Assembly (NCBI GenBank): GCA_902826615.1
Contig: CADEFN010000005.1
Location: 310,001-374,000 of the forward strand
Reading direction: 5' to 3'
Origin: an uncultured Gemmatimonadota bacterium
Lineage (GTDB): Bacteria > Gemmatimonadota > Gemmatimonadetes > Gemmatimonadales > Gemmatimonadaceae
DNA: 64,000 nt
A program made the translations under genes and the position numbers. Shown here piece after piece: positions 1 through 64,000 of the stretch (position 1 is its first letter; the number at the start of each line of letters is the position of its first letter). The notes below the pieces were generated by a model. It was not told the origin of the DNA and searched no databases. It was given only the letters and a program-made list of their open reading frames with translations.

Positions 1-475
1 TCGCCCGCGTCGCATCCGAGGTTCGCCACGTGACCGCGGTGGGTGTACCTCGATCGGCCGTCACCAGTGCGTCGAGTTGTTGCGTGCCGTTTACCGGCAG
101 CTCCGCGCTCGATGGCGAGACGGTCAGGCCAAGCACGCGCCCGGCCACCGTGACGCTCACGACAACCTGTTCGCTGCGTCCTTCAATGCGTGCGGTCACC
201 TCGGCGTTGCCGACGCCGACGGCGGTGATCACTCCACCCCGCTCCGCCGTCACGACGGCGGGATCGTTGCTGCTCCAGGTGAGCTCGGGTAGTGCGGGAC
301 ATCCTGACTGTTCAATGGTCGCCGAGACATTGACGACCTGAGTCACGACCATGGCATAACTCGTTTGGCCGGCCGTCACGCCGCGCACCACGCACTCGAT
401 CTTCGGGCCCGAGCTCTTCTCGCCAGAACACGCCGCGATTACACCCAACATCAACGCCACCAGACACGCACGCAT
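1..475 (-). CDS. Ig-like (Big_2-type) lipoprotein, C-terminus outside window
   Basis: Reading leftward from an ATG at 475, the frame stays open to the window edge, so about 158 residues are visible and the C-terminus is missing. The start encodes a lipoprotein signal ending IAAC|S, so the mature protein is probably lipid-anchored in the envelope. Two stretches resemble bacterial Ig-like Big_2 repeats: one with the pattern TWSSNDPAVVTAERGGVITA, followed by a second starting GLTVSPSSAELPVNGTQQL. Such domains usually serve adhesion or act as spacers; no ligand can be inferred. It is divergent from the collagen-like operon, with about 150 bp between the start codons. Fold assignment is by motif only. 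Confidence 0.75.
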   Translation of the reverse strand, partial: MRACLVALMLGVIAACSGEKSSGPKIECVVRGVTAGQTSYAMVVTQVVNVSATIEQSGCPALPELTWSSNDPAVVTAERGGVITAVGVGNAEVTARIEGRSEQVVVSVTVAGRVLGLTVSPSSAELPVNGTQQLDALVTADRGTPTAVTWRTSDATRA

Positions 476-610
476 TGCCCGACTCCTGTGAAGGGGCTCC
501 AGTTTGATTGGCGTGCGAGGCGGTCAGGATGGGACACCGTGGCGCGTTGTCCCATTGTGCCGGGAATCTCGCCAAACCCTGTAGCGCTCGGAGTTGGGAG
601 CGTTTCTGAC

Positions 611-620
611 AGGAGGAGGT
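611..620 (+). promoter_or_regulatory. Strong Shine-Dalgarno of collagen operon
   Basis: AGGAGGAGGT lies 5 nt before the ATG at 626. It is one of the few near-ideal ribosome binding sites in the window, which suggests the first collagen-like gene is translated strongly. Confidence 0.75.
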
Positions 621-625
621 GAGTT

Positions 626-1417
626 ATGGTGAACGCGCAAAACTCATTGCAACCGCGCTACGGAGGCGGGGCACGTCTTGTGGGTCTGGCTCTCGCTGCG
701 ATCCTGACGTCGCTCGAGGCGCGCGCGCAGGTGCTGCATGCCTGCTATGTCCCGGTATCCGGGTCCATCTATCGCATTCAGGTACCAAACGGACCACAGC
801 AGTGCCGGCAGGCGAGTCATGTGCCGTTCAGCTGGGACGCAGCCGGAGTGGCGGGACCGACAGGCGCGTTGGGACCGCAAGGTGCGGCAGGTCCACAGGG
901 GCCGATGGGGCCGCCGGGTGATCCCGGGGGCCCTCCGGGGCCGGTGGGCCCCGCCGGGCCACAGGGGCCGCAAGGTCCGGTTGGCAAACCGGGAGTTGCC
1001 GGTGCACAGGGCACAGACGGACCGGTTGGCCCTCCGGGGCCGGTTGGTCCCAAGGGACCGGCTGGCTCCATGGGCCCGATTGGCCCGATGGGACCACAAG
1101 GGCTCCCGGGCGACGCGGGCGGTCTGCAAATCGGACAGGTGCGACGTGTCTACAAGGCCGTCACCATTCCGCCCATGACCTTTCAGCGAGTGAGCGTAGC
1201 CTGTGCCTTTGGCGAGCGAGTGCTGGGGGGCGGCTATGCCATGCCAACAACCATCACCTTCCTGGGAGTGGTGATCCCGATTGTCGGCGCTGTTGCGAGC
1301 CATTCATTCAGTGACGCGGTCGGGATCGCCCAGGGATGGACGGTGGACTTCAGCAATGGCGAACAGAGTCAATCGATGAGCGTGAGGGTGGGTGTTGTGT
1401 GCCTCGATCCCCGATGA
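626..1417 (+). CDS. Collagen-like secreted protein 1
   Basis: 263 residues. A hydrophobic signal segment (about residues 17-34, ending EARAQ) is followed by a short head containing two Cys (HACY ... CRQASH), then a run of Gly-X-Y triplets (roughly residues 75-165, rich in GPxGPx and PP), then a C-terminal globular part of about 95 residues with two more Cys. Bacterial collagen-like proteins form triple helices on surfaces or in matrix; a trimeric stalk with a globular tip is inferred. The gene starts a four-gene operon and its stop overlaps the next start (ATGA at 1414). The other frames through the repeat are also open, but they are by-products of the GGN-rich sequence. Confidence 0.85.
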
Positions 1418-2175
1418 CCATGAGCAACTCGCGAAGGATCACAGTGGGCATCGCGTTGGCGCTGGGTTGTGCGCCCCTCGTCGCGCTGAAGGCCCAGCAG
1501 GTGCACGCCTGCTATCGACCGGAGACCGGCACGGTGTATCGCATCAAGGCTGCCGGATTTCCCGCCGTTTGCAAACAATCGAGTCACGTGGAGTTCAGCT
1601 GGTCTCTTACGGGGCCGACTGGCCCAGCGGGGCCCGCCGGCGCGCCGGGAATCGCCGGTCCGCCGGGACCCCCGGGCCCGCAGGGACAAAGTGCGCAAAG
1701 CGGGCCAGCTGGGCCCAATGGCCCACCGGGCGTTGCCGGGTCAGAGGGGCCGACGGGACCGGCTGGCGCGGCTGGAGCAGCGGGACCACAAGGCCCCGCT
1801 GGCACCATCGGACCACCGGGCGCACTTGGACGCCCCGGCCCGCAAGGTCTTACCGGGGCTCGCGGTCCGTCGGGGCCACCTGGCCCGTTAGGCACCAGCC
1901 GAGCGCGCCTCTCGACCGTCGCGGGCTTTGCCGCCACGCTCGCGGGGAGTGTGGTGACCGCGTGGTGTTTGCCGAACGAGATCGCGGTGAGCGGGGGGGT
2001 GAGCGGTGTGGGAACAAGTGGTGGCGGTCCGCTACCCACCTTCGGTTTTCATCAACTGCGGGTGTCCCTGCCTGCGGAGGAGCCAGGTCGCTCGGGGTGG
2101 ACGGGAGGGGTGCTGAGTGGATGGTTGCCCGCAACCTCATTCACGGTGTACGCCGTGTGCGTCGGAGATGCCTGA
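1414..2175 (+). CDS. Collagen-like secreted protein 2
   Basis: 253 residues, starting at the ATG that overlaps the upstream stop by 4 bp. The layout matches gene 1: signal peptide ending ALKAQ, a head with [14 protein letters not shown] and a later Cys before SSHVEFSW, a Gly-X-Y region (about residues 70-165), and a C-terminal globular domain. The head is clearly paralogous to that of gene 1, while the C-terminal domain is much less alike. The three collagen-like proteins may therefore be co-expressed chains with different tips, possibly forming heterotrimers; that is inference. No hydroxylase or sortase gene is nearby. Confidence 0.85.
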
Positions 2176-2177
2176 CC

Positions 2178-2909
2178 ATGAACGCCAAACACATGAAAGC
2201 ATACACGGTCCTTGCGTTGCTGCTGGGCGTTCCCGCTGCCAGTGTCGCCCAACCCGCGCCCATCCGCGGATGCACCGGGCCAACCGGGACGGAGCTCCAC
2301 CGACTCGGCACCCCAACTACTCCCAGCATCTGCTTCAGCGGGTCCATGTTCGAGCTTGTCTGGAACCTGGCAGGCAGTCCCGGCGTGGTCGGTCCTCCGG
2401 GACCCGCTGGCCCGCCCGGAGTGCCCGGACCGAAAGGACCGCCCGGCATCGGGAACGGATTGCCGGGGCCCGTTGGACCCGCCGGCGCTCCCGGGGCCGC
2501 GGGTGTGCAGGGAGCCGATGGACCTCCCGGACCGGCAGGGGCACAGGGTCCCGCGGGACCGGCCGGACTCCCAGGCCCTCCAGGGCCTGCCGGCTCGGAC
2601 GGAGTCGTTGGCCCGGTAGGCGACCGGGGCCCGAGAGGCACGGCGGGTGGATTGAGCAGTGGTTCAATCCGGCGGCTCTTCTACAACTACGCGATCGCGG
2701 GCAACGATATCAAATCGTTCCCAGCGCTCTGTTCGACCACCGAACTCGCCATTGGCGGAGGTCTTCAAGATGGAGCCGACGTGACGGTGCGCATCACGGG
2801 TTCGCACCCGGATCCAACCCTCTCGGCGGCCACCTGGTGGTTCCAGGTGCAGAACACCGGTGGCTTCAACGAAAACTTCACCGTGGAGGTCACATGTTTG
2901 ACAAAGTGA
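2178..2909 (+). CDS. Collagen-like secreted protein 3
   Basis: 243 residues beginning 2 nt after the previous stop. It has a signal peptide (ending SVAQ), a head with two Cys that is more divergent than in the first two proteins, but still ends in FELVW just before the repeats, then Gly-X-Y triplets (about residues 75-160, including [16 protein letters not shown]), and a C-terminal domain with two further Cys. The triplet count is similar to the other two chains, as expected if they assemble together. The last 16 bp overlap the start of the following lipoprotein gene. Confidence 0.83.
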
Positions 2910-3265
2910 AAACAGCGGCTCTGGTGCTAGGCATCGTGGCCTGCGTTGCCGAGACGCCGACCACGCCCATGGTGCAGGAGCCGCTGGCCGCTGAGCTGTC
3001 ACTGGGGTCGTCCGGATCCGTTCAGGCGGCCGGCATCGAAGACGCAATCGATCGGCTGCTGCCAGCACTCGATCGCCGCACGCAGCGCCTCGCACGACCA
3101 GTATTGTCTGTCTTGGCGGATGCGGCTGCCCGGGGTGACAGCGCCACCATAGCTCGCTCCTTTCACCTTTGGGCAAGAGTTGAGCAGGACGTGTCTGCCG
3201 CGGTGGCGAGCGACCCGGACTTCGGAGCCATACGGCATGCGGTCCGCACGGTCAGCCGACGATAG
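2894..3265 (+). CDS. Small lipoprotein of the collagen operon
   Basis: 123 residues; the start overlaps the end of collagen gene 3 by 16 bp, so it is almost surely co-translated. The N-terminus has a lipobox (GIVAC|V). The mature part is mostly predicted helix, with charged heptad-like stretches such as [20 protein letters not shown], and ends in RTVSRR. No known family was recognised. Position suggests a role in exporting, anchoring or assembling the collagen-like chains; this is inference. Confidence 0.7.
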
Positions 3266-3270
3266 GAGAG

Positions 3271-3306
3271 GGGCCGGCGATGCCTTGTGCGAAGTGTTGC
3301 CGGCCC
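3271..3306 (+). terminator. Hairpin after collagen operon
   Basis: GGGCCGGC (3271-3278) pairs perfectly with GCCGGCCC (3299-3306) across a 20-nt loop, directly after the last gene of the collagen operon. No T-run follows, so it could be a factor-dependent terminator or an mRNA-stabilising stem. Confidence 0.45.
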
Positions 3307-3338
3307 TCAACATGAATCCCGCCCGATTTTCTTCGTAG

Positions 3339-6101
3339 GTGCCCCCAATGTGGTCGCCCTCGCCCGAACAATGGAAGCAGGTCGAGCCGCTCGTCGACGA
3401 GCTGCTGGACATGGAAGAGACAGGGCGGAGCGCGTTCATCGAACGCAGCTTTTCGCATGACCCTCACCTTCGCGAGTGGGTTGATCGCCTGCTCGCAGGC
3501 ATCGGGAACGCTGCGTTTCTGGACCGCCCCGGTGCGGAATTCCTCTCGGAGGCGCTCCGCCCGGATCAGGCCGAGGAGACAGAGACAAACGACCCGCTGC
3601 TCGGCACCACCTTTGGACCCTTTCGCATCCTGCACGAGATCGGTCATGGGGGGATGGGGCGTGTCTATCTCGCTGAACGCGAAGGCGGAAGCTTCGAGCA
3701 GCGTGTCGCGCTGAAGGTCATCTCGTCACCGCTGCTCTCCACCTCGCTCCGGCAGCGCTTCATGGCCGAGCAGCGTGCGCTGGCCCGCCTCGAGCATCCG
3801 AACGTGGCACGACTGGTGGACGGGGGTGTGCGAGACGATGGTCTGCCCTGGTTTGCCATGGAGTACGTCGAGGGCGTGCGGCTCGACGCCTGGTGCGACG
3901 AACGCCGCCTCGACCTCCGTGCCCGCCTCCTGCTGTTCCTCTCTGTGTGCGACGCCGTTCAGGCCGCACACCAGCGTCTGGTGATACATCGCGATCTCAA
4001 ACCATCGAACATCCTTGTCACGACCACGGGCGAGGTCCGCCTGCTCGACTTTGGTGTGGCCAAACTGCTGGGCGGGGACGACGGCGAGGCGGATGACACA
4101 CGAGCCGGTGAACGTCTGTTCACACCGGAGTATGCCGCCCCTGAACAGTGGCGCCACGAGCCGGTGACATCGGCCACCGATTGTTACGCGCTGGGAGTGA
4201 TCTTCTATCAGTTAGTCTGTGGAGCCAGGCCACACGACTTGCGCTCGCGTCCGCGCGAGAGCTGGATGCGGATTGTGGAAGAGGAGCCAGCGCGTCCGGC
4301 GTCCGCGCTGGCAACGCCGGAGGCGGCCACGGCGCGTGGGCTCACACTATCCGGACTCCTCCGCACGCTGCGAGGCGACCTCGATGCCATTGCGCTGGCC
4401 GCGGTACGTCCGGATCCGACGGTGCGGTACCAGACAGTACGGCAGTTCGCCGATGATGTACGGCGCTTCCTCGACGCGATGCCGGTCCGCGCCCGTGAGG
4501 GTCGCTGGACGTATCACGTCTCCCGGTTTGTGCGACGTCATCGGACTGCTGTGGGACTCGCAGCCACCGCGATGCTTGCAATAGTTGGTGGCGCCATGGC
4601 CACGGCCAGCGAAGCCCGCAAAGCACGCGCGGCCGCGGAGGAAGCCACCGCGGTCAGCAGCTTTCTGCGCAGCCTCTTCGTGGAAGCCGCGCCGGAACAG
4701 ACCCGAGGCGATTCGATCACGGCTGGCGAGATGCTCCAGCGTGCGGCGGCGGGTGTTGACTCGATGTTCGCCGGGAAGCCGCAGCTGCAAGTGCAGGTGC
4801 TGCTCACGGTGTATGAAATCAACCGTGACCTGGGAGCGGTCGACCGGGCCGACACCCTTGTGCGCAAGGCCGTCGCGATCGCCGACAGCGCGATCCCGCG
4901 AAGTATGGCCGCCATCATGGCCCGCGCTACCCTGGGTGAAATTCAGCGAATACGCGGCGAGCTGCCTTTGGCGGACTCGGCATTCCGCCGCGCCATCGAT
5001 GATGCACAGGATATCGGCGCGCCGGATACCACACTCGCACGCCTGTACGGGGCGTGGACCAACGTGCTCTATCGGATGCAGCGCTTTGACGACGCTGCGG
5101 CGGCCAGTCGTCAGGCATACCAGGTGGGCGCGCCGCTGGGGCCGGTGTTCCTCGGTCAGTCAGCGGGCAATGTCGCCGCCGCCCTCGATGCGGCGGGCAA
5201 GGACGACGAAGCCGGTCGAGAGTTCGAGCGGGCCGCGCGACACTTTGCCAGTCCCGAGCTCGCGACGAATCCCGAACACCTCATGTTGTTGGGCAATTGG
5301 TCGGCGTTGCTCGAGGAACGGTGGGAGCTCGATAGCGCGCGCATGCTGAAAGAACGGGTGCTCCCGCTGCTCTCCAGGGTCTACGCGAACGGACACGATC
5401 GAGTGGTGATTGCGCGCAGCAACGCAGCGTACACCGCCTTGCGTCTCGAGCAGGCGGCCGCGGCGGAATCGGGGTTCACTGCGGCGTACGAGATGGCGGT
5501 GCGCCTGCACGACGACAAACACTTTCTCGCCATTGTCACGTCAACCAACATCGGACGGGCTCGGCTGGCGGCCGGGCAATGGGCCTCTGCGGAGACCGTG
5601 TTTCGCGATGTCCTGACTCGCGTACGCGCCGGCGTGGGCGGACAACATGCATATGCTTCCGCGGCATGGTTTGGCATTGCGCGTGCCGCAGCCAAACTGG
5701 GACGAACCGCAGAAGGTCTTGTGGCGCTGGACAGCGCTGCGGCCATTGCCCGAAGTGCGCTGCCACCCACCCACGTGCGCCACGCCGAGATTACGCTGGC
5801 CCGCGGCGAATATCTGCTCGATGCCGGTCGCGTCGCGGAGGCCGAACCCCTGTTGCGCGAAGGACTCGAGCAATTTCGGCAGCGATTGTCACCACGCGAT
5901 CCCCAGGTCGCCGAGGCGGCGTTTCTGCTCGCGCGCGCGCTCGCGTATGCATCGGGGCCTGGCAGCACCCAACGGCAGTCGGAGATTGTGGCGTTGTGCC
6001 GGGAGGCGGCGAGTCGTTATGCGCAGCTTCCATCGCGAGCACGAGCACGCGCGTCGGTCGACAGTGCTCTGGCGGTGTGGAGACGCGAGGGAAAGGCCTG
6101 A
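3339..6101 (+). CDS. Ser/Thr protein kinase with TPR-type C-terminal region
   Basis: 920 residues from a GTG at 3339 (an ATG three codons later is also possible). The kinase domain lies at about residues 93-375: glycine loop IGHGGMGRVY (101-110), VALK lysine (126), catalytic HRDLKPSN (217-224) and DFG (237-239), all intact. A membrane helix follows (about 404-421). The remaining roughly 490 residues are alpha-helical, TPR-like and probably outside the cytoplasm. A short helical N-terminal region precedes the kinase. This is the Hanks-type kinase with TPR tail common in Acidobacteriota and Gemmatimonadota. It converges, with 1 bp between stops, on a TIGR02999-like sigma factor, the usual partner of such kinases. 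Confidence 0.93.
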   Translation: MPPMWSPSPEQWKQVEPLVDELLDMEETGRSAFIERSFSHDPHLREWVDRLLAGIGNAAFLDRPGAEFLSEALRPDQAEETETNDPLLGTTFGPFRILHEIGHGGMGRVYLAEREGGSFEQRVALKVISSPLLSTSLRQRFMAEQRALARLEHPNVARLVDGGVRDDGLPWFAMEYVEGVRLDAWCDERRLDLRARLLLFLSVCDAVQAAHQRLVIHRDLKPSNILVTTTGEVRLLDFGVAKLLGGDDGEADDTRAGERLFTPEYAAPEQWRHEPVTSATDCYALGVIFYQLVCGARPHDLRSRPRESWMRIVEEEPARPASALATPEAATARGLTLSGLLRTLRGDLDAIALAAVRPDPTVRYQTVRQFADDVRRFLDAMPVRAREGRWTYHVSRFVRRHRTAVGLAATAMLAIVGGAMATASEARKARAAAEEATAVSSFLRSLFVEAAPEQTRGDSITAGEMLQRAAAGVDSMFAGKPQLQVQVLLTVYEINRDLGAVDRADTLVRKAVAIADSAIPRSMAAIMARATLGEIQRIRGELPLADSAFRRAIDDAQDIGAPDTTLARLYGAWTNVLYRMQRFDDAAAASRQAYQVGAPLGPVFLGQSAGNVAAALDAAGKDDEAGREFERAARHFASPELATNPEHLMLLGNWSALLEERWELDSARMLKERVLPLLSRVYANGHDRVVIARSNAAYTALRLEQAAAAESGFTAAYEMAVRLHDDKHFLAIVTSTNIGRARLAAGQWASAETVFRDVLTRVRAGVGGQHAYASAAWFGIARAAAKLGRTAEGLVALDSAAAIARSALPPTHVRHAEITLARGEYLLDAGRVAEAEPLLREGLEQFRQRLSPRDPQVAEAAFLLARALAYASGPGSTQRQSEIVALCREAASRYAQLPSRARARASVDSALAVWRREGKA

Positions 6102-6102
6102 G

Positions 6103-6660
6103 CTAACCCATGGCTGCCGCCAGCCAGCCCTTGGCCTTGACCCAGTCCCGGCGAACGGTGCGTACGCTGGTCCCCATGACCTCGGCGGTCTCGGCCTCGG
6201 ACAACCCGGCAAAAAAACGGCATTCCACGATTTGCACCAGCCGTGGCGCAGATGCCTGCAACCGCGCGAGCGCGTCGTCCAGCGCGAGGAGTTCCTCGCC
6301 CTGCTCCTTCGCCAGGTCAAGGGCCTCGTCGAGCGCGACGGCATGACGCATACCTTCGCGACGTTTGGTGTTGCGAGCGCGAGCGTAGTCGACGAGTACC
6401 CGCCGCATGGTGTTGGCGGCAGCGGCCAAAAAACGGGCGTGTGTGTCCCTGGGCAGATGTGTTGAACCGGCAAGCCGCAGCCAGGCTTCGTGTACGAGCG
6501 CGGTTGTCGTCAGCGTGTGGTCGGGACGCTCATGTTTGAGCTGGCCATGCGCGATGCGCCGGAGCTCATCATAGAGAAGTTCTACAAGCGCCTCGGGGAG
6601 AGGTTCACTGGCGGACATCTCGGCAAGGAGGCGACTGGTGTCAGCGTGGGCGGCTGCCAT
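6103..6660 (-). CDS. ECF sigma factor, TIGR02999 / Sigma70_ECF type
   Basis: 185 residues. It shows the family's marks: TTTALVHEAWLRL in region 2.2, NTMRRVLVDYARAR, and a region 4 helix-turn-helix with RFFAGLSEAETAEVMG and TVRRDW. This class (PF07638) typically lacks a classical anti-sigma factor and is found beside Ser/Thr kinases, as here, where its stop lies next to that of the kinase. Regulation by phosphorylation from the neighbouring kinase is a reasonable inference but is not shown by the sequence. Start ATG at 6660. Confidence 0.9.
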   Translation of the reverse strand: MAAAHADTSRLLAEMSASEPLPEALVELLYDELRRIAHGQLKHERPDHTLTTTALVHEAWLRLAGSTHLPRDTHARFLAAAANTMRRVLVDYARARNTKRREGMRHAVALDEALDLAKEQGEELLALDDALARLQASAPRLVQIVECRFFAGLSEAETAEVMGTSVRTVRRDWVKAKGWLAAAMG

Positions 6661-6848
6661 GCGAGGGCGGGCGGGTTCACGTGAAGAGTGGATCTAATCG
6701 ACGCGCCGCCTCGCTGGTCCGTAAGGCCCCGTCAGGCCCGAAAAGGGCAGGGGTCTGGCCGGCGCGGTACGGTATGCCTTCCGCGCATTCCCGTCAGGAA
6801 CTGAGCGTGTGAGAGGGCAGGCTCCTTGGTGGCACTTGCGTCTTGTCG

Positions 6849-7346
6849 TCAGCTCCCGAGGGCCCAGGCGGCAACTGCGAGGAACAGGGAGAAGCCAACG
6901 GCACCCCCAGTCGCCGCACCGACCAAAGCGGCTTTCCGTCTACGCGGCCCATGAGCGGCACGATACGAATCCGAAAACACACGGCCGTATTCCGTGCCGA
7001 AACGGGTTGTCCGCTCGGCCACCAGTCCGTTGTTGGCTCGTGTTGTCGCCGCAGCGCCGGTGACCGCGATCCCGGTGACGGTGCCCACTATGCCCACTGG
7101 AGCACCGAGGGCCGCAGGCAGCGCAAAAAACCCGACACCTAAACCCCCGAAGAATCCTCCGATGGCGGCGCCCCCACGTGGTGCGGCTCGACCAGCTGTC
7201 TGACCGTCATCGATCGCCAGAGCGCGTACGCTGTCACGCAACACCGGCCGATCTTGCGCCTGGACCACTCCAGCCGAAACCAGCAACAGAAGGACTGCCG
7301 TTGCGCTGGGGGCGCGCGCGCGAAGTAGCCTCATCGGCAATGGCAT
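6849..7346 (-). CDS. Exported hypothetical protein with glycine-rich hydrophobic segments
   Basis: 165 residues from the ATG at 7346 (another ATG at 7334 would give a cleaner signal peptide). The N-terminus is a signal peptide ending VVQAQ. The middle holds two Gly/Ala-rich hydrophobic segments (around GAAIGGFFGGLGVGFFALP and GIVGTVTGIAVTGAAA), and another hydrophobic segment closes the protein. The pattern resembles glycine-zipper envelope proteins, but no family was identified. The neighbouring beta-propeller gene runs in the same direction, 53 bp upstream. Confidence 0.65.
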   Translation of the reverse strand: MPLPMRLLRARAPSATAVLLLLVSAGVVQAQDRPVLRDSVRALAIDDGQTAGRAAPRGGAAIGGFFGGLGVGFFALPAALGAPVGIVGTVTGIAVTGAAATTRANNGLVAERTTRFGTEYGRVFSDSYRAAHGPRRRKAALVGAATGGAVGFSLFLAVAAWALGS

Positions 7347-7399
7347 GGTGAGCACAGCGTTACGCCGGCAAGCGTACGAGGTCGCTCGTGCTGACCTTG

Positions 7400-8566
7400 T
7401 CACGGGTACAGTGGCAACCGATGTCGCTGCAGGTACTGCAGATCGTCTTCGTCAGACCGAAGGGTGTAGACGACGCCCCTTCCAAACCCAATGACACGTG
7501 TCCTCGGCGCCAACGCAACCCGGAGCGCGACCTTGCCGCTGGCATCGAAGACGTCGTACGACGGCGTGTTGTCCTTCGCCTCGCGAGTCCTCGCCACCCA
7601 CACGCGCCCGTCGGGCGCCACAAATATGGATTGACCCGAGCGAAGGAAGGGCGGGAGATATTCGGGCCAGTCTGTGGGCTCCGGCATGCGCACCCCGACC
7701 GCTTCGCGCGGGCCCTGTCCTCCAGTGCCGCTGTTCATCACCACCAGTGTTGTGGCGCTGCGCGAGGCGCGCCACTGTTGCTTGTGCGCTTCGGAGAGTT
7801 TGAGACGGGGCGTGGGAATGGCAGGCCCGGATACCTTCGACGGCGCGATCCAATCCATGCGGTACGGTTGTGTCCTGAGGATGCCAACGCGACCGTCTGG
7901 CGTAACGAACCACTCCTCGCCAGCGGCAAAGGGATTGGCCACTCCCATGCTCACCTGCATGTCCCCCTGTCCCTCCGACGATGTAAGGGCCGTTTTGGGC
8001 TGGCGGACGTATCCAAGGGTATCTGTCGTGTATGTCAGCCGGTCCAGGCGGAGAATCGGTAGTGAATCCGGGATGGCTGGTGCACCATCGATCATCTGGA
8101 TGTCGTCACCCAGTCTGTAGAACCGCCCTCGGGCATCGACATAACGAGGCTGGGAGATGGTAACCGTGACTGGCCCACCACGTTTCCCGGCGGCGGCTGA
8201 TGCAGAGGTGCGCATGATGTCACCCACCTCCCCTTTCGGCGTGATCAGCAGAAAGCGCGAGTTCAGCGGGTCAAAGATCGCGCTGGTATCTCCCGGGAGT
8301 GCGTGTAGCGACGAAGGCAGACCGAATTCCCCGGGACCTCCACCCACGCGCCCCAGCTTGTGCAGCCTGCCTTTGGTAAAGTCGACAACCTGAACGCTCT
8401 TCTCGCGGGTATCGATGACCACCACACGTCCGTCGGGGAGTTCCTTCAAGCCGGTGGGGTGCGAAAAGGGTTCCGCGAACTCCATGTCGGGTTTGATCAG
8501 TGAGCGCACCGGTTGAGCGGACACGACCGATGAAAGGGTCAACGCGAGTAGAGAGACGGCGCGCAT
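7400..8566 (-). CDS. Exported six-bladed beta-propeller protein
   Basis: 388 residues from the ATG at 8566, followed by a short signal peptide (MRAVSLLALTLSSVVSAQP). The body repeats NHL/6-bladed-propeller-type blades: PTGLKELPDGRVVVIDT, GPGEFGLPSSLHALPGDT, EEWFVTPDGRVGIL, and QSIFVAPDGRVWVAR, each with the DGR/PDG turn typical of the fold. Such exported propellers are abundant in Gemmatimonadota, with unknown ligands. The open frame extends further upstream, but that part lacks signal-peptide character and has poor codon structure, so the shorter start is preferred. Confidence 0.8.
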   Translation of the reverse strand: MRAVSLLALTLSSVVSAQPVRSLIKPDMEFAEPFSHPTGLKELPDGRVVVIDTREKSVQVVDFTKGRLHKLGRVGGGPGEFGLPSSLHALPGDTSAIFDPLNSRFLLITPKGEVGDIMRTSASAAAGKRGGPVTVTISQPRYVDARGRFYRLGDDIQMIDGAPAIPDSLPILRLDRLTYTTDTLGYVRQPKTALTSSEGQGDMQVSMGVANPFAAGEEWFVTPDGRVGILRTQPYRMDWIAPSKVSGPAIPTPRLKLSEAHKQQWRASRSATTLVVMNSGTGGQGPREAVGVRMPEPTDWPEYLPPFLRSGQSIFVAPDGRVWVARTREAKDNTPSYDVFDASGKVALRVALAPRTRVIGFGRGVVYTLRSDEDDLQYLQRHRLPLYP

Positions 8567-8713
8567 GATGAGGTGAGCGAGTGGCTGCAACAAGCGACCG
8601 ATGCTGGCAACAGTTGGTACCAGCACGACGCGGGCTGCAGCAAGGTGCAGCACCCTGGCCACGTCGACAAAAGTAGGGATGGCCGACTTCTCAATGTCTT
8701 CCATGCCTCTTGT

Positions 8714-8779
8714 CACACCACGATGCCGCTCGTCCCAGCCGGCCCACGCCGCACCGTCCGTCGGCATGATCATGGTGTG
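8714..8779. promoter_or_regulatory. Imperfect dyad between divergent genes
   Basis: CACACCACGATGCC (8714-8727) faces GGCATGATCATGGTGTG (8763-8779), whose complement is the same motif with 3 extra bases. It lies in the shared promoter region of the propeller gene (left) and the plug-like gene (right), so it may bind a regulator of both. Motif reading only. Confidence 0.3.
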
Positions 8780-8822
8780 AGTGTCAGGGCATTTGTGCGA
8801 CGAATTGCCAACAGACTGAAGC

Positions 8823-10277
8823 GTGATCTCTGTCAACAGCTGGTCATCGTCGGAGCCTGGGTCACCGCGCGGGGCTGTCGGCTGCAATCGCTCGGCGTGG
8901 GTGCGCGTCGCACTGGTCGGCGGCCTGCTCGGCGGCGTCACGCCACAAACAACGCTCGCGCAGACGACCGCTAGTGTCGCGGGCCCGGCACCGACGCTGG
9001 CGACAATTGCAGGGGTCACCTTTGACAGTCTGGAGGGCCGCCCCGTAGCCGGTGCACGGGTGCGCGTTGTACGCGCCGACGAACCGGGGGAAGGATGGAG
9101 TGTCACCAGTGACGCCGAGGGAGGCTTTCGTGTGGGCGTCCCGGACCGTGGCAGTTACCTGGCGACGTTTTTCCACCCGCGACTGGATTCGCTGGGGGTA
9201 GCACCTTCTGTTGTAGCCGTAGGGGTCAGGGAGCCAGGGGAAATCCGCATTGTACTCGCCACTCCTTCTCCCAAGTCGTTTGCGAATAGCGTGTGTGGTG
9301 CCCGCGCCGCGCTGGACTCGACCGGTGTGATTGTCGGCTTTCTTCGTGCGCCGAGTGCTTCGACTCTCGCCGCCGTCCAAGTCGTTGCACGCTGGCCCGA
9401 AGCGACGTTAGGCAAAGGCGGACTGGAGTATCGCGAGCAGACGACGCACGGCACGGTGCGGGACGATGGACGATACGAGGTGTGTCATGTCCCGCTCGGT
9501 ACGCGCGTGGCACTGCGGGCAACCGGGCCTGCCGGGAGCACGGGCTCCGTGCTGTCCGAGGTTCCGGCAGATGGGTTTGTGCGCGTCGATCTGGTACTGG
9601 GCGATCAGGCGTTGGTGGGACAGCTGCGCGCCCACGCAACGCTGCCTGATGGAAGCAACGCCGTTGGTGTACGGGTCAGAGTGGACGGCAGCGACTGGGA
9701 GGGTCGCACCGGAGAGGATGGATGGGTTGGTGGCAGTGGACTGCCGACAGGGTCGCGTATGGTGGAGTTCCTGAAGATCGGATTCGAGCCGGTGCTTTCC
9801 AGGGTGAATGTCGGCGTAGACCAGACGGTGAGCGTGCGCTTCGAGCAGTATGCAGTCAGTCTCGATACGGTGAAGGTGGTGTCGGAGCGGCTACGTACCA
9901 ATCCGGAGTACCGAGCACACCTCCAGCGGGTGAAGGTGGGCAGCGGTCACTTTCTCAACGCAGAGGAGATGGACGCGCGGGCACTTGGACGGGTGACCTC
10001 CGCACTGGGGAGCGTACCTGACGTTGCCCTGCGTGAGAGTGGAGGTGATGTGCAAGTGCACGTCGCGACCGCCGGACGCAGTTGCAATACCCTGGTGCCC
10101 ATTTTCGTCGACGGGATCCGCATAACGGGGGCGCTCGACTGGTTTGTCCGGCCCGGTGACGTGGCAGCGGCGGAGATCTATACCAGTCCGAACGAAGTGC
10201 CAGGACCGTTCCAGGTTACCAGGGCGTGCGGAGCGTTAGTGATCTGGACCAAACGATACTGGCTCGCGGTGAAGTAG
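8823..10277 (+). CDS. Carboxypeptidase-regulatory-like protein with TonB-plug-like C-terminus and no barrel
   Basis: 484 residues from a GTG at 8823, the first start after an in-frame stop. A hydrophobic segment ending TTLAQ is followed by repeated CarboxypepD_reg-type Ig-like folds: ATIAGVTFDSLEGRPVAGAR near residue 60, another around 180-260, and a third around 265-320. The C-terminal 100 residues resemble the plug of TonB-dependent receptors (VPIFVDGIRI, then AAEIYTSPNEVP) but no 22-strand barrel follows. Plug-only proteins of this kind recur in Gemmatimonadota; their role is unknown. Two Cys in the plug part (SCNTL, RACGAL) could form a disulfide. Confidence 0.75.
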   Translation: MISVNSWSSSEPGSPRGAVGCNRSAWVRVALVGGLLGGVTPQTTLAQTTASVAGPAPTLATIAGVTFDSLEGRPVAGARVRVVRADEPGEGWSVTSDAEGGFRVGVPDRGSYLATFFHPRLDSLGVAPSVVAVGVREPGEIRIVLATPSPKSFANSVCGARAALDSTGVIVGFLRAPSASTLAAVQVVARWPEATLGKGGLEYREQTTHGTVRDDGRYEVCHVPLGTRVALRATGPAGSTGSVLSEVPADGFVRVDLVLGDQALVGQLRAHATLPDGSNAVGVRVRVDGSDWEGRTGEDGWVGGSGLPTGSRMVEFLKIGFEPVLSRVNVGVDQTVSVRFEQYAVSLDTVKVVSERLRTNPEYRAHLQRVKVGSGHFLNAEEMDARALGRVTSALGSVPDVALRESGGDVQVHVATAGRSCNTLVPIFVDGIRITGALDWFVRPGDVAAAEIYTSPNEVPGPFQVTRACGALVIWTKRYWLAVK

Positions 10278-10287
10278 GTCCCACACG

Positions 10288-10299
10288 GGCATGCATGCC
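10288..10299. repeat. 12-bp perfect palindrome between convergent genes
   Basis: GGCATGCATGCC sits in the short gap between two convergent stops. It could contribute to termination or be chance; there is no loop suitable for a stable RNA hairpin. Confidence 0.35.
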
Positions 10300-10325
10300 T
10301 GCGCACGGTGTTGGCAGCGTCGCAC

Positions 10326-11618
10326 TTACCTGGCACGTGCGAGGGCAGCGGCCTCGAGCGGCACGCTCCACCGGAAGTTTCCCCACTCCATCACCAGTTC
10401 GCCGTTCCCCGCAGAGCCGGGGACGATCGCGATGGTAAATGCCTCAACCGGCGCTGTGGGCGAACCTACGGCCATGGCGACACGCCCTAAATCGTGTGTG
10501 CGGGTGTACCCGGTGCCCCACTGACCCGTCTGCGAGTTCACGATGAGCTCAGCACCGTCCGGTCGAGGCATCGTCCACAGGGTATACGTCCCGGCAGGCA
10601 GTGTCAGCGTACCCACCCGCAAAGGCGACGTGATGGTCATGTGGGTGGCCTCGTTGGCACCCGTACGCCACACACGTTCGTACGGGATGACGTCGCCGAG
10701 CAGCGTGCGGCCGCGCGCCAGCGGGCGGCCGTAGTCGACCGAAAGAGTGACGCCGCCAATTTGCCCACGTGCCGTGTCTCGCACACTCAGCTGCGACGCA
10801 CCCACCTCCCTCTCGCGGGCGGCAAAGGCGGCGGCAATGGCGCTGATGTCTGGTCGGGTCGTGATCCGCTGTACGGCAACCTTGTACGTGGAGCGGGCAC
10901 CGGAGTAACTCAGCATCCGCCCGGCGCTATCGACCTTCACGTCTCCATAACCCGCCAGCCAGTCGTGCCGCAGCTCAACACTGTCGCCCGCTGGCACTTT
11001 CACATACCCCCGATGCAGGACAAACCGGGGACCGATGTCACGATCGGGATAGAACTGGCGAAAGACCACACTTTCGCCGGCTTTCATGCCTGTGGCGGCC
11101 GCGTGCCGGAGTGCAAAGGCAATCTCGAGCTCGATGACGCTGTACATCATGGACACATGCGGCACCGTCAGCAGGCTTCCGGTCGCGAAGGAGCGCTGTG
11201 TGATACCGGCACTGTCCGTGATCACCACATGCACGGAATCGTTGGTGAAGTCCGCCACTACCCGGCGCCCACGCTCCGCCGGTGTCGCGCCACTGGGCGT
11301 GCGAACGTCCATCACCATGTGCGTGAGTCGCCCGTCCGGACCAAGATCGATTTCGGTGTGACGTTGCCTGACCAGGGGGAAGCGATCGACGCCATCGGCG
11401 ATCAGCTTGCCTGGAGAGCGAGTGATGTGCTCGACCGACAAGGTGTCGCGTCCCAGTTCCGCCACAAAGCCGTACTGCTCTGTGGAGGTGCAGGCGAGGA
11501 GCGCGCAACAGAGCGCGAGCGTCAACGACACCGGACCGCGCCTTAAACCCGGGGAACGGTGGTTCGCCCCCCGGCGGTTCAGGAGTAGACGCGGAGAGCA
11601 GGGCGAGTTCATGCGCAC
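10326..11618 (-). CDS. DUF2911 lipoprotein
   Basis: 430 residues. The start is set at the GTG at 11618 because GGAGGT (11625-11630) lies 6 nt before it; the ATG two codons later is too far from the site. A long basic N-terminus leads to a lipobox (LLAC|T). Residues about 285-420 match DUF2911 (PF11138): an SVDYGRPLARGR stretch, VWRTGANEATHMT, and LPAGTYTLWTMP followed by NSQTGQWGTGY. The N-terminal half is beta-rich and unassigned. The function of the family is not known; it occurs in exported proteins of Bacteroidota and relatives. Confidence 0.85.
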   Translation of the reverse strand: MRMNSPCSPRLLLNRRGANHRSPGLRRGPVSLTLALCCALLACTSTEQYGFVAELGRDTLSVEHITRSPGKLIADGVDRFPLVRQRHTEIDLGPDGRLTHMVMDVRTPSGATPAERGRRVVADFTNDSVHVVITDSAGITQRSFATGSLLTVPHVSMMYSVIELEIAFALRHAAATGMKAGESVVFRQFYPDRDIGPRFVLHRGYVKVPAGDSVELRHDWLAGYGDVKVDSAGRMLSYSGARSTYKVAVQRITTRPDISAIAAAFAAREREVGASQLSVRDTARGQIGGVTLSVDYGRPLARGRTLLGDVIPYERVWRTGANEATHMTITSPLRVGTLTLPAGTYTLWTMPRPDGAELIVNSQTGQWGTGYTRTHDLGRVAMAVGSPTAPVEAFTIAIVPGSAGNGELVMEWGNFRWSVPLEAAALARAR

Positions 11619-11624
11619 GAGAGT

Positions 11625-11630
11625 ACCTCC
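11625..11630 (-). promoter_or_regulatory. Shine-Dalgarno deciding a GTG start
   Basis: GGAGGT on the minus strand, 6 nt upstream of the GTG at 11618, supports that codon over the ATG at 11612 as the start of the DUF2911 lipoprotein. Confidence 0.65.
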
Positions 11631-11739
11631 TGCCGCAGGCCCTGGTCATATAGAAGTGGTCAGGGCGTTCCGAAGCGGGTCCGGACGTACGTGTCAGCTA
11701 AGCGCCAATGGCGCGAGGGTTTGACGGCCACCCATTGAC

Positions 11740-11780
11740 TATCTAGGTGTCCGGCGTGCACCTTACGGCACACCTTGATA
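11740..11780 (+). promoter_or_regulatory. Candidate PadR operator (11-bp inverted repeat)
   Basis: TATCTAGGTGT (11740-11750) and ACACCTTGATA (11770-11780) are inverted copies with 10 of 11 positions matching, separated by 19 bp. Arm centres are 30 bp apart, close to three helical turns. The site is directly upstream of the PadR gene, where autoregulation would be expected. Confidence 0.5.
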
Positions 11781-11795
11781 ATCGAGGTATCGCCG

Positions 11796-12131
11796 ATGCC
11801 TGCCGACACCGAGCTCCTGCACGGAACGCTCGACACCCTCGTCCTCAAAACCCTGGCCTGGGCGCCGCGACATGGGTACTCGATTGCCCGCTGGATCGAG
11901 TCGGTGAGTGGGCAGGCGCTTCAGGTCGAAGAAGGGTCGCTCTACCCCGCACTGTACCGCCTCGAGCGCAAAGGCTGGATTGTCGCCGAGTGGGGGCTCT
12001 CCGATACCAAGCGGCGGGTGAAGATCTATTCGCTCACCCCCGAGGGCCGGGATCGGCTGGCGGTAGAGGTGCAGCAGTGGCAGCACTTCGCCAATGGGGT
12101 TGCACGCGTGCTGCTGCACGCGGAGGGCTGA
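11796..12131 (+). CDS. PadR-family transcriptional regulator
   Basis: 111 residues, with the ATG at 11796 placed 7 nt after GAGGT. The winged-helix PadR signature is clear: LLHGTLDTLVLKTLAWAPRHGY, then EEGSLYPALYRLERKGWI, SDTKRRVKIYSLTPEG, and a C-terminal helix for dimerisation. It matches the short PadR class that occurs with ADOP permeases in Acidobacteriota (TIGR03433-like). The permease starts 3 bp after its stop, so the two form an operon. An inverted repeat upstream suggests autorepression; the inducer is unknown. Confidence 0.93.
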   Translation: MPADTELLHGTLDTLVLKTLAWAPRHGYSIARWIESVSGQALQVEEGSLYPALYRLERKGWIVAEWGLSDTKRRVKIYSLTPEGRDRLAVEVQQWQHFANGVARVLLHAEG

Positions 12132-12134
12132 CCC

Positions 12135-14762
12135 ATGCCCGAACTCGGACGTTTCTCGCGCGAGCTGCGGGCGCGGCTCTGGAAGCCGTCGGTGACGGAT
12201 GAAGTGTCGGACGAAATTCGCGCGCACCTGGAGCAGCTGGAGCAGGACCTCGTTGCGCGCGGGTATTCACCAGACGCCGCGCGCGCCGAAGCACGGCGCA
12301 AGTTTGGCAACCTCGCCAGCATCGAGGCGGAGTGCCGTGACATCGGTGAACGACGCGACGAGGAGTTCCGCCGGCAGCGCTGGTTCGATGAGATGCGCCA
12401 GGATGTACGTCAGGCATTACGACAGTTGAGACTCTCTCCGCGTTTTGCCTTTGCCGCCATTGCCACGCTGGCGACCGGGCTGGGCGCGTCCACCACCATT
12501 TTCTCGCTCGCCAACGCCGTCCTCTTCCGGCCGCTCCCCTACACACAGTCGGATCGCCTGCTCCTCGTGAACGAGGTCACGCCCGAGGGAAAAACCTTCT
12601 CGGTGTCTGAACCGAACTACCTCGATTGGGTCGGTCGCTCCCGTTCGTTTGTCTCGTGGGCCGCCTATGCCGGCCGCACCGTCACCCTCACCGGCGACGG
12701 AGAACCGGAGCAACTGCAAGGGGTGATGGCGACACACGCACTCTTTGCCACGCTCGGGGTGACGCCCCTGCGTGGCCGCGCCTTTCTGGCCGAGGAAGAC
12801 GTGACCGGGGGCGACACGCGCGTTGCGCTGATCAGCCAGTCGCTGTGGGAGCGGCGATACGGCACGGACCCCGCGACGATCGGCCGAACCATTGACATTG
12901 ATGGTTCCGCTCATCGAGTGGTCGGCGTCATTCCCCAGGGGCGCACCTTTCCCGAGGACGTCGACGTATGGACGCCCCTCTCGCCATCGCTGGAGTACCC
13001 GCGTGGCGACCGGCGACTCGATGTAATCGCACGTCTCCGTGACGGAGTCACGCGCGAACAAGCCGGCGCCGAGATGACGTCGATTGCGGAGGAGCTGCGG
13101 CAGCGGTATCCGGTGGAGAATGAGAAGTGGAGCGCGGCGGTCACTCCATTTCGTCAGGCGTTTGTGTCGCCACAATTCGAGATGCGGGTGCTGGCGCTGC
13201 TGGCGACCGTGGTGCTGCTGCTCGCCATGGCGTGTATCAACGTCGGGAACCTCCTGCTGGCTCGTGCCGCTGCGCGGTCGCGTGAGATTGCGGTCCGTGC
13301 CGCACTCGGCGCAGGCACGGGGCGTTTAGTGCGTCAGCTGCTGACGGAGGCCACGGTGCTGGCGCTCGCGGGGGCGCTGGTTGGCACGTTGATGGCGATG
13401 GCCGCTGTGCCCGTACTCAAGCGTATGGCCGGCGATTCGGTGCCGCGTCTTGATGACGTGTCGATGGACTGGCGCGTGCTGGCCTTCGCGCTGGCGGCGT
13501 CCCTGGTGAGCGCACTGTTCTTCGGTGTGGCCTCGGCGTGGCGGCTTGGGCGATCGGGGGACTCCATTGGAACGTTGAAGAGCGGCACCCGGCTCGCGCC
13601 CGCGGGGCGCACGCGGAATGGACTCATCGTCGCGTCAGTGGCGTTGGCCACCATTCTGCTGGTGAGTGCCACACTGGTGGGCACTTCGTTCCTTCGCCTC
13701 ATGGGTTCTGACCTGGGGTACGACCCCAGCGGAGTGACCATCGCGAACGTGTCCACCGAAAACAGCCGCTACGACAGCGAGCGCAGCGTGGAGTTCATGC
13801 GAACACTCATCAATGGAGTGGCTACCGCTCCCGGTGTGGAGGCTGTGGGGGCCATCGTCACGCCGCCGTTTGGTGCGCTCAACTACGCGCAGGGCTTCAT
13901 ACGCGCGGAACTCGCTAACCCGACACGTGACGGGTATCGGATGGGGTCGTGGCGGGTGGTGACGCCGGGGTACTTCGAGGCGGTGCGTATCCCGGTGATC
14001 CGTGGTCATGTCTTCACCGATGCCGATCGTGAGAGCACCGACATCTCGGTGGTGATCAACGAAACGCTGGCGCAGCAGGCGTTTGGTGAAGAGAACCCCA
14101 TCGGCCAGCGGCTGGCGTCATCGAATGGCCAGGTGAAGACCGTGATCGGTGTGGTGCGGGATACGCGGCACGTCTATCTCGATTCGCTCCCGAACCCCAC
14201 GATGTACTGGGCACACGCGCAATTCCCCGCGCCATCGATGTGGCTGGCCGTGCGTGGTCGTGGCGATGTGGTGGCGACGCTCCGCGCGCAGGTGAAGGCC
14301 CTTGATCCGCTGCTCCCGGTCGCGAGTGTGCAGCCTCTGAGCGCCCTGGTGGCCGATCGGGCCGCAGAAGCGCGGCTCACGATGCTGGTGTTCATGATCT
14401 TCGCCGGGGCGGCGCTGGTGCTCGCGGCCGTGGGATTGTACGGCGTGATCGCCTACACGGTCTCGCAGCGCACGCGTGAGATCGGCGTCACGCTGGCGCT
14501 GGGGGAGCGGCCGTCGCGAGTGATCGCGCGCATCGTCGGCAATGGCGTAAAGCTTTCGACGGTTGGAGTGGCGCTGGGGCTGGTGGCTGCGGTGGCGGTT
14601 ACCACGGTACTCAGGTCCATTCTGTATGAAACGCAATCGACAGACATGGTGACGTATGCCGGGGTGGCGCTGCTGCTGGTGCTGATCGGCGCGCTGGCGA
14701 GTGCAGGACCGGCGCGCCGGGCGTCAAGGCTGGACCCGGTGACGGCGCTGCGGTCGGAATAG
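12135..14762 (+). CDS. ADOP-family orphan permease (duplicated FtsX/MacB type)
   Basis: 875 residues. A soluble prefix (about 1-75, including ARAEARRKFGNLASIEAECR) is typical of the ADOP family (TIGR03434). Then comes a membrane helix (about 99-121), a MacB-type periplasmic domain, an FtsX block with three helices (about 350-470), a second periplasmic domain, and a final FtsX block ending ASRLDPVTALRSE. Sequence marks such as SREIAVRAALGAGTGRLVRQ and TREIGVTLALG fit. No ATPase is encoded nearby, as usual for the family, so the transport or signalling role is unknown. Downstream partner of the PadR gene. Confidence 0.92.
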   Translation: MPELGRFSRELRARLWKPSVTDEVSDEIRAHLEQLEQDLVARGYSPDAARAEARRKFGNLASIEAECRDIGERRDEEFRRQRWFDEMRQDVRQALRQLRLSPRFAFAAIATLATGLGASTTIFSLANAVLFRPLPYTQSDRLLLVNEVTPEGKTFSVSEPNYLDWVGRSRSFVSWAAYAGRTVTLTGDGEPEQLQGVMATHALFATLGVTPLRGRAFLAEEDVTGGDTRVALISQSLWERRYGTDPATIGRTIDIDGSAHRVVGVIPQGRTFPEDVDVWTPLSPSLEYPRGDRRLDVIARLRDGVTREQAGAEMTSIAEELRQRYPVENEKWSAAVTPFRQAFVSPQFEMRVLALLATVVLLLAMACINVGNLLLARAAARSREIAVRAALGAGTGRLVRQLLTEATVLALAGALVGTLMAMAAVPVLKRMAGDSVPRLDDVSMDWRVLAFALAASLVSALFFGVASAWRLGRSGDSIGTLKSGTRLAPAGRTRNGLIVASVALATILLVSATLVGTSFLRLMGSDLGYDPSGVTIANVSTENSRYDSERSVEFMRTLINGVATAPGVEAVGAIVTPPFGALNYAQGFIRAELANPTRDGYRMGSWRVVTPGYFEAVRIPVIRGHVFTDADRESTDISVVINETLAQQAFGEENPIGQRLASSNGQVKTVIGVVRDTRHVYLDSLPNPTMYWAHAQFPAPSMWLAVRGRGDVVATLRAQVKALDPLLPVASVQPLSALVADRAAEARLTMLVFMIFAGAALVLAAVGLYGVIAYTVSQRTREIGVTLALGERPSRVIARIVGNGVKLSTVGVALGLVAAVAVTTVLRSILYETQSTDMVTYAGVALLLVLIGALASAGPARRASRLDPVTALRSE

Positions 14763-14812
14763 CGCGTCCGCTGGCCTTGAGGTGTCGCCTGCGTGGCTGC
14801 GTCGGTCCCCGC

Positions 14813-15673
14813 CTACGGCACCCGCGCGGTGGCCTCCCAGACATGACGTACGGCAAACACCCCTAAAGCACGACGTGCGGGCGTGGTGCGGTTGATCACG
14901 TTGCCCCGGACGTTGAACGGCGCTCGCGCGAACGGCTCACCGCTGGCACCCCGTTGTCGCAACAGGATAGCGAGGTAGGCCCCCGCCCCGGGGGAGACCG
15001 TGGCCTGACGCACGCGGACCTGCGCCCCACGTTCGGTGCCGACGTAGGGGTACGGTACATACTCCGAGACCGACTCCCCGTTGAAAAGACTGTCGCTCCG
15101 CACAAAGGCATCGAAGAACAGCGAGTCCGGCATGGCGACAGGACTGCCGTTGGTGTACTGCTCCCACTGGTAGAAGTCCGCACCCGGTGCGAGATCGGTG
15201 AAATGCACCGCCACGGTGGAGCCGGGCACGTTGCCTGCGCCGTCGACCCTGACAAAAGAGAGCTGATCGATAGGCATGGCACGAGGCAAGCGCTCAACCG
15301 CCTCGTATTGGTCACCACGCCATGTGATCCGCAAGCGATACAACGCCGCCTTTGCCAGCGTCGCGGACGACGCGTACAAACCGGGGCGGCCTGGAAGCCC
15401 GGCGAAGGTATGCATTCGTCCGCTGTCGTCGGAGACCTGCACCAGTGCGTCGGAAACCGGGAGGTCCCCCGCATTGTTGTTAAGTGCCGAGGTGAGGGCC
15501 AGTCGCACGAAGGACGGCGCGGAACCCCGGTTCGCGGCTACGTCGACCCGGGCCTGCACCACCAGCAGGGGGTCAGAGGGCGCACTGTCGATCGGCACGA
15601 TCCGCTCGCAGCCGACCGAGATGACACAGACCATGGCGAGTCGCCGCAGGTGCCGAAGGTTCAGAAGTGCCAT
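14813..15673 (-). CDS. DUF4249-type exported protein
   Basis: 286 residues. An N-terminal hydrophobic segment ends in SVGC|E, a possible though weak lipobox. The body matches DUF4249 by layout: an opening like DPLLVVQARVD, a beta-domain with ALVQVSDDSGRMHTFAGLPG, and a long C-terminal half. In Bacteroidota, DUF4249 proteins sit directly after a TonB-dependent receptor and are thought to act at the outer membrane. Here the start overlaps the receptor's stop by 13 bp, the same arrangement. Ligand unknown. Confidence 0.78.
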   Translation of the reverse strand: MALLNLRHLRRLAMVCVISVGCERIVPIDSAPSDPLLVVQARVDVAANRGSAPSFVRLALTSALNNNAGDLPVSDALVQVSDDSGRMHTFAGLPGRPGLYASSATLAKAALYRLRITWRGDQYEAVERLPRAMPIDQLSFVRVDGAGNVPGSTVAVHFTDLAPGADFYQWEQYTNGSPVAMPDSLFFDAFVRSDSLFNGESVSEYVPYPYVGTERGAQVRVRQATVSPGAGAYLAILLRQRGASGEPFARAPFNVRGNVINRTTPARRALGVFAVRHVWEATARVP

Positions 15674-18360
15674 GCGTAGCTCACGGAGGGAGCGGCGCGG
15701 AAGATTGAGTACTGCACCTGTTCAAGTCCGTTGGGGCCGAGCCGGACGCCGGCAAACTGCGCATTGAAGCGATGATAGGCGTTGACGATGCCGAACTGGA
15801 GAGCAGCGCGTTCCCGCATCCGGCGTGTGAAGCCGAGGTCGAGCCGGTGATACGCCGGCAACCGGCCGCCGAAACGACTCTGGTACTCGGTGAGGACAAG
15901 TCCTCCCACGACGTAACGTGTCAGTGGCAATGTCGTCGGCAGTCCACTGGTTGCAGTGAACGTCGCCCCCAGCTCCCAGCGCCCCTGTGTTTTCCACGTG
16001 CCGGTTGCGGAGAGTTGGTGTGTGCGATCGAGCTGCGCCGGAAACCAGCGGCCATCATTGAGCCCGCCCGATTGTCCGCTTGCGGCCAGATCACTGAGTA
16101 GCGACCGCGCACGAAAGCGTTCTTCGGCGCGGCTCAGGGTGTAACTCACCCACCAGGCGCCGCGGCTTCCCCGACGGCGCAGGAACATCTCGAGCCCGCG
16201 TGCTCGTCCTTCACCTTGCTCGATGACGGTTTCCACCTGGCGCGCTTCCGCCACTTCCACGCCGTCGATGTATTCGACGAGGTTGCGAGAGCGACGCAGC
16301 CACCCCTCCACGGACCACTCCAGGAGTCCCATTCGTCGCGCGTAGCCGAGTGACACCTGATCGCCGGTCATCGGGCGGATCCAGGGTCCGGTGGGTTCAA
16401 AGACGTCGGTGGGCAGGGGTACGGCGCCTGCCGAGCCGAGGTGCAAGTACTGCCGGTGGCGCGTGGCGCTGATCTTGAGACTCGAGGCAGAATCGAGCGT
16501 GTACCGCAGCCCAAGGCGCGGCTCCAACCCACCGGTACCGGCGAAGCCGCCCCGAACACTGGTGCTGTCCACCACTTGTCCCTGCACGTACTGTCCGATG
16601 GCAGGGTCGAAGCCAAGTGGTGGGCCCCGGTAGGTGTAGAGTGTGGCGGGGCCAACGCGCTCGAAACCGGCCCATCGCAGCCCCAGCTGGAGAGCCAGGC
16701 CATCGCCGAAGTCGATTTCATGACTGGCATACAGGGCGGCGCTCCGTCCCTGCCGTCGTTCCCGTTTGAGCTTATTGAGATCGAGGCCAAACACGTCGGC
16801 ACCAGGTTCGACCTTGAGCAGCGCGAGTTCTCCGCCGAAGTCGAGGGTGCGACCTCCGCGCAGGGTCAGTTGTTGTTCGACGCGAAGATCTGTGGAGGTG
16901 ATGGCTGCCTTCCATTTCACTGGGTCCTCCGGCCCGGCGTCAAGGAGAAAGCCGAAGTCGTATGCGCCACGTGAGAGGGTCACGGTGGAAAGAAGGCGGC
17001 GCGAGACGACCTGGCTCCAGCGCAGAGCGCCGGCGGTGTTGCCCCACGAGGCCCCATTACGCACATCAAAACCAAACTGATCCCTGCCCAGGTAACCGGA
17101 CGCAGAGAGTGTACCGGTGCGTCCTGCCCGCCACGTGACCTTTCCGTTCAGATCGTAGAAGTACGCAATGGTTTCCTCATCCCTGTCCACGACATTGCGG
17201 AACAGCAGGTCGGCATACGAACGGCGCGCAGCCACCATGAACGACCCCCGAGAGCCCACGGGCCCCTCGATGAGGCCTCGGCTGGAGAGGAGCCCGATGG
17301 AGGTCGAGCCTTCCACGTCGCGGCCATTGCCGTCACGCTGCCGCACGTCAATGACTGACGACAGTCGCCCGCCAAACCGTGCCGGCGCTGTCCCCTTGTA
17401 GACGGTGATGACGTCGGTGGCCTCGCTGTGCAGGGTGGAGAGGAGGCCGAAGACGTGTGACGGGTTGTAGATCGGCGCACCGTCAAGAAGAAGGAGATTC
17501 CCATCGGTGCGTCCTCCTCGCACCGATACCGCAGTCGAGGCGTCGGTCGCTGTCCCGATCCCGGTCAGGGTGGTGAGATCGCGCATGGGATCGGGCTCGC
17601 CAAGCAGGGCGGGAGCGGCGCGTCGTTCGCGTGGGGCGAGGCGCGACACCCCCATCGCCACGGCGCCCGGATCAACGTCGGAGAGGACGTCTGGTGTATC
17701 GGTAACCTGCACTGGCGCCAGGCCAATGGGCCGTGGGTCGAGTTGCAGATCGAGGGTCAGATGACCGGCCACGGCGAGCGTGGTGTCATGTGGAGCGAAG
17801 CCCATCGCCCGCACTCGCATAGTGAGCGGGCCGGACGAGGCCGGAATGGAGAACAGGCCGGCCGCATTGGCGGTATAGGGTACGCCAGCTACAGACAGCC
17901 GTGCATCACCAACTGGTTCGAGTGTTCTGGCATTGCGAACGCGACCCGTGAGCCGCCAGTTGGTGCGCTCTAGCTCCACGGCGGGCGGCGCAGGAGGTGG
18001 GAGCGTGCGTGTCATGGGCCGAAGCACCACACTCCCTGAAGTGGCAACGAGGAGTTCGAGTCCGGCTTCGCGTGCCAGGCGAGCAAGCGCGATCCCCGCC
18101 GCTTCGTTGGTCGCCCGGAAGGAGATGCTGGTTGCCAGTGCAGGCAGCGTGGCATCCGCTGTGTAGGACAATCCCGCCCGCCGTGCGATGGAGTCGACGA
18201 CGGCGGCGCGCGGCAGACCACGAAGGTCAAGGGAGATTCGTCTCTGGAGAGCGGCCGATGTGTCGCGTGCGACGTCAAAGGCGCGCAGCGAGGCTGATGC
18301 CGCACCTTGTGCCAGCGCGCTGACCGGCAGGACCAAGGCAAGGAGGCATGCGGCCCTCAT
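15661..18360 (-). CDS. TonB-dependent receptor with STN domain
   Basis: 899 residues. Signal peptide (ending ALAQG), then an STN signalling domain (about 35-115), a CarboxypepD_reg-like domain (about 130-210; RLTGRVRNARTLEPVGDARL), a plug (about 240-345, with VSVRGGRTDGNLLLLDGAPI and RFGGRLSSVIDV) and a beta-barrel ending in the expected aromatic C-terminus (SYAWHF). The STN domain implies transcriptional feedback through the FecR- and FecI-like partners encoded upstream. The start overlaps the FecR stop by 4 bp (ATGA). Substrate, a siderophore or another large nutrient, cannot be told. Confidence 0.93.
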   Translation of the reverse strand: MRAACLLALVLPVSALAQGAASASLRAFDVARDTSAALQRRISLDLRGLPRAAVVDSIARRAGLSYTADATLPALATSISFRATNEAAGIALARLAREAGLELLVATSGSVVLRPMTRTLPPPAPPAVELERTNWRLTGRVRNARTLEPVGDARLSVAGVPYTANAAGLFSIPASSGPLTMRVRAMGFAPHDTTLAVAGHLTLDLQLDPRPIGLAPVQVTDTPDVLSDVDPGAVAMGVSRLAPRERRAAPALLGEPDPMRDLTTLTGIGTATDASTAVSVRGGRTDGNLLLLDGAPIYNPSHVFGLLSTLHSEATDVITVYKGTAPARFGGRLSSVIDVRQRDGNGRDVEGSTSIGLLSSRGLIEGPVGSRGSFMVAARRSYADLLFRNVVDRDEETIAYFYDLNGKVTWRAGRTGTLSASGYLGRDQFGFDVRNGASWGNTAGALRWSQVVSRRLLSTVTLSRGAYDFGFLLDAGPEDPVKWKAAITSTDLRVEQQLTLRGGRTLDFGGELALLKVEPGADVFGLDLNKLKRERRQGRSAALYASHEIDFGDGLALQLGLRWAGFERVGPATLYTYRGPPLGFDPAIGQYVQGQVVDSTSVRGGFAGTGGLEPRLGLRYTLDSASSLKISATRHRQYLHLGSAGAVPLPTDVFEPTGPWIRPMTGDQVSLGYARRMGLLEWSVEGWLRRSRNLVEYIDGVEVAEARQVETVIEQGEGRARGLEMFLRRRGSRGAWWVSYTLSRAEERFRARSLLSDLAASGQSGGLNDGRWFPAQLDRTHQLSATGTWKTQGRWELGATFTATSGLPTTLPLTRYVVGGLVLTEYQSRFGGRLPAYHRLDLGFTRRMRERAALQFGIVNAYHRFNAQFAGVRLGPNGLEQVQYSIFRAAPSVSYAWHF

Positions 18361-19292
18361 CGCGCGCTCCGGGTGAGCGTCCAGCGCGTGCCGTCCCTGG
18401 AGACACGTGCCCCGAACGTGAGCGCGATCCCCTCGATGATCTCTGCGGCACCAGCCTGATGTGCGTACCGCGCCGTGAGACGGAGCGAGCGGAGGGAGTC
18501 GTCAACCTCCACCACCACCCCGAACCAGCGCTCGAGGTCTGCAGCCACTGCTGAAACCGCAACATCGCGCCAGACGAAGTCGCCTCGCACCCAGGCAAGA
18601 CGTGCGTCGAAATCGGTGAGCGACGCGATGCGGCCGGTCTGGTCAATGCTCGCCCCCTGTCCGGCGACCAAACGATGGGGTGCCTGGGTGGAGTCCCGAG
18701 CGACGGTTGCCAGAGAGACCTCGCCCTCTTCGACCGTCACCGCCACATCGCCTTGGGTGTCACGCGCATCCACCGCAAAACGGGTGCCGATGTCCTCGAT
18801 CACGGCATGCCGGGCGTACACGCGGAATGGCGTCTCGGCATGCGCGACTTCGAACCACGCTTCCCCACTCAGACGCACATAACGATCGCGGCCGGGGCGG
18901 GCCCGCCACACCATACTCGAGCCGGGGGCAAGCCGGACCCTGGACCCGTCAGCGAGTGCGACCGATGGCGAGGTGCCGGGGGCGGCGGCGAGCTGCTGCT
19001 CGCGATTCGACCATCCCTGCCAGCCGAACCAGAACACCAGGGATGCCGCGGCCGCCCCGAGGATCGGGCGGGCGGCGCTCCAGCGCCCGTGCGACAGTCG
19101 CGGCGCAAGCTGCTGCCAGCCTTGATGTGCATCAAACAACGCGTTCGCACGGTCGACCTGCGTTCGCAGCTGCGCCACACGAGCTGCGCGAGATGGGTCC
19201 TCGCGCAGCCATGCCTCGACCACGCGACGTTCGTCGGGCGACGCATCGCCGGCGAGGTACCGCTCAATGACAAGGTTGTCGGGTGAAGTCAC
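18357..19292 (-). CDS. FecR-type anti-sigma / sigma regulator
   Basis: 311 residues from a GTG at 19292, 59 bp after the sigma factor stop; no stronger start was seen. The N-terminal cytoplasmic part (VIERYLAGDASPDERRVVEAWL) is typical of FecR anti-sigma domains. One membrane helix follows (about 77-93), then a periplasmic FecR beta-domain (SVALADGSRVRLAPGSSM and later VEEGEVSLATV), and a C-terminal STN-like part (VAADLERWFGVVVEVDD). It should carry the signal from the TonB receptor's STN domain to the sigma factor. Confidence 0.9.
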   Translation of the reverse strand: MTSPDNLVIERYLAGDASPDERRVVEAWLREDPSRAARVAQLRTQVDRANALFDAHQGWQQLAPRLSHGRWSAARPILGAAAASLVFWFGWQGWSNREQQLAAAPGTSPSVALADGSRVRLAPGSSMVWRARPGRDRYVRLSGEAWFEVAHAETPFRVYARHAVIEDIGTRFAVDARDTQGDVAVTVEEGEVSLATVARDSTQAPHRLVAGQGASIDQTGRIASLTDFDARLAWVRGDFVWRDVAVSAVAADLERWFGVVVEVDDSLRSLRLTARYAHQAGAAEIIEGIALTFGARVSRDGTRWTLTRSAR

Positions 19293-19351
19293 GCGAGCGG
19301 GGATTGGGATGGTCGAAGTAACACCCCAAGAGAGAATTTCCCCCCATTGGC

Positions 19352-19915
19352 TCAGCCGATCGCCGCCCGGAGCGCCGCCATTCCCCTGCCGAGGAGTTTC
19401 TCGACCCCTTTTTCGGTGATCTCCATGACCTCGGCCACCTCGGCGTACGAGAGCCCTTCCTTCCACCGAAGATGCATGGCCATGCGGCAACGCTCAGGTA
19501 GGGCGTCGAGCACACGCTGCAACGCGTCTTCGGCCTCGAGCCGGATGACTTTCACGTCGGCCGGTTCGGGGGAAGCCGGAAGGGAGTGCGCCTGGTCGGG
19601 GTCGGCGTTGACACCATCCTGCCAGCTGTCCTCGACGCGGTGACGCCGTCTGGCGTTGAGGGCCCGATTGCGTGCGCATCGGAAGAGATACGCGCGGAGG
19701 CCGGGGGCCGTGACCTTCCATTTGGCGCGATCGATCCAGAGATCGAGAAAGAGCTGCTGGGTGAGGTCCGCGGCCTCGGCTGGATCGCGAACGTATCGCG
19801 TGATATAGGCGCAGAGGCGTGGCGCCATCTCGCGGTAAAGCGACTCGTACGCGGTGCTGTCGCCACGCGCGATGCGCTGCAAGAGGTCGGCAGCCAATGG
19901 CGTGGTCGAGCTCAT
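19352..19915 (-). CDS. FecI-type ECF sigma factor
   Basis: 187 residues from the ATG at 19915. Region 2 includes YESLYREMAPRLCAYITRYV and DLTQQLFLDLWIDR; region 4 includes RCRMAMHLRWKEGLSYAEVA and GVEKLLGRGM, matching FecI-like sigma factors (the Bacteroidota-style 'sigma-70 family, Bact' subgroup is also possible). It heads the sigma/FecR/receptor/DUF4249 operon. No Shine-Dalgarno is visible, and the start codon lies at the edge of a perfect 7-bp inverted repeat. Confidence 0.92.
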   Translation of the reverse strand: MSSTTPLAADLLQRIARGDSTAYESLYREMAPRLCAYITRYVRDPAEAADLTQQLFLDLWIDRAKWKVTAPGLRAYLFRCARNRALNARRRHRVEDSWQDGVNADPDQAHSLPASPEPADVKVIRLEAEDALQRVLDALPERCRMAMHLRWKEGLSYAEVAEVMEITEKGVEKLLGRGMAALRAAIG

Positions 19916-19936
19916 CGGCCGAGTGTAGTGGCCGAT
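19914..19936 (-). promoter_or_regulatory. Inverted repeat overlapping the FecI start codon
   Basis: ATCGGCC (19914-19920) and GGCCGAT (19930-19936) are perfect inverted copies around a 9-nt spacer. In the minus-strand mRNA the second arm ends in the first two bases of the AUG, so a hairpin could block translation; it could equally be a DNA operator. Confidence 0.45.
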
Positions 19937-20166
19937 TCCCGCGAGGAGCAAGAGAGCAGGGACGGGCGGTCGATCACGGACGACCAGCGACCGAGACCAA
20001 GCGCCCGTGACGCCAGAGAAGTTGTTCGCACGGCGCTCCGGACTTTCGGTGGCCCGCAGCGAGCTGATATCGCGGCCCTTCAGCCACCTCCGCCTGGAAT
20101 AGTGTCAGCGGGGTAGACGCGAGGCGGGCCCCGTGGCAAGATCTTCCGGAACCCTCGACCTCCGAC

Positions 20167-23100
20167 ATGCGTCGCTACCTCTGCTCACTCCTCGCCGCCG
20201 TCGCGCCACTGGCCGCCGGTGCCCAGGAAACACTCTTCCTCCGCCAGCCGAGCGTTAGCGACCGGCATATCGCCTTCGCCTACGCCAGCAACATCTGGAT
20301 CGTCGACCGGGCCGGCGGACAGGCGCGACGCCTTACTTCATTCCCTGGCGGGTCTTCTCAGCCCCGCCTCTCGCCCGATGGACGCATGGTCGCGTTCACG
20401 GGAACCTACGCCGGGAATGCCGATGTCTACACCGTGCCGGTCGACGGCGGGGAGCCAAAACGGCTCACCTGGCATCCCGGTGGTGACAATGCCGCGGGAT
20501 GGACACCGGATGGGCAACGCGTGGTATTCACCAGCGGACGCGCGTCACATGCTCCGAACGCTGTCCCCCGGTTCTGGACGGTTTCGGTCGACGGCGGCGC
20601 CGAAGAGGCTATGGCGCTCCCGCGTGCCTTCCAGGGACAGATCAGCGCCGACAACGGTCGTGTGGTGTATCGCATGGCCTCGTCGTGGGATGACGAACGG
20701 CGCAACTACCGCGGTGGCCAGAACAAGCCGATCTGGATTGTCGACCTCAAGACCTGGGCGCTCGACACGATCGCCCGTCCCGGGAACACCAAGGAGATCG
20801 ACCCGGCGTGGGTGGGAGACGATGTGTACTTCATTTCAGATCGCGATGGTGTGCAGAATGTGTGGAAGTACGCGTCCCGTTCACGCCAGCTCTCCCAGGT
20901 CACGCGCTTTCGCGACCTGGACGTCAAGACCCTCGGCGCATCACCGAACGCCGTCGTCTTCGAGCAGGCCGGGCGGATTCATCTGCTTGATCCCAAGACG
21001 GGGCGCTCCGCGCCTGTGCCCATCACGGTCAAGGGCGATTTCCCATGGATGATGCCGCAGTGGAAGGACGTCACGAGCCGGATGACCAATCTGACGGTGA
21101 GCCCCACGGGACGGCGGGCGCTGGTGGAGTCGCGTGGTGAGGTCTTCTCGATTCCTGCCGAAAAGGGCGATGTCCGCAACCTGACACAAACGAGCGGAAG
21201 TGCTGAGCGACTCCCGACGTGGTCGCCGGATGGGCAGTCGATAGCCTGGTTCAGCGATGCATCGGGGGAGTACCAGCTTGTGGTGAGTTCGCAGGATGGC
21301 CTTACGTCCCGCAAATCGATCCCGCTGCCGGGGATGAGTTTTCCGTACATGGCCACCTGGTCACCCGACAGCCGCAAGTTGTCGTTTGTCGACACGCATC
21401 TGAAGTTGTGGGTGGTGGACATTGCCAGTGGTGCCGCCCGAACGTTTGACGGCGACCCGCACATGGTGCCCGAGCGGTCGATGAATCCGGTGTGGAGCCC
21501 GGACTCACGCTGGATTGCCTTCGCCAAACGTCTTGCGACGTACTATCGCGTGATTGTGCTGCTGGATACGGAAACGGGTCAGCAGAAGCAGCTCACGGAT
21601 GGGCTGGCAGACGCCACCTCCCCCGCCTGGGACGCGAGCGGGAAGTATCTCTGGTTTCTTGCCAGCACCAATCATGCGCTCCGGTCGCAGTGGCTGGACA
21701 TGACAAACTACGAACGGCCGCGTACCAACGCCTTGTATGCGGCCATCCTGCGCAACGGAGAACCGACGCCCTTTACCCCGGAAAGCGACGACGAGCCACT
21801 TCCCGGTCAGCGCACCACTCCGGCGACGGAGCGCACACCAGCGCCTGCCCCGTCGCCAGTCACCATCGACTTTGACGGAATTGCGCGCCGCATCGTGCCG
21901 GTGCCGGGGATCGCCGAGCGGGACTACGCGAATGTGCGCGCAGGGGCAGCGGGGACGGTGTTCTTCACCGAAAACGTCCCGCCGTCGGGCACGCAGGAGC
22001 GAGGGGGTGGTGGCCCCGGGGGTGGTGGCGCAGGCTCCCCCCTGCATCGGTACACGCTACGCGACCGACGGGCCATCCCCTTCGCCACTGGCGTGGCGCA
22101 GTATACGGTTAGTCAGGACGGCCGCCGGTTGTTGTACCGGACCGGTGGGCAGAACGGGTCGCTCTTTCTGGTGGACGCGGCCGCCACCGCCGCGCCCGCG
22201 GCCGGCACGGGACGTCTCAACGCCACCCTCCGCATGTGGTGGGATGGCAAGGCGGAGTTTGCGCAGATCTTCGAGGAGGCGCGCCGCAAGGTACGGGACT
22301 ATTTCTACGTGCCGAATCTCCACGGCACGGACTGGCCGAAAGTGGTGGCGCAGTACAAGCAGTTCCTCCCATTCGTTGCACATCGCGAGGACCTCAACTA
22401 CCTGCTCGACGCCATGGAGGCTGAGACAGCGGTGGGGCATTCGTATGTGCGTGGCGGCGACCTGCCCGATGGCCCGGACGCAAACGGTGGGCTGCTGGGA
22501 GCTGACTTTGCGATCGAGAACGGGCGGTATCGCTTCAGCCGCGTGTACGACAGCGAGAGCTGGAACCCCGACCTGCGGGCGCCGTTGGTGACGCCCGGGT
22601 TTGAAGTGCGGGCAGGGGAGTACCTCCTGGCCGTCAATGGCACCGAGTTGCGGTCCACCGACAACGTGTATCGTCTGCTCGATGGCACGGCCAATCGGCA
22701 AACGGTGATCACGGTGAACACGCAGCCCACGCTGCAGGGCGCGCGGCAGCTGACCGTGGTCCCGATCGCCAACGATCAGGGCCTGCGCACGCGGGCCTGG
22801 GTGGAAGGGAACCGGCGGCTGGTGGATTCGTTGTCCCGAGGACGACTGGCGTATCTGCATCTGCCTAACACGGGACAGGGCGGGTATCAGGCCTTCAACC
22901 GCTACTACTTTGCGCAGCAGGACAAGCAAGGCGCCGTGGTGGACGAGCGATACAACGGCGGCGGATCTGCGGCCGACTATATCATTGAGCTGCTGAGCCG
23001 TGACTTTGACGGCTACTTCAACAACCCGGTGGGCGATCGCAAGCCCTTCACCTCGCCGTCGGCGGGGATCTGGGGGCCCAAGGTAATGATTGTGAACGAG

Positions 23101-23457
23101 ATGGCGGGCTCCGGGGGCGATCTCATGCCGTACATGTTCGCGCGCCGCAAGATTGGTCCGCTCGTTGGCACACGCACATGGGGTGGGCTCGTCGCCACCT
23201 CCGACCAGGCGCCCTTTGTCGATGGTGGCTCACTCGTCGCGCCGCGACTCGGCTTCTTTGATCGCGAGGGGAACTGGGCGGTGGAGAACGTGGGGACGCC
23301 GCCGGACATCGAAGTAGAGAACTTCCCACGCGAGGTCATCGCGGGACGCGACCCCCAACTCGAGCGTGCGGTGCAAGAGGCGATGAAGCTGCTGGAGACT
23401 AAGGGCGTGCAGCTCAAGAAGGAGCCGCCGGGCCCGACGTGGGGGAAGCGGCCGTAG
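20167..23457 (+). CDS. Tricorn-like protease (S41 family)
   Basis: 1096 residues with a signal peptide (ending AAGAQE), so it is probably periplasmic, unlike archaeal cytosolic tricorn. The first 600-odd residues form two beta-propellers (WSPDGQ/SPDSR blade repeats). A His in GHSYV (about 757), a PDZ-like domain (about 800-890), and a C2-type catalytic core follow. The core has NEMAGSGGD with the nucleophile Ser (about 981) and a Glu in VENVGTPPD (about 1039). A Gly/Pro-rich linker interrupts near residue 615. It stands alone between divergent and downstream genes. Expected role: processive trimming of peptides. Confidence 0.92.
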   Translation: MRRYLCSLLAAVAPLAAGAQETLFLRQPSVSDRHIAFAYASNIWIVDRAGGQARRLTSFPGGSSQPRLSPDGRMVAFTGTYAGNADVYTVPVDGGEPKRLTWHPGGDNAAGWTPDGQRVVFTSGRASHAPNAVPRFWTVSVDGGAEEAMALPRAFQGQISADNGRVVYRMASSWDDERRNYRGGQNKPIWIVDLKTWALDTIARPGNTKEIDPAWVGDDVYFISDRDGVQNVWKYASRSRQLSQVTRFRDLDVKTLGASPNAVVFEQAGRIHLLDPKTGRSAPVPITVKGDFPWMMPQWKDVTSRMTNLTVSPTGRRALVESRGEVFSIPAEKGDVRNLTQTSGSAERLPTWSPDGQSIAWFSDASGEYQLVVSSQDGLTSRKSIPLPGMSFPYMATWSPDSRKLSFVDTHLKLWVVDIASGAARTFDGDPHMVPERSMNPVWSPDSRWIAFAKRLATYYRVIVLLDTETGQQKQLTDGLADATSPAWDASGKYLWFLASTNHALRSQWLDMTNYERPRTNALYAAILRNGEPTPFTPESDDEPLPGQRTTPATERTPAPAPSPVTIDFDGIARRIVPVPGIAERDYANVRAGAAGTVFFTENVPPSGTQERGGGGPGGGGAGSPLHRYTLRDRRAIPFATGVAQYTVSQDGRRLLYRTGGQNGSLFLVDAAATAAPAAGTGRLNATLRMWWDGKAEFAQIFEEARRKVRDYFYVPNLHGTDWPKVVAQYKQFLPFVAHREDLNYLLDAMEAETAVGHSYVRGGDLPDGPDANGGLLGADFAIENGRYRFSRVYDSESWNPDLRAPLVTPGFEVRAGEYLLAVNGTELRSTDNVYRLLDGTANRQTVITVNTQPTLQGARQLTVVPIANDQGLRTRAWVEGNRRLVDSLSRGRLAYLHLPNTGQGGYQAFNRYYFAQQDKQGAVVDERYNGGGSAADYIIELLSRDFDGYFNNPVGDRKPFTSPSAGIWGPKVMIVNEMAGSGGDLMPYMFARRKIGPLVGTRTWGGLVATSDQAPFVDGGSLVAPRLGFFDREGNWAVENVGTPPDIEVENFPREVIAGRDPQLERAVQEAMKLLETKGVQLKKEPPGPTWGKRP

Positions 23458-23568
23458 AGAGAGCGGTGCGCTGAACCGCAGGGCCGTGCGATAACGCGTA
23501 AAGGGGGCTCGCAAAAGCTGATTGCGTTCGCGAGACGAAAGCGCAGGAAGGGAATACAGGTGTCGTAG

Positions 23569-23601
23569 GAGGCGCTGTGCTACGAAAGTGGCCAGCGCCT
23601 C
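23569..23601 (+). promoter_or_regulatory. 8-bp inverted repeat upstream of a permease
   Basis: GAGGCGCT (23569-23576) and AGCGCCTC (23594-23601) are perfect inverted copies with 17 bp between. The site lies about 60 bp before the start of an ADOP permease that has no PadR partner of its own. Confidence 0.35.
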
Positions 23602-23663
23602 AAGCCTTTCGGACCATGGCGTTGTCCAAGTCCGCATCGACCCTGGCTCCCCAGATACCAACG

Positions 23664-26162
23664 ATGCGCAACATTGGGCTGGCGTTCCGCAGGCTCCGCA
23701 AGACACCCCTGGTCACCGCTGTCGCCGTGCTCTCCCTGGCTCTCGGGATTGGCGCCAACGCTGCCGTCTATTCCCTCTTCGATCAGGTACTGCTCCGGCC
23801 GCTCCCGGTCTCGAACCCGCACGAACTGGTCAACCTGCGTCTGCCAGGGCCGATTCAGGGGAGCGACTCCTGCAATCAATCGGGGTGCGGCGATGGACGC
23901 ATCTGGAGTTACCCGATGGTGCGCGACCTCGAACGGCAGCAGCAGGTGCTCGCGGGACTGGCGGGCTTCCGCATCTTTGGCGTGAGTGTCGCACTCGGCG
24001 ATGAAGCCGAGACGGGCGATGCCATGTGGGTGACCGGCCAGTACTTCTCCACGTTAGGCACGCAGCCGGCGCTCGGACGACTGCTGGGTCCGGCCGACAA
24101 CGAACCCGGGGCCGACAACACCGCAGCAGTAATCGGTTATCGCTACTGGGTCGACCGGCATGGTGGCACACCCGACGTTCTGGGCAGGACGATACGTGCC
24201 AATGGCCGGACGTACACCATTGTCGGCGTCGCGCCGCAGGGTTTCGAAGGCACCACGCTGGGCGTCCGCCCGCTCCTGTACATCCCGATGCAATCGCGCA
24301 CCTGGGTGGGCACGCACAACGGGCTCCAGGACAGGCGTGACTACTGGGTCTACGCCTTTGGGCGCCTCAAGACCGGTAGCACACTCGAAAGCGCGCGGCA
24401 GGGGCTCGATCGGCTGATTCGTCCCATACTGAGCGACGTGGAAGCGCCGCTGCAGCAGTCCATGAGCGAGCAAACCATGGCCCGCTTCAAGGCGAAGGCT
24501 GTGGCCGTGGATCCCGGTGCGCGCGGGCAGAGCACCATTCATGGGCAGGCGCGCACTCCACTGGCGATTCTCCTGGTGATCTCCGGTGTGGTGCTCCTCA
24601 TTGCCTGCGCGAACATCGCCAACCTGCTGATTGCCCGCGGCGCCACGCGTGCCGCCGAGATGGGGGTCCGCCTGGCGCTTGGCAGTACTCGGCAACAGTT
24701 GGTGACGCAGCTGCTCACGGAGTCGATGCTGCTTGCAGTGCTTGGTGGAGTTGTCAGTCTTCTGGTGGCGTACTGGACACTCAAGGGGATCGCGGCACTC
24801 CTGCCATCGGAGGCGTCGACGTCGCTGACCTTTGCCGTGCAGCCCCGCATGATGCTTTTTGCCGGGGCACTCACGTTGGTCACCGGAATACTGTTCGGGC
24901 TCTTTCCCGCGTTGCACTCCAGCCGCTCGGACTTGATCACCACAATCAGGCAAGGTGCCGGCCAGATTGCCGGCGGACGTGTCGCCGCGCGATTCCGCAC
25001 CCTGCTGGTTACCGCACAGGTGGCGCTGTCCACCACACTCCTCGTCTCCGCGGGACTCTTTCTCAAGAGTTTGCTCAACATCAGCAAGGTCGATCTTGGC
25101 ATCGAGACGAGTAACGTGGTGACGTTCTCTGTGTCGCCGCTGCGTGTAGGGTACGACACGTTGCGGGCCAAGGTACTCTTTGCGCGCATCGAGGACGAAC
25201 TCCGCGCACAACCCGGCGTGGAGAGTGTCACGAGCTCACTGGTGCCACTCCTCTCTGGTGACAGCTGGGGGAATGATGTGCGGGTCCAGGGCTTCGAATG
25301 CCTCCCTGACACCGACTGCAACTCACGGTATACCGCGATCGGCGCCGGGTACTTCACCATGCTGGGTGTCTCGCTGCTGTCAGGCCGTGACGTCTTGCCA
25401 AGTGATCGCGACGGCGCCGCACGAGTGGCGATTGTGAACCGGAAGTTCGCCGAGAAGTTCGGGATGGGGAATGACGCCGTGGGGCGTTTCATGGGACGTG
25501 CCGGTGGCAACGACTCGCTTTCCATCCGGATCGTGGGACTGGCGCCCGATGTAGCGTACAATGATGTAAAGCAGGCGGCGCAGCCCGTGTTCTATCTGCC
25601 ATGGATGCAGCAGGGAATCATCGGGCAGATGTTCTACTATGCCCGCACGCGTCTGCCGGCGGGTCAGCTCATGACGGCGGTACCAGGTATCCTCAAACGC
25701 ATCGATCCCGTGGTTCCGGTGCAGGAGCTGAAGACCCTCGAACAGCAGCAGCGCGAGAACGTGTTCCTGGATCGCATGATCTCCATTCTCTCCACGGCGT
25801 TCGCCGTCCTGGCCACGCTCCTCGCGGCCGTTGGTCTCTATGGTGTGCTGGCGTATTCCGTCGCACAACGCACGCGGGAGATCGGGGTGCGGATGGCGTT
25901 AGGCGCGAGTGAACGTGGGGTGCAGGGGCTCGTGCTGCGTCAGGTGGGCGTGATTGCGGTGGCCGGCGCGGTGACGGGAGGGATTGCAGCGCTGGCACTC
26001 GGGCGCTCGGCGCGTTCGTTGCTCTACGGTATCGAGGGGCACGATCCCGTGGTGTTTGGCATGGCCGTGATCGTGCTCATGCTTGTTGCCTTTGGGGCAG
26101 GGTGGGTGCCGGCACGACGGGCGAGCCGCACAGAGCCTACGCGTGCACTGCGCTACGACTGA
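23664..26162 (+). CDS. ADOP-like orphan permease without PadR partner
   Basis: 832 residues from the ATG at 23664 (MRNIGLAFRRLRKTPLV), a typical start for this family when the prefix domain is absent. It has TM1 (about 19-42), a MacB periplasmic domain, an FtsX block (ARGATRAAEMGVRLALGSTR), a second periplasmic domain, and a final FtsX block (REIGVRMALGASERG) ending ASRTEPTRALRYD. The open frame runs 87 bp further up, but that part is not helix- or prefix-like. No ATPase and no PadR gene are adjacent, so its control is unclear. Confidence 0.88.
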   Translation: MRNIGLAFRRLRKTPLVTAVAVLSLALGIGANAAVYSLFDQVLLRPLPVSNPHELVNLRLPGPIQGSDSCNQSGCGDGRIWSYPMVRDLERQQQVLAGLAGFRIFGVSVALGDEAETGDAMWVTGQYFSTLGTQPALGRLLGPADNEPGADNTAAVIGYRYWVDRHGGTPDVLGRTIRANGRTYTIVGVAPQGFEGTTLGVRPLLYIPMQSRTWVGTHNGLQDRRDYWVYAFGRLKTGSTLESARQGLDRLIRPILSDVEAPLQQSMSEQTMARFKAKAVAVDPGARGQSTIHGQARTPLAILLVISGVVLLIACANIANLLIARGATRAAEMGVRLALGSTRQQLVTQLLTESMLLAVLGGVVSLLVAYWTLKGIAALLPSEASTSLTFAVQPRMMLFAGALTLVTGILFGLFPALHSSRSDLITTIRQGAGQIAGGRVAARFRTLLVTAQVALSTTLLVSAGLFLKSLLNISKVDLGIETSNVVTFSVSPLRVGYDTLRAKVLFARIEDELRAQPGVESVTSSLVPLLSGDSWGNDVRVQGFECLPDTDCNSRYTAIGAGYFTMLGVSLLSGRDVLPSDRDGAARVAIVNRKFAEKFGMGNDAVGRFMGRAGGNDSLSIRIVGLAPDVAYNDVKQAAQPVFYLPWMQQGIIGQMFYYARTRLPAGQLMTAVPGILKRIDPVVPVQELKTLEQQQRENVFLDRMISILSTAFAVLATLLAAVGLYGVLAYSVAQRTREIGVRMALGASERGVQGLVLRQVGVIAVAGAVTGGIAALALGRSARSLLYGIEGHDPVVFGMAVIVLMLVAFGAGWVPARRASRTEPTRALRYD

Positions 26163-26300
26163 CGGACGATGCCGCGGGCCTTTGGCTTGCGGATATGTCG
26201 CGCGTGGTGCCTCAACCGCATGGAAACGCTCCACCGCAACCACCGCCCCCCGGCGTCAGCGCAGTTCGGAGGACGCTGCAACCCTTTCCCTTCTTGTGTT

Positions 26301-26317
26301 GTCTACTTACAGTAGAC
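26301..26317 (+). promoter_or_regulatory. Candidate PadR operator (7-3-7 palindrome)
   Basis: GTCTACTTACAGTAGAC: perfect 7-bp arms around TAC, centred 35 bp before the PadR start at 26344. The A/T-rich site stands out from the surrounding G+C-rich DNA and probably overlaps the promoter. Confidence 0.55.
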
Positions 26318-26343
26318 ACGTAGCCTCCTTACACAAGAACCCC

Positions 26344-26679
26344 ATGGCCGACTCCCGCGAAGTCCTCCACGGCACCCTCGACCTCCTGATCCTTTCGTCC
26401 CTGCAAAGCGGGGCGCTGCACGGTTGGGGGATTGCCCATCTCATCCGCAACCGGTCGTCCGAAGCTGTGCTCGTAACGACTGGCGCACTCTATCCGGCCC
26501 TCCACCGGCTCGAAGCGCGCCGCCACATCAAGGCCAGGTGGCAAACAAGTGAGAGCAACCGCCGCGCGAAGTTTTACGAGCTCACTGCCGCAGGACGCAA
26601 GGTGCTGGGTGAGGAAGTCGCCTGGTGGAATCGCTTTGTCGCCGGGGTGGCTGGCGTCATGACAGCGGCCGGAGGGTAG
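26344..26679 (+). CDS. PadR-family transcriptional regulator
   Basis: 111 residues, the same length as the first PadR in the window. It shows REVLHGTLDLLILSSLQSGA, then TTGALYPALHRLEARRHIKA and NRRAKFYELTAAGRKVL. The 'HGTLDLLIL' and 'LYPALHRLE' blocks are diagnostic of the short PadR class. It is followed after 3 bp by an ADOP permease. The two PadR proteins differ enough that each likely reads its own operator. Confidence 0.93.
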   Translation: MADSREVLHGTLDLLILSSLQSGALHGWGIAHLIRNRSSEAVLVTTGALYPALHRLEARRHIKARWQTSESNRRAKFYELTAAGRKVLGEEVAWWNRFVAGVAGVMTAAGG

Positions 26680-26682
26680 CCG

Positions 26683-29310
26683 ATGTTCAGCGCATCCTTC
26701 CAGCGCCTCCGCGCCTGGCTCAACCGGCGCGCCGTCGAACGGGATTTCGCCGATGAACTCCAGGATCATCTGGCACGCGACATTGAGTTCCGGGTCCGGC
26801 AGGGGACGGCTCGCGACGAGGCCCGCCGCGCGGCACTTGCCACACTCGGCGGCGTGGGCGGCACAACCGATGCTTTGCGCGACGCACATGGCCTCACTTC
26901 GATGGACGATCTGCGACGCGATCTGATCTACGCGTCGCGCCGGTTGCGCCGCAGCCCCGGCTATGCGCTCCTGGTGATTGGCACCATCGGCCTCGGAGTG
27001 GGAGCAGCCACGGCGGTGTTCAGTGCCGTGGATGGTGTGCTGCTCAAGCCCCTCCCGTTCCGCGATCCAGCGCGTCTGGTCACACTCTGGCAAACGAAAC
27101 CGAGTGTCGGGCTGGAGCGCGACGACGTGGCACCGCGCGTGTTTCTGGACTGGGTGGAACGCACGCGCAGTTACACACATGTTGCCGCTGGCAATCCGTA
27201 CTCGGTCAACTATCGGGCGCGCGACCGCACCGAGACGGTAGAGGCCTGGCAGGTATCGGAAGGGTTCTTCCCGTTCCTTGAGGCTCGGCCCAGGCTGGGG
27301 CGGACACTGAGGCGCGAGGACTTCCAGCCCGGGGGCGCACCCGTGGTGGTGGTGGACCATGACTTCTGGCAAGCCAAACTCGGTGGTGATCCGGCGATTG
27401 TGGGAGCGAGCCTGACCCTGGATGCGCGCCCGCACACAGTGGTTGGTGTCATGCCACCGGGTTTTACCCTGCCGGATCGCAGTGCCCTCTGGATGCCGTG
27501 GGTGCCGGACAGCAGCCAGCGCGATGACCGCTTTGGCACGTACCTCAAGGTCTACGGCCGGCTGAAAGAGGACGTGTCCCTGGAAGGGGCGCAGGCCGAG
27601 CTGACGCGGATTGCCGCCCAGCTGGAGAGAGAGTTTCCGCGATCCAATACCGGGGTAGGGGCACGGGTCATTCCCTTGCGGGATGTGCTGATCGGCGGAC
27701 GTGCCGCTCTGTTGTGGACATTGCTGGGCGCGAGTGCGCTCCTGCTCCTGGTGACCGTGGCGAATGTGTCGGCATTACATCTCACACGGCTGGGGCGGCA
27801 TCGGCGTGAAGCCGCCATTCGGGCGGCGTTAGGCGCACAGCGCGGCCGGCTGGCGCGACCGGTTTTGGCCGAGGGTCTCCTCCTCGCCATGTGTGGCGGC
27901 GCCTTCGGCATCGGGGCCGGGTGGCTCGGCGTTCGGATCATCCACGCACTGGGACCGGCCGATCTCCCTCGACTCCACGAAATAGCCCTCGACCGCAGGG
28001 CCGTCGCTCTCGCCCTGGTGCTTGCCCTCGCGTCAGGAGTTGTGCTCGGCCTCATGTCGCTGGGTCGGCTCAAGCGGGTGTCGGCGGAGTCCGCGCTGGG
28101 GTCGCGCACCACCACCGGGACTCGTGGGTCGATGCGCACGCGCCGAGTGGCGGTGGGGGCACAGCTCGCGCTGGCGATGGTGCTGCTGGTTGGTAGTGGT
28201 CTGCTTGTCCGGAGTTTTGTCGCGGTGCTCAACGCGGAGCGGGGATATCGCACGGATCATCTGCTCTCATTCACCACGTGGGTGTACGGCGAATACCCGC
28301 GCCGCGAGGCGCTGCAGCAATTTGTGCGTGGCACCATCGAACGGCTCGAAGAGCTTCCGGGTGTCGCAGCGGTCGCGATGAGTTCAGCGTTGCCCCTGGC
28401 TGACGGGATCACCGGAGAACGCGCCGACATCGTGATGGACGGTGCAGCGGTGGTTGAGGGCGAAGAGCCGCAGTCGCGTGGTGTGGTGGTATGGCCGTCG
28501 TACTTCACCACGTTAGGCATCGGGTTGCGCCGCGGGCGGGCACTGACGGCGGTGGACGACGAACGCGGTGAAGGAGTAGTGGTGGTGAACGAAGCCTTTG
28601 TCCGCCGTTTTTCGCCGGATCGCGAGGTGGTCGGCCGCATGGTGGGGGTCGGCCTCATGTCACGCCAGCGACCGCGCCGAGTCGTCGGGGTGGTGGCGGA
28701 TACGCGGGATGGGCGCCTCGATGGCCCGCCTGAGCCCGTCGTGTACATCCCGTGGCTGCAGCAGCCGTTGGCGGCGCTGACGTTTGTGGTGCGCACCGCG
28801 AACGATCCGGCGGCGCTCATGCCGATGGTGCCGCGCACGATGTTCCAGATCGATCCACGCGTGGGGATCGCCCGGCTTGCCACACTCGAGCAGCTCGTAG
28901 AGGCACATGTACGAGAGCGTCGTTTTCTGCTTCTGCTGCTGGGTGCGTTTGCCGCGAGCGCGGTGCTGCTTGCCTGCGTTGGGGTAGCCGGGCTCATGGG
29001 ACAGACGGTCGTGGAGCGCAGCCGAGAGATCGGTGTGCGGATGGCGCTGGGGGCGACCCCGGCGGCGATCCGGGGCGAACTACTTGGAGAAGCCTTGCGG
29101 ATGGCGGGGATCGGCCTGGGCGCGGGTGGTCTTGCGGCGCTCGCCGCGGCGCAGCTGCTCTCGCGATTCCTCTATCTGGTCTCGCCACGTGATCTCACCG
29201 GCTTTGCGATGGCGGCTGGGCTTCTGGGGACGCTGACGGTGCTGGCCGCGTTAGGGCCGAGTCTGCGTGCCACACGGCTTGATCCATCGAGGGTGCTACA
29301 GGAGGGGTGA
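26683..29310 (+). CDS. ADOP-family orphan permease
   Basis: 875 residues. Prefix domain (about 1-75; RAVERDFADELQDHLARDIE and DEARRAALATLGGVG), TM1 (about 97-120), MacB-type periplasmic domain, FtsX block (RREAAIRAALGAQRGRLARP), second periplasmic domain, and last FtsX block (SREIGVRMALGATPAAI) ending TRLDPSRVLQEG. It has the same length as the first ADOP permease, and the pair PadR-permease is repeated as a unit. No ATP-binding subunit is present. Confidence 0.92.
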   Translation: MFSASFQRLRAWLNRRAVERDFADELQDHLARDIEFRVRQGTARDEARRAALATLGGVGGTTDALRDAHGLTSMDDLRRDLIYASRRLRRSPGYALLVIGTIGLGVGAATAVFSAVDGVLLKPLPFRDPARLVTLWQTKPSVGLERDDVAPRVFLDWVERTRSYTHVAAGNPYSVNYRARDRTETVEAWQVSEGFFPFLEARPRLGRTLRREDFQPGGAPVVVVDHDFWQAKLGGDPAIVGASLTLDARPHTVVGVMPPGFTLPDRSALWMPWVPDSSQRDDRFGTYLKVYGRLKEDVSLEGAQAELTRIAAQLEREFPRSNTGVGARVIPLRDVLIGGRAALLWTLLGASALLLLVTVANVSALHLTRLGRHRREAAIRAALGAQRGRLARPVLAEGLLLAMCGGAFGIGAGWLGVRIIHALGPADLPRLHEIALDRRAVALALVLALASGVVLGLMSLGRLKRVSAESALGSRTTTGTRGSMRTRRVAVGAQLALAMVLLVGSGLLVRSFVAVLNAERGYRTDHLLSFTTWVYGEYPRREALQQFVRGTIERLEELPGVAAVAMSSALPLADGITGERADIVMDGAAVVEGEEPQSRGVVVWPSYFTTLGIGLRRGRALTAVDDERGEGVVVVNEAFVRRFSPDREVVGRMVGVGLMSRQRPRRVVGVVADTRDGRLDGPPEPVVYIPWLQQPLAALTFVVRTANDPAALMPMVPRTMFQIDPRVGIARLATLEQLVEAHVRERRFLLLLLGAFAASAVLLACVGVAGLMGQTVVERSREIGVRMALGATPAAIRGELLGEALRMAGIGLGAGGLAALAAAQLLSRFLYLVSPRDLTGFAMAAGLLGTLTVLAALGPSLRATRLDPSRVLQEG

Positions 29311-29333
29311 GACGATCTGGCTGCTCGTGCGGT

Positions 29334-29365
29334 GCATTGGCGCTGCGCCTCCCCTCCGCCAATGC
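29334..29365. terminator. Bidirectional hairpin between convergent genes
   Basis: GCATTGGCG (29334-29342) pairs with CGCCAATGC (29357-29365), a perfect 9-bp stem with a 14-nt loop, in the gap between the converging permease and membrane-protein genes. No clear T-run. Confidence 0.5.
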
Positions 29366-29442
29366 CCCCGATCAGTCGTGACAACATCCCCGCGGGCGAA
29401 GCAAAGCTGACGGCAAAGCATGAAAGGAGTTGGCACCGCCGG

Positions 29443-30147
29443 CTACTCGTGCGTCGGCGGATCCCACGCAAGGCTGCGGTTCCGCCAGCCTGCCAGTCGC
29501 CGGCCAAACAGCTGAAGGTCGGCCATGATGACGCGATCCGCGTGGGCCGCGTCATCCCCGTCAGCTTTGATGAATGGCGCGTGATCGGTTGCCGTCCCGG
29601 GAGCGGTGGCGGGGATCAGCTCGACCGGCCGAAGATACAGGTCACCGAGCGCACGGTTGAAGTCCGTCCACTCATCGTCGGGAACCAGCGCGCTGACGAG
29701 CGTCACAACGACGTAGCCTGACGCCAGGTAGATGTGGCCGTTGTCAACGTGAAGCACGTGCTGCACGGCGTCAAACGGTGGGCCGAGATCATGATGCGTC
29801 AGGCGCGGCGGTGCTGTAGTCCGCAGGTGAACCGGGTACGCACGCCGGCGAATCTGCCATCGGCGGGGATGCCACACCGGCCGGATGGCAGAGGCGATGT
29901 GTGGAGAGAGGAAGCCCAGCGCGAGCAGAGGCACGGCGTGCAAGACAGGGAGATCGGTCTTGTAGGGGAGAACGATGGCAGCGCCGATGAGAAAGGCCAT
30001 CATCGGGAGTGGCAGGTGGCCGAGCGGCCAGCCTCCAGGTGAAGGCTGGTGTTCGATGAGCCACGACATTACGAGGATGACGAGACCGTATGCGGCGAGT
30101 GCTGTTGTTAGATCCACACCGTACGCTTGTTGATGCCGCCACGACAC
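29443..30147 (-). CDS. Hypothetical membrane protein
   Basis: 234 residues from a GTG at 30147. Three hydrophobic helices occupy the N-terminal third (about 12-30, 44-60 and 65-85), then about 145 soluble residues, including one hydrophobic patch (SGYVVVTLVSALVPDD) that is probably a buried strand. No family was recognised. It is divergent from a metallo-beta-lactamase-fold gene, separated by about 155 bp. Confidence 0.6.
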   Translation of the reverse strand: MSWRHQQAYGVDLTTALAAYGLVILVMSWLIEHQPSPGGWPLGHLPLPMMAFLIGAAIVLPYKTDLPVLHAVPLLALGFLSPHIASAIRPVWHPRRWQIRRRAYPVHLRTTAPPRLTHHDLGPPFDAVQHVLHVDNGHIYLASGYVVVTLVSALVPDDEWTDFNRALGDLYLRPVELIPATAPGTATDHAPFIKADGDDAAHADRVIMADLQLFGRRLAGWRNRSLAWDPPTHE

Positions 30148-30302
30148 GTCAAGAGGTGGTGTTCACCTGTCAGAGCGCGCTGCAAGAGTGACTCGACGTG
30201 GCGCCGGCCCCGCCAGCGCCAGCGGAAGGACGGCTCGTCACAGCGGCATGGCTATTCGGCGGAAAGACGTAGACGTTACCAGGTGTTTTCGGGAGCGATG
30301 TG

Positions 30303-31196
30303 ATGCTCGCACGACACGTAACATCAGTCACCGTGCTCCTCTCGCTCTCTGGTGGTGGTACAGGCGCCGCTGCCGGGCACCAGTACGGGCGTCCTCAGGG
30401 GCAGGTTGCGCTGACCTATCTGGCAAACATGGGCGTACATCTCGCCAGCCAGGGCGCCACCGTGGTGATTGATGGTCTGCACCGCGGAGCGTTGCCCGAT
30501 TATGCGTCACTCCTGCCTGACGCAAGCCGGGCTTTGGAGGCCGCCATGCGCCCGTACGAGCGCATCGACGTGATGCTGGCCACACATCGGCACCTCGATC
30601 ACTTCGACGCCATGGCCGTCGGTGCACGCATGCGCGCGGACACCCATGTGGTTTTTGCCGCGCCAGCGGAGACTATCGATTCACTGCTGGCCAACGTCCC
30701 TGCGTTACGCGGCAACACGCGCGTGATCGCCATGCGCGGTGGCGATTCGCTGCAGGTCGGAGCGGTGAGGGTACACGCGGTGGACCTGCCACACAACGCG
30801 ACGCCGACCCGTCGCGTCGAAAATCTCGGGTACGTGGTGACCCTTGGCGGTCTGCGCATTCTGCATGTTGGGGATGCCGATCCCAGCGTTACCACGTATG
30901 CGTCCAGGCGCCTTGCCGCCCTGCAGCTCGACGCCGCGATCGTGCCTTTCTGGTATGTCTGGCGTCGGCGCAGCCCGGTTCTCGACGCGATCGGGGCAAG
31001 CTGCTACATCGCGTCGCATGTTCCGCTGAGGGACACCATGGAGGTGCTCCCCGCTCAGCGTGGCTCTGACGCAGTGGTGAAAGTGCTCGCGAGTCGCGGG
31101 GCTCGCTTCTCGCTCACCAGAGTTGGCGCCGAGCCCGAGGATCGCCCGCCCGGCACGCGTTCGCTACCAACCTCCTGCCAGCTGTTTCGCCGATGA
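30303..31196 (+). CDS. Exported metallo-beta-lactamase-fold hydrolase
   Basis: 297 residues. The start may be the ATG at 30303 or the GTG just before it. A signal-like N-terminus (SVTVLLSLSGGGTGAAAG) is followed by an MBL fold: THRHLDHFD gives the HxHxDH metal site, HNATP is the likely next metal ligand, HVGDAD supplies a metal-binding Asp, and SHVPL near the C-terminus the last His. The layout resembles the UlaG/YtnP-like branch used on small esters and phosphates. Its stop overlaps the next gene (ATGA). Confidence 0.82.
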   Translation: MLARHVTSVTVLLSLSGGGTGAAAGHQYGRPQGQVALTYLANMGVHLASQGATVVIDGLHRGALPDYASLLPDASRALEAAMRPYERIDVMLATHRHLDHFDAMAVGARMRADTHVVFAAPAETIDSLLANVPALRGNTRVIAMRGGDSLQVGAVRVHAVDLPHNATPTRRVENLGYVVTLGGLRILHVGDADPSVTTYASRRLAALQLDAAIVPFWYVWRRRSPVLDAIGASCYIASHVPLRDTMEVLPAQRGSDAVVKVLASRGARFSLTRVGAEPEDRPPGTRSLPTSCQLFRR

Positions 31197-31735
31197 CCGG
31201 TGCGCTTCCATTGGCGCTCAGTATCGCGCTTGTGTCCCTTCCGACTCCAGCGGCACCTGATACCGCCGACCGACTCCGTCCGCTGCACTTCCTCATCGGG
31301 ACGTGGGCGACCGCCGACTCGTTCGTTGCTGGCCAGTCGTCGCGTGTCGAGAGAGGTGTGCGCCGATGCGCGCTGACGCTGCAGCGCACCTACATCGAGT
31401 GTGTGACGACCGCCCCGAAGCGTGACGGCGCATCTCGAGAGTACCGCTTCTACTTCACCTGGGATGAGTCGCGCAAAGAACACACATTGCTTCAGTTCTG
31501 GAGTGACTACCCGGGCTACTCGCAGAGCTCGCTTCGTCCTGCAGCCGACGGACGCTCGTGGGACGTCAGGAACATCACGCCTGTTGTCCGCGACGGGATC
31601 GAGCGACGCAGCTGGGCGACCATCACGCTCGACTCCCCGGATCGCTTCGTCTGGCGCGGACGAGCGAACACTTCTGATCAGCCCCCTGACCGATGGGATT
31701 TCGTATTCCAGGAGGTGTCGACCCGAATGCCGTGA
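31193..31735 (+). CDS. Exported DUF1579-like protein
   Basis: 180 residues, starting inside the stop of the hydrolase gene. A signal peptide (ending PTPAAP) precedes a lipocalin-like domain with the opening LHFLIGTWATAD, similar to the 'LLGxWxG' start of DUF1579 and related domains. Two Cys (CALTL, IECV) may form a disulfide. Co-translation suggests a shared task with the hydrolase, but the family's function is not known. Confidence 0.65.
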   Translation: MTGALPLALSIALVSLPTPAAPDTADRLRPLHFLIGTWATADSFVAGQSSRVERGVRRCALTLQRTYIECVTTAPKRDGASREYRFYFTWDESRKEHTLLQFWSDYPGYSQSSLRPAADGRSWDVRNITPVVRDGIERRSWATITLDSPDRFVWRGRANTSDQPPDRWDFVFQEVSTRMP

Positions 31736-31799
31736 ACCGACTCCCCCCAGAGGTCCACAGGTGCGACCGCGGTTCGAGGGTGGTACGGCCAATCGATGC

Positions 31800-32441
31800 T
31801 CACCGCGTGATGGTCAGGTGCGCGCTCCGCCAGTAGCGTGTGGGCACATGAGTGAGACAAGGCCCGAGGTCGGGTCCGACATGCGGCGGTCCTGCAACCT
31901 CGCAAATGCCTGTAAAATAGGTATCTGGTCTCGCCGTGAGCCTGCCGACCTGCCAGCGGGCCCCAAGCCTCCACCGGCCGAGGCTCCATTCGAGGGATGG
32001 GGCAACCGCCACGAAGCGGTGCCGCAAGCTCCACTCAGTTGGAGGTGACCGGAACTGCGGGGTACGGCGCGTGAGGTTTCGCATCTGGCCGATTGACAGC
32101 CAGACGGTCCCACGCAACGCCGGCGAGAGCAGCTGGCCAACGGCTGGTCCCACTCCATATCCAACGCGCGCGCTGCGCGGCGCCGGAAAGTCGCAGGCGG
32201 GGGCACAAAGACCGGCGAGTGCGATGTGACGGCGCTGTGCCGTTACACCCAGTTGGAGATCCAGGTTGCTCGCCCCACCTCGCCAGAGCTGAACGGCCAC
32301 ATCGGTTGTCACGTTGACCTGCGCGCTGCCCCAGTCACGGCCGAGATCTCGCGCCGCTCCCACGCCTACGATCGTGCGCACCTGGGCCGCGGCCGGCAGC
32401 GAGAACAAGAGCAGGAGTGGGACGCCGTGACGAATGCGCAT
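31800..32441 (-). CDS. Putative outer-membrane beta-barrel protein
   Basis: 213 residues from the ATG at 32441 (a GTG/ATG five codons upstream is possible). Signal peptide ending PAAAQ, then alternating hydrophobic strands with many Gly and aromatic residues (GVGAARDLGRDWGSAQVNV, FVAVAPSLEWSLGRWRLGAR), and a C-terminal strand ending LTITR. Four Cys are scattered in loops. This matches a small 8-stranded barrel in pattern, but there is no clear family match. Confidence 0.6.
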   Translation of the reverse strand: MRIRHGVPLLLLFSLPAAAQVRTIVGVGAARDLGRDWGSAQVNVTTDVAVQLWRGGASNLDLQLGVTAQRRHIALAGLCAPACDFPAPRSARVGYGVGPAVGQLLSPALRGTVWLSIGQMRNLTRRTPQFRSPPTEWSLRHRFVAVAPSLEWSLGRWRLGARWQVGRLTARPDTYFTGICEVAGPPHVGPDLGPCLTHVPTRYWRSAHLTITR

Positions 32442-32495
32442 GAATGGGTCCGACATAGTGCGGTAACACCCCGGACTCCATAATCGACAACCGGG

Positions 32496-32930
32496 TCACG
32501 CTCCACAGCCCTTGTGCGCCCCAGCGATCCACATGCTATTGCCAGTTGTCTGCACATATCCGTACAGCCCGACAAGGAAACCAATCACACCCGAGGTCAC
32601 CAGAAGGATCCCCGCACAAGCCCGGACCAACCCACGGGCATCGCCCACGCAGGCAGGAGCACAAACACCGCCGACACGCAGTGCGAGCCAACAAAGCGGC
32701 GGAAGCTGACCGACCGGACTGATCGCTCCATCGGTGCCGCATTTCTCGCGGATCGTCACACCTGAGGGGCGAACGATGCAGGAGTGGGCGATACTGGCCA
32801 GTGGAGCGTCCTGCTTCACGCAGTTCTGACACAATTGTGATAGCGCGTACGCCTGTCGTTGGGTGAGGGTTGGTAGGTCTCCATCCTTGATACCTGATGC
32901 CGAGTACGAAACACTTCGCGACCCTTCCAC
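32496..32930 (-). CDS. Small Cys-rich hypothetical protein with one membrane segment
   Basis: 144 residues if started at the GTG at 32930; other starts are possible, and the beginning overlaps the divergent TolC-like gene by 34 bp. It contains LCQNCVKQ and further Cys pairs, and a hydrophobic segment near the C-terminus (GILLVTSGVIGFLVGLYGYV). The other frames here are broken by stops or look unlike protein, so this one is favoured, but codon evidence is weak. No family recognised. Confidence 0.35.
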   Translation of the reverse strand: MEGSRSVSYSASGIKDGDLPTLTQRQAYALSQLCQNCVKQDAPLASIAHSCIVRPSGVTIREKCGTDGAISPVGQLPPLCWLALRVGGVCAPACVGDARGLVRACAGILLVTSGVIGFLVGLYGYVQTTGNSMWIAGAHKGCGA

Positions 32931-34387
32931 ATTGCTTGTACTTGCTTGTCGCTGCCTGTGTTGCAGCGACGCCAGTCCCAGCCCAGCTCCCAATGGCGCT
33001 TACGCTTGACGAGGCCATCAGTCTGGCGGAGCGCAACAATCCTGCCTACCGGTTGTCTGCTGTTGCGGAACAGCGCGCAAATGCGGGAGTGCGTGCGTCG
33101 TTCGGCGCCCTTGTGCCCAGCATACGTGCCTCAGTTGGTGGCGGCTATCGCGAGGGAAGGTCGGAAATCGTGGCCGGTCAGGCTCAGGGCGCCGCCGCCA
33201 GCCTGTTGACTTCGAGCGGTGATGTCAGCGCCGGAGGATCGTGGAACCGGGGGACCTTTGCCACCATCCGGCAGCAACGCGCCTCTGCCGATGCTGCCGA
33301 GAAGGACATAACGGCAGCACGTGTGACGCTGCGGGCAAACGTGACGACGCAATACCTCGCGGTGCTGCAAGCCACGGCGCGCGCTGCGTTTCAGGATACA
33401 CTCCTCACCAGTACGGAACAGCAGCTTGCCCTGGCGCAAGCACGCCAGGCGGTCGGGGCCACAAGCATGCTCGACGTCCGGCGAGCCGAGGTGCAAGTGA
33501 GTCAGCAACGTGTCGCGCGACTTCGCGAGCGCAACAACGTGGAGATCGAGCTGGCTCGGCTCTTTGAAATCGTCGCCATCGCCCAGCCTCCCGGCGTGCG
33601 TCTCACGACGGTGTTCGATGACGTCCGGTACGCCGGGCGACTGGACTCGCTGCTCACCATGGCGAGGCAGGTCAATCCGTCTCTGCAAGTGACCCGCGCG
33701 CGGCAACGTGCGGCCGATGCGGGAGTGAGTGCGGCCCGCGGTGCCTACCTGCCAACGTTCAGCGCCCAGGCGCAGCTTGCGGGCAACAGCCTGCACCCAC
33801 TCGTCTCGGTGAACGAGCAGCTGCTGGGCGAACAAGCGCTCATGGCCGGACGCCAAGCCACGTGCCTGGAGCAGGATTCAATTCGCCGGGGAGCGGGGCT
33901 GTCAGGGAGAAATTGCTCGTCCCTTGTTGTGCCGGTCTCCAAAGCGACAGAGCTTCAAACGGCAGCCGATCGCTGGCCCTTCAGGCTGACGCGCAACCCG
34001 CTCACACTGTCCGTCGGGATCAGTGTACCGCTCTACGATGGTCTGCAACGTGAGCTGCGGGTGCAGGAGGCCTCGGCGGCGCGACGCGAGGCGGAGTTGC
34101 GTGCTCGCGAGACGGAGTTGCGGATGATCTCTGAGGTGACGGTGGCGTATCAGAATGTGGTCACAGCCGAAGAGACCGTTCAGCTACAGGCGGAGAGCGC
34201 GATCATTGCTCGTCAGGCCCTGGAGCTGGCTCAGGAACGCTTCCGGGTCGGTGCAAGCAGTTCGGTCGATGTGGTGCTGGCACGCTCCGATTACGAGCGA
34301 GCCGCCACGGACCGGATCAACGCACAGTATGAGCACCATCGGGCGATCGCGTCGCTGGAGCGCGCAGTAGGACGGCGGCTTCGGTAG
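32897..34387 (+). CDS. TolC-family outer-membrane efflux protein
   Basis: 496 residues with a signal peptide (ending PVPAQ). The tandem OEP repeats show as MALTLDEAISLAERNNPAYR at the start and a second half with NPLTLSVGISVPLYDG. Long coiled-coil helices contain ATARAAFQDTLLTSTEQQLA and GATSMLDVRRAEVQVSQQR; the second repeat has GASSSVDVVLARSDY. An insertion (about residues 300-350) carries two Cys. No periplasmic adaptor or inner-membrane pump is encoded beside it, so its partner must be elsewhere. Confidence 0.9.
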   Translation: MPSTKHFATLPHCLYLLVAACVAATPVPAQLPMALTLDEAISLAERNNPAYRLSAVAEQRANAGVRASFGALVPSIRASVGGGYREGRSEIVAGQAQGAAASLLTSSGDVSAGGSWNRGTFATIRQQRASADAAEKDITAARVTLRANVTTQYLAVLQATARAAFQDTLLTSTEQQLALAQARQAVGATSMLDVRRAEVQVSQQRVARLRERNNVEIELARLFEIVAIAQPPGVRLTTVFDDVRYAGRLDSLLTMARQVNPSLQVTRARQRAADAGVSAARGAYLPTFSAQAQLAGNSLHPLVSVNEQLLGEQALMAGRQATCLEQDSIRRGAGLSGRNCSSLVVPVSKATELQTAADRWPFRLTRNPLTLSVGISVPLYDGLQRELRVQEASAARREAELRARETELRMISEVTVAYQNVVTAEETVQLQAESAIIARQALELAQERFRVGASSSVDVVLARSDYERAATDRINAQYEHHRAIASLERAVGRRLR

Positions 34388-34495
34388 ACTTGTGCTCGCG
34401 CGAAAGAACACATGCCTCACGTGCGACAGTCGGTCCTGTGACGAGATGCTGGACGACGTGGTAGTGTAGTATCATCACCCGCAGCGAGCGAGCGC

Positions 34496-34939
34496 ATGGT
34501 TGTCGACGTGACGACAGAGATCCTGATTGAGCGGCCGATTGCCCTGGTAGCGGCGTTTGCAATCGATCCCGATAACGCGCCTCGATGGTACGTGAACATC
34601 AAGGCCGCTGACTGGGTGACGGACAAGCCGCTGCGACACGGGTCACGGATCGCGTTTGTCGCCCATTTCCTGGGCCGGCGTATGTCCTATGTCTATGAAG
34701 TCGTTGATGTAATCCCGGAGCGACGCCTCGTCATGAAGACAAGCGAGGGTCCGTTTCCGATGGAGACGACCTACGAGTTTGAAGCGGTCACGCCGACGCG
34801 GACCCGCATGACATTGCGCAACCGTGGAGAACCCTCCGGCTTCATGCGCTGGGTGGCGCCGTTCATGCAACTCGCAATGCGTCGCGCCAATCGTGCTGAC
34901 CTCGCTCTTCTCAGGCAACTGCTGAACGATGACGGATGA
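34496..34939 (+). CDS. SRPBCC-family protein
   Basis: 147 residues. Pattern of a START/SRPBCC ligand-binding fold: an opening strand TEILIERPIALVAAFAIDPDN, then VVDVIPERRLVMKTSEGPFP, TYEFEAVTPTRTRMTLRNRG and a long C-terminal helix. Similar to the polyketide-cyclase-like 'DUF' subgroup that binds small hydrophobic molecules; substrate unknown. It stands alone, facing a convergent lipoprotein gene across a strong hairpin. Confidence 0.85.
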   Translation: MVVDVTTEILIERPIALVAAFAIDPDNAPRWYVNIKAADWVTDKPLRHGSRIAFVAHFLGRRMSYVYEVVDVIPERRLVMKTSEGPFPMETTYEFEAVTPTRTRMTLRNRGEPSGFMRWVAPFMQLAMRRANRADLALLRQLLNDDG

Positions 34940-34957
34940 TCTGTCCGATGGAAAATC

Positions 34958-34994
34958 CTGGCAGTGCCCAGCGACAATCCGCGGGCACTGCCAG
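34958..34994 (-). terminator. Strong terminator hairpin between convergent genes
   Basis: CTGGCAGTGCCC (34958-34969) and GGGCACTGCCAG (34983-34994) form a perfect 12-bp stem with a 13-nt loop. On the minus strand it is followed by GATTTTC, so it is a good intrinsic terminator for the lipoprotein gene, and it may also stop the SRPBCC transcript. Confidence 0.75.
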
Positions 34995-35004
34995 CCACCC
35001 GAAC

Positions 35005-35532
35005 CTAACGCAGCTGCACGTTCCCCTGAAGGATCGTGAGTGGGTTCGGATCGAAAAGGTTCGTGGGCTGCGTGTTGCAGAACACCCGATCCTGACCCGC
35101 CCGGTCGTTGGTGCGTGCGCGACTCAGCCGGTCAGCAGCTCCCGCGCCTTCTCCATTATCGGTCGCGAAGAAGTAGGAGACGGTGCCGACCTGGATGATG
35201 TTCGGCACGTTCGTGTCGGAGATAATCCCTCCGACCCACGCGGTGTTGCCAGAGACCGTCATGCAGGTCGCATCAACGGTGAACCAGGCATCGATGTCGT
35301 GGCGGTGCAGCCGGTACCCGCCGGAGACATTGCCGTCGCTGTCCTTGCGGACGTGAAAGGTGAAGTTGCGCATCTCCCCATTCACGGGAAGGTCTGTGTG
35401 TCCCGCCCCGGTGAACAGGATGCCACCTCCTGCCTGCCCGGAGAGCAGGGGAGCGATGACGCGACTCGGTCCGTTCTCTGTCGAGCAGGCGGTGAGGACG
35501 GCGATCGAAAGGGCCGCAGAGCGAAGGTTCAT
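35005..35532 (-). CDS. Small beta-rich lipoprotein
   Basis: 175 residues from the ATG at 35532; a GTG two codons upstream is possible. Lipobox LTAC|S. The mature protein is beta-rich with FHVRKDSDGNVSGGYRL, CMTVSGNTAWVGGII and YFFATDNGEGAGAADRLS. Such 'V-SG-x-x-L ... C-V-x-G-N-x-A' proteins are frequent unnamed lipoproteins in several phyla; function unknown. Confidence 0.75.
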   Translation of the reverse strand: MNLRSAALSIAVLTACSTENGPSRVIAPLLSGQAGGGILFTGAGHTDLPVNGEMRNFTFHVRKDSDGNVSGGYRLHRHDIDAWFTVDATCMTVSGNTAWVGGIISDTNVPNIIQVGTVSYFFATDNGEGAGAADRLSRARTNDRAGQDRVFCNTQPTNLFDPNPLTILQGNVQLR

Positions 35533-35687
35533 GTGCACATACTCCAGTGAATGGTGGATGAACTGTGCCAGGGAGTGTGTGCGAGGCGCGGAGTCACAAC
35601 CAGCAAACGTGGTCGAACAGTGCTGAAACTCCGCTCAGTGGTAGCAAAACGCGGCGCGGTGGCGCGGGGCCGCGCCCAGCGGATGCG

Positions 35688-36482
35688 TCAGGCCGGACGG
35701 TCGAGGTACGGCTTCAGCTCGGCGCGATACCGGCGGCTGACGACGATGTGGGCGCCACTGTGCATCACTAGTGTGAGGTGACCACTTGCATCGGGAAATG
35801 CCAGGGAGATCTGTGACAGATTGACGATCGCTGACCGGTGTACCTGGACGAACGCGTCAGCAGAGAGCCGTCGCTTGAGGGATGCCAGCGTACCCCGCAT
35901 TCGCAGGACATCGGTGGCGCGGTGAAGCACCAGAAACTCGCCATCCACCTCGAACCACTCGACCGTGCCGGCGCGGATGATCTGGATGCGGCCTTGATGG
36001 CGCACCGTAATCCGGTCCTCCGGGCGCGTCCGCTCAGCAGGCGCTGGCGCCGCTGGCGGCCAGCTGCGGAGCATGGCACGCAGTCGTTCCTCGAAGGCGA
36101 TCATGGTGTTGCCTCGCACGAGCTCACTGGCGCGGTGCAAGGCGTCGGCAAAGCGCTCGTCGGAGAAGGGCTTGAGGAGATAGTCGATCGCGTGCGCCTC
36201 AAAGGCATCGAGCGCATAACGATCGAATGCTGTCACAAAGACGACGAGCGGGCGCCGGTTGTCCGGGAGCTGCCGGACAACCTCGAGGCCACTGAGCCCC
36301 GGCATCTGGACGTCGAGAAAGGCAATGTCGGGATGGTGCTCGGCGATCGCGGAGATGGTTTCGGGACCCGTGCTGCAACTGGCAACGAGGACCGTGGTGT
36401 GGTGCTGGGCGAGAATGTCCGCGAGCCGTTCTCGCGCGGGGGCTTCGTCGTCGGCGATGAGAACGCGAAGGGGGGCCGTCAC
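35688..36482 (-). CDS. LytTR-family response regulator
   Basis: 264 residues. Receiver domain (about 5-118): acidic pair IADDEAP, phospho-acceptor Asp57 in FLDVQMPG, and conserved VTAF and LLKPF. The LytTR DNA-binding domain occupies about 157-262 (VEWFEVDGEFLVLHRATDVL, FVQVHRSAIVNL). Gene starts inside the stop of the histidine kinase (ATGA), so the two form a LytS/LytR-like (AlgR-type) two-component pair. The linker contains a Pro/Ala stretch. Confidence 0.95.
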   Translation of the reverse strand: MTAPLRVLIADDEAPARERLADILAQHHTTVLVASCSTGPETISAIAEHHPDIAFLDVQMPGLSGLEVVRQLPDNRRPLVVFVTAFDRYALDAFEAHAIDYLLKPFSDERFADALHRASELVRGNTMIAFEERLRAMLRSWPPAAPAPAERTRPEDRITVRHQGRIQIIRAGTVEWFEVDGEFLVLHRATDVLRMRGTLASLKRRLSADAFVQVHRSAIVNLSQISLAFPDASGHLTLVMHSGAHIVVSRRYRAELKPYLDRPA

Positions 36483-37579
36483 GCGAGCGCCTCGCGCCGA
36501 AAGGGCACGACGACCTCGATGGCAAAGCCACCCAGTAGCGAGGGGATCACCTGGAGCGCGGCGCGTGACCCATACATCGTGTGCAGCCGACGCCGGGTAT
36601 TCCCGATCCCGACCCGTTCCGTGGCCGGGTCCAGACGACCACCAGCACCATCGTCGTCAACGCTGACATGCAGCTCGCCGTCGTGCCGGCGCACGCGGAC
36701 GACCACGTGACCAGATTCCGCTCGCGGTGCGATGCCGTGCTGGACCGCATTTTCCACCAACGGCTGCAGCACAAAGGTTGGGAGTATCGCATCCTTGAGA
36801 TCCACGGGAATGTCGAGGTCGACGCGCAGCCGGGGGCCGAAGCGCGTACGCTCGATCTCCACGTACGCCTCGAGCAACGACAACTCGCGGTCGAGGCGGG
36901 CCTCCTCGGATGGGGGGGCTCGCAGCGACGAGCGAAGAAGCTCGCCCAGATTGCCTAACAAGCGCCGGGCCTGCCGCGGATCGCGTTCCAGCACCGCCGA
37001 GACGGTGTTGAGGGTGTTGAAGAGGAAGTGGGGATGGAGTTGCGAACGCAGGGCCTGGAGCGTGACGGCATTCAGATCCGCTTCTCGCCGGCGGAAGGCC
37101 TCATAGTTGGCGAAGGCGTGATAGACGCCGACCACCGCCCAGTAGAGCACAAACCCCAGAATGAACCACTCACGAAATCCACGCCAGAACCATCGCTCTA
37201 CGGATGGATCGGTCATGGGGTAGGGGTTGAACGCCTGGTACCAGAGGAGCTTGAAGGCCACAAACAGGGTGGCGATGACCGCCGCGGCCACGAGATGCAC
37301 CGTGAGCCCGGTTTTCGGGTATCGGCGCTCGAGCGGTGCCCGTCGGGCGAGCATGACAATGGCGATAGAGGCCGCCAGCCAGTAGGCCCACACCGGGTAC
37401 TCGAGCCTGACGAGCGGCCACAGGGGCGGCGGCTCACCAAGCATGGCCCGCGCAACCCAGATTTGGGCCGTCGAGAAGGTGGCCACGACAAACCACACCC
37501 CGAGCAGGATGGCCCATCTCAGTCGGGGCGACGCCTCAGGTGCCGCGGGCAGTGACGAAGGAGTGCTGGACGAATCCAC
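36479..37579 (-). CDS. LytS/YehU-type sensor histidine kinase
   Basis: 366 residues from a GTG at 37579; the frame stays open to a TTG at 37756, but that part is not hydrophobic or domain-like. Four membrane helices (about 23-41, 63-79, 93-113, 138-155) are followed by a His_kinase domain with SQLHPHFLFNTLN (His at about 182-184) and an HATPase_c domain (VLQPLVENAVQHG, then ERVGIGNTRRRL). Overlaps the LytTR regulator by 4 bp. Likely senses a small molecule or envelope state through the membrane segment. Confidence 0.92.
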   Translation of the reverse strand: MDSSSTPSSLPAAPEASPRLRWAILLGVWFVVATFSTAQIWVARAMLGEPPPLWPLVRLEYPVWAYWLAASIAIVMLARRAPLERRYPKTGLTVHLVAAAVIATLFVAFKLLWYQAFNPYPMTDPSVERWFWRGFREWFILGFVLYWAVVGVYHAFANYEAFRRREADLNAVTLQALRSQLHPHFLFNTLNTVSAVLERDPRQARRLLGNLGELLRSSLRAPPSEEARLDRELSLLEAYVEIERTRFGPRLRVDLDIPVDLKDAILPTFVLQPLVENAVQHGIAPRAESGHVVVRVRRHDGELHVSVDDDGAGGRLDPATERVGIGNTRRRLHTMYGSRAALQVIPSLLGGFAIEVVVPFRREALA

Positions 37580-37962
37580 AGCCGATGACAAGGTGATTGG
37601 GGCCCCGCGCTGACCGGCGGGTCTCCGTGAAAGCTCCAGCCATGCTGCACTGTTGGCAAACTGGAGACGCGACGCCTGGGACGAGTCGAGTGGTTTCTCC
37701 GTCGAGCGGTCAGCTAAAACCGCCCCGGCGTCGCACCGTCGGTTCGCGCGCTGCAAATGAGTTGTCTACCGACGATCGGTGCGAGGCGTTCTCACGCAAG
37801 TGTGTCGTAGCGCCTGTCACCGAGGGGGCGCGCCGGGTTGGTCCGCCGGATCTCCGACGAAAGTCGAAGGAGTAGAACACGCCTGCAGTCGCGATGCATG
37901 TGACCTTCCAGTCCCCGTCGTTGTTCTTTCCTGCAGAAGGCGTACAGCTGACAGGAGGAGTC
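37580..37962. other. Divergent intergenic region, kinase / lipoprotein
   Basis: 383 bp between the kinase start and the lipoprotein start. It holds a small palindrome, ACCGA-CGA-TCGGT (37768-37780), which could be an operator. No gene or clear promoter consensus was seen. If the kinase starts upstream at the TTG, the region is shorter. Confidence 0.4.
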
Positions 37963-38475
37963 ATGAACAGGAAGACACACAAGGCACTGGCGTACACACG
38001 CATGACCATGACCAGCGTATCGACGGTACTCGCACTGGCATGTGGCAACCCGGAGGAACCGGTGGGCAAGGATGTACTCGCCGGTTTGTCCGCCACCGCG
38101 GCGCGCGACAGTTCCGGGGGAGCGCTGCCGCCTGGGGCGGTATCCACAGCACCGGGCAGCATCTCGGGGACCGTACGAGGGCCTGGGGGAACCGGCTCGG
38201 ACACGCTCGCGACGTCGACACGGCTCAGCGGAGTGAAGGTGGCGGCGTTCAAGGTGCTTGGAGGAACAGCAGTAGCGCCGGATCTGTCGGCGCAGGTGGT
38301 GGCGACCACAACAGACACCTTCGGCAAGTTCACACTGCCCGAGGTGCCCGCTGCAGACTACGTCGTCACATTCACACCACCGGAGGGCAGCGCCTACACC
38401 GGGGTCTGGGTGACGTCGCGTATCGATGCGGTGCGGGCGCTGCTTCCCTGGTGGGTGACCCTACCGAAGAAATGA
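37963..38475 (+). CDS. Carboxypeptidase-regulatory-like lipoprotein
   Basis: 170 residues, with AGGAGG 4 nt before the ATG. A hydrophobic segment ends LALAC|G (lipobox). The mature part has a Ser/Thr/Gly/Pro-rich linker and a CarboxypepD_reg-like Ig fold (PGSISGTVRGPGGTGSD, then TFGKFTLPEVPAADYVVTF). The sigma-factor GTG directly follows the stop, so it is the first gene of the sigma/anti-sigma/CBM48 operon. It may be a surface or periplasmic accessory protein; the exact role is unknown. Confidence 0.75.
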   Translation: MNRKTHKALAYTRMTMTSVSTVLALACGNPEEPVGKDVLAGLSATAARDSSGGALPPGAVSTAPGSISGTVRGPGGTGSDTLATSTRLSGVKVAAFKVLGGTAVAPDLSAQVVATTTDTFGKFTLPEVPAADYVVTFTPPEGSAYTGVWVTSRIDAVRALLPWWVTLPKK

Positions 38476-39081
38476 GTGACGGGGACGTCTGCTGAGCCCG
38501 GTCAACACGCGTTGCGCGGTGATGGTGGCGCACAGACGCCCGAGGACGACGATGTCCTGGTGCGCCGGGTGCAGGCTGGTGAGGTGTCGGCCTTCCGATC
38601 GCTGGTCGAGCGACACCACCCGGCCTGCACCCGGTACGCCCGCGCGATGCTGGGAAACTCCGCCGACGCCGCAGATGTGGTGCAGGAAACGTTCTGGCGT
38701 GCCTGGAATGCGCTGGGAACCTACACCGAACGGGGATCACTGGCGCGATGGTTGTTCACCATTCTGGCCAATCAATGCCGCAACGCGCTCGCGGCGAGAA
38801 CGCGGCGAGAGCGCCCTCTGGCGCCGCTGGAGAGCGCAGAACAGGTACCCGCGATGAACACCGCTCCGCTGGATGACTTCACCGAAATCGGTCACGTGGT
38901 GGCCGCGCTCTCGCCCCCGGAGCGTGAGGTCCTGCTGTTGCGCTTTGGCGAGGGTCTGGAATACTCGGAGATTGCCATCGTGACGGGAGCCAGTGTATCG
39001 GCCCTCAAGATGCGAGCCCGGCGTGCGATAGAGCGTCTGCGTCACGACCTGGGAAGACGCGCCGGAAGGGAGGGGCAATGA
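38476..39081 (+). CDS. ECF sigma factor (SigE/RpoE-like) of CBM48 operon
   Basis: 201 residues from a GTG at 38476, immediately after the preceding stop. A disordered N-terminus (about 1-25) precedes region 2 (AFRSLVERHHPACTRYARAM and DVVQETFWRAWNAL) and region 4 (LSPPEREVLLLRFGEGLEYSEIA). Its last four bases overlap the start of the membrane anti-sigma (ATGA at 39078). Confidence 0.92.
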   Translation: MTGTSAEPGQHALRGDGGAQTPEDDDVLVRRVQAGEVSAFRSLVERHHPACTRYARAMLGNSADAADVVQETFWRAWNALGTYTERGSLARWLFTILANQCRNALAARTRRERPLAPLESAEQVPAMNTAPLDDFTEIGHVVAALSPPEREVLLLRFGEGLEYSEIAIVTGASVSALKMRARRAIERLRHDLGRRAGREGQ

Positions 39082-39608
39082 TACCGCACGACGACCTCCC
39101 CGGAGCTGCGGAGCGCGAGCTGATGTCGCACCTGCACGCATGGTACATCAAACCGGTTGCGGCTGACGGTGCGGTGGATGCCATCATGGAGCGCGTCAGG
39201 GCAGCGCCAACCCGTCACCTGCCAGCGCCGCGAGTTGTGTCAGCGCGCCGCTGGTGGTGGATCACTGGCGCGGCCGCGGTCGCTGCGATCATGGTGCTGA
39301 CGACACGAGCCACAAGAACGCCGCGCCCTTTCCAGGCACCGTCCGTGGCGGTGCGACTGTCGGTGAACATCGCGCGCGCGGGAGTGGACGAGGTGCGCGT
39401 CGCGGGAGATTTCTCCGACTGGAAGCCGGTCCGCGCGCTCGATCGGGCGCGCGGGACAAACCAATGGACCGGTCTGCTCAATTTGCGGCCAGGGATGCAT
39501 CGATACGTACTGCTGGTGGATGGAGTGTGGCAGGCCAATCCCGGTGAACTGGTGGTGAGCGATGAATTCGGAGAAAAGAATGTCCTGGTGGTCGCGAGTC
39601 CTCCTTAG
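39078..39608 (+). CDS. Membrane anti-sigma factor with CBM48/E-set glycogen-binding-type domain
   Basis: 176 residues. Cytoplasmic N-terminus (about 1-58, no zinc HxxxCxxC motif), one membrane helix (about 59-76; WWWITGAAAVAAIMVL), and an outer part (about 88-174) that matches the E-set/AMPK-type glycogen-binding fold: VDEVRVAGDFSDW, then LNLRPGMHRYVLLVDGVWQ. The anti-sigma role is inferred from position after the sigma factor, and the domain could sense an alpha-glucan or other ligand. The next gene starts within its end. Also listed as a finding. Confidence 0.82.
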   Translation: MIPHDDLPGAAERELMSHLHAWYIKPVAADGAVDAIMERVRAAPTRHLPAPRVVSARRWWWITGAAAVAAIMVLTTRATRTPRPFQAPSVAVRLSVNIARAGVDEVRVAGDFSDWKPVRALDRARGTNQWTGLLNLRPGMHRYVLLVDGVWQANPGELVVSDEFGEKNVLVVASPP

Positions 39609-41253
39609 CGCTCTGGTCGCGACGATCACTCGGCCCGTGTCTGGTCAGGGGGTCCCCTCCTTTCGTCGCGAGCCACTCCAGGCTATCGTCGACAGCGCGG
39701 TGGTCGATGGGTTACCGGCGTCGCCGCTCCTCAATCGCATCAAGGAGGCGGAGGCTCGTGGTGTGAGCACCGAGCGGGCCGCTGAAGCGCTCCGCCGACA
39801 CGTGGTGCTGATGCGGCGTGCGCGCAGCGTGCTTCCGGGAGCCAGTGCGGACGAAATGGACGCCGGGGCCAACGCATTGCGCGCCGGTGCCGAAGAAGCA
39901 GCGCTTGGGGAAATACGCCGCGTGCGCGCGCCGGGGACCGCGACCGTGGCCCTGCTGGTCCTTGCCGATCTGGTGCGGCGCGGTGTGGGAAGCGGGGCAG
40001 CCGGCGACGCAATCACCGCGTTAGGCGACCAGCGTGGTGACCAGGTGTTGCTCGAGCTGCAGCGGGCCATTGGCGGCGACGCCAGCGCTGGCGCCAACGC
40101 CAGCGCTGCGCTGCAACGAGCCATCGATCGCTTGAGGCGGCCACCCCGTGAAGAGGACGCGCTGCTCTGCTGCCTGGCGGGGTCCAACGCGCTCTCCCTG
40201 GGGGTGCACCGCGCTGCCAGCGCGCCGGAGTATGATGGCGCAGCGATACAGGTGCAGGGGAGAGCGGGGCGAAGATGGGGTGCAACGTCGGCGCGTATTG
40301 CTGGTGATGTGGCCATGGGAACGAACACGTCTCCTCGGTGGCGTGGTGAGTTGGCAGCGTTCCGTGAAGTGGAGGTACTAGGCGGCCGGTTCGACGCCAG
40401 GGCAGCACTCGGCGCGCAGCGTCGATCCATTGGCGACGCGGCCTCGGGCGACACCGCGCGCGCTGGCAAGGACAGGACAGCGCTCGAGGGGACCCTCGAC
40501 TTTGGTGCCGGACGCCCACTCCCGGGTGGCGTTCGGGTCAGAGGGTCTGGCGGCGTCAGAATATGGCAGCGCTACCAATCGGGTGTGGTGCAGGTGGGTA
40601 CGCAGGTCGTCCCGAACTCGGATACTCTTGGGCGTGGGCCCGTCGAATTTCCGATCTTCGGTGAGCGCAGCGTGCGTGGCCGAGCGGTCACCGTGCTGGC
40701 TGGTGCTGAAGCGGCATGGAAGGGTAGTGCCATCGGGGTGATGTCGACGATGCGCGGGAACACCAGAAGCCTGCAAACCACTTTCGATCAGCGGCTGACT
40801 CCGGGTGTGTCGCTCGTTGCCCGACACACCGTGGACCCGGCTGCCTACGCATGGGAAGCAGGCGAGCCCGGGGCGGCGAGATGGAGCGTCGGGGTGCGGA
40901 TGTGGCGCACGAGCGCCGCCGCGCCAGCATCCTCGGCGCGCATCGCGTCTCGACTGACGGCCACAACCGTTGAAACCTCAGAGGGCCCGGCGATCGAGAT
41001 TGTCGTGGAGGCTGAGGGCGCTCGCACGGTGGAGGTTGATGGCGACCTTACCGCATGGATTCCGCACGCACTCAATGATGCCGGGGGGAGCCGATTTGTC
41101 GGGAGCTTTCCGGCCCGTCGGGGCCTCGTCCGCGCTCGCTATCGTGTTGACGGAGGGCCATGGCGCGCGCCGAGCGGGTTTCCGGTGTTGCGTGACGAGT
41201 TCGGTGGCGAGAGCGCGGTGTTGCTGCCCACTAGCGGCATGCCCTCAAGCTGA
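39580..41253 (+). CDS. Exported barrel-like protein with C-terminal CBM48/E-set domain
   Basis: 557 residues from the ATG at 39580, which has GGAG 5 nt before it; an ATG six codons upstream is possible. Both overlap the anti-sigma gene. Signal peptide ending PVSGQ, a helical N-terminal domain (about 20-190, Ala/Arg-rich), a middle with alternating beta strands that resembles an outer-membrane barrel, and a C-terminal E-set domain (about 465-550; ARTVEVDGDLTAWIP, LVRARYRVDGGPWRAP) related to that of the anti-sigma. The shared fold suggests that the anti-sigma and this surface protein recognise related ligands or each other. Confidence 0.75.
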   Translation: MSWWSRVLLSALVATITRPVSGQGVPSFRREPLQAIVDSAVVDGLPASPLLNRIKEAEARGVSTERAAEALRRHVVLMRRARSVLPGASADEMDAGANALRAGAEEAALGEIRRVRAPGTATVALLVLADLVRRGVGSGAAGDAITALGDQRGDQVLLELQRAIGGDASAGANASAALQRAIDRLRRPPREEDALLCCLAGSNALSLGVHRAASAPEYDGAAIQVQGRAGRRWGATSARIAGDVAMGTNTSPRWRGELAAFREVEVLGGRFDARAALGAQRRSIGDAASGDTARAGKDRTALEGTLDFGAGRPLPGGVRVRGSGGVRIWQRYQSGVVQVGTQVVPNSDTLGRGPVEFPIFGERSVRGRAVTVLAGAEAAWKGSAIGVMSTMRGNTRSLQTTFDQRLTPGVSLVARHTVDPAAYAWEAGEPGAARWSVGVRMWRTSAAAPASSARIASRLTATTVETSEGPAIEIVVEAEGARTVEVDGDLTAWIPHALNDAGGSRFVGSFPARRGLVRARYRVDGGPWRAPSGFPVLRDEFGGESAVLLPTSGMPSS

Positions 41254-41567
41254 ATTCGGCGAGGACAGTCCGCTCATCACCGGGGGCAGTCGCCACACGG
41301 CGCATTTCGCAGTTCTCTGACGTTTACGCCGCAGTGAGGGAATTCGGGCCCCGTGGTACGCCATCCGGCCCAAAGGACACGCGCGAGGCCGATGGTTGCT
41401 CCGCTGGGTTTGTCAGAGAGTTGTGAATTTCCATGAATCGATCTGAGCCCTTCGCTGGCTCGGTTACGTTAGTGTCAAAGCGGGCAGGGCCCGCTACGCG
41501 CGAGAAGGTCGCGACTCTGGCAGGCCCCCACCATGGGGGCGGACGTCCATGCGAAGCGAGGAGTGAC
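41254..41567. other. Intergenic region with two leader hairpins
   Basis: 314 bp without a supportable gene. It holds two compact hairpins just before the hydrolase gene: GCGGGC-AGG-GCCCGC (41480-41494) and GCCCCCA-CCA-TGGGGGC (41524-41540). These could be an attenuator or mRNA-stabilising leader. Confidence 0.5.
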
Positions 41568-42905
41568 ATGCATCGATGCGCACGGCGGATGATCATGATG
41601 TCGCTGCTCCCGCCCTGGTACGGCGTGGCCTTGAAGGCGCAAGACGCATCGCGTGCTGCGCTCAGCTACGCAGGCGCGGCGCACGTTGGGCAGACGGTGT
41701 GGGAGTTTGCGGTGACTGTTGGTCGCGACTCGGTGTGGATCACGGTTCCCAGTCTGTGGATACCTCGAACGGCCATCGCACGAATGCCGGGCGCGGAGTC
41801 GCTCGTGACGTTCAGGTTTCCGTGGAATCTTGGCACGTTGTCGTGGCGCGAGAGCGACTCGTCGCGGGTCATTGGGACCTTCGTGACGGACTCGGGTTTG
41901 CGCGGCAAGGTGATGCTCGAGCGACGCGCCTCGCGCGGTCTTGTGACGCAAGACGTTACCGTCGAGCACGGTGGTGTGCTGATCGCAGGCACAGCGAGCT
42001 CGCGCGCTGCGCAGGTCGGGCGGCGGCCAGCAGTGGTGATCCTGCACGGGGGCGGGAATTCAAGCAGAGCGGACTCACCGCCATATCGATATTGGGGAGA
42101 GTACTTCGCCCAGCGCGGGATGGTCGCCCTCACGTACGACAAACGTGGCAACGGGCAGTCGACGGGAGACTGGAGGGAAGTGGGCTTCGAAGAACGTGCT
42201 GCTGACGTCGATGCCCTGCTCGCCTGGCTCCGGTCTCACCCCGACGTGGATCCCGGTCGTGTGGGGCTGTTCGCCGTCAGTCAGGGGTCGTGGGTCGCGA
42301 ATCTGGTTGCGGCCCGGGATACAACACTGGCATTTCTGATTCAGGTTTCCGGGCCTGCCGTCACCCCCTACGAGGCGGACACGCACGCGGCGACGGTGGC
42401 GTGGCGACGACTCGGCTTGAACCGCACCGAGCTTTCCGCGGCGCGGTCGCTGTGGGCGCTGGAGGTCGAGGCGATCCGACTGCTGCCGAAGAGCCCGGCC
42501 TGGGAGCGCTACCGCGACGCCGGTGCGGCCGCCGCCCGCCAACCATGGTTCGCTCGAGCACAGTATGGAATGACGGAGCCCACCGACTGGTTCGCGCGAT
42601 GGTATCGCAAGGTTGCTGGATCCGATCCGGCGGCAAGTGTGCCGACCATCCGGGCACCGATGTTGTGGCTCTATGGGTCCCATGACACACAATCTGACGT
42701 TCGCGAAAACGTCAGGCGATTGAAGGTGATGCGACAGAAATGGGCGCTGGATCTGACCGTGGTCACGGTGCCTAACGCAGACCATGGGGTGCTGGCCCCG
42801 GTTGACCGGCTGGGCCGACCAGTCGGAAGCCTGGCGGTGCCGCTGTCATTCTTTGCGGCAATGGAGCGATGGCTCGATCGTAACGGGTACGTGGCAATTC
42901 CGTGA
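41568..42905 (+). CDS. Exported alpha/beta hydrolase (S9/BAAT-like)
   Basis: 445 residues from the ATG at 41568, with GAGGAG upstream. A weak signal segment (SLLPPWYGVALKAQ) is followed by an N-terminal beta domain (about 20-145) and an alpha/beta hydrolase core. Catalytic residues by motif: oxyanion HGGGNSS, nucleophile Ser in FAVSQGSW (GxSxG with the first Gly replaced by Ala), Asp in YGSHDTQS, His in NADHGV. YDKRGNGQSTGDW is typical for the subfamily often annotated as acyl-CoA thioester hydrolase/BAAT. Substrate unknown. Confidence 0.85.
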   Translation: MHRCARRMIMMSLLPPWYGVALKAQDASRAALSYAGAAHVGQTVWEFAVTVGRDSVWITVPSLWIPRTAIARMPGAESLVTFRFPWNLGTLSWRESDSSRVIGTFVTDSGLRGKVMLERRASRGLVTQDVTVEHGGVLIAGTASSRAAQVGRRPAVVILHGGGNSSRADSPPYRYWGEYFAQRGMVALTYDKRGNGQSTGDWREVGFEERAADVDALLAWLRSHPDVDPGRVGLFAVSQGSWVANLVAARDTTLAFLIQVSGPAVTPYEADTHAATVAWRRLGLNRTELSAARSLWALEVEAIRLLPKSPAWERYRDAGAAAARQPWFARAQYGMTEPTDWFARWYRKVAGSDPAASVPTIRAPMLWLYGSHDTQSDVRENVRRLKVMRQKWALDLTVVTVPNADHGVLAPVDRLGRPVGSLAVPLSFFAAMERWLDRNGYVAIP

Positions 42906-43189
42906 CGCCGTCATGCGAGTAACTGACGCGCGGGACGATGAAGGACACGGAGAGCGTGCTGGACCCGCCGTAGTGCGTCCGCGTGCACCGATTGCACGCT
43001 GTAGCGATCGAAGGAGCGCGTCGGTACACGCGCATGAGAGTGGTGGATGGCTGCCCTGTGCGGTCCGGCGATCCACGGAACTCTGACACGTCTGCGGCCG
43101 CGGGACACTGCCATTCAGTGGGCAGAACCTGCAAACTCCCGAACACCAAGTGCCGACAACATCGTGACACCCTTTCGGAGAATGCCCTG

Positions 43190-44290
43190 ATGCCGTGGCT
43201 GCAGACGAGGTTGTGTTGTTCTCTACTTGTGTTGCTCGGGGCGTGCGAGGCGCTCGAGGTGGCCACGCCCTCGGCCCGCGACCTGCACGCCACCGCGTCG
43301 CTGGGCAGCCAGGATGAAGAGGACGACGATGAGGCGAGTATCCTGCCTCTTTCCCGCTTCACCAGTCGCGAAAACCGTCGTGCCTGTGAAGGACGTGGGT
43401 ACGGTGACTTCGATTTCTGGCGCGGTCGCTGGAATGTGACAAACTGGGGAGAGACAGATATCGCTGGAACGAATGTCGTAACCAGCGCACAAGATGGATG
43501 TGCGCTCGAGGAACACTGGAGCGATCTGCAAGGAGTGCGCGGTCGAAGTCTGAACGCCTTTGATGCGACGACAGATACCTGGCACCAATTGTGGATGGAC
43601 CAGAGTGGCGGCGCGCTGGAGCTGGGAGGCTCGGGCGGCGGCGGACGGATGCAGATGGCTGGCACACATCCCACCAGCCGCGTGGATCCGACCCCGTTCA
43701 CTGACCGGATCACCTGGACCAGGGCGGACGACCAGCGAGTCCGTCAGCTGGGCGAATCGTCAGTCGACGGCGGGCCCTTCACGACGATTTACGACCTGAG
43801 TTATCAATCGGTTCGCCGCGAGGCCCCCATTGCACCCTCACCGCTCGAGTTCTGCTCCTCACCTGCGCGACCACGGTATCACGCCTTCGACTTCATGCTC
43901 GGCGAGTGGAGCGTTCGACGTGACGGTATCCCCTCCAAGTTACGGAGCAATGTATCGACCGACCTCGGAGGCTGTCTCGTGGAAGAGCGCATTCGCGGCC
44001 CTCGTGGCTACGAAGCGGTGGCCTACTCCGGGTTCCGTTCCGTGACGTTTGTCTGGAATTGGATGTTCATGGACAATCGCGGTGTACAGCTGCTGCTGTC
44101 CGGCCCCGCCACGCTCACGGGCACCTCGATGACACTGTCAGGCAAGAAAAGGGATCAGCATGGCACTGTGGTGGATGTGCGCGTCGACTGGATCAGCACC
44201 GACCCGAGCACGGTTGAACAGCGCTGGTCCTTCTCCAGTGACGGCGGCGCGACGTGGACGGTGCCCGAAGTGGTGGTGATGGCCCGCTGA
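43190..44290 (+). CDS. Lipoprotein with tandem DUF1579-like domains
   Basis: 366 residues. Lipobox LGAC|E. An acidic linker (DEEDDDE) leads to two related domains: one opening DFDFWRGRWNVTNWG (about 72-190), the second FDFMLGEWSVRRDG (about 225-365). The domain pair is an internal duplication. It is related in plan to the single-domain protein at 31193. These lipocalin-like folds may bind a small hydrophobic ligand, but this is not established. Confidence 0.75.
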   Translation: MPWLQTRLCCSLLVLLGACEALEVATPSARDLHATASLGSQDEEDDDEASILPLSRFTSRENRRACEGRGYGDFDFWRGRWNVTNWGETDIAGTNVVTSAQDGCALEEHWSDLQGVRGRSLNAFDATTDTWHQLWMDQSGGALELGGSGGGGRMQMAGTHPTSRVDPTPFTDRITWTRADDQRVRQLGESSVDGGPFTTIYDLSYQSVRREAPIAPSPLEFCSSPARPRYHAFDFMLGEWSVRRDGIPSKLRSNVSTDLGGCLVEERIRGPRGYEAVAYSGFRSVTFVWNWMFMDNRGVQLLLSGPATLTGTSMTLSGKKRDQHGTVVDVRVDWISTDPSTVEQRWSFSSDGGATWTVPEVVVMAR

Positions 44291-44299
44291 GTGCAACGC

Positions 44300-44318
44300 C
44301 ATCGGTGGCTGACCGATG
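44300..44318. terminator. Hairpin between convergent genes
   Basis: CATCGGT-GGCTG-ACCGATG: perfect 7-bp stem with a 5-nt loop between two converging stops, so it can serve both genes. CATCGGT occurs once more at 44334-44340. Confidence 0.55.
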
Positions 44319-44319
44319 A

Positions 44320-45024
44320 CTAGGTGTTCATGTCATCGGTCAGCAGGCGATAGCCCACCTTACGTGTCGTGACGATCTGCACGCCTACGACGCCGGCTTG
44401 CTGCAGCCGACGCCGGACCTCGACCACGTGGCTGTCGATCGTGCGACTTTCCACCTCATTGCTATACCCCCACACTTCGCGCAGCAGATCGCGTCTGGAG
44501 ACGGCCTCGCCCCTGCGCCGAGCCAGGGCAAGCAAGAGGTCGAACTCTCGTGGACGCAGCTCGATGACAACGCCTTCGTAGCGCGCTTCCCGCGCGATCG
44601 GTGAGAGCTCCAGGCCAGCGAGCACCTCGACGCGATTGCGTTGCCGCCGCTCGGCCGGCGCCGACGCGCGGCGGACCAGCGCCTCGATGCGCGCGAGGAG
44701 TTCCGCGAGGCTGAATGGCTTGGTGACGTAGTCGTCGGCGCCGGTGCGGAATCCACGCACTTTGTCGAGGTCGTCACCGCGAGCGGAGAGAATCAGAACG
44801 GGCATGTCGAACCCCTCCTCTCGCATGAGCCTCAGCACCTGCAGACCGTCCAGCTTTGGAAGCATCAGGTCGAGGATCACGACATCGGGCTCCCACATGC
44901 GCACGCGATCGAGTCCCTCGAGGCCATCAGCCGCAATGCGTGATTCGATGTCCTCGGACTGCAGAGCGGTGCGGATGCCGTGTGCAATCGACTCATTGTC
45001 TTCGACAATCAGTACGCGCGTCAT
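44320..45024 (-). CDS. OmpR-family response regulator
   Basis: 234 residues. Receiver domain with IVEDNES, phospho-acceptor Asp52 in VILDLMLPKLDG, LSAR and TKPF; winged-helix OmpR/PhoB output domain (about 132-228) with LRPREFDLLLALARR, LLREVWGY and RTIDSHVVEVRRRL. Its start overlaps the stop of the hydrolase gene by 4 bp, and the histidine kinase is the next gene upstream. It is therefore the regulator of that kinase. Confidence 0.95.
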   Translation of the reverse strand: MTRVLIVEDNESIAHGIRTALQSEDIESRIAADGLEGLDRVRMWEPDVVILDLMLPKLDGLQVLRLMREEGFDMPVLILSARGDDLDKVRGFRTGADDYVTKPFSLAELLARIEALVRRASAPAERRQRNRVEVLAGLELSPIAREARYEGVVIELRPREFDLLLALARRRGEAVSRRDLLREVWGYSNEVESRTIDSHVVEVRRRLQQAGVVGVQIVTTRKVGYRLLTDDMNT

Positions 45025-45914
45025 CGCTGCCCGACCGTTGAGGGGTCGCCCAGGTAGCGACCAGAAGGACCGATGTATGGCGTGAGGAATGCATCGATAT
45101 CCGGCCAGATATCAGCGCCGAGTGCGTGACCATACTCTGGATACGCCCGGACGGTGACAGGTCGGCCGGACGATCGGAGTGACTGGAGATAGGGGACCGC
45201 CAAACGGTTTGGCACCAGCACGTCGGTCATGCCTAGCAGCCAGAGTGTGGGGACGGTCATGGTGGCCAGCGTACCCCGAGGGTCATACCCGGGGGAGCCC
45301 GTAAACTGACGAAGCGCGGCGTAGGCAGAGTCTAGCGAAACGGATGGCTGCATCGCAAAGCGCTCGTAATACATCTCAACACCGACGGGGTCGGCAACAC
45401 CCGAGAACAAAATGGCAAATGCCGCAGAGGGTGTCAGACGGAGTGCTTCCGGAATGATCCACCCGGCTTGACTCGCGCCAAAGTAGCCGCAGCGGGCCGG
45501 ATCGATGCGAGGGGCTGCACAGGCGGTTCCAAGGGCCGCGGCGGCGTCGCGCGCCAGCTCGGGAATGACAGTCATCGACGTGGCCACGTTGACACCGCGA
45601 TATGTGCCGCCCGACTCGCCGACGCCACGTTTGTCATAGCGGAACACCGCGAAGCCACGCGCCGTGAATTGCGGGACCAGATTGCGCATCTCATCCCGTG
45701 TGGTGCGCCCCGAGCCATGGACCATCACGACCACGGGGAATGGACCGTCGCCAGGTGGGCGGTCGAGCACGTAGGCCAGAGATGTGGAATCACTCCAGAA
45801 TTTGCCCTCCTCCCGGGCTTGGTCCTTTTGTGGTTCTCGCGGGCACCCGGACGTGGTACTCGCCGTCGCCACCATGGCAACCATGAGGAGTCGGGACAGG
45901 CCAGGTATCGGCAT
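45021..45914 (-). CDS. Exported alpha/beta hydrolase inside a two-component operon
   Basis: 297 residues from the ATG at 45914. An N-terminal signal segment ends TSGC|P, a possible lipobox. The hydrolase core has HGSGRTTRDE (oxyanion), YDKRGVGES, nucleophile in GASQAGW (GxSxA rather than GxSxG), TDVLVP for the acid and EYGHALG for His. It lies between the histidine kinase and the response regulator and overlaps the regulator by 4 bp. It may act on the signal sensed by the system, but this is inference. Confidence 0.85.
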   Translation of the reverse strand: MPIPGLSRLLMVAMVATASTTSGCPREPQKDQAREEGKFWSDSTSLAYVLDRPPGDGPFPVVVMVHGSGRTTRDEMRNLVPQFTARGFAVFRYDKRGVGESGGTYRGVNVATSMTVIPELARDAAAALGTACAAPRIDPARCGYFGASQAGWIIPEALRLTPSAAFAILFSGVADPVGVEMYYERFAMQPSVSLDSAYAALRQFTGSPGYDPRGTLATMTVPTLWLLGMTDVLVPNRLAVPYLQSLRSSGRPVTVRAYPEYGHALGADIWPDIDAFLTPYIGPSGRYLGDPSTVGQR

Positions 45915-45960
45915 GATGGCAGCAGGAGGAGGATGGTGCAGGTGAAGGTGTCGCCGAGCG

Positions 45961-47586
45961 TCAGCCGAGTGGCAGCGTGACGCGCATGCACGTACCACCG
46001 CGAGTGGAGTCGAGAATGGTGAGGGTGCCGTGCATCTCGGTGAGCAGCGCGACAACCACCGCGAGTCCGAGGCCACTTCCGCCGGCACTCGACTCGGTGT
46101 CGCGCTCCAGCCGAACGTACGGCTCCAGCACGCGCGCTCGCTCGGCGTGCGGAATCCCCGGACCGGTGTCGTCCACGTCGATCACGAGGCTGGTATCCGT
46201 CGCGCGGGTCGCGCGGACAATCACGTCCTGGTCGTGCCGCCCATACCGGACGGCGTTATCGAGCAGGTTGAGAAGCACACCCGCCACCGCCGATGGATCA
46301 CACAGCACGTTTGGCAGGTCATCGGCCTCCAGTATCACACGCGACCGCCGCTTGGCGGCAATAGGCGTGAACCCGGCAATAATCGTCTGCAGTAAGGGCA
46401 CCGGCGCGTGCGAACCAATACGCACGCGCAACATGCGGCGGTCCGTGCGAGCCACGATGAGCACGTTCTCGACCAGGTTGTGCAGCCGCTTGGCTTCGGC
46501 CAGAATCACCTGTGCGGCCTCGGTCGTTGGCGTGGTGCCCGCCGTGCGCCCGGTCACGATGAGTTCCGCGTACAACATGATCTCGGTGAGTGGTGTCCGG
46601 AGTTCGTGTGACACCGTTGCCGTGAACTCACCGCGTAGTTTGGTCAGCGCGGCCACTCGATGAACAAGCAAGGCGGTGAGCGCGATAACGAGAGTGGCAC
46701 CGAACGCCGTGAAGAGACCCCACCAGCGCCGCATGCCGTCGTCGATCACGCCAGTCAGCTCGCGCGCCGCCGCCACTGTCAGTGACGCCTGAACACGTGT
46801 GGCGGTGTCGGGCCCGAATGGCACCCACGCGATCGAGGTCCAGGTGGAGTGAGAGGGACTTTCGTACAGCACTGTCCCGCCGGAGAGCACCACGCGGATC
46901 GCAATGACGTCTTCGTTGGAGCGTCTGGCGCCGAACACGGACGGGAGGAGCGTGGGACGCGTGTTGTAGATGAACCCGAAGACCTTCTTGCGTACACTGT
47001 CCACATCATAGACGGTCAGCAGAAACCGCTCGGCGCCGAGTGGTCCCGTACCCGCACGGGTCATTGCCAGGAACATGGGTGCACCACTCTCGTCGGTTGC
47101 ACGCACCGCAGGTGCGTCACTGGACGCCCTCGCCAGGAGCGAGGACAACACACCCGGTGCTACTGGCGATGTCATTGGTGGTGACGCGGCGACCGCTTGT
47201 CCGTCGCGGTTCAGCAGGTGCACAGAACCGACGTGCAACGCCGCCTCGCACCGACACGCAGCGATCGAATCGAGCGCCGCCCGAGCACGTGCGAGGCGTC
47301 TGTTATCCGGCAGTTCTCCTGCGCGCTCCAGACTTTCGCTGACCATTGCCGCATGGTTGGCCACGAGCGCACCCGCGCGGTACCCAAAGTTCGTCGCGCC
47401 GAACCTGGCAAACTCCACAAGGTTGCGTTCCACGAGCTGACGCTGCCGGTTGTAGGCGCGCCCGCTCTGCCAGGCAAGCAGCAGAACAAGAAGCTCGGCG
47501 ACCGCCAGCAGGGCGTAGACAACGCCGAGTCGGTCACCAGTCAGTCGCCGCAAGGCCAGACGTCGAAAGTCGCTTCGGGTGGGCAC
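45961..47586 (-). CDS. Sensor histidine kinase
   Basis: 541 residues. Membrane helices at about 22-40 and 288-311 enclose a 245-residue periplasmic sensor region with a Cys pair (AACRCEA). The HisKA domain has TVSHELRTPL (His327), followed by HATPase_c motifs NLLDNAVRYG, DDTGPGIP and GGSGLGLAVV. First gene of a kinase-hydrolase-regulator operon. The gap to the hydrolase gene is 46 bp. Confidence 0.94.
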   Translation of the reverse strand: MPTRSDFRRLALRRLTGDRLGVVYALLAVAELLVLLLAWQSGRAYNRQRQLVERNLVEFARFGATNFGYRAGALVANHAAMVSESLERAGELPDNRRLARARAALDSIAACRCEAALHVGSVHLLNRDGQAVAASPPMTSPVAPGVLSSLLARASSDAPAVRATDESGAPMFLAMTRAGTGPLGAERFLLTVYDVDSVRKKVFGFIYNTRPTLLPSVFGARRSNEDVIAIRVVLSGGTVLYESPSHSTWTSIAWVPFGPDTATRVQASLTVAAARELTGVIDDGMRRWWGLFTAFGATLVIALTALLVHRVAALTKLRGEFTATVSHELRTPLTEIMLYAELIVTGRTAGTTPTTEAAQVILAEAKRLHNLVENVLIVARTDRRMLRVRIGSHAPVPLLQTIIAGFTPIAAKRRSRVILEADDLPNVLCDPSAVAGVLLNLLDNAVRYGRHDQDVIVRATRATDTSLVIDVDDTGPGIPHAERARVLEPYVRLERDTESSAGGSGLGLAVVVALLTEMHGTLTILDSTRGGTCMRVTLPLG

Positions 47587-47799
47587 CGTCGGATCATAGC
47601 GTTGAACCGTGGCAGCATCCAGCTCGCCCGCTCAATCGGCCCGGTTACAGCGACCGTTCATCAATCTCTGACATTCGGGGGCTCGCCGCGCGACTAATGT
47701 TGGACTGCACGTGCGAGCGGCTCCACGCCGTCGCCACATGCCGTGTGCTCCACCGGGTCGCGTTGTGTGCGGCCTGCCACCCCGGGACTGAGAGGCTCC

Positions 47800-48234
47800 G
47801 TGCGTGCCGTGACGTTGCTGCTGGCGCTGCTTAGCGTATCGTGTGGGTCAACGACATCCGCAGATCGGCCGACGAGCCAGCTGAGTGTTGGCGGATCGTA
47901 TACGACGGCGGTGACCCTTTCCGAAAACTCATGTCCCGGGACCGTGGTCGAAACCCACCCAACGACCGTCAGTCACGTGCCGGGAGCACGCACACTCTCC
48001 TTGACGCACGCCGGCACGACGTATACGGGCACGATCGACTCGGGCGGTGTCTTCCGCACACCTGCCACACCCTACGTGTTTGGCGCGACGACCTACGTCA
48101 TGTCCATCGCGGGGCGGTTCACCACCACCACGATCGATGCGTTGGTCACGGTGGTGCCGCAGGTGACACCCCCGTGTCAGTTCGTGGCGCGGTGGGTGGG
48201 CCCCAAATCAGGGTCGCCCAACACGATTCCCTGA
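47800..48234 (+). CDS. Small lipoprotein
   Basis: 144 residues from the GTG at 47800, which has GAGAGG 4 nt upstream; an in-frame GTG further up lacks such a site. Lipobox SVSC|G. The mature protein is beta-rich and Thr/Ser-rich with Cys at NSCPG and PPCQF that could pair. No known family. Convergent with the antiporter gene. Confidence 0.65.
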   Translation: MRAVTLLLALLSVSCGSTTSADRPTSQLSVGGSYTTAVTLSENSCPGTVVETHPTTVSHVPGARTLSLTHAGTTYTGTIDSGGVFRTPATPYVFGATTYVMSIAGRFTTTTIDALVTVVPQVTPPCQFVARWVGPKSGSPNTIP

Positions 48235-48258
48235 CGCGGCCAACACAAGGCGGGCGCG

Positions 48259-49969
48259 CTAGCGCGCCGGCTCGCCGTGGTACGCTGCTGCCGAACGTTG
48301 GAGCAGCGACTGGATCATGCTGTTCGCCAGCTCCTCGGCGCCCACGAATACGCGATCCACATGCTCCTGGCGCATCAGTGCGGCCTCCTGGTCATTGTGC
48401 GCCCGGGCCGTTGCACGGATGCGCGGATTTAATCGCCGCGCGATGTCCACCATCTGACGCGTGCGGGGCAGGGCACCGGTCACGATCACCAGATCGCGCG
48501 CTCTGGCGATGTGCGCTTGCACCAGCACCGCCGGTTCCGTGCCGTCGCCCCACACCGCCAGCGCTCCCTCGGCGCGGAGTCGTTCTACCACCTCCCGGTT
48601 TTCCTCCACCACCACACACGTGAGCCCGTTCGCGCGCAGGGCCTCACCAATGTGTCGCCCCACGCGACCGTAACCAACAAGCACGACGTGATCAGTCAGC
48701 CGCTCCGGTGGGACGTCGGCTGGTACCTGCGCGAGTGGGTCATCGATGGCGTCCGCTCGCCACGCACGACGAGACACACGCGCGGCGAGTCGTTCGATCG
48801 GATCAATGAGACGGAACAGCAACGGGTTGAGCGCGATCGAGAGAATGGCTGCCGCGAGCAGGAGATTGCGGCCCGAGGGCGGAAGGAGCCCAAGTGACGC
48901 GCCGAGTGGCGAGGATGAAGGAGAACTCGCCGATCTGGGAGAGTCCCACCGCAACGGCGAGGGCCGTCCGCAGCGGATACCGGTAGGTCATCACGATCCC
49001 GAACGTCAGCACGAATTTCACGAGCACCACGATGGCCAGCGTCGTGATGACGCGTCCCGGCTCCTGGATCAGGACCGCCGGATCGAACAACATCCCGACG
49101 GACACGAAGAACATCACCGAGAATGCGTCGCGCAGTGGCAGCGACTCCTCCGCCGCTCGGTGGCTGAGCTCCGATTCTCGCAGCACCATTCCGGCGAAGA
49201 ACGCACCGAGTGCGAACGACACCCCGAAGAGCTGCGCCGCGCCAAACGCGATCCCGACTCCTGCTGCGATGACGGCCAGGGTGAATAGTTCGCGTGATGC
49301 CGTCCCCGCCACCTGCCACAGCATCCAGGGCAGCACCCGCCGCGCGATCACGAGCATGAGCACCACGAAGATTCCGACGCGCCCGAGTGTCAGCGCGATG
49401 GTCATCGGCAGCCCCTGCGCGGAGTCCTGTGCCGTGGGCGCGCCGAGCGCGCCGGCCAGCGGTGGCAGCAGCACGAGCACCAGCACCAGTGCCAGGTCTT
49501 CGACGATCAGCCAGCCTACCGCAATCCGTCCGGTCATCGACACGAGCTTGCCGCGATCTTCGAGGATGCGGAGCAACACCACAGTACTCGAGACCGACAA
49601 TGCGAGGCCGAACACGATCCCCGCGCCCACGCTCCAGCCCCACCCGCGTGTTATGAGCACAACGATGGCGGTCGTGATGGCCATCCGCCCCAGCGCTCCC
49701 GGTACCGCGATGCGTCGCACCGACAGCAGGTCGTCGCGCGAAAAGTGGAGGCCGACGCCAAACATCAAAAGGATGACGCCGATCTCCGCCAGCTCTTGCG
49801 ACAAGTGCACGTTCGCGACGAAGCCGGGCGTCGCCGGTCCCAGAAACACGCCCGCCACCAGGTACCCAACGAGCGGCGGCATCCGCAGCTTGGTCGCGAA
49901 GAACCCAAAGACCAGCGCCAGTGCGAAGGCGGCGGCCAGGGTGGAGATGAGCGTGACGTCCCCGGGCAT
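48259..49969 (-). pseudogene. KefB/YbaL-type CPA2 cation:proton antiporter with TrkA-N domain, frameshifted
   Basis: The frame from the ATG at 49969 encodes about 12 membrane helices of a CPA2 antiporter (LVGYLVAGVFLGPATPGFVA, GAGIVFGLALSVSSTVVLLR, VGLSQIGEFSFILA) and then loses homology. The next frame continues the same family at LGASLGLLPPSGRNLLLAAA, the last helix, and then a TrkA-N NAD-binding domain (VLVGYGRVGRHIGEALRANG). The switch is near 48900-48915 and needs +1 or -2 nt correction. Both halves are otherwise intact, so a sequencing or assembly indel is as likely as a real lesion. Intact, it would be a regulated potassium efflux system. Confidence 0.8.
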
Positions 49970-50015
49970 AAGAGGAGTCTACCGCAGCGCACGTCGGCCG
50001 GGGGGGGAATACTTC

Positions 50016-50053
50016 GGCGGGCGTACATCCATGGCTGCAGGGATCCGCCCGCC
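50016..50053 (-). terminator. Hairpin after molybdenum hydroxylase operon
   Basis: GGCGGGCG (50016-50023) and CGCCCGCC (50046-50053) are perfect inverted copies with a 22-nt spacer, downstream of the large-subunit gene on the minus strand. A G-run, not a T-run, is near, so intrinsic termination is uncertain. Confidence 0.4.
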
Positions 50054-50117
50054 CCATGGCACCGCGCTCAGCCTGACGACGGCTCGCCAGCGTCAGGCGG
50101 TGGCGGACAATGTGCGG

Positions 50118-52349
50118 CTACCCACCCGTCCGAAGCTGATCACCGATGGGCAGCGTACGGATGCGCTTGCCGGTGGCTGCGTGGATGGCATTGGTCAGCG
50201 CAGGGAGCGCACTCGGAATGCCCATCTCGCCAGCCCCCGCTGGCGCTCGTGTGCTTTGCACCACGTGGACTTCGACGTCAGGTGCCTCGCGCAGCCGCAT
50301 GAGCGGATAGTCGGGAAAGTTGCGCTGCTGCACGCGCCCGTTGGCCCAGGTGACCTCGAGCCGCAGTGCGGTGGAGAGCCCGTCGATGGTGCCGCCGGAG
50401 AGCTGCGCTTCGAGCCCGGCCAGGTTCACCACTTGCCCCACATCTGCTACGCAGATGCAGCGGTGGATGCGGACGGACCCGTTGACGACGCTCACCTCGA
50501 GGGCATGCGCGGCGTATCCGCCAAAGGTGAAGTGGCAGGCGATGCCACGACCACGCCCCGCCGGTGTCGGGGAATTCCAGGCGATGAGACGCGCCGCTTC
50601 CTGCAGCACATGCGCCAGACGTCCCGAGTGGAAGACCGGCCCGCCATGGTCGCGATAGGGCTGCTCACGCGCAGCACCAATGAGGTCCAAACGCAGTGCG
50701 ACGGGATCGCGCCGCGTCGCGGTCGCCACCTCGTCGATGAAGGACTCGGTGGCAAACGCTCCAAAGGTATGCAGCGGTGCACGCCACCACCCGGGCGCCA
50801 TGCCGAACTCCACGGGACTGAAGCGGGATTCGTAGTTGGCGACCGCGCCCGCGGGGTAGGCATCGGGGTCGCACGTCCCGGTCCACGCGGGCGCCTCCCG
50901 CATGCCGGGATCGCGACGCGGGCGGGGCGTGGCGGCGACGTGGTGCCGCCATCCAGTGACCCGTCCCGAGGTATCGACCACGGCCGACAAGCCATGCATG
51001 CCAAACGGCCGGTAGAAGTCGTGTGCGAGGTCGTCCTCTCGAGTCCAGATGAGTTTGACGGGCCGACGGACCTGCTGCGCGATCTTCACGGCCTCAGCCA
51101 CGTAGTCACTGCGCAGGCGGCGCCCGAATCCACCACCACTGCGCGGGAGCTCGATATCAATGGACAAACGAGGAAGGCCGGTGAGTTCGGCCACGATGCG
51201 GGAGACATCGCCTGGGCTCTGCACCGATGCGACGATACGCGCCCGCTGCGGCCCCAGCTCCACGAAGCATCCCGGGGGTTCCATGGGGGCATGCGCCAGC
51301 ATCGGCACGGTGTATTGGGCTTCGATGGTGCGCGCACCGCTGGCAGCCGCTTCGGCAAAGTTCCCATCCTGCCGAACAACGGTCCCCGTGCCCTGCAGCT
51401 GCGCTGCCGCCCGCTGCTGCAGTGCACGCGTAGAGTCGGAGGCCCACGGGCCACGTGTCCACTCGACCCTGAGGGCACGCCTGCCGAGGATTGCGCTCCA
51501 GGTGTCCCGTGCCACCACGGCCACGCCGGCCGCGAGGTTGTGCCGGATGTCTTCACCCGGCGCATGACCGCTGATACGCACCACATCCACGACGCCTGCC
51601 ACGCGACGGGTCGCACTGTCGTCCACAGACGAGATGCCTCCTTCGAACCAGGGACAGCGTTCGATGACGGCGATGAGTACCCCCTCCGTCGTGGCGTCGA
51701 TGCCGTATCGCGCTCTCCCGGTCACGATATCCCGGGCGTCGACCGTGGGCACCCGCGTGCCCAGGAGGCGAAACTCGCTGGGTGTCTTGAGCTGTACCAC
51801 ATCCGGAGGTGCAATGTTGGCCGCATCGGCCGCCAATTCGCCATAACTGGCGCGCCGCCCATCGGGGTGCCTGACGGCACCATCACCTGTCTTCAGCACG
51901 CTGGCTTGCGAGCTCCAGCGCCTGGCCGCCGCTTCGCGCAACATCCATCGCGCCTTGGCTCCCGCCTGACGGAGGTCGTCCCACCCATCGGGAATGGAGG
52001 TGCTCCCGCCAGCGCCCTGGCTGCCATAACGCGGCCGTACGCCCGGGGGCTGGGGCGCAGCGTCCAGTGCGTACGGAAGCTGCTCAACGCGCACCATGCT
52101 CCAGGGCACATCAAGCTCTTCCACCACAAGCATCGGCAACGAGGTGCGCACGCCCTGACCGATCTCGCATCCGCGTGCACCTACCACGATACTGCCGGCC
52201 GGATCGATCCGCACAAACGCGGTCAGCTGGACTGGCGCCAAGGCAGCGGCCCCATCTGCAGGATACTGCCGCACGTAGTGACCAACCCAGAGTCCGCCGA
52301 GTGCAGTCGATGATGTGCGGATGAATCCGCGCCGATCCATGGACGTCAT
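50118..52349 (-). CDS. Molybdenum hydroxylase large subunit (isoquinoline 1-oxidoreductase-like)
   Basis: 743 residues from the ATG at 52349 (ATGA overlap with the small subunit). A twin-arginine signal (MDRRGFIRTSST) suggests Tat export. The body matches the xanthine-dehydrogenase superfamily large subunit: duplicated Mo-binding domain pieces, with PRSGGGFGRRL and GAGEMGIPSALPALTNAI containing the catalytic Glu. Similar to aldehyde/isoquinoline oxidoreductase beta subunits. Length matches the IorB-like group. Substrate unknown. Confidence 0.9.
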   Translation of the reverse strand: MTSMDRRGFIRTSSTALGGLWVGHYVRQYPADGAAALAPVQLTAFVRIDPAGSIVVGARGCEIGQGVRTSLPMLVVEELDVPWSMVRVEQLPYALDAAPQPPGVRPRYGSQGAGGSTSIPDGWDDLRQAGAKARWMLREAAARRWSSQASVLKTGDGAVRHPDGRRASYGELAADAANIAPPDVVQLKTPSEFRLLGTRVPTVDARDIVTGRARYGIDATTEGVLIAVIERCPWFEGGISSVDDSATRRVAGVVDVVRISGHAPGEDIRHNLAAGVAVVARDTWSAILGRRALRVEWTRGPWASDSTRALQQRAAAQLQGTGTVVRQDGNFAEAAASGARTIEAQYTVPMLAHAPMEPPGCFVELGPQRARIVASVQSPGDVSRIVAELTGLPRLSIDIELPRSGGGFGRRLRSDYVAEAVKIAQQVRRPVKLIWTREDDLAHDFYRPFGMHGLSAVVDTSGRVTGWRHHVAATPRPRRDPGMREAPAWTGTCDPDAYPAGAVANYESRFSPVEFGMAPGWWRAPLHTFGAFATESFIDEVATATRRDPVALRLDLIGAAREQPYRDHGGPVFHSGRLAHVLQEAARLIAWNSPTPAGRGRGIACHFTFGGYAAHALEVSVVNGSVRIHRCICVADVGQVVNLAGLEAQLSGGTIDGLSTALRLEVTWANGRVQQRNFPDYPLMRLREAPDVEVHVVQSTRAPAGAGEMGIPSALPALTNAIHAATGKRIRTLPIGDQLRTGG

Positions 52350-52816
52350 GGGGCCTTCTCCTCCCTCAGAAGCGCCGCCGCCCGATGTAGCGCCTTGCGA
52401 ATCTTCGGATAGGTGCCGCACCGGCAGAGGTTGGTGAGACCGTTGATCTCCTCGTCCGACGGACTCGGTGTACGTGAAAGCAGGGCGGCTGCGGCCATGA
52501 TCTGTCCTGCCTGGCAATAGCCGCATTGGGGTACATCTTCGTCGAGCCAGGCCTGCTGAACAGGGTGGAGTGTCTCTCCCTGGGCGAGCCCCTCAATCGT
52601 CCTCACCTCGCGACCGTCCAGTGTCGACATGGCTCGGCTGCACGAGCGGGTGGCACGTTCGTCGATGTGTACCGTGCATGCTCCGCATGCACCGACGCCG
52701 CAGCCGAAGCGTGTGCCGGCAAGCCCTGCGTAGTCGCGCAGATACCACAAAAGGGGCATGCTGGCGTCGCCGTCGAACGCGACGTCGCGACCATTCAGTG
52801 TGAACCGCACCGCCAT
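52346..52816 (-). CDS. (2Fe-2S) small subunit of molybdenum hydroxylase
   Basis: 156 residues from the ATG at 52816. Both Fe-S clusters are complete: plant-type ferredoxin Cys39, 44, 47, 59 (CGVGACGACTV ... C) and the helical-bundle cluster Cys98, 101, 131, 133 (CGYC ... CRC). The stop overlaps the large-subunit start by 4 bp. The FAD subunit of xanthine dehydrogenases is absent, consistent with the two-subunit isoquinoline/aldehyde oxidoreductase type that uses a cytochrome as electron acceptor; no such cytochrome gene adjoins it. Confidence 0.93.
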   Translation of the reverse strand: MAVRFTLNGRDVAFDGDASMPLLWYLRDYAGLAGTRFGCGVGACGACTVHIDERATRSCSRAMSTLDGREVRTIEGLAQGETLHPVQQAWLDEDVPQCGYCQAGQIMAAAALLSRTPSPSDEEINGLTNLCRCGTYPKIRKALHRAAALLREEKAP

Positions 52817-53000
52817 TCTCGGGGTCTCCGCAGCCGTAGAGCCTGACGATGTCTCAGCGACTGCGGTTGCGCTTTCCTTCAGTGACCAGCCGAGATCTTG
52901 CGGGGTAAGGCGACGTGAGAGGGGAGTGAGCGGCCGAGCAGCCACCACGCACCGCGTTCGGACAGCGACACGTCACGACCTGTCACTCGTGACGTGACAC

Positions 53001-53666
53001 TCATGGCCTGGTACTCCGAGTCTCAACAGGGTCCACGAAATGCTTCACGACGATGAGGACGTTGGCCATTGGCTTCCCGGAACTGACAACCATCGCTGCG
53101 GCAAGCGAGGGCCGACTCCCAAGCCCGAGGTCCTCGTTCGTGAGGTAGGGCGTGTAGAACATCAGGTGTGGTTGCCAGCGTCCGGCGGGGGCGCCGCTGT
53201 CACTCACGAGTTGCTGGGCAGAAGACATCATGTACGCCATGGCCGGGCGGCGCGGAATGCGCAAGCGCCCACTGCTGAGGTGTTGCGCAAGTTCGCGATC
53301 GATCTCGGCGGCAGGTCTCCCGCGCTGGATGTCCGCCATCTGAACGAGTGTCCGCTGCATGATCGTAGCGCTCGCTTCGGCATCGAAGCAGATCGGTTCT
53401 ATGGAAGAAGGCCAGCTGCGGTCGACAAGGCAGCTGTTCCCGTTTGTGCCGGTTTCCGCCACGACATACCCCGTATCGGTGAGCACATAGATGGTGGCGG
53501 CACTGGACACTTCGGAGGGCGCTGCACTGCGCGCGAGCGCGATCTCTCGATCTCGTGGCAGAAGTGCGCGCTTGCCGGGACGGGTGGCTTCCGCCTCTTG
53601 AGCGTGGAGGCTGCACGTAAACAAGACGAAGGCCTGCAGTGCAGGGAGAGTGCGCAAGCGGGACAT
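53001..53666 (-). CDS. Exported hypothetical protein
   Basis: 221 residues from the ATG at 53666; the frame extends upstream, but this ATG begins a good signal peptide (ending CSLHAQ). The mature part has a beta-rich middle (TIYVLTDTGYVVAE), a Cys pair (NSCLVDR, EPICFD), and a C-terminal segment with VLIVVKHF. No family recognised. Divergent from the YCII-linked sigma factor gene. Confidence 0.6.
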   Translation of the reverse strand: MSRLRTLPALQAFVLFTCSLHAQEAEATRPGKRALLPRDREIALARSAAPSEVSSAATIYVLTDTGYVVAETGTNGNSCLVDRSWPSSIEPICFDAEASATIMQRTLVQMADIQRGRPAAEIDRELAQHLSSGRLRIPRRPAMAYMMSSAQQLVSDSGAPAGRWQPHLMFYTPYLTNEDLGLGSRPSLAAAMVVSSGKPMANVLIVVKHFVDPVETRSTRP

Positions 53667-53672
53667 GTAGGA

Positions 53673-53688
53673 TGGGGTGGGCACCCCA
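53673..53688. promoter_or_regulatory. TGGGGTG-GG-CACCCCA palindrome in divergent promoter
   Basis: Seven-base arms around two bases, 6 bp upstream of the start of the leftward exported protein. Possible operator shared with the rightward sigma factor; no proof. Confidence 0.35.
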
Positions 53689-53823
53689 CATAGTGCGTCG
53701 GTGTGGGCAAAGGGTTGCACCGGGTTTTCGACGCAATGCAACTCTGGGACGGATTCTTGACACTCACTGATTGTGCAGCACGACAAGACCAACACACCAT
53801 CATCTCTGTCCGAAAGCTCCTTG

Positions 53824-54351
53824 ATGGATCGCAGCGATCTTCTGGCTGTGGTTCACGACTGCAGTGAGGAGGCCTTTCGGCGTCTGTATGCCCGGCACAC
53901 ACCGGCCTTGTACGCCTTTGCACGCCGCATGCTGGCCGACCGGCCGGATGATGCCGAAGATGTGATACAAGAGGTATGGCTCCGTGCCTTCGGCCAGTTG
54001 GGTTCGTTCAGCTGGGGCTCTTCCCTGCGAACGTGGCTCAGCGGCATTGCCCTGAACCGGTGTCGCGAGGTCTGGCGCGACCGTGGAGTCAGTCTAATCG
54101 CCACCGACGAGGAAATGCCTGCTGTGAACGGAGATCCGCACGTGAGCATCGATGTCGAGCGCGGTCTTGCGCAGCTTCCGTCGGGGTATCGAGCGGTGCT
54201 GGTCCTTCACGATGTGGAAGGATACACACACGAAGAGATTGCGACTCAACTGGGCATTGAGCCCGGGACCTCGAAGAGTCAGTTATTCCGCGCCCGACGC
54301 GCACTGCGCAAGCGCCTGCACGACTCCGACCCGGAGGGAACAGATGGTTAG
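53824..54351 (+). CDS. ECF sigma factor
   Basis: 175 residues from the ATG at 53824 (TTG one codon earlier possible). Region 2: AFRRLYARHTPALYAFARRM and DVIQEVWLRAFGQLGSFSW; region 4: LAQLPSGYRAVLVLHDVEGY and THEEIATQLGIEPGTSKSQL. The stop overlaps the start of the anti-sigma by 8 bp. Fits the RpoE-like class with membrane anti-sigma. Confidence 0.92.
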   Translation: MDRSDLLAVVHDCSEEAFRRLYARHTPALYAFARRMLADRPDDAEDVIQEVWLRAFGQLGSFSWGSSLRTWLSGIALNRCREVWRDRGVSLIATDEEMPAVNGDPHVSIDVERGLAQLPSGYRAVLVLHDVEGYTHEEIATQLGIEPGTSKSQLFRARRALRKRLHDSDPEGTDG

Positions 54352-54853
54352 TCAGGATTCTTCGGAACAAGACGTTGTGGCGGCACTTCGCGCGCTGCCT
54401 CGCGAGGTGGCACCTCCAACGCTTGTGGAAGGACGCGTTCTTTCGGCCCTCCGAGCCAGAGGTCTGCTGCGTGCTGCTCCGGTGTTGTCCAGGCGTGCCG
54501 CCTTCATGGCAGTGGCTGCGTCGGCGACCATGGCCTTTCTCGGCGGTTACGCGCTGCGCCCAGCCGCCACCCATCTTGAACCAACACATATGCTGCTCCT
54601 CGTTGGAGCGCCGACGCGTGAGCTGGAGCATGCAGAGCGCGCCCGCGAGTACGGTGACTGGGCACGGAGGCCACACCCGGCAGGTGCCGTGGTGAGCGGC
54701 AACGCGTTCGAGCAGACGAGCGCCGCGGGGGAAGTTGTGGGGTACTTCCTGGTGCGTGCCGCGAGTACAGACGACGCCACCGCACTCGCGAAAACCTGTC
54801 CGCATTGGCGTCACGGTGGTCGCGTGGTTGTGAGGGCGATCCAGCCCGGTTGA
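54344..54853 (+). CDS. Anti-sigma factor fused to a YCII-related domain
   Basis: 169 residues. The N-terminus (about 1-45; ALRALPREVAPPTLVEGRVL) matches the 'LPREVxPP' start of anti-sigma domains without zinc ligands. One membrane helix follows (about 52-70), then a YCII-related (PF03795-like) domain (about 79-167): HMLLLVGAPTRELEH, EYGDWARRPHPAGAVVSGNA and a C-terminal CPHWRHGGRVVVRAI. By topology the YCII part faces the periplasm. The fusion of these two domains is unusual; see findings. Confidence 0.8.
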   Translation: MVSQDSSEQDVVAALRALPREVAPPTLVEGRVLSALRARGLLRAAPVLSRRAAFMAVAASATMAFLGGYALRPAATHLEPTHMLLLVGAPTRELEHAERAREYGDWARRPHPAGAVVSGNAFEQTSAAGEVVGYFLVRAASTDDATALAKTCPHWRHGGRVVVRAIQPG

Positions 54854-55395
54854 ACCGCGCCGTGCAAGGGGGTGCAAGATTCACCAAACGGTTTGGAACG
54901 GCACTGGTCGTCACGCGACGTGGAGGACTGTCCCATCCCGCTGCCGCTCATCCCCCCGACCGTCGACGCGCCCTCGTGGTCGCCGCTACGCTACGGTCGC
55001 ACCAACCAGCCAGCGTTGCACGCGAGTGACCGAATCACATCGAAGGCCATTGCCCGCTCTTCGATGACCATGGTCGCTCCAGCCACCACAACTTCAACGA
55101 TCATGCAACGTCCAACGCTGACCTGCTTCGTCGTCTGGTACAAGTCCTGCTCGTCTTCGCGACTGCTTCCGTGTCTCCCTGGTTCGGGCGCAGTGTCGGG
55201 GGGCGCGTCGGCAGCGGTGATCACCACTCAAAGAGTAGGTGCACGACCGATCACCGGCAAACAATCAATGAAACGTCCGCGCGAAACCTGCCTGCTACGG
55301 TCCGTCCCACCCTATTGCGACTGGGCCATCCCGTCCAGCGAAATCAGAAGGGCGTCAATTGACCCGCCCGCCCATGCGTGCGCAACAGAGGTCCC
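54854..55395. other. Region without a supportable gene
   Basis: About 540 bp between the anti-sigma stop and the stop of the metallo-beta-lactamase gene. It contains the palindrome CCAAAC-G-GTTTGG (54884-54896) and a 78-codon leftward open frame (55227-54991) with a hydrophobic middle (MIVEVVVAGATMVIEE) that has no family match. The latter may be chance or the remains of a lost gene. Confidence 0.45.
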
Positions 55396-56382
55396 TTACC
55401 TGGCGATCATGAATGTCACGTCGTCGACACGCACCGATTCCCGGCCCTCTCCCTCCGGTATGCGAACACCTCCCCCGGCCTGCATGGTGCGCACGGACCT
55501 CAGCACGGTGGTGAGACGTGTGGGCTCTGCTGTGGCGGTGTTGTGCGCGGGAAGTAATCGTCGCAGCGTCGGCACCAGTGCCGCCAGTCGCGTCATCGAA
55601 CGCTCGTACGCCGCGATGTCGGTGCCCGGCGTAAACAACCAGATGGTGGAGTCGTAGTACGAGTCGCCGGTCCACAAAAGGCCGTGTGCCGGATCGTGGA
55701 GCGCAATGGCGTCGGGTGTATGTCCCGGCGCGGCGAGCACGACGACGGTGCGATCGCCGAGTGCGATCGAATCGCCGTCGGAGACCCGACGAGTGACGGT
55801 AAATGGGCGCGCGCGAAATGCGGCGGTGTCGGCGCCCGAGGGTGGGCCCCCGCAGAAGCTTGTGGGGGCGACCTCGTCGGCGAGATTGGCATGCGCGCGA
55901 CCACGTTCGTTGTCACGCGTGAACGGGGTGTCCATCGCGTACACGTCGGTGAACTCGGCGTTTGCACCCACGTGATCAAAATGCGTGTGTGAGTTGAGCA
56001 CCGTCACCGGAAGGGTCGTCAGGCGCTCGACAATGGGGCGCATGGGCACAAGCCCGATGCCGGTATCGAACAGCAGCGCGCGTTTGGTGCCCACGATGAG
56101 ATACGAGATGGCCTCCTGGAATTGCCGCGGCTCCATGAGGGCAAAGACGCCGGGCTCCACGCGGTACACGGTGTACCAATCGCTACCCACATCCACCACC
56201 TCGAGCGCCGCGTTCGCGGGGCGGGGCAACTGGTCACACCAGGATACGGGCGTAGTGGCGGACGTCGATCCCGTCGCGGCAGGGCTGGCCTGCTGCGCGG
56301 GTCGCTCGCCACACGCGGCGAGGGCGCACAGGTGTGCGGCCGGTATGATCGCGACAAGAGAACGGGCGAGCGAGCGGGGCAT
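55396..56382 (-). CDS. Metallo-beta-lactamase-fold lipoprotein
   Basis: 328 residues. Lipobox LAAC|G. MBL core: HTHFDHVG (HxHxDH metal site), AAPGHTPDAIALHD with a metal His, TGDSYYD with a metal Asp, and LPAHN with the last His. An N-terminal beta part resembles hydrolases acting at the envelope (VDVGSDWYTVYRVEPG). Substrate unknown; the fold includes lactonases and phosphodiesterases as well as lactamases. Confidence 0.87.
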   Translation of the reverse strand: MPRSLARSLVAIIPAAHLCALAACGERPAQQASPAATGSTSATTPVSWCDQLPRPANAALEVVDVGSDWYTVYRVEPGVFALMEPRQFQEAISYLIVGTKRALLFDTGIGLVPMRPIVERLTTLPVTVLNSHTHFDHVGANAEFTDVYAMDTPFTRDNERGRAHANLADEVAPTSFCGGPPSGADTAAFRARPFTVTRRVSDGDSIALGDRTVVVLAAPGHTPDAIALHDPAHGLLWTGDSYYDSTIWLFTPGTDIAAYERSMTRLAALVPTLRRLLPAHNTATAEPTRLTTVLRSVRTMQAGGGVRIPEGEGRESVRVDDVTFMIAR

Positions 56383-56508
56383 GATGGAAAGATCGCTGGT
56401 CGGCCGTACAATGTGGACGTCGGTTCTGCGCGAACAAGGGACGAGCGCTGGCGCTATCGGGCGCAGGCGGTAGAGTTACGTCACTTCCTTCACCCGCCCC
56501 CTCCCAAG

Positions 56509-57081
56509 GTGACCGACCCGAATACCCCGCACCGCCGCCGCTGGACCCGCTGGGCCTTTTACTCGCATCTGTGGCTTGGAGTGGTGGCCACTCTTGCATT
56601 GGCCTCGATTTCGGTCACGGGTGTGCTGCTCAACCACAAACGGGGTCTTGGACTGATGCCGGACGTGCCGCATGAGACCGATGCGCCACTGGCCAGCAGC
56701 TTGTCACTCGACGATCTGGCCCTCCGTGCCTTTCGCGCCGTTCCGGCTGAGGCGCGTCCGGGATGGAATGAAGCCGACGGCGTGAAGCCTGGCCTGATTG
56801 ATCGCATGGACGTCCGGCCCCGCGACGGCTTTGTGAAAGTGCGCTTTCGCGACCGCGACAACACCGAAGCGACCGTCGACCTTGCCACGGGCAAAGTGTT
56901 GCACGTCGGACCTCGCAACGATGTCTTCCTCGAGAAGCTCCATTCTGGTGAGATCTTCGGGGATGGTTTCATCCTTTTGTCAGATGTGGCCGCCGTGGCG
57001 CTGGCCGTGACACTGATCACCGGGTACTGGCTCTGGCTGTCCCCTCGCCTGATCCGTGGACGAGAGACGGGGGTCAAATGA
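56509..57081 (+). CDS. PepSY-associated membrane protein
   Basis: 190 residues from a GTG at 56509. TM helix (about 19-42; LWLGVVATLALASISVTGVL), a soluble PepSY-like domain (about 55-145; DGFVKVRFRDRDNTEATVDL, TGKVLHVG), and a second TM (about 155-178) ending in a basic tail. Resembles PepSY-TM proteins that may take part in electron transfer or metal uptake. Overlaps the next gene by 4 bp. Confidence 0.8.
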   Translation: MTDPNTPHRRRWTRWAFYSHLWLGVVATLALASISVTGVLLNHKRGLGLMPDVPHETDAPLASSLSLDDLALRAFRAVPAEARPGWNEADGVKPGLIDRMDVRPRDGFVKVRFRDRDNTEATVDLATGKVLHVGPRNDVFLEKLHSGEIFGDGFILLSDVAAVALAVTLITGYWLWLSPRLIRGRETGVK

Positions 57082-57374
57082 CCACACTCCACCAGCTGCT
57101 GCTGCTCCTGGGCCTCTTTGTGGTGCCGCTGATCCTTTTGATGTCTGGACATCGCATCAAGCGATCGTCGTCAGCGCGACAGCGTCTCTTCTGGGGCGCG
57201 GTCACCGGTCACATCGTCGCCCTGCTGCTGGCGCTTGGCGCATCCCTCTGGCCGCCAACCGGCTGGCTCCCGACGGACACCTGGCGAGGTGCACTCGGCG
57301 TTTGGAGCCTGGTGGTGCTGCCAATCGTTGGTGCTCTTGTCGCTTTTCTCGGAACCCGGAGAACTACGTCATGA
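57078..57374 (+). CDS. Small membrane protein of the PepSY operon
   Basis: 98 residues; start overlaps the PepSY stop (ATGA), and its stop overlaps the next start (ATGA at 57371). Three hydrophobic helices (about 5-23, 38-57, 70-91) with a basic loop (HRIKRSSSARQR). No family recognised, but strict co-translation supports it as a real gene. Confidence 0.75.
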   Translation: MTTLHQLLLLLGLFVVPLILLMSGHRIKRSSSARQRLFWGAVTGHIVALLLALGASLWPPTGWLPTDTWRGALGVWSLVVLPIVGALVAFLGTRRTTS

Positions 57375-58030
57375 TCTTACGTCGTCTGCTGCCTCTCGCG
57401 GGCCTTGCCGCATTGCTGGCCTGGACCACTCAGCCAGCGCGGCTCACCGCGCTCGTCGGCCTGTGGACCACAGAGGCTGGTGTGATCACCACCGATGGGG
57501 CGCGCTGGAGCGGTTCCACCTCGCGCGCCGAATTGGAGGCCCAGGGCCGCACGATATTCGGCAGCACGTCCGACGCGCTCGTGGCCAATGGCATGTCCCC
57601 GGGCGCCTTTCCCCTCGCGGTTGACCGGCAGACCACGTCGTTCACGCGTGGCACGGTGCGTGTGGAGTTCAAACTCGTGTCGGGCCCCACGGACCAGTCG
57701 GCCGGGATTGTGCTCGGATTGCAGCCCGATGGGAGCTACCATTTTGTCCGCTACAACACCAAAGACGGCAATCTCGCGTTGTGGGGCTACGCCAATGGTG
57801 AGCGCGTGGTGATGGCCAAGGGGGAAGGACTCAAGCAGCTGCCGTTAGGCGCGTGGCACGAGCTGGTGGTTCGCGTGGAGGGGCAACGGGTGGAGGCGTC
57901 GGTGACCGGGCACCCGGTGTTGTCCGCAACGTTCACCCTCCCTGCGACGGTGCAGGGGCGGGTTGGTCTGTGGGCAAAGCGTGATGTGGTGACGGGATTC
58001 CGTGGGTTTGAGGTCGTCAGCGGGCGGTGA
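57371..58030 (+). CDS. Exported LamG/DUF1080-like beta-sandwich protein
   Basis: 219 residues with a signal peptide (MILRRLLPLAGLAALLAWTT). The mature part is a jelly-roll, similar to the 3-keto-disaccharide hydrolase (DUF1080)/laminin-G group: TVRVEFKLVSGPTDQSAGIV, YHFVRYNTKDGNLALWGYAN, WHELVVRVEGQRVEASVTG, and the closing GRVGLWAKRDVVTGFRGFEV. This pattern is common for carbohydrate-related surface proteins; catalysis is doubtful. Last gene of the three-gene PepSY operon. Confidence 0.83.
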   Translation: MILRRLLPLAGLAALLAWTTQPARLTALVGLWTTEAGVITTDGARWSGSTSRAELEAQGRTIFGSTSDALVANGMSPGAFPLAVDRQTTSFTRGTVRVEFKLVSGPTDQSAGIVLGLQPDGSYHFVRYNTKDGNLALWGYANGERVVMAKGEGLKQLPLGAWHELVVRVEGQRVEASVTGHPVLSATFTLPATVQGRVGLWAKRDVVTGFRGFEVVSGR

Positions 58031-58052
58031 GAGGCGGGCGTGTCGCGGACCT

Positions 58053-58673
58053 TCAGGGTGAGAGAACGAGTTTCGCCCAGCTCTCGGTAGTAAATCGAAG
58101 GGACGCCGGGGCATTGCCCATGGCGAGCGGAACGTTCTGACACCCGTCGGTTGCACCCGACGGCCAGACATCCATCGATCCCCCCATGCCAAAGCCAACG
58201 ACCACCCGCGTCTCCGGCGTGAACCAGGTGGCCGCGACGCTGAATTCGTGGCGCAGCGGGGACTGCTGCATGGTGGAACCGGTCCATCCCTCTCGGGCAA
58301 AATACGCCTCGCGGTCGCCCGAAGAGGCCGCAACGCCGTCCTGGTCGCGAACAGACCACACAAATGGCGCAGCAAGTGTGTAGGTGTCGCCGCGGCGCAC
58401 GTACGAGGCGGCGCCAAGTGAGGCTGAGGCGTGCAGCACCTTGACGGTGTCACCACGCGAAATGCAGAGATGCGCAATGCCCGCCGCGCGCCCCTCAACC
58501 AGCGCGAAGACCCGGGCGCCGTCATGAAGGAGCCTCACGGTGGCCGACGCCATTTCGGCCGTAACGGCGGTGCTCCACTCAGCGCCGGCCTGGCCGTCAA
58601 TGAGCGGCGCCTGCAGGCGAGGGAGCGCCAATTGAAGCTGGGCAAGCAGGACGACACCGGAAAGGAGAGGCAT
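58053..58673 (-). CDS. Exported CBM9-like protein
   Basis: 206 residues from the ATG at 58673. Signal peptide ending LQLAL. A CBM9/DOMON-type opening (LQAPLIDGQAGAEWSTA), then ARVFALVEGRA and a strand-rich remainder. CBM9-like domains bind sugar ends or haem; which applies here is unknown. Convergent with the LamG-like gene. Confidence 0.65.
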   Translation of the reverse strand: MPLLSGVVLLAQLQLALPRLQAPLIDGQAGAEWSTAVTAEMASATVRLLHDGARVFALVEGRAAGIAHLCISRGDTVKVLHASASLGAASYVRRGDTYTLAAPFVWSVRDQDGVAASSGDREAYFAREGWTGSTMQQSPLRHEFSVAATWFTPETRVVVGFGMGGSMDVWPSGATDGCQNVPLAMGNAPASLRFTTESWAKLVLSP

Positions 58674-58775
58674 GAGCGTCGCGAATGGAGGTGCACCAAC
58701 CTTGTGTACGGCACCGCTTGACGCGGCGAGCAATGTGATCAGTCGCAGTTCGGAGTGACGAAAGGTTGCTGGGTG

Positions 58776-60374
58776 TCAGTGCATGGGTGTAAGCACGACC
58801 TTCATGGCATCGAAGTCGAACGTGACGGCGTGTTTCCGGAGGAACGCATGCGAGATGAGCCCCCGAATGGGAAACCCGAACTGGTGTTCGAGAGTTGGTG
58901 GGAACACCCCCATCATCGCTGGGACGTCACGCTCGGTAATGCCGGCAAAGGTCACGCGAGGGAGGGTGACCACGCGCGCAGTGACGCTTCCCGCGCCACC
59001 GACGCCGGTGACCTCCTCACCCGCAGTGGCGGGGATGCCGACAAGGCGGAAGACGGTATCGGGTGCCACAAAGGTCGATCCGACGAGCCCGGTGTCGAGC
59101 AACATCAGTGAGGAGTCGGCATCGGAGGTCCTGCCCCATGCCAGCATGAAGTGATCGGCGGCGAGCCACATCGGCACCTCGGTCGCACCAGTGGCGGCCT
59201 GACGCTGGGAGCCACGCGGCGCGAGGCGCAGTTCTCCTTTGGGATAGTCAATGGTGGCGTTGAGTTCGCGAAAGAGCCCGGTCCCGATGATGCCGTCGAT
59301 CGGGAGCCCACCGCCGGCCAGCGAGAAGAGCCGCGTCGGCTGAATGCGTACCGGCAGGTTGTTCAGCTGAAGGGTGCCAAGTTGCAGGGATTCGATCGTA
59401 CCATGTTCGATGGAGGTGCGGTTGCCACCAGCAAAGGCTGCCGAGTCAGCGCCAAACCGCCTGGCACCGACCGCCGTTGCGAAGGCGCTATCGAGAATGG
59501 TCTCACCGGCCCCCGTATCGATAAGGAAGTAGCGGGGGGCCTGACCGTTGACGCGGACCCCAACCACGGGCAGCGGATCCGTGCGCTCGAAAGGCACTCG
59601 CACGATGGGGTCGGTGAACGTGTGGGCATAGGGCACCTGCGCACCGAACGAAGCGTATTTGGCCGCGATGGCGACCCGTCCCATGGCGCGGTAGGCTTCA
59701 GCAGCCGCCTGGTAGTTGCGAAGTCGCGAATACGCTTCGGCGACGAGACCATTGCGCTCCCGCTCCCTCGTCGGGGGGACGTCGAGGAAGCGCAGATGGT
59801 CGAGCGCTGCACCGGGTTTGTTCTGCAGGAGCGCCAGCGACGCCAGGCGGAGTCGTGCGGAGGCGGGGTCGCGGGCAAGGTGCTGTGTGGCCTCTCGTTT
59901 GGCTGCGACAAAGTCGCCGCGGGCAAAGGCGTCGTCAGGCAGGGGGGCGGGCGTCGCCGGCGCAGGGGGGGGCACGGTGTCGGGGCGCACACGACGGTTT
60001 GGTCGCAGCGCCAGGGACGTCGCTCGCGCGGCAGTATCCATGGTAAAAGCGACATGCAGGTCGAAGGTGCGAAACCCGACCGGGACCACGACTTCGGCGC
60101 CCTCGTCGCGCACGGGGTTGACGCCCTGGACGGCGCCGAGGGCGTTGGTGAGAGAGGCCCATGTGTCGCGAAGTCGCGTGGCCGATATTTCCTCGCGCAA
60201 CCGCGGTGCGAACATGACCACTGCGGAGTCGAACCGTCCGGCGATCATGTGCGCGACAATGCGGGTGGCGGTTGTGGTGCGTTGCGTGGTGCGGGTGTCC
60301 TGCGCGAGTACGGTGCTTGTCGCACAGAGCAGGGCGAGGGTGGTGAGGGGGTCCGGTCGGAGTCGAGTCGGCAT
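58776..60374 (-). CDS. Exported aspartyl protease (retropepsin-like) with DUF3887 domain
   Basis: 532 residues from the ATG at 60374. Signal peptide ending TVLAQ, a DUF3887-type domain (about 38-122; AHMIAGRFDSAVVMFAPRLR), a Pro/Ala linker, a short TPR-like helical part (about 147-240), then two aspartyl-protease-like lobes with DTG at 286-288 (YFLIDTGAGE) and 427-429 (LMLLDTGLVG), and IIGTGLF between. Two lobes with DTG in one chain imply an active pepsin-like or retropepsin-duplicated enzyme. A long palindrome lies just before the start. Confidence 0.87.
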   Translation of the reverse strand: MPTRLRPDPLTTLALLCATSTVLAQDTRTTQRTTTATRIVAHMIAGRFDSAVVMFAPRLREEISATRLRDTWASLTNALGAVQGVNPVRDEGAEVVVPVGFRTFDLHVAFTMDTAARATSLALRPNRRVRPDTVPPPAPATPAPLPDDAFARGDFVAAKREATQHLARDPASARLRLASLALLQNKPGAALDHLRFLDVPPTRERERNGLVAEAYSRLRNYQAAAEAYRAMGRVAIAAKYASFGAQVPYAHTFTDPIVRVPFERTDPLPVVGVRVNGQAPRYFLIDTGAGETILDSAFATAVGARRFGADSAAFAGGNRTSIEHGTIESLQLGTLQLNNLPVRIQPTRLFSLAGGGLPIDGIIGTGLFRELNATIDYPKGELRLAPRGSQRQAATGATEVPMWLAADHFMLAWGRTSDADSSLMLLDTGLVGSTFVAPDTVFRLVGIPATAGEEVTGVGGAGSVTARVVTLPRVTFAGITERDVPAMMGVFPPTLEHQFGFPIRGLISHAFLRKHAVTFDFDAMKVVLTPMH

Positions 60375-60385
60375 GTGACGATGAT

Positions 60386-60433
60386 TGAAAGTACGACAAG
60401 AACAGACGATTTGTCTGTATGTCACGACTTTCA
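60386..60433 (-). promoter_or_regulatory. Extended palindrome, candidate operator of the protease gene
   Basis: Core ACAGAC-GATTT-GTCTGT (60402-60418) is flanked by a perfect outer pair TGAAAGT (60386-60392) and ACTTTCA (60427-60433). It lies 12 to 59 bp before the protease start codon, downstream of an ArsR-like regulator gene, which is the natural candidate to bind it. Confidence 0.5.
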
Positions 60434-60462
60434 GACGTACGGTTTACCCCGCCCGCCGCTAC

Positions 60463-61044
60463 TCAGGGGGAGGTGGACAGCACCTGGGCCAGCGCCAGCA
60501 GGGCGACGACAGGGACGGCCCGCTCGGGAGGGAGCCGGAAGACACCCCGGCGGGGTTGTACCACCAGACCGGCGTGCTGCAGGGCGTTGAGGTGGTGGTA
60601 GAGCTGGCCGACCGAGGGCTGACCCAGCAGCGCGAGCAGCTCGGCGCGTGTTGCGTCCTGCCGAAGGAGGTGGCGCACAATGCCAAGACGTGGTGCGCTC
60701 GACAGCGCGTCGAGAAGTGTCGTTATGGGTGCGTCAGGAGCATCGAGGGCGTCGGCAACTTCAAGGAAGCGAACATCGGCGTACTGACGGCTGGCCGCGC
60801 GAACCAGCGCACCCACCAGGACCACACCGCTTCCCTGGGCCGTTTTGCGCGCCTTCTTGTCCCGCTGCTGAAGGACGGGGAGAATGGCGTGTTCCGTCTC
60901 TTCACTGCCGCCCGACCGATGCTGCCGAGTCGCATCGGCATCCGGTGCCGGCTGTAGAGCCGCCACCGCCTTCTCGAGAGCGGCGAGTCGCGCTTCGACG
61001 GTTGCGTCGAAAGGGTTGGCCGCAGGTTTTTGTGATGGGGGCAC
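60463..61044 (-). CDS. Likely ArsR-type helix-turn-helix regulator
   Basis: 193 residues from a GTG at 61044. N-terminal coiled-coil (VEARLAALEKAVAALQ), a charged linker with KKARK, and a C-terminal winged helix: SSAPRLGIVRHLLRQDATRA, then LLGQPSVGQLYHHLNALQHA and GLVVQPRRGVFRL. That is the ArsR/SmtB-type pattern 'LYHHLNALxxAGLV'; metal-binding Cys are absent, so it probably senses something else. It is transcribed towards the aspartyl protease. Confidence 0.85.
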   Translation of the reverse strand: MPPSQKPAANPFDATVEARLAALEKAVAALQPAPDADATRQHRSGGSEETEHAILPVLQQRDKKARKTAQGSGVVLVGALVRAASRQYADVRFLEVADALDAPDAPITTLLDALSSAPRLGIVRHLLRQDATRAELLALLGQPSVGQLYHHLNALQHAGLVVQPRRGVFRLPPERAVPVVALLALAQVLSTSP

Positions 61045-61172
61045 TGTGCGCAGGGCTCGGGGTCCGCTCCCAAGCTATGCATTCAGTCGCAGGGTTGCGA
61101 TAACGGGTGGTGGAGGCGGAGTCCCGAAAGCATCTCGTGGCGCGCTCTTCGACCGCGCCGTATGCTCACGCC

Positions 61173-62906
61173 ATGACGACACGTCCCGGTTTCTCAGCGC
61201 TCTGCGCCGTCCTGGTCCTGACACTCGCGTGCCGCGCTGCACCCGAGGTGTCTCGCGCTGCGCCCGCGATCGACACCGACCTGATGGATGTGACGGTGCC
61301 CGAGCTGCAGCAGCTGTACGCTGCCAGGAAGTACACCGCCACACAGGTGGTGCAGTGGCATCTTGATCGTATCGATCGCTACAACGGCGTGTACGGTGCC
61401 ATCGAAACCGTGCTGCGTGAAGATGCGCTGGCCGATGCCAAACGCCTGGATGCAAGTAGTGGCGCTCATGGCCCGCTGTGGGGTGTGCCGATTGTCATCA
61501 AGGCCAACACCAGCGTGAAGGGGCAGGTGACAACGGCGGGATGGGAGGGTTTCGCCCGTGCGGGACACGAACTCATCGCCCCGCAGGACGCCACCATCGT
61601 CGCGCGGCTCAAGGCAGCAGGGGCCATCATTGTGGGCCTCGCCAACATGCCCGATCTCGCGAACTCCGACACCAATCGCAGCACGTCATACGGTCGAACC
61701 GGGAACGCCTACGATGTGCGTTTTTCGCCGGGAGGCTCGTCGGGTGGCGTGGTCACCGCCGTTGCCGCCAACATGGCGGTGCTCGGCAATGGCACGGACA
61801 CCGGCAACTCCATCAGAATGCCGGCGGCAACAAGTGCGCTCTTCGGTGTCTTTCCCACGCGGGGCCTGGTCAGCATCGCCGGCATTGCGCCGCTGGACTG
61901 GCTGCTCGACAACACCGGTCCCATCGCCCGCACCGCGACCGATGCCGCCATCGCCCTTGCGGTGATGGCAGGGCCTGACTCGCTCGATCGTCCGACGCTC
62001 GCCGTGCCGCCAGCGGCACAACAGGCGCCTTACGAGTCGTATCTCACGCCAGGTGCGCTCAAGGGAAAACGCTTCGGCGTGCCCGCCTTTGTCATGGCGG
62101 GTGACGGCGTGCCCTTTCACGGCATTCCGTCAACGGTGCCAGCGAGCGCATTCGAGAAAGTCCGGACCGCGGCCAGCATGCCCCTGCGACCCGCGACGCG
62201 GGAAATGTTCATGAAGGCGGTCGACGCGTTACGTGCCGCCGGGGCCGAAGTGGTGATGGGTGACAGCGTGCTGTCGACCGACTTCGCACGACTCGCGGCG
62301 CGCGTGTCGACCTATGCCTTCATGCGCGATGGCACCGATCAGTTTCTCGCCAGGTTTGGTCCCGCCGAGTACCACTCGGCGGCCGACTATCTCAAGGTTG
62401 TCGGGACGCCGTTGTATACGTCGTCGATCGGCACGGAGGACCACTTCCGCAACCTTGGTGGCGTGCGTCTGGAGCAGCAGGTGCTCGACGACGGGGCGGT
62501 GTCAGAACGGTTGTATCACGCGCCCCGCCGCGCCATGCTGGCCGAGTATGTCGCAACGCTTGATCGCATGAAGCTCGACGGGCTGGTGTATCCTGCCATC
62601 CAGATGCCCCCGCCTGACGAGAGCATGCCGCAGGATGGTCGCTTGAGCGAGGGGCCCCATTCGGCCACAAGCTGGGTGAACATGATCGGTGTTCCTGCGG
62701 TGGTGGTGCCGGCGGGATTTTATGCCAGTGGGTTGCCGTTCGGGCTGGAGTTTTCGGCGCGCCCGTGGAAGGATGGTGACCTGCTGGGGATTGCCTACGC
62801 ATGGGAAGCAGCCGGCACCTGGCGTACGCCGCCTGTGCTGGTGGAGCGGGGGCTGCTGGCGACCATGCCGGCGCGCGAGTCGCGGACGGGGCGCGGGCAA
62901 CGCTGA
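61173..62906 (+). CDS. Exported amidase (amidase signature family) lipoprotein
   Basis: 577 residues from the ATG at 61173. Lipobox LTLAC|R. Catalytic triad by motif: Lys110 in IVIKANTSVKG, cis-Ser among 189/190 (SPGGSSGGVV) and nucleophile Ser213 (GTDTGNSIRMPA). This fits the amidase signature family; the GNS version of the last motif is found in some members. Hydrolyses amide bonds, substrate unknown. Full length. Confidence 0.92.
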   Translation: MTTRPGFSALCAVLVLTLACRAAPEVSRAAPAIDTDLMDVTVPELQQLYAARKYTATQVVQWHLDRIDRYNGVYGAIETVLREDALADAKRLDASSGAHGPLWGVPIVIKANTSVKGQVTTAGWEGFARAGHELIAPQDATIVARLKAAGAIIVGLANMPDLANSDTNRSTSYGRTGNAYDVRFSPGGSSGGVVTAVAANMAVLGNGTDTGNSIRMPAATSALFGVFPTRGLVSIAGIAPLDWLLDNTGPIARTATDAAIALAVMAGPDSLDRPTLAVPPAAQQAPYESYLTPGALKGKRFGVPAFVMAGDGVPFHGIPSTVPASAFEKVRTAASMPLRPATREMFMKAVDALRAAGAEVVMGDSVLSTDFARLAARVSTYAFMRDGTDQFLARFGPAEYHSAADYLKVVGTPLYTSSIGTEDHFRNLGGVRLEQQVLDDGAVSERLYHAPRRAMLAEYVATLDRMKLDGLVYPAIQMPPPDESMPQDGRLSEGPHSATSWVNMIGVPAVVVPAGFYASGLPFGLEFSARPWKDGDLLGIAYAWEAAGTWRTPPVLVERGLLATMPARESRTGRGQR

Positions 62907-63108
62907 AAAAGTGCGCGACGCCCGCCTTGTGGGCGAGCGCCGCTGGTCAATCCGGACGGAGCGCAGGCCGGCCCGTGGTGTGTCGGTGATGCGCCCCGTG
63001 ACCTTCAGCACTACATATGCAGCCGCCGACACGCGGTCGGGACGAGGGGGCAAAGAAATCGAGTAAGAAAACGGTTGTAGCTCTGTCCTGTTTGACCAGC
63101 GCGCGTTA

Positions 63109-63158
63109 TCGATGACTGCTGCGTGTCCCATTGAACGACCCGCGTCTGCAGTCATCGA
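63109..63158 (+). promoter_or_regulatory. 11-bp perfect inverted repeat before cytochrome c gene
   Basis: TCGATGACTGC (63109-63119) and GCAGTCATCGA (63148-63158), 28 bp apart. Directly upstream of the cytochrome start at 63184; could be an operator or a leader hairpin. Confidence 0.5.
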
Positions 63159-63183
63159 CAGCACTTCCCCCCTTCGACGTACC

Positions 63184-63600
63184 ATGATGAGATCGCCTTT
63201 CGTCCTCCTCCTGACCGCCGGAACGCTGGCCTGCGCAACGACCAGTTCGACGCCTGTAGCAAGCGCCGCAGCAGTGTCTGCACCAGACGCGCGCCTTATT
63301 ACACAGGGTGATTCCCTGTTCAATAACGGCGCCTGCATTCGATGCCACGGCCGCGCCGGATCTGGTGGAAGCAATGGGCCAAGTCTTGCGAGCGGGCCGT
63401 GGCTGCATGCCGATGGGAGTGTGCCTGCGCTCGCACGGGTGATCACCACGGGAGTTCCGCGCGACTCACTCCGGGACCCCGCGCGTCGCTTTGCGATGAA
63501 CCCGCGTGGCGGCCCGATGAACCTCACCGATGCTCAAGTGAATGCGGTGGCGGCGTATGTGTGGAGCATTTCACGATCCAAGCAGGCGCTCGCGCGCTGA
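63184..63600 (+). CDS. Cytochrome c lipoprotein
   Basis: 138 residues; ATG at 63184 or the ATG just after. Lipobox GTLAC|A. Haem-binding CIRCH (Cys51, Cys54, His55), a Met-containing region (RFAMNPRGGPMNL) as sixth ligand, and a closing helix AYVWSISRSKQ typical of class I cytochromes. A small membrane-anchored electron carrier. It follows the amidase gene but with 277 bp between and a large palindrome, so it is probably separately controlled. Confidence 0.88.
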   Translation: MMRSPFVLLLTAGTLACATTSSTPVASAAAVSAPDARLITQGDSLFNNGACIRCHGRAGSGGSNGPSLASGPWLHADGSVPALARVITTGVPRDSLRDPARRFAMNPRGGPMNLTDAQVNAVAAYVWSISRSKQALAR

Positions 63601-63653
63601 CGGCGGCACATCCAACGGCAGAGAGCTGCGAAGTCGCGGCGAGGCTCCAGGTG

Positions 63654-64000
63654 TCATTCCCGAAGGCGAAAGAAGGCGAGCACGTACCCGTCAGCGTCAG
63701 CAACCTCGAAGCCCCACAAGCCCTGATCAATGAACGACAGCTCCTTCACAAACCTGGCGCCACGACCCTGAAACTCCACGAATAACGCGTCGGGATCTAC
63801 CGTATAGACGTAGGCATCCCAGCGCGCCCAGACGTGGCGCGTGTGGTTAGGTTGAGGGAGCACGTCGGGTGTGATGGCCTTGAGCATTATGGACGCGTTC
63901 TCGCGACGCAGACCGGCGTAGTACACGTCTTCGGGTGGCCCCTGAAAGTCGATCCGGAATCCGAGTCGCTCGACGTAGTAGGCAATCGAGGCGTGGAGAT
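63654..64000 (-). CDS. VOC (glyoxalase/bleomycin-resistance-like) protein, N-terminus outside window
   Basis: Reading leftward from the edge, about 115 residues are visible and end at 63654. The opening (SIAYYVERLGFRIDFQGPPE) and closing (GLWGFEVADADGYVLAFF) strand patterns are those of VOC domains, with the typical metal ligands partly represented (HTRHVW, and the last strand's DADG). Metal use is uncertain. Confidence 0.85.
   Translation of the reverse strand, partial: LHASIAYYVERLGFRIDFQGPPEDVYYAGLRRENASIMLKAITPDVLPQPNHTRHVWARWDAYVYTVDPDALFVEFQGRGARFVKELSFIDQGLWGFEVADADGYVLAFFRLRE

Follow-up and report, generated by a model that had tools for sequence, protein, structure and literature searches.

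Gene and domain organization of the operon

The window, the whole stretch of 64,000 nucleotides that was analysed, carries four genes that overlap or abut, as the original prediction had it; all four open reading frames were recovered. The features are as follows.

37899-37926, + strand: candidate promoter, TGTGAC-N16-TTGTTC, 36 bp before the P0001 ATG
37963-38475, + strand: P0001, lipoprotein-like; first gene of the transcription unit
38476-39081, + strand: P0002, ECF sigma factor; GTG start, abutting the P0001 stop
39078-39608, + strand: P0003, anti-sigma factor; ATGA overlap with the P0002 stop
39381-39590, + strand: CBM48/AMPK1_CBM-type domain of P0003 (residues 102-171)
39562-41253, + strand: P0004, exported fusion protein; 47-bp overlap with P0003
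39646-40164, + strand: 'hel' domain of P0004; nine to ten helices, model pLDDT 94
40198-40902, + strand: beta-barrel of P0004; 13 predicted strands
40954-41235, + strand: C-terminal CBM48-type domain of P0004, from family profile and fold model

An alternative P0004 start, the ATG at 39580, reduces the overlap with P0003 to 29 bp and gives a better signal peptide.

By its sequence P0002 is an ECF sigma factor: sigma regions 2 and 4 scored above the curated cut-offs (PF04542, 65 bits; PF08281, 45 bits), as did the ECF profile TIGR02937 (E 7e-28, 97 bits against a cut-off of 43). P0003 has a short cytoplasmic N-terminus, one membrane helix as read from the sequence, and an outer domain that matched PF16561 (AMPK1_CBM) with 45 bits against a cut-off of 26.8, bearing out the proposed membrane anti-sigma factor with a glycogen-binding-type outer domain. 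All 43 anti-sigma relatives tested matched the same family at E ≤ 0.01. No Pfam family was matched by the N-terminus of P0003; the anti-sigma model of NCBIfam recognized 17/43 of the anti-sigmas at E ≤ 0.01 (best E 6e-7) and scored P0003 far below cut-off. In Pfam only AMPK1_CBM rose above noise in P0003, and no FecR domain (PF04773) was found there; the source genome has five FecR matches, all elsewhere. Nor did P0003 match the RsgI N-terminal domain, and its partner sigma is of ECF rather than SigI type. A candidate site-2 protease is present (PF02163, E 6e-56).

P0004 consists of a signal peptide, the helical domain hel, an outer-membrane-type beta-barrel, a linker and a CBM48-type (E-set) domain. 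This fusion had been overlooked earlier; the N-terminal all-helical domain is a separate gene in most relatives. hel is a new all-helical domain, for which no Pfam family was found and for which solved structures in the PDB gave no clear match and nothing usable. The hel and barrel halves were modelled apart, since aligning P0004 jointly to hel and barrel sequences misplaced the barrels. A second fusion, at locus L053, was set aside as independent Rosetta-stone evidence because it retains an inner signal-peptide-like stretch and could stem from a recent deletion or from faulty sequence assembly.

The description of the exported protein as barrel-like agrees with the model, which has 13 strands at a mean pLDDT of 71, versus 14 in monomeric OmpG and CymA, the best structural fits (Z 17-20, with top fits at Z 20; identity 6-9%). 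CymA is a cyclodextrin porin; a common fold proves nothing about substrate. The barrel gave no alignment by sequence with those of relatives, and P0004 had no Pfam match at E ≤ 1; neither the barrel of a TonB-dependent receptor nor a plug or STN domain was found in it.

A second domain of the P0003 type had been proposed at the C-terminus of P0004. Taken alone this domain matched AMPK1_CBM weakly (14.5 bits, E 0.19, below the curated cut-off), but it was clear by family profile (69 bits) and by fold: its model (pLDDT ~90) had AMPK-beta CBM chains among its best Foldseek hits, with TM 0.70-0.75 on target for the chains of 4yee. Among barrel-protein relatives, 27/34 matched AMPK1_CBM at E ≤ 0.01, and profiles of both E-set groups matched AMPK-beta structures (4e-13 for the anti-sigma group, 6e-5 for the barrel group). 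The E-set is the closing domain of the barrel protein in the aligned relatives.

P0001 is exported and lipoprotein-like, with a non-canonical lipobox (...LALAC). It carries a CarboxypepD_reg-like domain that fell below the PF13620 cut-off (E 8e-4) and matched the corresponding domain of relatives' divergent lipoproteins at E 2e-4. The lipoprotein gene of the original prediction does adjoin the sigma gene but lies outside the conserved core; it was dropped as a core part because none of the first 80 loci showed a clear counterpart. CarboxypepD_reg lipoproteins are a frequent, though not constant, kind of neighbour at relatives' loci.

Occurrence in Gemmatimonadota and a shared promoter

The four-gene arrangement is not due to chance, because the source genome holds a second copy (locus L035) and, the lipoprotein apart, this gene order is found again throughout Gemmatimonadota. 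hel is present in 185/298 Gemmatimonadota genomes and 79/119 genera, and the sigma, the CBM48 anti-sigma and hel occur together wherever the DNA is complete. In loci located by hel alone, the upstream genes were those of the sigma and, following it, the CBM48 anti-sigma in every case with enough DNA; a strict automatic count gave 55/66, with truncated contigs or overlapping open reading frames accounting for the misses. Conversely, when 67 sigma/CBM48-anti-sigma pairs were found via the E-set, hel came next in 63 and an E-set barrel was present in 51. The barrel gene comes after these three in roughly 50-75% of loci, and in one whole clade no barrel gene adjoins the sigma/anti-sigma/hel triad. 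A single pattern scan across taxa returned Gemmatimonadota plus two contigs labelled Eisenbacteria, possibly mis-binned. None of the three outcomes that were to refute the original prediction was observed: both domains score as CBM48-like, they persist in relatives, and the genes stay together elsewhere. A co-transcribed sigma/anti-sigma switch, with homologous CBM48-type domains on the anti-sigma and its outer-membrane partner, is thereby supported. No paper on CBM48 or AMPK1_CBM anti-sigmas, or on such a switch, was found among the open-licence papers searched.

The consensus TGTGAC-N16/17-GGGT precedes the sigma gene in many loci. Scored as TGTGAC-N15-17-GGGT (10 bases) against shuffles, at least 9/10 bases were matched in 43/76 non-redundant sigma upstream regions, versus 3.8 in shuffles, and all ten in 24 of the 76, versus 0.2. 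Exact copies with a following A/C/T numbered 66 in 1.67 Mb of loci, versus 11 after shuffling, and in some loci a divergent copy lies before DUF4382/CarboxypepD_reg lipoprotein genes. We infer that the shared promoter belongs to the module's own sigma. The canonical ECF -35 element GGAAC was less enriched than TGTGAC (23 versus 11 in shuffles) and was rejected. The promoter match of the operon in the window is weak: the -35 element of the candidate at 37899-37926 equals the family consensus, and its -10 element fits only a variant seen in the most closely related operons, [ACT]TGTT[GC]. This looser variant is common genome-wide, too common to serve as a search pattern, and a genome-wide regulon could not be drawn from the promoter because counts were near those of a reversed-pattern control in the genomes tested.

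Partners and candidate signals

The most likely reading is an outer-membrane-to-sigma signalling module that follows FecA/FecR logic with different parts. We put at about 0.5 the probability that it is an autoregulated sigma/anti-sigma module reporting the state of an outer-membrane barrel. P0003 would hold the sigma factor P0002 at the inner membrane, and its periplasmic CBM48-type domain would contact two periplasmic parts of P0004, hel and the CBM48-type domain C-terminal to the barrel. The input would be a change in the barrel: either a ligand, which is probably a carbohydrate, reaches it, or the barrel is lost or wrongly assembled. Such a change would alter the P0003-P0004 contact, whereupon P0003 may be cleaved or may release P0002. 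The freed sigma would then transcribe its own operon and, in relatives, the divergent lipoprotein gene.

Distance-matrix partial correlations were 0.45 for hel and the anti-sigma E-set, 0.39 for hel and the barrel E-set, and 0.15 for the two E-sets. Because the sequences are related and the domains unequal in length, these values do no more than suggest that hel is a stronger partner of the anti-sigma than the barrel E-set is. The shared recognition of the original prediction, by direct contact or through a common ligand, is putative. In a tree, the anti-sigma and barrel E-set groups separated completely. The low direct correlation and this separation are consistent with a scheme in which the barrel is an output of the sigma and does not feed into it. 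The anti-sigma would then respond to hel or to some other cue in the periplasm, and the two proteins would resemble each other in their CBM48-type domains through an ancient duplication, with no contact between them today. Operons lacking a barrel exist, and the clade with no adjoining barrel gene also argues against the module reading, in that the barrel may not always be the input. Further points against the module are the weak promoter match of the operon in the window, the lack of sequence alignment between the P0004 barrel and those of relatives, and the poor match of the P0003 N-terminus to Pfam and NCBIfam models. Against the output-only scheme, the barrel E-set tracks hel and closes the barrel protein in the aligned relatives, and hel and barrel form a single polypeptide in P0004; we consider this scheme unlikely.

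The nature of the signal can be approached through the ligand residues of the AMPK domain. The W100 equivalent is invariant (67/67 anti-sigmas, 85/85 barrel proteins), that of W133 is mostly kept (53/67 and 78/85), and P0003 and P0004 retain both. K126 is replaced in both groups, mostly by A/Q/V in anti-sigmas (V in P0003) and by N/A in barrels. At the N150 position, P0003 and 40/67 anti-sigmas retain the residue, P0004 lacks it, and the barrels mainly have V. These patterns bear on a glycan sensor, in which the anti-sigma domain would bind an oligosaccharide entering via the barrel, and the CBM48-type domain of the barrel protein would bind this ligand too. Supporting it, AMPK with the W100G/W133A substitutions no longer responds to glycogen and beta-cyclodextrin (PMC2642990), plant AKINbeta2, which has both tryptophans but neither K126 nor N150, retains starch binding (PMC4032982), and RsgI anti-sigmas carry carbohydrate-binding modules (PMC4711584); the top fit of the predicted barrel is CymA. 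Set against this are the changes at K126 and N150, the loss of W133 from both partners in the clade of the own-genome paralogue, and the recurrent neighbours recognized by reading their sequence, none of which is a glucan-metabolism gene. The seven double losses of W133 all fall in one clade and thus count as one event, so they were rejected as evidence of contact. Alpha-glucan as the ligand, the first choice of the original prediction, is not supported in that form: both stacking tryptophans are kept, which makes such sensing possible, but K126 is lost and no recurrent neighbour that was recognized is a glucan gene. We regard the full glycan-sensor scheme as rather doubtful. The loss of most ligand residues beyond the two tryptophans would also suit a monitor of envelope assembly, in which the CBM48-type folds act as protein-protein modules and unassembled barrel or hel, or barrel loss, is the signal, with no sugar, as in RseA/DegS. 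Those regulated genes that could be recognized in relatives code for outer-membrane proteins or lipoproteins, and hel is constant even where no barrel gene adjoins, both in keeping with this scheme. However, the retention of W133 in most sequences of both groups is harder to account for by a purely structural role, and the near-control motif counts in the genomes tested point away from a general envelope-stress regulon. We consider assembly monitoring unlikely.

Comparison with known signalling systems

Signalling from the outer membrane to a sigma factor has been described chiefly for TonB-dependent uptake, that of iron among others. If the module reading is true, the operon represents a second design, built on a porin-like barrel, and the logic of one domain type on both membranes with an ECF sigma arose more than once. 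It would also give a function to hel, a new domain present in most sampled Gemmatimonadota genera, and a defined promoter through which to probe the hel-linked system.

The closest parallel is FecA/FecR/FecI (also PupB/PupR/PupI and FoxA/FoxR/FoxI), where one cluster likewise encodes an ECF sigma, a single-span anti-sigma and an outer-membrane barrel, and where the periplasmic domains of anti-sigma and barrel protein are homologous to each other, being of the STN family in those systems and of CBM48 type here. In PupR and FoxR the anti-sigma terminates in an STN subdomain that is homologous to the outer-membrane partner's signalling domain, and these two make contact (PMC7186176, PMC11637429). 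Unlike those systems, the operon showed no FecR domain, TonB-dependent receptor, plug or STN, and has instead a small OmpG/CymA-like barrel and an extra, dedicated helical partner. We tentatively suggest, at somewhat less than even odds, an independently evolved outer-membrane-to-sigma system across Gemmatimonadota in which homologous CBM48-type domains on an anti-sigma and a porin-like barrel, bridged by the hitherto undescribed hel, take the place of STN.

The RsgI/SigI biomass sensors of Clostridium thermocellum share the use of a carbohydrate-binding-type module as the outer domain of an anti-sigma. Their modules are CBM3, PA14 or GH10 rather than CBM48, however, and they are Gram-positive systems with a SigI-type sigma, the RsgI N-terminus and no outer-membrane partner. 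With the glycogen-binding domain (CBM48) of the AMPK beta-subunit, the domains described here have in common fold, profile, the two ligand-stacking tryptophan positions and regulatory use; they differ in being periplasmic, on an anti-sigma and a barrel protein, in having lost K126, and in that binding is putative. The predicted barrel resembles the monomeric porins OmpG and CymA in fold, at 6-9% sequence identity, and unlike them P0004 carries an N-terminal helical domain and a C-terminal CBM48-type domain.

Operon layout and conservation

Four plus-strand open reading frames run head to tail, each abutting or overlapping the next, and translational coupling is likely because of these junctions, the sigma/anti-sigma one being ATGA.

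Genes of the operon
37963-38475 (+), P0001, lipoprotein-like
38476-39081 (+), P0002, ECF sigma factor
39078-39608 (+), P0003, anti-sigma
39562-41253 (+), P0004, exported protein

Profile searches identified P0002 as an ECF sigma factor. P0003 comprises a short N-terminus, a single hydrophobic segment that reading of the sequence places at residues ~58-76, and a CBM48/AMPK1_CBM domain (E-set) scoring 45 bits against Pfam. P0004 starts with a signal peptide and ends with a second CBM48-type domain, weak with Pfam alone and clear with a family profile. Of the two domains seen in the divergent lipoproteins of relatives (DUF4382 and CarboxypepD_reg, see below), P0001 shows only a CarboxypepD_reg-like part, by a weak match. 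The ORFs, junctions and profile matches uphold the original prediction of a four-gene sigma/anti-sigma operon with two CBM48-type domains, which was understated.

The operon is conserved and is no chance neighborhood. The same genome carries a second operon of this build, in which the all-helical domain (hel) that is N-terminal in P0004 and the barrel are separate genes.

Second operon in the same genome
G000:C1 ~1177738-1181000 (locus L035, 5740-8920)

Selecting loci within the order by their E-set gave 80, and in 67 of them the sigma gene lies directly upstream of the E-set anti-sigma gene; the remainder include loci centered on a barrel copy, contig-end cuts and stop-to-stop ORFs overlapping beyond the rule. 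Among the 67 pairs, hel comes next in 63 and an E-set barrel in 51. An independent pick by hel alone, run over 84,980 species genomes, produced 66 loci, and sigma then E-set anti-sigma appeared in every one with enough upstream DNA (the strict count, 55, leaves out truncated contigs and loci whose ORFs overlap). Of the 298 genomes of the phylum Gemmatimonadota, 185 carry hel. The operon of one clade ends after hel and is followed by a convergent gene, which from reading we take to be argJ. From this clade and the locus counts, only sigma, CBM48 anti-sigma and hel make up the constant core, the barrel being a frequent fourth part. The reading of sigma, anti-sigma and partner as a unit is well supported.

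Complete operons also occur on two contigs labeled Candidatus Eisenbacteria (L132, L136), which may reflect inter-phylum transfer or mis-binning.

The fused exported protein and the glycan question

P0004 is a fusion protein: in relatives, hel is usually an exported protein of its own, followed by a separate barrel protein with a CBM48-type domain at its end. hel matched no Pfam family and nothing in the PDB better than E 0.04; it is modeled with high confidence (pLDDT 94) as nine to ten helices. The remainder of P0004 is predicted to form a 13-strand barrel, best fitted by CymA and OmpG (Z 20), and a well-predicted E-set that fits the AMPK-beta carbohydrate-binding module. The P0004 barrel gave no sequence alignment with the relatives' barrels, so their likeness rests on position, length and fold. 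At L053:4220-6487 (-), a single 756-aa ORF spans hel and barrel with a signal-peptide-like stretch still inside, and may be a fusion, a recent deletion or an assembly error.

AMPK1_CBM was matched by all 43 anti-sigmas scanned (CBM_48 by 42 of them) and by 27 of 34 barrel proteins at E ≤ 0.01, and PDB searches with profiles of the two E-set groups both found AMPK-beta chains. Residue numbers follow rat AMPK beta-1. The W100 equivalent is invariant in both groups and that of W133 is kept in 53 of 67 anti-sigmas and 78 of 85 barrels; K126 is replaced in both groups, and N150 is partly kept in the anti-sigmas only. Glycogen binding by AMPK, and its inhibition by glycogen, require W100 and W133 (PMC2642990), and AKINbeta2, which has both Trp but neither the K nor the N, still binds starch (PMC4032982); glycan binding by the CBM48-type domains is plausible on these grounds. 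The alpha-glucan-sensing switch originally proposed stands as one of several options, with the largely retained Trp pair in its favor and the replacement of K126 and predominant loss of N150 in barrels against it. The NCBIfam model for the type IX secretion plug protein gives weak matches to two anti-sigmas in alignment A4 (best E 0.0035), which hints that envelopes may also use the fold to bind proteins. A literature search limited to open-licence papers found no description of CBM48 anti-sigmas.

Promoter motif and candidate outputs

A common motif, TGTGAC-N16/17-GGGT with A or C mostly as the next base, lies upstream of sigma. Among 76 non-redundant loci, 43 have at least 9 of its 10 bases (3.8 expected from shuffled sequence), and exact copies over all loci are six times the shuffled number. 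GTTGAC-N16-GGGTCT precedes the sigma gene of L035. The window operon has a variant match only (37899-37926), common to its nearest relatives and too frequent genome-wide to be evidence by itself. In ~14 loci a second copy faces away, 20-50 bp apart, and the divergent genes mostly encode lipoproteins carrying DUF4382 and CarboxypepD_reg domains; two loci instead have a divergent gene whose product is outer-membrane-protein-like and has no Pfam match. Elsewhere, DUF4382 lipoprotein genes lie downstream on the operon's strand.

Candidate outputs in relatives
L084, L127, L133, L138, L141, L145, L147: DUF4382 lipoproteins divergent from the sigma operon, behind the second promoter copy, most with CarboxypepD_reg
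L095:3757-5466 (-), L110:4065-5573 (-): outer-membrane-protein-like divergent genes, same promoter, FadL/PorV-like by eye
L078:8625 (+), L080:2424 (+), L120:7766 (+), L129:2424 (+): motif just before a second hel gene, 3' of the barrel gene

Genome-wide motif counts were not clearly above the reversed control in the genomes tested, so a small, local regulon is probable.

Proposed mechanism and FecR-type systems

The anti-sigma would cross the inner membrane. Partial correlations of distance matrices link hel with the two E-sets (0.45 and 0.39) and the E-sets only weakly with each other (0.15); since hel and barrel also form a single chain in P0004, a bridge from anti-sigma E-set through hel to barrel is tentatively favored over a direct E-set pair, the certainty being low because related sequences inflate such values. 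Intramembrane cleavage of the anti-sigma would follow by analogy with known systems, and a site-2 protease candidate is present.

Elsewhere in the window, a FecR-domain anti-sigma (18717-18986, -) beside a sigma-like ORF (~19355-20100, -) forms a classical FecI/FecR-type pair, and a LytS-like sensor kinase and LytTR-like response regulator (35688-37756, -; sequence reading) are divergent from the operon. Scans of the operon proteins and of the anti-sigmas turned up neither a FecR or STN domain nor a plug or TonB-dependent receptor. In FecR-type systems, the anti-sigma ends in an STN subdomain that shares homology with the STN domain of the outer-membrane partner, and the two touch (PMC7186176, PMC11637429); the present operon would follow the same logic with other parts.
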